Part shown: piece by piece, positions 1-10,169 of the stretch
Position numbering within the stretch: position 1 is the first letter of the stretch
How the letters are laid out: each line of letters begins with the position of its first letter
From: a bacterium
GTDB lineage: Bacteria; UBP14; UBA6098; 4484-93
Length of the DNA: 10,169 nucleotides
Assembly: GCA_021158465.1 (NCBI GenBank)
Contig: JAGGUN010000030.1
Span: forward strand, 1 to 10,169
Reading direction: 5' to 3'
The notes under the pieces: model-generated
What the model saw: the letters and a program-made list of their open reading frames with translations, nothing else
Database searches by the model: none
What the model was told of the DNA's origin: nothing
Made by a program: the position numbers and the translations under genes

Positions 1-1281
1 ACAGCAGGATGAATTGAACGGGTTCGGATAGGCAGAGATTGCTACTTCCCTGGGCTTATGCGAAATGTCCTCCTCGATTGCTGCCGTGTCGACATAGCCC
101 AGCGAATCGGTCTTGACGAGGTAGACATCGCTCCTTCCCAAGGTGAAGGAGTTTGTTGCGCCTGCTATAATGTATCCATTATCTCCTGTCTGTGCGACTG
201 ATGAGCCATAGTCTTCTCCGCTTCCTCCGTATGTGCGTTGCCAGAGGAGGTTTCCTTCCGCATCGGTCTTTACGAGATACACATCGAATGCCCCCGCTCC
301 AAATGATTCTGTATATCCAGCAATAGTATAGCCCCCATCGATGTTCTGGATAACGGAGCATCCCACATCATTCCAGCACCCACCGTAGGTTCGAGTCCAT
401 AGGGTATCACCATCGGTATCTATCTTTGCGAGATAAACATCGGTTTCACCAGCATCGGATGAGTATGACCATCCAGCGACAATATATCTGCCATCTGACG
501 ACTGTATGACCGAATTACCGCCGCTCCCGTAAGACCCACCATATGTCCGCTGCCACAGCATTTCACCTGTGGAATCTACTTTAACGAGATAAACACTACT
601 CCAACCCCCACTGAATGAGTATGTTTCCCCAGCCACCACGAATCCGCCGTCGGCAGTCTGCTTGACTGAAAAACCGTAATCGTTATAAAGTCCCCCGTAA
701 GTCCTTGTCCAGAGTGTATCGCCTCTGGCATCGGTTTTTATCAGATAAATATCGGCAGAATCTGTCGGGTGGGTTAAAAAAGATGAGGTTGTGCCTGCTA
801 TAATGTATCCGCCATCGGTTGTCTGCACAACGGAGGAACCCTTATCTCGACCATCACCTCCATAGTTTCTTGTCCAGACTGTGTCGCCATATGTATTAGC
901 CCTGATAAGATAAACATCTCCACTAACATATCCTGCGATTATGTAACCGCTACCTTCTACCTGAGCGACAGAGGAGCTGCCACTATTTTCCCCCCATGTT
1001 CTTTCCCAGGCTGTATCACCGGCGGAATCGGTTTTCACAAGGTAGACACTTCGCACACCATCCATACCGGTGGAATATGTCTCACCTGCGACAAGGAAAC
1101 CACCATCTTCAGTTTGGATAACATAGTAACCCACTGCATAGTCGCCTTCGCTGAATGTTCTCTCCCAGCCAGCAGAAGAAACATCAGTGAAAGTAAAAAG
1201 CACCAAAAGTGTTATTGTTATCTCAGCGATTTTCATAAGTTCTCTTGTGTTCTTGAGTGGGAGAGTAAAATATTTTCTCAT
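1..1281 (-). CDS. Secreted seven-blade repeat protein with C-terminal sorting motif (partial, 3' end off window)
   Basis: Reading the minus strand from 1281 to the left edge gives 427 residues with no stop, so the C-terminus is missing. Residues 16-37 form a signal peptide: a hydrophobic core followed by a VSSA/G cleavage-like site. Residues 39-398 are seven tandem repeats starting at W(T/Q/E)R, most with TYGG next, then SVxQ, DGGY(I/V)xAG and DVYLxKTD. After a short linker comes YPNPFNSS (residues 418-425), the usual start of a Por-secretion/type IX C-terminal sorting domain. Seven blades suggest a seven-bladed beta-propeller carried outside the cell; substrate or partner is unknown. The start at 1281 is chosen for GGAG eight bases upstream. 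ATG 1236 (residue 16) would give a more compact signal peptide but has only a weak site. A promoter lies at 1417-1444. Confidence 0.85.
   Translation of the reverse strand, partial: MRKYFTLPLKNTRELMKIAEITITLLVLFTFTDVSSAGWERTFSEGDYAVGYYVIQTEDGGFLVAGETYSTGMDGVRSVYLVKTDSAGDTAWERTWGENSGSSSVAQVEGSGYIIAGYVSGDVYLIRANTYGDTVWTRNYGGDGRDKGSSVVQTTDGGYIIAGTTSSFLTHPTDSADIYLIKTDARGDTLWTRTYGGLYNDYGFSVKQTADGGFVVAGETYSFSGGWSSVYLVKVDSTGEMLWQRTYGGSYGSGGNSVIQSSDGRYIVAGWSYSSDAGETDVYLAKIDTDGDTLWTRTYGGCWNDVGCSVIQNIDGGYTIAGYTESFGAGAFDVYLVKTDAEGNLLWQRTYGGSGEDYGSSVAQTGDNGYIIAGATNSFTLGRSDVYLVKTDSLGYVDTAAIEEDISHKPREVAISAYPNPFNSSCC
88..1167 (-). repeat. Seven tandem coding repeats (propeller blades)
   Basis: By residue number in the partial protein the units are 39-91, 92-135, 136-190, 191-242, 243-294, 295-346 and 347-398. 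Units 4 to 7 are each exactly 52 residues; units 1, 2 and 3 are 53, 44 and 55. Unit 2 is the shortest and lacks the usual YGG. The repeats are diverged at DNA level, but an exact 18-base match (160-177 and 793-810) encodes the same GYIIAG stretch in units 7 and 3, which hints at past exchange between units. The pattern resembles the repeat proteins with YPNPFN tails that are common in FCB and candidate-phylum genomes. Confidence 0.85.
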
Positions 1282-1416
1282 TCTACAATCTCCAGCCTGG
1301 CTCTCCTCAGAAGAAGCAACTTTTTTATCAGTCGCTCTTTTGAAACCTCAACCCAACACAGGTGTATACCAGATGGCAAAGTCAAGAAGGTAAGAAAGAA
1401 ACATCTTATCACCTTT

Positions 1417-1444
1417 AATATATTATATACACTTCATTTGTCAA
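1417..1444 (-). promoter_or_regulatory. Sigma70-type promoter of the propeller gene
   Basis: On the minus strand a perfect TTGACA (1439-1444) is followed after 16 bases by TATATT (1417-1422), five of six matches to TATAAT, in an AT-rich stretch. Transcription would start near 1410, leaving a leader of about 130 bases before the ATG at 1281. Confidence 0.6.
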
Positions 1445-1554
1445 GCAGTGAACTACAAAAATCTTAGAAAACTTCCACTCACCCTTTGGGCTTTTCAGGG
1501 CGTATCAGCTCGCAGGTTTCACCACCAATCAACAAAAAAAGAGGAAATTTTTAC

Positions 1555-1583
1555 TTGACAAAAGCTGCTATCTCTTATATGTT
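1555..1583 (+). promoter_or_regulatory. Sigma70-type promoter of the rplM operon
   Basis: A perfect TTGACA (1555-1560) is followed after 17 bases by TATGTT (1578-1583), four of six matches to TATAAT. The expected start of transcription near 1590 is only about 20 bases before the rplM ATG, leaving just enough room for its GGAGGG ribosome binding site. I see no other clear promoter inside the plus-strand cluster, so this may serve the whole run to 8329. Confidence 0.6.
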
Positions 1584-1610
1584 GAGTGCTTGAACTCGGA
1601 GGGAACTGAA

Positions 1611-2039
1611 ATGAGGAGTTATGTTCCAAAGGTTGGCAGTTTTCGGAAGCGCTGGTATGTGGTCGATGCGAGCGGTAAGACACTCGGCAGGCTCGCCACA
1701 CAGATAGCGAAAATCATCCGCGGGAAGAACAAACCGATATACACACCGCATCTCGATACTGGTGATTATGTGATTGTTGTGAATGCAGAGAAGGTCGCCC
1801 TGACTGGCAAGAAGTGGGACAAGAAGGAGTATCGCTGGTATACAGGTTATCCCGGCGGACTGAAGAGGCTAACATACAGACAGCTCCTTGCCAGGCATCC
1901 TGAGCGGATCATAGAGCATGCTGTTCGTGGTATGTTACCGAAGAACCGTCTGGGGAGGAAACTTGCCAGACATCTGTTTGTGTATAGAGGGAAGAAGCAT
2001 CCGCATCAGGCGCAGAAGCCTGAGAAGATAGAGATTTAA
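1611..2039 (+). CDS. rplM: 50S ribosomal protein L13
   Basis: This encodes 142 residues, the usual bacterial L13 length. L13 is an early-assembling protein of the large subunit that binds 23S rRNA. Residues 15-30 read RWYVVDASGKTLGRLA, the family N-terminal hallmark, and RGMLPKNRLGRKLARHL (106-122) matches the conserved C-terminal signature, followed by the basic stretch YRGKKHPHQAQKPE. The start at ATG 1611 is preceded by GGAGGG (1598-1603) at a spacing of seven. An in-frame TTG at 1590 would add seven unconserved residues and swallow the binding site. It is the first gene of the cluster, with rpsI following after 20 bases; the rplM-rpsI pair is conserved in almost all bacteria. Confidence 0.97.
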   Translation: MRSYVPKVGSFRKRWYVVDASGKTLGRLATQIAKIIRGKNKPIYTPHLDTGDYVIVVNAEKVALTGKKWDKKEYRWYTGYPGGLKRLTYRQLLARHPERIIEHAVRGMLPKNRLGRKLARHLFVYRGKKHPHQAQKPEKIEI

Positions 2040-2059
2040 TGGGTTAAGGAGGTCCCATC

Positions 2060-2458
2060 TTGGCGTCTCGGAAGCCGGTATATGCTACAGGTAAGCGGAA
2101 AGAGGCTGTTGCCAAGCTTTGGCTTTTCCCCGGTGGTACAGGCAAGGAGGATATAAACGGTAGAAGTATGCACGAGTACTTTGAGCGGGAAAGTCTTATC
2201 ATCCTCATAAAGCAGCCGCTTATTACTGCAGAACTTGATGGTAAGTTCGACATTAAGGCGAGGGTTCTTGGTGGGGGCAAGTCAGGGCAGGCAGGGGCAC
2301 TCCAGCTTGCCATCGCAAGAGCGCTGGTAAAGTATAACCCAGAACTCAAGCCGCTTATACGCCGGAACGGGTTCTTGACCCGGGACGCAAGAGAGGTAGA
2401 GCGCAAGAAGTACGGGCAGCCAAAGGCTCGGAAACGCTTCCAGTTCTCGAAGAGATAA
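2060..2458 (+). CDS. rpsI: 30S ribosomal protein S9
   Basis: This encodes 132 residues, the normal size for S9, a small-subunit head protein whose C-terminal tail contacts the P-site tRNA. ATGKRKEAVAK (9-19) is the family N-terminal motif, GGGKSGQAGA followed by AIARAL (71-88) is the S9 signature, and the protein ends in the universal SKR. The start codon is TTG at 2060, supported by AAGGAGGT (2046-2053) with seven bases between GGAGG and TTG. No in-frame ATG or GTG comes close to the conserved N-terminus. It lies 20 bases after rplM and 90 bases before rpsB. Confidence 0.96.
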   Translation: MASRKPVYATGKRKEAVAKLWLFPGGTGKEDINGRSMHEYFERESLIILIKQPLITAELDGKFDIKARVLGGGKSGQAGALQLAIARALVKYNPELKPLIRRNGFLTRDAREVERKKYGQPKARKRFQFSKR

Positions 2459-2548
2459 ATCACATTCGCAGATTCCCCGCGGGTCCGGTATAAAAACGGC
2501 TAAGGGGAAGGTGAAGCGAGTGGGAGACAAAAACCCGGGAGGCATTTT
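2459..2548 (+). promoter_or_regulatory. Possible structured leader of rpsB
   Basis: The 90-base gap before rpsB can fold. TTCCCC (2473-2478) pairs with GGGGAA (2504-2509), enclosing a small CCG/CGG hairpin (2485-2487 with 2497-2499). CGGGT (2480-2484) can also pair with ACCCG (2533-2537), which overlaps the first base of the rpsB ribosome binding site GGGAGG (2537-2542). Leaders upstream of rpsB that respond to S2 are known in proteobacteria. This one is inferred from pairing only, and I do not recognise the proteobacterial consensus in it. Confidence 0.35.
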
Positions 2549-3304
2549 ATGCGTGAATTAACTATTAAGGAGCTTCTCGACGCAGGCGTCCACTACGGAC
2601 ATCAGACAAGCCGTTGGAACCCCAAGATGAAGCCGTATATCCTGACCGCCCGCGGAGGCATACATATTATCAATCTCTACAAGACCAAGGAGATGCTCAA
2701 GATCGCATACGAGGTTACAAAACAGGCAGCACAGAAAGGGGAAACCATCCTATTCGTCGGTACAAAGAAACAGGCAAAGGATGTAATCCGTGAGGAGGCA
2801 GAGCGTGCACATGTTTTCTATGTGTGTGAGAGGTGGCTGGGTGGCATGCTGACAAACTTTAAGACAATCAGAACAAGTGTACAGAGGCTGAAAGAGCTGG
2901 AGAAGATGAAGATCTCCGGTGGGTACAACTCCTACACCAAAAAAGAGGTTCTCAAGATGGAAAAGGAGCGGGAGAGGTTGGAGCGGAACCTCGGAGGTAT
3001 AAAGGACATGGAGAGACTTCCTGACCTTGTGTTCCTCGTCGACCAGAAGAAAGAAGAGACAGCCGTCAAGGAGATAAGGCGAGTGGGTGCCAAGCTAATC
3101 GCCCTAACCGATACCAACGGTGACCCAGACCCGGTGGACATCGTAATCCCCGGAAACGATGACGCCATGAAATCCATCAGATTTATCACAGCCATTATTG
3201 CCGACGCCGTCATCGAGGGAAGGCAGATGGTTGCCACTACATCCGACTGGGAACAAAAAGAGAAAGAGGAAATTGAACACAAAGAAGAAAAGAAGAAGGA
3301 GTAG
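2549..3304 (+). CDS. rpsB: 30S ribosomal protein S2
   Basis: This encodes 251 residues, typical for S2, which sits on the back of the 30S subunit and is needed for S1 binding in bacteria that use S1. LLDAGVHYGHQTSRWNPKM (9-27) is the family N-terminal motif. ERWLGGMLTNF, LPDLVFLVD and DPVDIVIPGNDDA follow in the right order, and the coiled-coil arm around residues 110-155 is rich in K, E and R. The last seventeen residues are a low-complexity run of E and K. ATG 2549 follows GGGAGG (2537-2542) with six bases between. The gene lies three bases before tsf, the standard rpsB-tsf pairing, and a possible structured leader precedes it. Confidence 0.96.
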   Translation: MRELTIKELLDAGVHYGHQTSRWNPKMKPYILTARGGIHIINLYKTKEMLKIAYEVTKQAAQKGETILFVGTKKQAKDVIREEAERAHVFYVCERWLGGMLTNFKTIRTSVQRLKELEKMKISGGYNSYTKKEVLKMEKERERLERNLGGIKDMERLPDLVFLVDQKKEETAVKEIRRVGAKLIALTDTNGDPDPVDIVIPGNDDAMKSIRFITAIIADAVIEGRQMVATTSDWEQKEKEEIEHKEEKKKE

Positions 3305-3307
3305 AAG

Positions 3308-3901
3308 ATGAACATAGATGCAAAACTGGTAAAGAAACTCCGCGATATGACAGGCGCTGGTATGATGGATTGCAAGAAGGCTCTCGTCAAGACGGGAGGC
3401 GATATTGATAAGGCGATAGAGCATCTTCGCAAGACTGGAGCAGCAAAGGCTGCCAAGAAACTGGATAGGGCTGCGAACGAGGGACAGGTTATCTCCTATA
3501 TCCATCCGGGCGGGAAACTTGGAGTGCTTGTTGAGCTTAACTGCGAGACGGATTTCGTCGCCAGGACACCAGAGTTCCAGGCTCTCGGAAAGGATATCGC
3601 TATGCAGATAGCGGCTACCGACCCGATCTCTGTCTCCATCGAAGAGCTGCCGCAGGACATCGTCGAGAAGGAAAAGGAGATATACATCGAGCAGGCGCTC
3701 TCGAGTGGCAAGCCGAAAACCATAGCCGAGAGGATCGCCGATGGAAAGCTTAAGAAATTCTACGAGTCAGCCTGCTTGCTTGAACAGGAGTTCATTAAGG
3801 ATTCCTCCAGAAAAGTAAAGGATATAATTATGGAGCTTATCGCCAAGGTTGGTGAGAATATCCGAGTTTCGAGGTTCGCAAGGTTCAAGATAGGAGAATA
3901 A
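3308..3901 (+). CDS. tsf: Elongation factor Ts
   Basis: This encodes 197 residues. EF-Ts is the guanine nucleotide exchange factor that reloads EF-Tu. An N-terminal UBA-like domain (about 1-55, containing TGAGMMDCKKAL) is followed by the core with NCETDFVAR (78-86), the motif that inserts into EF-Tu. GKLKKFYESACLLEQEFIKD (147-166) is the conserved C-terminal motif. The length matches the short single-core type seen in Thermus, rather than the roughly 280-residue E. coli type. ATG 3308 follows GGAG (3298-3301) inside the 3' end of rpsB, with three bases between the genes, so the two are probably translationally coupled. A 128-base gap separates it from the best pyrH start. Confidence 0.96.
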   Translation: MNIDAKLVKKLRDMTGAGMMDCKKALVKTGGDIDKAIEHLRKTGAAKAAKKLDRAANEGQVISYIHPGGKLGVLVELNCETDFVARTPEFQALGKDIAMQIAATDPISVSIEELPQDIVEKEKEIYIEQALSSGKPKTIAERIADGKLKKFYESACLLEQEFIKDSSRKVKDIIMELIAKVGENIRVSRFARFKIGE

Positions 3902-3978
3902 GAAGAAATATCAGAGGGCTGTAAAAATCTCTTGAGGGTTCCAGGAATTATCTCACGCCGATGGTCAGGGAAATAGCT

Positions 3979-4017
3979 ATGAGGGGTTGGGTTTTCTCAA
4001 CCCCTCGATCCTTATAA
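3979..4017 (+). other. Possible short upstream ORF before pyrH
   Basis: ATG 3979 opens a 12-codon frame (MRGWVFSTPRSL) that ends at TAA 4015-4017, directly before the pyrH ribosome binding site and in the pyrH frame. AGGGA (3967-3971) lies seven bases upstream of the ATG. ATG 3961 extends the same frame to 18 codons, but without a good site. The hairpin at 3981-4006 lies inside it. Nothing shows that it is translated; it may be chance. Confidence 0.2.
3981..4006 (+). promoter_or_regulatory. Strong hairpin between tsf and pyrH
   Basis: GAGGGGTTG (3981-3989) pairs perfectly with CAACCCCTC (3998-4006) around an 8-base loop. It is followed by GATCCTTATAAG, with no run of T, so it is not a classical intrinsic terminator. 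It ends eleven bases before the pyrH ribosome binding site. It may act as an RNA processing or stability element, or help adjust pyrH expression relative to the upstream ribosomal genes. Confidence 0.5.
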
Positions 4018-4029
4018 GAGGAGAGAGAC

Positions 4030-4746
4030 ATAACGCAACAGAAGTACAACCGTATTCTGCTCAAGATATCCGGTGAGGGGTTACTTGGCGAGAAGGAGTT
4101 TGGGATAGAGCCGGAACGGATAGCAGAGATAGCGGAGGAGCTTGCCGAGGTAAAGCAGCTTGGGGTTCAGGTGGGTGTGGTCGTTGGAGGTGGTAATATC
4201 TTCAGAGGGCTATCCGGTGTCTCGCTCGGCATCGACCGGATCACCGGCGACCTCATCGGAATGCTTGCCACTATTATGAACTCGCTCGCTCTTCAGACAG
4301 TGCTTGAGAAGAGGTTCAATGTTGAGACTCGTGTTCTCTCCGAGATTGAGGTCCCACAGCTTGCCGAGCCGTATATCAGAAGAAGGGCGATAAGACACCT
4401 CGAAAAGGGGAGGATTGTTATCTTTGCGGGTGGCACAGGGAAGCCTTTCTTCACTACGGACACAGCAGCAGCACTGAAAGCAGCGGAGGTTTCTGCCGAT
4501 GCTCTACTAAAGGGAACAAAGGTGGATGGCGTCTTCTCCGACGACCCCGAGAAGAACCCGAACGCAACATTCTACAAAAATCTCTCATATAGGGATGTTT
4601 TATCCAGCAACTTGAGGGTTATGGATTCGACCGCGGTCTCGATGTGTATGGAGAACTCCATTCCGATAATCGTTTTCAACTTCAGTGAGCCTGGGAAGCT
4701 AATCGAGGTCGTCAGAGGCAAGAGCGTTGGAACAATAATTTCATAA
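4030..4746 (+). CDS. pyrH: UMP kinase (uridylate kinase), non-canonical start
   Basis: PyrH phosphorylates UMP to UDP with ATP in the cytoplasm; it is a hexameric amino-acid-kinase-fold enzyme. From the chosen start the protein is 238 residues, the usual length. KYNRILLKISGEGLLG (5-20) is the N-terminal phosphate-binding region, GGGNIFRG is at 53-60, DR..GD..GMLAT at 69-81, then GTGKPFFTTDTAAALKA and VDGVFSDDPEKNP. The oddity is the start. In-frame TAA sits at 4015-4017, and the first in-frame ATG, GTG or TTG is GTG 4171, which would delete the first 47 residues, including the nucleotide-binding lysine/glycine motif. GAGGAG (4018-4023) places ATA 4030 (spacing six) or ACG 4033 (spacing nine) as likely starts. 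Family identity is certain; the exact start is not. frr follows after 14 bases. Confidence 0.9.
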   Translation: MTQQKYNRILLKISGEGLLGEKEFGIEPERIAEIAEELAEVKQLGVQVGVVVGGGNIFRGLSGVSLGIDRITGDLIGMLATIMNSLALQTVLEKRFNVETRVLSEIEVPQLAEPYIRRRAIRHLEKGRIVIFAGGTGKPFFTTDTAAALKAAEVSADALLKGTKVDGVFSDDPEKNPNATFYKNLSYRDVLSSNLRVMDSTAVSMCMENSIPIIVFNFSEPGKLIEVVRGKSVGTIIS

Positions 4747-4760
4747 GGAGGAAAGCGAGA

Positions 4761-5318
4761 ATGATAGAGGAGATTCTCAAGGAGTGTGAGAGCAGGATGA
4801 AGGAGGCGGTCGAGAGTTTTTCTGCCGAGGTTGCCAGGGTTCGCACCGGAAAGGCAACGCCGGCTCTCCTGGACGGGATAAGGGTGGATTATTACGGCGC
4901 ACCAACACCGCTCAAGCAGATAGCCAACATTAGCACTCCTGAGCCAAGGCTCCTGGTAGTTCACCCTTGGGACAAGGGCGTCTTGCCTGAAATAGAGAAG
5001 GCGATCCTGAGATCAGACCTTGGGCTTATGCCATCCAACGATGGGAATGTTGTGCGAATCCCTATCCCCCCCTTGACCGAGGAGCGAAGGCACGACCTCG
5101 TGAAGCTTGTCAAGAAGATGGCAGAAGAGGCAAAGACCGAAGTCCGCAATATCCGCAGGGATGCAAACGATAAGGCAATATCCGCCAAAAGATCAAAGGA
5201 GATAAGCGAGGATGAGGAAACGCTCATACTGAAGAAGGTTCAGGAGTTAACCGATAAATACACAGGCAAGGTGGAGGAGATCTTTAAGCACAAGGAAAAG
5301 GAGATTATGACGATATAA
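4761..5318 (+). CDS. frr: Ribosome recycling factor
   Basis: This encodes 185 residues, exactly the typical RRF length. With EF-G, RRF splits the post-termination ribosome so that its subunits can be reused. ARVRTGKATPALLDGI (25-40), YYGAPTPL (44-51) and the long helical C-terminal stretch are family hallmarks. VRNIRRDANDK (128-138) contains the arginine corresponding to E. coli Arg132, which is needed for activity. The AAGGAGG ribosome binding site overlaps the pyrH stop codon (4744-4751), nine bases before ATG 4761. pyrH-frr adjacency is near universal, but the usual followers uppS, cdsA and dxr are absent; an oxidoreductase and lpxB come next. Confidence 0.97.
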   Translation: MIEEILKECESRMKEAVESFSAEVARVRTGKATPALLDGIRVDYYGAPTPLKQIANISTPEPRLLVVHPWDKGVLPEIEKAILRSDLGLMPSNDGNVVRIPIPPLTEERRHDLVKLVKKMAEEAKTEVRNIRRDANDKAISAKRSKEISEDEETLILKKVQELTDKYTGKVEEIFKHKEKEIMTI

Positions 5319-5350
5319 CCTCCTCAGCATGTGACCTTAGAGGAGGTATA
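5314..5350 (+). promoter_or_regulatory. Hairpin hiding the ribosome binding site of the oxidoreductase gene
   Basis: ACCTCCTC (5318-5325) pairs perfectly with GAGGAGGT (5340-5347) around a 14-base loop. With A5317 bulged out, TAT (5314-5316) pairs on with ATA (5348-5350). The whole AGGAGG site of the next gene lies in the 3' arm. The frr stop codon TAA (5316-5318) lies at the base of the 5' arm, so a ribosome finishing frr would open the stem. This suggests translational coupling. Confidence 0.55.
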
Positions 5351-5359
5351 AGAATTGAT

Positions 5360-6331
5360 ATGCTAAGAGTTGCAGTTGTTGGCGTTGGCTATCTCGGATG
5401 GTTCCATGCAAGCCTCGTCAAAGGCTCGGACTTCGCCGAGCTGGCAGGTATATTTGACATAGATCCACACAGATCCGGTGATGTCGCCCGAAGACTGGAT
5501 GTTCCTGCTTACAAGTCACTCGATGCCCTTTTATCCGATGTCGATGCGGTCATCATCGCCACACCGACGGGAACACATTTCGACATCGGGATGGCAGCAG
5601 TCCGGGCAGGCAAGCATATCCTTATGGAGAAACCGATTACCGACTCATACGAAAAGGGAAAACACCTCGTTGAAGAGGCAGAGTCCAGCGATCTTGTTCT
5701 CGCACTCGGCTATACAGAGCGGTTCAATCCGGCATACAGGTCTGCAAAGCCGTTCATCAAAGAGCCTGTTTATGTAGAGTCGGAGCGCTTGACCCCGCCA
5801 TCCGAAAGGGGAACAGATGTCTCGGTGATACTCGACCTGATGATACATGACATCGACCTCACACTCGATATATTCGGCTGTGAGCCGCTTTCTGTCTCAT
5901 CGTACGGGGTAAATGTCGTCTATGAGAGGGATGACATATCATCGGCGACACTTTTCTTCACCGGCGACAGGATTGCAAAGCTAACCGCAAGCCGGGTTTC
6001 CATCAAGCCCACCCGAAAGCTCCGTATCTTTCAGGCTGATTCTTATCTCTCAATCGACTTGGCGAAAAGAAGCGTAGAGGTCGTTTCACTTTGCGATTTA
6101 TCATCTCTCGGCGTAGAATGCCACCCCATCCCGTTTGGCAAGGCTAACAGGAATGTATTTGTTTCCAGCCTGCCGGTACCAAATGATGTCAATCCGCTGT
6201 TAGAGGAGATACGGGATTTTGTGGCGGCAGCGGAAGCAGGTAAGAAACCTGCGGTCTCCGGGCGTGATGCATTACGCTCCCTTAAAATATCCTTTGAGGT
6301 TATCTCAAACATCCACAGACCAAAGGTATGA
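5360..6331 (+). CDS. Gfo/Idh/MocA-family oxidoreductase, possibly a UDP-GlcNAc 3-dehydrogenase (GnnA-like)
   Basis: This encodes 323 residues. The N-terminal Rossmann fold starts VAVVGVGYLG (4-13), a GxGxxG nucleotide-binding motif. ATPTGTHF (67-74), MEKPITDS (89-96) with the family EKP lysine, and GYTERFNPAY (117-126) follow. HDID at 163-166 supplies the usual catalytic-site histidine and aspartate. The C-terminal part is the alpha/beta substrate domain. It overlaps lpxB by four bases (ATGA). In Acidithiobacillus the family member GnnA oxidises UDP-GlcNAc for amide-linked lipid A and lies near lpxA and lpxB, so the same role is plausible here; its aminotransferase partner GnnB is not in the window. 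ATG 5360 is 13 bases from AGGAGG (5341-5346), rather far. In-frame ATT 5354, at seven bases, is a conceivable alternative. Confidence 0.85.
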   Translation: MLRVAVVGVGYLGWFHASLVKGSDFAELAGIFDIDPHRSGDVARRLDVPAYKSLDALLSDVDAVIIATPTGTHFDIGMAAVRAGKHILMEKPITDSYEKGKHLVEEAESSDLVLALGYTERFNPAYRSAKPFIKEPVYVESERLTPPSERGTDVSVILDLMIHDIDLTLDIFGCEPLSVSSYGVNVVYERDDISSATLFFTGDRIAKLTASRVSIKPTRKLRIFQADSYLSIDLAKRSVEVVSLCDLSSLGVECHPIPFGKANRNVFVSSLPVPNDVNPLLEEIRDFVAAAEAGKKPAVSGRDALRSLKISFEVISNIHRPKV

Positions 6332-7458
6332 GATCCGTCCTCATAGTTGCTGGTGAGCTGTCAGGCGACCTTCAGGGGGGATATCTCGTTCGGAAGATAA
6401 GGGAAAAAGCTCCAGAGGTTAGCTTCTTCGGTCTCGGTGGTGACAATATGGCATCCGCCGGGGTGGAGATAATAGAAGATGTATCCAATCTCGCATTTAT
6501 GGGCTTCGCCGAGGTGGTCCAGCATCTACCATACATCCTTCGGGTAAAGAGAGACCTTCTGAAGCTTGTCGACTCACGGAGGGTATCTGCTGCCGTGCTA
6601 ATCGATTATCCTGGCTTCAATCTCTCACTTGCAAAGGCTCTAAAGAAAAGGGGTATCCCTGTTATCTACTATATCTCGCCGCAGGTTTGGGCTTGGGGAA
6701 GACAGCGGATAAAGAAAATCAAGCGCTTGGTGAAAAAGATGCTCGTGGTGCTTCCGTTCGAGGAGCCGCTATACCGCGGGGCAGGTGTCCCTGTGGAATT
6801 CGTCGGGCATCCGTTTCTGGATTTTGTCAAACCGCATCTCTCCGAGGATGGGTTCAGGAAAAGATTCAATCTGCAGGGTAGATATGTTGCCGTTCTCCCT
6901 GGCTCGAGACAGCAGGAGATTACAAGGCACCTCCCGCTGATGCTCTCAGCGTTTTCGCTCTTCAACAGGGACAAGGATTTCCAGATCGTCATCGCCAGAG
7001 CACCGCATATCTCGAAACAGATATACACAGAGGCAATAGAAAAAGCAAAGCTTTCCTCCGTTGCAACGGTTGTCGATAGGTTTGTCTGGGATGTTGTAAA
7101 CTACTCCGAATTTGCCGTCGTTTCATCCGGCAGTGCAACACTCGAATGTGCTGTCCTCGGAACGGCTATGATAATCGTGTATCGGACGAGCTGGCTGACA
7201 TATCATCTCATCCGGGCGCTCTCCGACATCCAGTTCATCGGGCTTGCCAACTTCGTCTACGGCAAAAAGGTCATACCCGAGCTTATCCAAGGCAATTTCA
7301 CAGCAGAAAACCTCTCGCTATATATGGAAAGGATGCTCGATATCCGATACAGGAAAGAAATGCTTTTGCATCTCTCTGTTATAAAGGAGCGTCTCGGCAC
7401 CCTAGGCGCCGTCGAGAGGGCGGCACAGATAATTATTGGAGAGTTAAATGAAAGATAG
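6328..7458 (+). CDS. lpxB: Lipid-A-disaccharide synthase
   Basis: This encodes 376 residues, normal for LpxB, a GT-B fold (GT19) glycosyltransferase at the inner membrane. It joins lipid X and UDP-2,3-diacylglucosamine into the lipid A disaccharide. AGELSGD (8-14), FFGLGGD (33-39), MGFAEV (58-63), DYPGFN (93-98), YYISPQVWAW (114-123), LPFE (142-145), VGHP (159-162), LPGSR (190-194) and SSGSATLE (266-273) are all in family order, so the gene looks intact. Its ATG overlaps the TGA of the oxidoreductase, and its end overlaps the metal exporter by eleven bases. This implies a Gram-negative cell with lipid A. The other lpx genes are elsewhere. Confidence 0.96.
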   Translation: MRSVLIVAGELSGDLQGGYLVRKIREKAPEVSFFGLGGDNMASAGVEIIEDVSNLAFMGFAEVVQHLPYILRVKRDLLKLVDSRRVSAAVLIDYPGFNLSLAKALKKRGIPVIYYISPQVWAWGRQRIKKIKRLVKKMLVVLPFEEPLYRGAGVPVEFVGHPFLDFVKPHLSEDGFRKRFNLQGRYVAVLPGSRQQEITRHLPLMLSAFSLFNRDKDFQIVIARAPHISKQIYTEAIEKAKLSSVATVVDRFVWDVVNYSEFAVVSSGSATLECAVLGTAMIIVYRTSWLTYHLIRALSDIQFIGLANFVYGKKVIPELIQGNFTAENLSLYMERMLDIRYRKEMLLHLSVIKERLGTLGAVERAAQIIIGELNER

Positions 7459-8329
7459 TCCAGGTGGAGAAGCCAGGATAACCGTCATCGGGATGGTCAC
7501 CAACCTTGCACTTTTTGCCCTGAAACTTGTAGCCGGGATACTGGGTAAAAGCTTTGCTCTCGTTGCCGACGCTTTTCATTCACTATCAGATACCGCAACC
7601 GATATTGTAGTGCTCTGGAGCATCAAGGTAAGCTCTCGCCCACCCGATGCCAACCATCGCTATGGACACAAAAAGATTGAGAACCTCGCCGAGCTTTTTA
7701 TAGCAGTGGCAATCGCAGCAGTTGCCATCAGAATTGCGAAAGGTTCAATCGACGGTTTCCTCTCAAAAGAGAGATATCTACCATCCTGGTGGGTGATATT
7801 TCCACTTGTTGTATCCATTGTTGCCAAGGAGATGCTTTATCATTCCACGCTTCGCGTGGGTAAAAAACAGTCCTCCCTCCCTGTGGTAGCAAACGCCTGG
7901 CATCACAGGACAGATAGTATATCCTCCCTTGTGATACTCATTGGTATACTGATTATGGAGCTTTTCCCCTCTCTTTACTTCCTCGATGCGGCACTCGGTG
8001 TCGCCGTTGCTGTCTTTATAATTGTCCTTGCAGCAAAAATATTCCTGTCCGGACTGAAAAAACTATTAGACACATCGCCACCGGAGAAGTTCTATCAAGC
8101 AGTCGAGGATTTCGCATCGGGTTTCCCTGATGTCCTATCCGTTCACAAGTTGAGGATGAGATATCTCGGCTCAAAGATAGCGGCTGATATGCATATCCAG
8201 GTTCAACCGGATATGAGTGTCTATAACGCCCACGAGGTAGCCTCTCGCTTGGAACATGCCCTTTTGAAAAGGTTCCCCAGCCTATGCGAGGTGCTGATAC
8301 ACATAGAGCCTTTTTCTCCCAGAGAATAA
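7448..8329 (+). CDS. Cation diffusion facilitator family metal exporter
   Basis: This encodes 293 residues. CDF proteins are homodimeric metal/proton antiporters that export divalent cations such as zinc, iron or manganese. About six membrane segments are visible between residues 10 and 205, followed by a cytoplasmic ferredoxin-like domain (about 210-293) ending in VLIHIEP. The metal site has HSLSD (44-48) in the second segment and HHRTD (152-156) in the fifth, giving HxxxD twice, a pattern associated with Zn-type binding; metal choice cannot be settled by eye. HRYGHKKIENLAEL (70-83) is the conserved loop motif. ATG 7448 lies six bases after GGAG (7438-7441), inside the end of lpxB. It is the last gene of the plus-strand run; its stop is four bases from the stop of the convergent DUF47 gene. 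Confidence 0.92.
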   Translation: MKDSPGGEARITVIGMVTNLALFALKLVAGILGKSFALVADAFHSLSDTATDIVVLWSIKVSSRPPDANHRYGHKKIENLAELFIAVAIAAVAIRIAKGSIDGFLSKERYLPSWWVIFPLVVSIVAKEMLYHSTLRVGKKQSSLPVVANAWHHRTDSISSLVILIGILIMELFPSLYFLDAALGVAVAVFIIVLAAKIFLSGLKKLLDTSPPEKFYQAVEDFASGFPDVLSVHKLRMRYLGSKIAADMHIQVQPDMSVYNAHEVASRLEHALLKRFPSLCEVLIHIEPFSPRE

Positions 8330-8333
8330 GCAA

Positions 8334-8996
8334 TCAGTGATATTTCACCGTAAGCAATCTGATAAAGTCTGCTGCTCCCTCTATATAGTCACAGCAGTCC
8401 TCGAGCGATTCAACCAGGTCGTGCTGGAGTATGAGCATCGGACAGGGAAGCTCACTCGATAGGATAAGTTGCATCAGTTCACGCTTCCTGTCGTCCCCCT
8501 CCTCTTCGATAATCTCCACCTCGGTGCATTCGGCGAGGGTATTCTTCTTATCCTTTTTCAAAAGCAGCACCGCCGCTTTCTCCAGATGCTCGACCGATCT
8601 GTTCAGAAGCTCGACAAACTCTATCAGCTTCTCCGGTACGGGGTCTGGTGCAACATCCGTTGCCAGACGGAGGAGCCTTGCTGTTTCCTTCGCCTGATCG
8701 GCGATATAGTCGAGCCCCTTGATGAGACGGACGAGGTCCTCCCTATCCGGCGGCATAACCATCCGCTCGGACAGCTCCAGCAGCGTCTGACGCTTTATCT
8801 CATCAGCCTGCCCCTCGAGGTCGGAAACCCGAAACATCGCTTTATCCTTTTCATCCATCTTACCCGCAGCATAGAACCTGAAAACATCAAGCAGCGCAAC
8901 CATCTCCTGCTTGAGCAACTCTATATGCTTCAAGGCACTCTCGAGGACAAGTTTCTCCTCCTTCATCCCCAACCAGCCAAAGATGTTACCTGCCAT
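8334..8996 (-). CDS. DUF47 family (PhoU-like) phosphate transport partner
   Basis: This encodes 220 residues, almost entirely helical and rich in charged residues, with no signal peptide or membrane segment. It matches the DUF47/TIGR00153 family, relatives of PhoU that sit beside PiT permeases and are thought to regulate them. Two ExxxD metal-binding-type motifs are visible, EGQAD (61-65) and EEGDD (165-169), in the two halves of the protein, along with DREDLVRLIKGLDYIADQAK (84-103) typical of the family. ATG 8996 follows GGAGGT at nine bases. The gene lies 17 bases after the permease and is probably cotranscribed and coupled with it. The orfA-pit operon of Sinorhizobium is a known example of the pairing. 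Confidence 0.9.
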   Translation of the reverse strand: MAGNIFGWLGMKEEKLVLESALKHIELLKQEMVALLDVFRFYAAGKMDEKDKAMFRVSDLEGQADEIKRQTLLELSERMVMPPDREDLVRLIKGLDYIADQAKETARLLRLATDVAPDPVPEKLIEFVELLNRSVEHLEKAAVLLLKKDKKNTLAECTEVEIIEEEGDDRKRELMQLILSSELPCPMLILQHDLVESLEDCCDYIEGAADFIRLLTVKYH

Positions 8997-9013
8997 AAGC
9001 CCGCACCTCCTAC

Positions 9014-9988
9014 TTAAAGTATAACAAAAGAAAAGATGATCATCAGCACAAACGATATAGCTCCTGCAACAAACGGTGTTACAGCCCAGGCAAGCACCAT
9101 CTCCGAGAGGAGCTTCTTGTTCAGGAACTTCCTCCCATGGATGAGTCCAACTCCGAACACTGCACCCACTATCGAGTGCGATGTCGATACGGGAATACCC
9201 AACCAGGTATAGACATTGACATTCAGAGCCGATGCCACCTCGGCAACAAGTGTCATCATAGGCAGAAGCCGCGTTATCCTGAATCCGACTGTCTCCACAA
9301 CCTTGCTACCCCATATGATAACGCCCACCGCCATAGAGACAGCACCTATGAGAATAGCAATCACAGGCGTCGTTATGCCAGCCCCAGATATCACACCTGT
9401 TGCATTCGCAACATCGTTTGCTCCCCAGTTGAATGCGAGGTACACGCTCGTTAGAAAGATAAGAACCTTGAGCACAAGCTGGCTTTTCTTCTCCGGCACG
9501 AGCAGTTTGAACAGGTAGAAAGACGGGTAATACAGTGCGAGCGCGAGTATTGCAGCACCGATGGGGGTCAATATCCAGGAGAGGAATATGCTACCCAGCT
9601 TCTCCCAGAACACCTGTGTTCCGGCGGCAAGTCCGGCGCCTGCCACTGCTCCAACTATCGAGTGCGATGAGGAGATAGGGAGCTTCAGATGCGTTGCGGT
9701 CATAATCCATATACCAGCGGCGAGGGCGGCGGAAAAACCTATCAGAAGAGCAAGGTCAGGGTCAAGAGTATGCAGGGGGACTATCCCCTTACCGATAGTC
9801 TTCGTTACATTCCTTCCCATAATGAGAGCACCTGCCAGCCCTGAAATGCAGGTCACGATGATTCCCTGTTTGAGGCTCATCATACCGGAGCCGATGTCCG
9901 CACCGACACAGTTCGCTGCATCGTTCGAACCGATGGAGATGCCGATGAAGACACCAGCCGCAATGGCAAGGATAGCAACGAGTATCAA
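9014..9988 (-). CDS. PiT-family inorganic phosphate permease
   Basis: This encodes 324 residues, very hydrophobic, with about ten membrane segments. PiT proteins carry phosphate, often as a neutral metal-phosphate, coupled to protons or sodium. The internal duplication that marks the family is clear: GSNDAAN (20-26) and GANDVAN (189-195), each followed about 80 residues later by SSSHSIVGAVAG (106-117) and STSHSIVGAVFG (268-279). The length is that of the compact bacterial/archaeal form. The start is TTG 9988, placed just before the first membrane segment, with AGAGG six bases upstream; no in-frame ATG or GTG lies nearby upstream. A promoter is at 10032-10059. Pairing with the DUF47 gene suggests low-affinity housekeeping phosphate uptake; I see no obvious Pho box. 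Confidence 0.95.
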   Translation of the reverse strand: MILVAILAIAAGVFIGISIGSNDAANCVGADIGSGMMSLKQGIIVTCISGLAGALIMGRNVTKTIGKGIVPLHTLDPDLALLIGFSAALAAGIWIMTATHLKLPISSSHSIVGAVAGAGLAAGTQVFWEKLGSIFLSWILTPIGAAILALALYYPSFYLFKLLVPEKKSQLVLKVLIFLTSVYLAFNWGANDVANATGVISGAGITTPVIAILIGAVSMAVGVIIWGSKVVETVGFRITRLLPMMTLVAEVASALNVNVYTWLGIPVSTSHSIVGAVFGVGLIHGRKFLNKKLLSEMVLAWAVTPFVAGAISFVLMIIFSFVIL

Positions 9989-10031
9989 AGAGAACCTCTC
10001 CCTTGGTATCGAGGAACGGATATTGTAAAAA

Positions 10032-10059
10032 AATTTAATCTTCGCAACTGAGATGTCAA
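10032..10059 (-). promoter_or_regulatory. Sigma70-type promoter of the permease-DUF47 operon
   Basis: On the minus strand a perfect TTGACA (10054-10059) is followed after 16 bases by TAAATT (10032-10037), four of six matches, or after 15 by TTAAAT. Transcription would start near 10025, about 37 bases before the TTG start of the permease. Confidence 0.5.
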
Positions 10060-10085
10060 GGAAATAAGCAGATTACAGTTTCCTC

Positions 10086-10114
10086 TTGATTTTATCCCGA
10101 TCTGTTAGTATTAT
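10086..10114 (+). promoter_or_regulatory. Sigma70-type promoter of the gene entering at the right edge
   Basis: TTGATT (10086-10091) is followed after 17 bases by TATTAT (10109-10114), five of six matches to TATAAT. Transcription would start near 10121, about 40 bases before the ATG at 10160. It is arranged back to back with the permease promoter 26 bases away, so the two could share an operator, though I see no clear palindrome. Confidence 0.5.
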
Positions 10115-10159
10115 GTAAAAATCTTATACCAACAGAACACATAAACAATAGGAGCTAAT

Positions 10160-10169
10160 ATGCCAGAAA
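10160..10169 (+). CDS. Start of an unidentified gene (cut by window end)
   Basis: ATG 10160 begins a frame of which only three codons (MPE) are visible. AGGAG (10150-10154) lies five bases upstream, and a good promoter lies at 10086-10114; together these make a true gene start likely. Nothing can be said about its product. Confidence 0.5.

Follow-up and report, generated by a model that had tools for sequence, protein, structure and literature searches.

How does translation of pyrH begin in a genome where the reading frame of this essential gene offers no usual start codon ahead of the conserved part of its product? The question is raised by the window analysed here, a 10,169-nucleotide stretch of bacterial DNA (contig JAGGUN010000030.1). 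The frame encoding UMP kinase is open on the forward strand from an in-frame TAA at 4015-4017 through to the TAA at 4744-4746. From 4015 it reads TAA GAG GAG AGA GAC ATA ACG CAA CAG AAG TAC AAC CGT ATT CTG CTC AAG ATA TCC, and the first ATG, GTG or TTG to follow the upstream stop is GTG at 4171-4173.

A preliminary description of this DNA had placed the conserved N-terminus of PyrH within that gap, and both the frame and a protein family match confirm it. Read from ATA at 4030, the coding sequence (4030-4746, plus strand) comprises 238 codons and the stop codon TAA, and its product is a full-length member of TIGR02075 (E value = 4.9e-97, 324.1 bits against a curated cut-off of 243.9). The match covers positions 1-233 of the 233 in the profile and begins at residue 6 (Tyr, 4045), and solved UMP kinases align with the product from residues 2-5 on. 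GTG 4171 was considered as the start and rejected: the conserved N-terminus lies 5′ of it, and it is not credible because 47 residues would be lost. The gene is single copy, with no second pyrH found in the genome (2.04 Mb, completeness 97.6%). Its neighbours rpsB, tsf (elongation factor Ts, upstream, 3308-3901, plus strand) and frr (ribosome recycling factor, downstream, 4761-5318, plus strand) all have ordinary ATG starts.

Two codons had been proposed as the start, ATA at 4030-4032 and ACG at 4033-4035, both on the plus strand behind a Shine-Dalgarno sequence given as GAGGAG at 4018-4023. The Shine-Dalgarno sequence is indeed present, and is better read as AGGAG at 4019-4023 (plus strand). 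We compared this region with the pyrH locus of one congener (NATO01000082.1), so that conservation is judged on a single pair of genomes from the same genus, about 86% identical at the DNA level in this stretch. In the congener the region reads TAG GAG GAC GGT TAC ATA ACA CAG CAT AAG TAC AAC, with the upstream stop (TAG in place of TAA) and ATA at the same place, a Shine-Dalgarno sequence, and again nothing canonical to start from ahead of the conserved N-terminus. There the frame reaches a canonical codon, an ATG, only after about 30 codons, at a position that differs from that of GTG 4171. Between these two genomes ATA is kept while the next codon has changed from ACG to ACA and the spacer has diverged. 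Of the changes that precede the first canonical codon, 1, 1 and 10 fall at codon positions 1, 2 and 3, a codon-like pattern.

The comparison decides between the two proposed codons. ATA is retained, and ACG is disfavoured because the congener has ACA there; as a start it would lie 8 and 11 nt from the Shine-Dalgarno sequence in the two genomes. For ATA the aligned spacing is 5 nt in this genome and 8 nt in the congener, whose AGGAGG lies about 3 nt further away, and canonical genes usually have 3-10 nt. On this evidence pyrH probably initiates at AUA 4030, with ACG as its second codon (Thr). An Ile codon could remain ATA by chance between two genomes. The 12 pyrH codons at 4042-4077 are also identical in both species, with no synonymous change; such a run has a p value of 0.27 over the whole gene and a weak p value of 0.02 for the first 25 codons.

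Outside the genus the picture is different. We surveyed about 107 other pyrH loci, from relatives in the same class to distant phyla, and each has at least one canonical codon in the region; only this genus was flagged as having none. The alignment of upstream regions that had been suggested as a check thus shows an ATA common to the congener and canonical codons elsewhere, and the AUA-type start of pyrH appears specific to this lineage because all of those other loci carry a canonical codon. In the open-access literature we found no account of pyrH starting at a non-standard codon.

To place pyrH among the other genes of the genus, we compared orthologous frames in stretches of 1.06 Mb from this genome and 0.75 Mb from the congener. 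This screen covered 373 frames with 5′ ends inside contigs, in one genus pair, and counted codons only up to the point where either genome first has a canonical one. Many rows of an early version reflected starts further upstream or cut contigs and were left out by the final form. Four of the 373 frames (pyrH, infC, thrS and queD) are convincing, combining coding conservation before the canonical start with a recognisable N-terminus. The changes at codon positions 1, 2 and 3 number 3, 4 and 21 for thrS, 2, 2 and 9 for queD, and 0, 1 and 2 for infC. Other high-scoring rows (among them C20 2145, C41 9958, C31 13944 and C34 65867) had no clear third-position excess or known N-terminus; they were judged by inspection, without a formal cut-off, to be nearly identical or non-coding frames and were dismissed.

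All four genes have an ATH codon 4-8 nt past a Shine-Dalgarno sequence in both genomes, an arrangement that occurs by chance in 9% of Shine-Dalgarno and frame combinations. Besides the pyrH values given above, the aligned spacings are 4 for ATA or 7 for ATC/ATT in infC, 6 for ATT and 4 for ATA in thrS, and 5 and 6 for ATT in queD.

The infC gene, which encodes IF3, was found in the genome, and in this genus (L119, minus strand; L116, plus strand) it lacks a canonical start 5′ of the RVN motif. Its start region reads AAGGAGGGGTA-ATA-ATC/ATT, where AAGGAGG is followed by two candidate start codons. With few changes to count, it is mainly the conserved RVN motif and precedent that apparently place the infC start at one of them. 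In two class members of another family (L113 and L114), infC has ATC after GGAGG and no canonical codon near, which fits the ATC and ATT starts of infC reported elsewhere (PMC5472188).

In neither genome does thrS offer a canonical start ahead of the TGS domain; the first such codon lies about 70 codons further on. Its start region is AAAGGAGGAAGTGC-ATT-ATT-CAT in this genome (L154, G000:C24:60001-74667, minus strand) and AAGGAGGGAGT-ATA-TCT-ATT-CAT in the congener (L172, plus strand from about 382). The best-spaced codons of the two genomes are not homologous, which leaves more than one candidate for the exact start. The queD-like gene, a PTPS gene (PF01242) at G000:C41:122776-123187 (plus strand, in L195), likewise lacks a canonical start 5′ of its conserved N-terminus; the sequence is AAGGAGGGGGAA-ATT in this genome, and the congener (G001:C121, L177) has AAAGGAGGGAGAAA-ATT.

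Could the unusual start of pyrH be an artefact? The main alternative in the preliminary description was a one-base assembly error, and a sequencing error would have the same effect: ATA would stand at 4030 in place of a real ATG. One base change would restore a normal start, contigs of metagenome-assembled genomes can contain errors, and ATG is the start of most other pyrH genes. A one-base error is nevertheless very unlikely, because the ATA arrangement recurs in the congener, which is another species with its own record, in different surroundings, with another second codon and another spacer. In addition, infC, thrS and queD share the pattern in both genomes, so that several matching errors would be needed. 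Initiation at some other non-standard codon in frame is also quite improbable. ACG 4033, ATT 4057 and CTG 4060 all lie near the PyrH N-terminus, and CTG and ACG are known weak start codons; against them, ACG is the codon that the congener has as ACA, while ATT and CTG are without a Shine-Dalgarno sequence and, as starts, would remove part of the conserved KYNRILLK stretch. Least probable of all, and hardly to be expected, is entry into pyrH by frameshifting out of an upstream open reading frame in another frame. Both genomes do have short open reading frames 5′ of the start region or running over it, but their relative frame differs between the two, the Shine-Dalgarno sequence directly precedes ATA, and inspection by eye showed no conserved slippery site near the pyrH start.

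The leader of pyrH contains one further conserved feature. A hairpin, GAGGGGTTGGG-TTTT-CTCAACCCCTC, at 3981-4007 (plus strand) ends about 11 nt 5′ of the Shine-Dalgarno sequence and has no T tail. It is kept in the congener, with a shared stem of about 9 pairs, while the remainder of the tsf-pyrH spacer has diverged. Searched as a pattern, it is unique in the 1.06 Mb taken from this genome, and the 0.75 Mb from the congener contain, besides the copy in the pyrH leader, a single weaker look-alike. Around 3700-4300 neither promoter patterns nor T-tailed terminator patterns were found, and Rfam gave no match near pyrH, the hairpin included. A role as a transcript-end, processing or leader element is possible, and pairing of its loop with the Shine-Dalgarno sequence is conceivable. 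Folds over the Shine-Dalgarno sequence and the start have z-scores near 0 when the upstream hairpin is excluded, and therefore suggest no strong sequestering fold.

Next, we considered how an AUA start could be read. Three tRNAs with a CAU anticodon were found in the stretches, one of them of the initiator type with a GGG/CCC anticodon stem as read from its sequence. Among the tRNAs found there, none is an initiator-like tRNA reading AUA, so the ordinary initiator would have to decode AUA despite a mismatch at the third base. We propose that the Shine-Dalgarno sequence places the 30S subunit at AUA 4030, where fMet-tRNA (anticodon CAU) would pair through the first two bases only; since pairing would be limited in this way, initiation would be inefficient. 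IF3, which rejects near-cognate starts, would then set the yield of PyrH. Because infC itself appears to start at AUH (AUA, AUC or AUU) in both genomes, the levels of IF3 and UMP kinase would be coupled, along with those of ThrS and QueD.

The strength of these proposals differs. For repression of pyrH by IF3, argued by analogy with E. coli, Streptomyces and Staphylococcus, we see the case as evenly balanced, and the idea put forward in the preliminary description that UMP kinase output is tied to initiation fidelity is plausible, with indirect support from the non-canonical starts that infC, thrS and queD seem to have in this genus. A small IF3-sensitive regulon of IF3, threonyl-tRNA synthetase, UMP kinase and QueD, defined only by AUH starts behind Shine-Dalgarno sites, is a more doubtful suggestion. 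Alternatively, the AUA start may be real but neutral, the product of drift from ATG to ATA in a gene whose leader suffices for expression, with no meaningful control by IF3. We regard such drift as a genuine possibility, though we do not favour it. The codon is one transition away from the ATG of class relatives (for example L014, ata ATG act cca aaa tat). Set against it are the retention of ATA across the divergence of two species, when one base change gives ATG, and the occurrence of an AUA pyrH together with infC, the classical gene under IF3 control.

Initiation at AUA has clear parallels in known systems. Initiation at non-standard codons is destabilised by IF3, which also controls its own gene, infC, and represses Streptomyces sigR, a gene with a GTC start; infC itself begins with ATT in E. 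coli and with ATC in Streptomyces (PMC5472188). The pyrH start resembles E. coli infC (AUU, under IF3 autocontrol) and pcnB (AUU) in having a near-cognate AUH codon, a Shine-Dalgarno sequence and a third-base mismatch with the initiator, and infC of this genus appears to have a near-cognate start too, as in E. coli. Unlike those two genes, pyrH is a gene of nucleotide metabolism, its codon is AUA, and control by IF3 is what we infer for it. In Staphylococcus aureus, infC, ccpN and citZ start at AUA and cvfC1 at AUU, and reporters for ccpN and citZ gave about 10-30% of the AUG output (PMC13009471). As in the AUA genes of S. aureus, some of which are conserved among relatives, a Shine-Dalgarno sequence is followed by AUA in pyrH, and standard annotation misses such starts. 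The S. aureus starts are backed by ribosome profiling and reporters, whereas the AUA of pyrH is read from comparison; they also have extended Shine-Dalgarno motifs, whereas pyrH here has the weaker AGGAG. Finally, sigR is, like pyrH, a gene other than infC with a non-standard start, and serves as a model for control by IF3. It differs from pyrH in encoding a sigma factor, in its GTC codon and in that repression by IF3 was shown by experiment (PMC5472188).

The AUA start of pyrH is therefore mechanistically familiar, and what is surprising is the gene, which is essential and metabolic; a weak start is unexpected in the gene of an essential enzyme. Gene finders limited to ATG, GTG and TTG would truncate the pyrH product, as has been reported for sigR and infC. 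If AUA is used as we read it, non-standard starts extend to core nucleotide metabolism, and comparing two related genomes yields candidates for such starts without experiments. If IF3 controls these genes, the identity of the start codon alone could define a regulon. Were that regulon real, start-codon fidelity would jointly determine how much IF3, charged tRNA, pyrimidine nucleotide and tRNA modification precursor is available.
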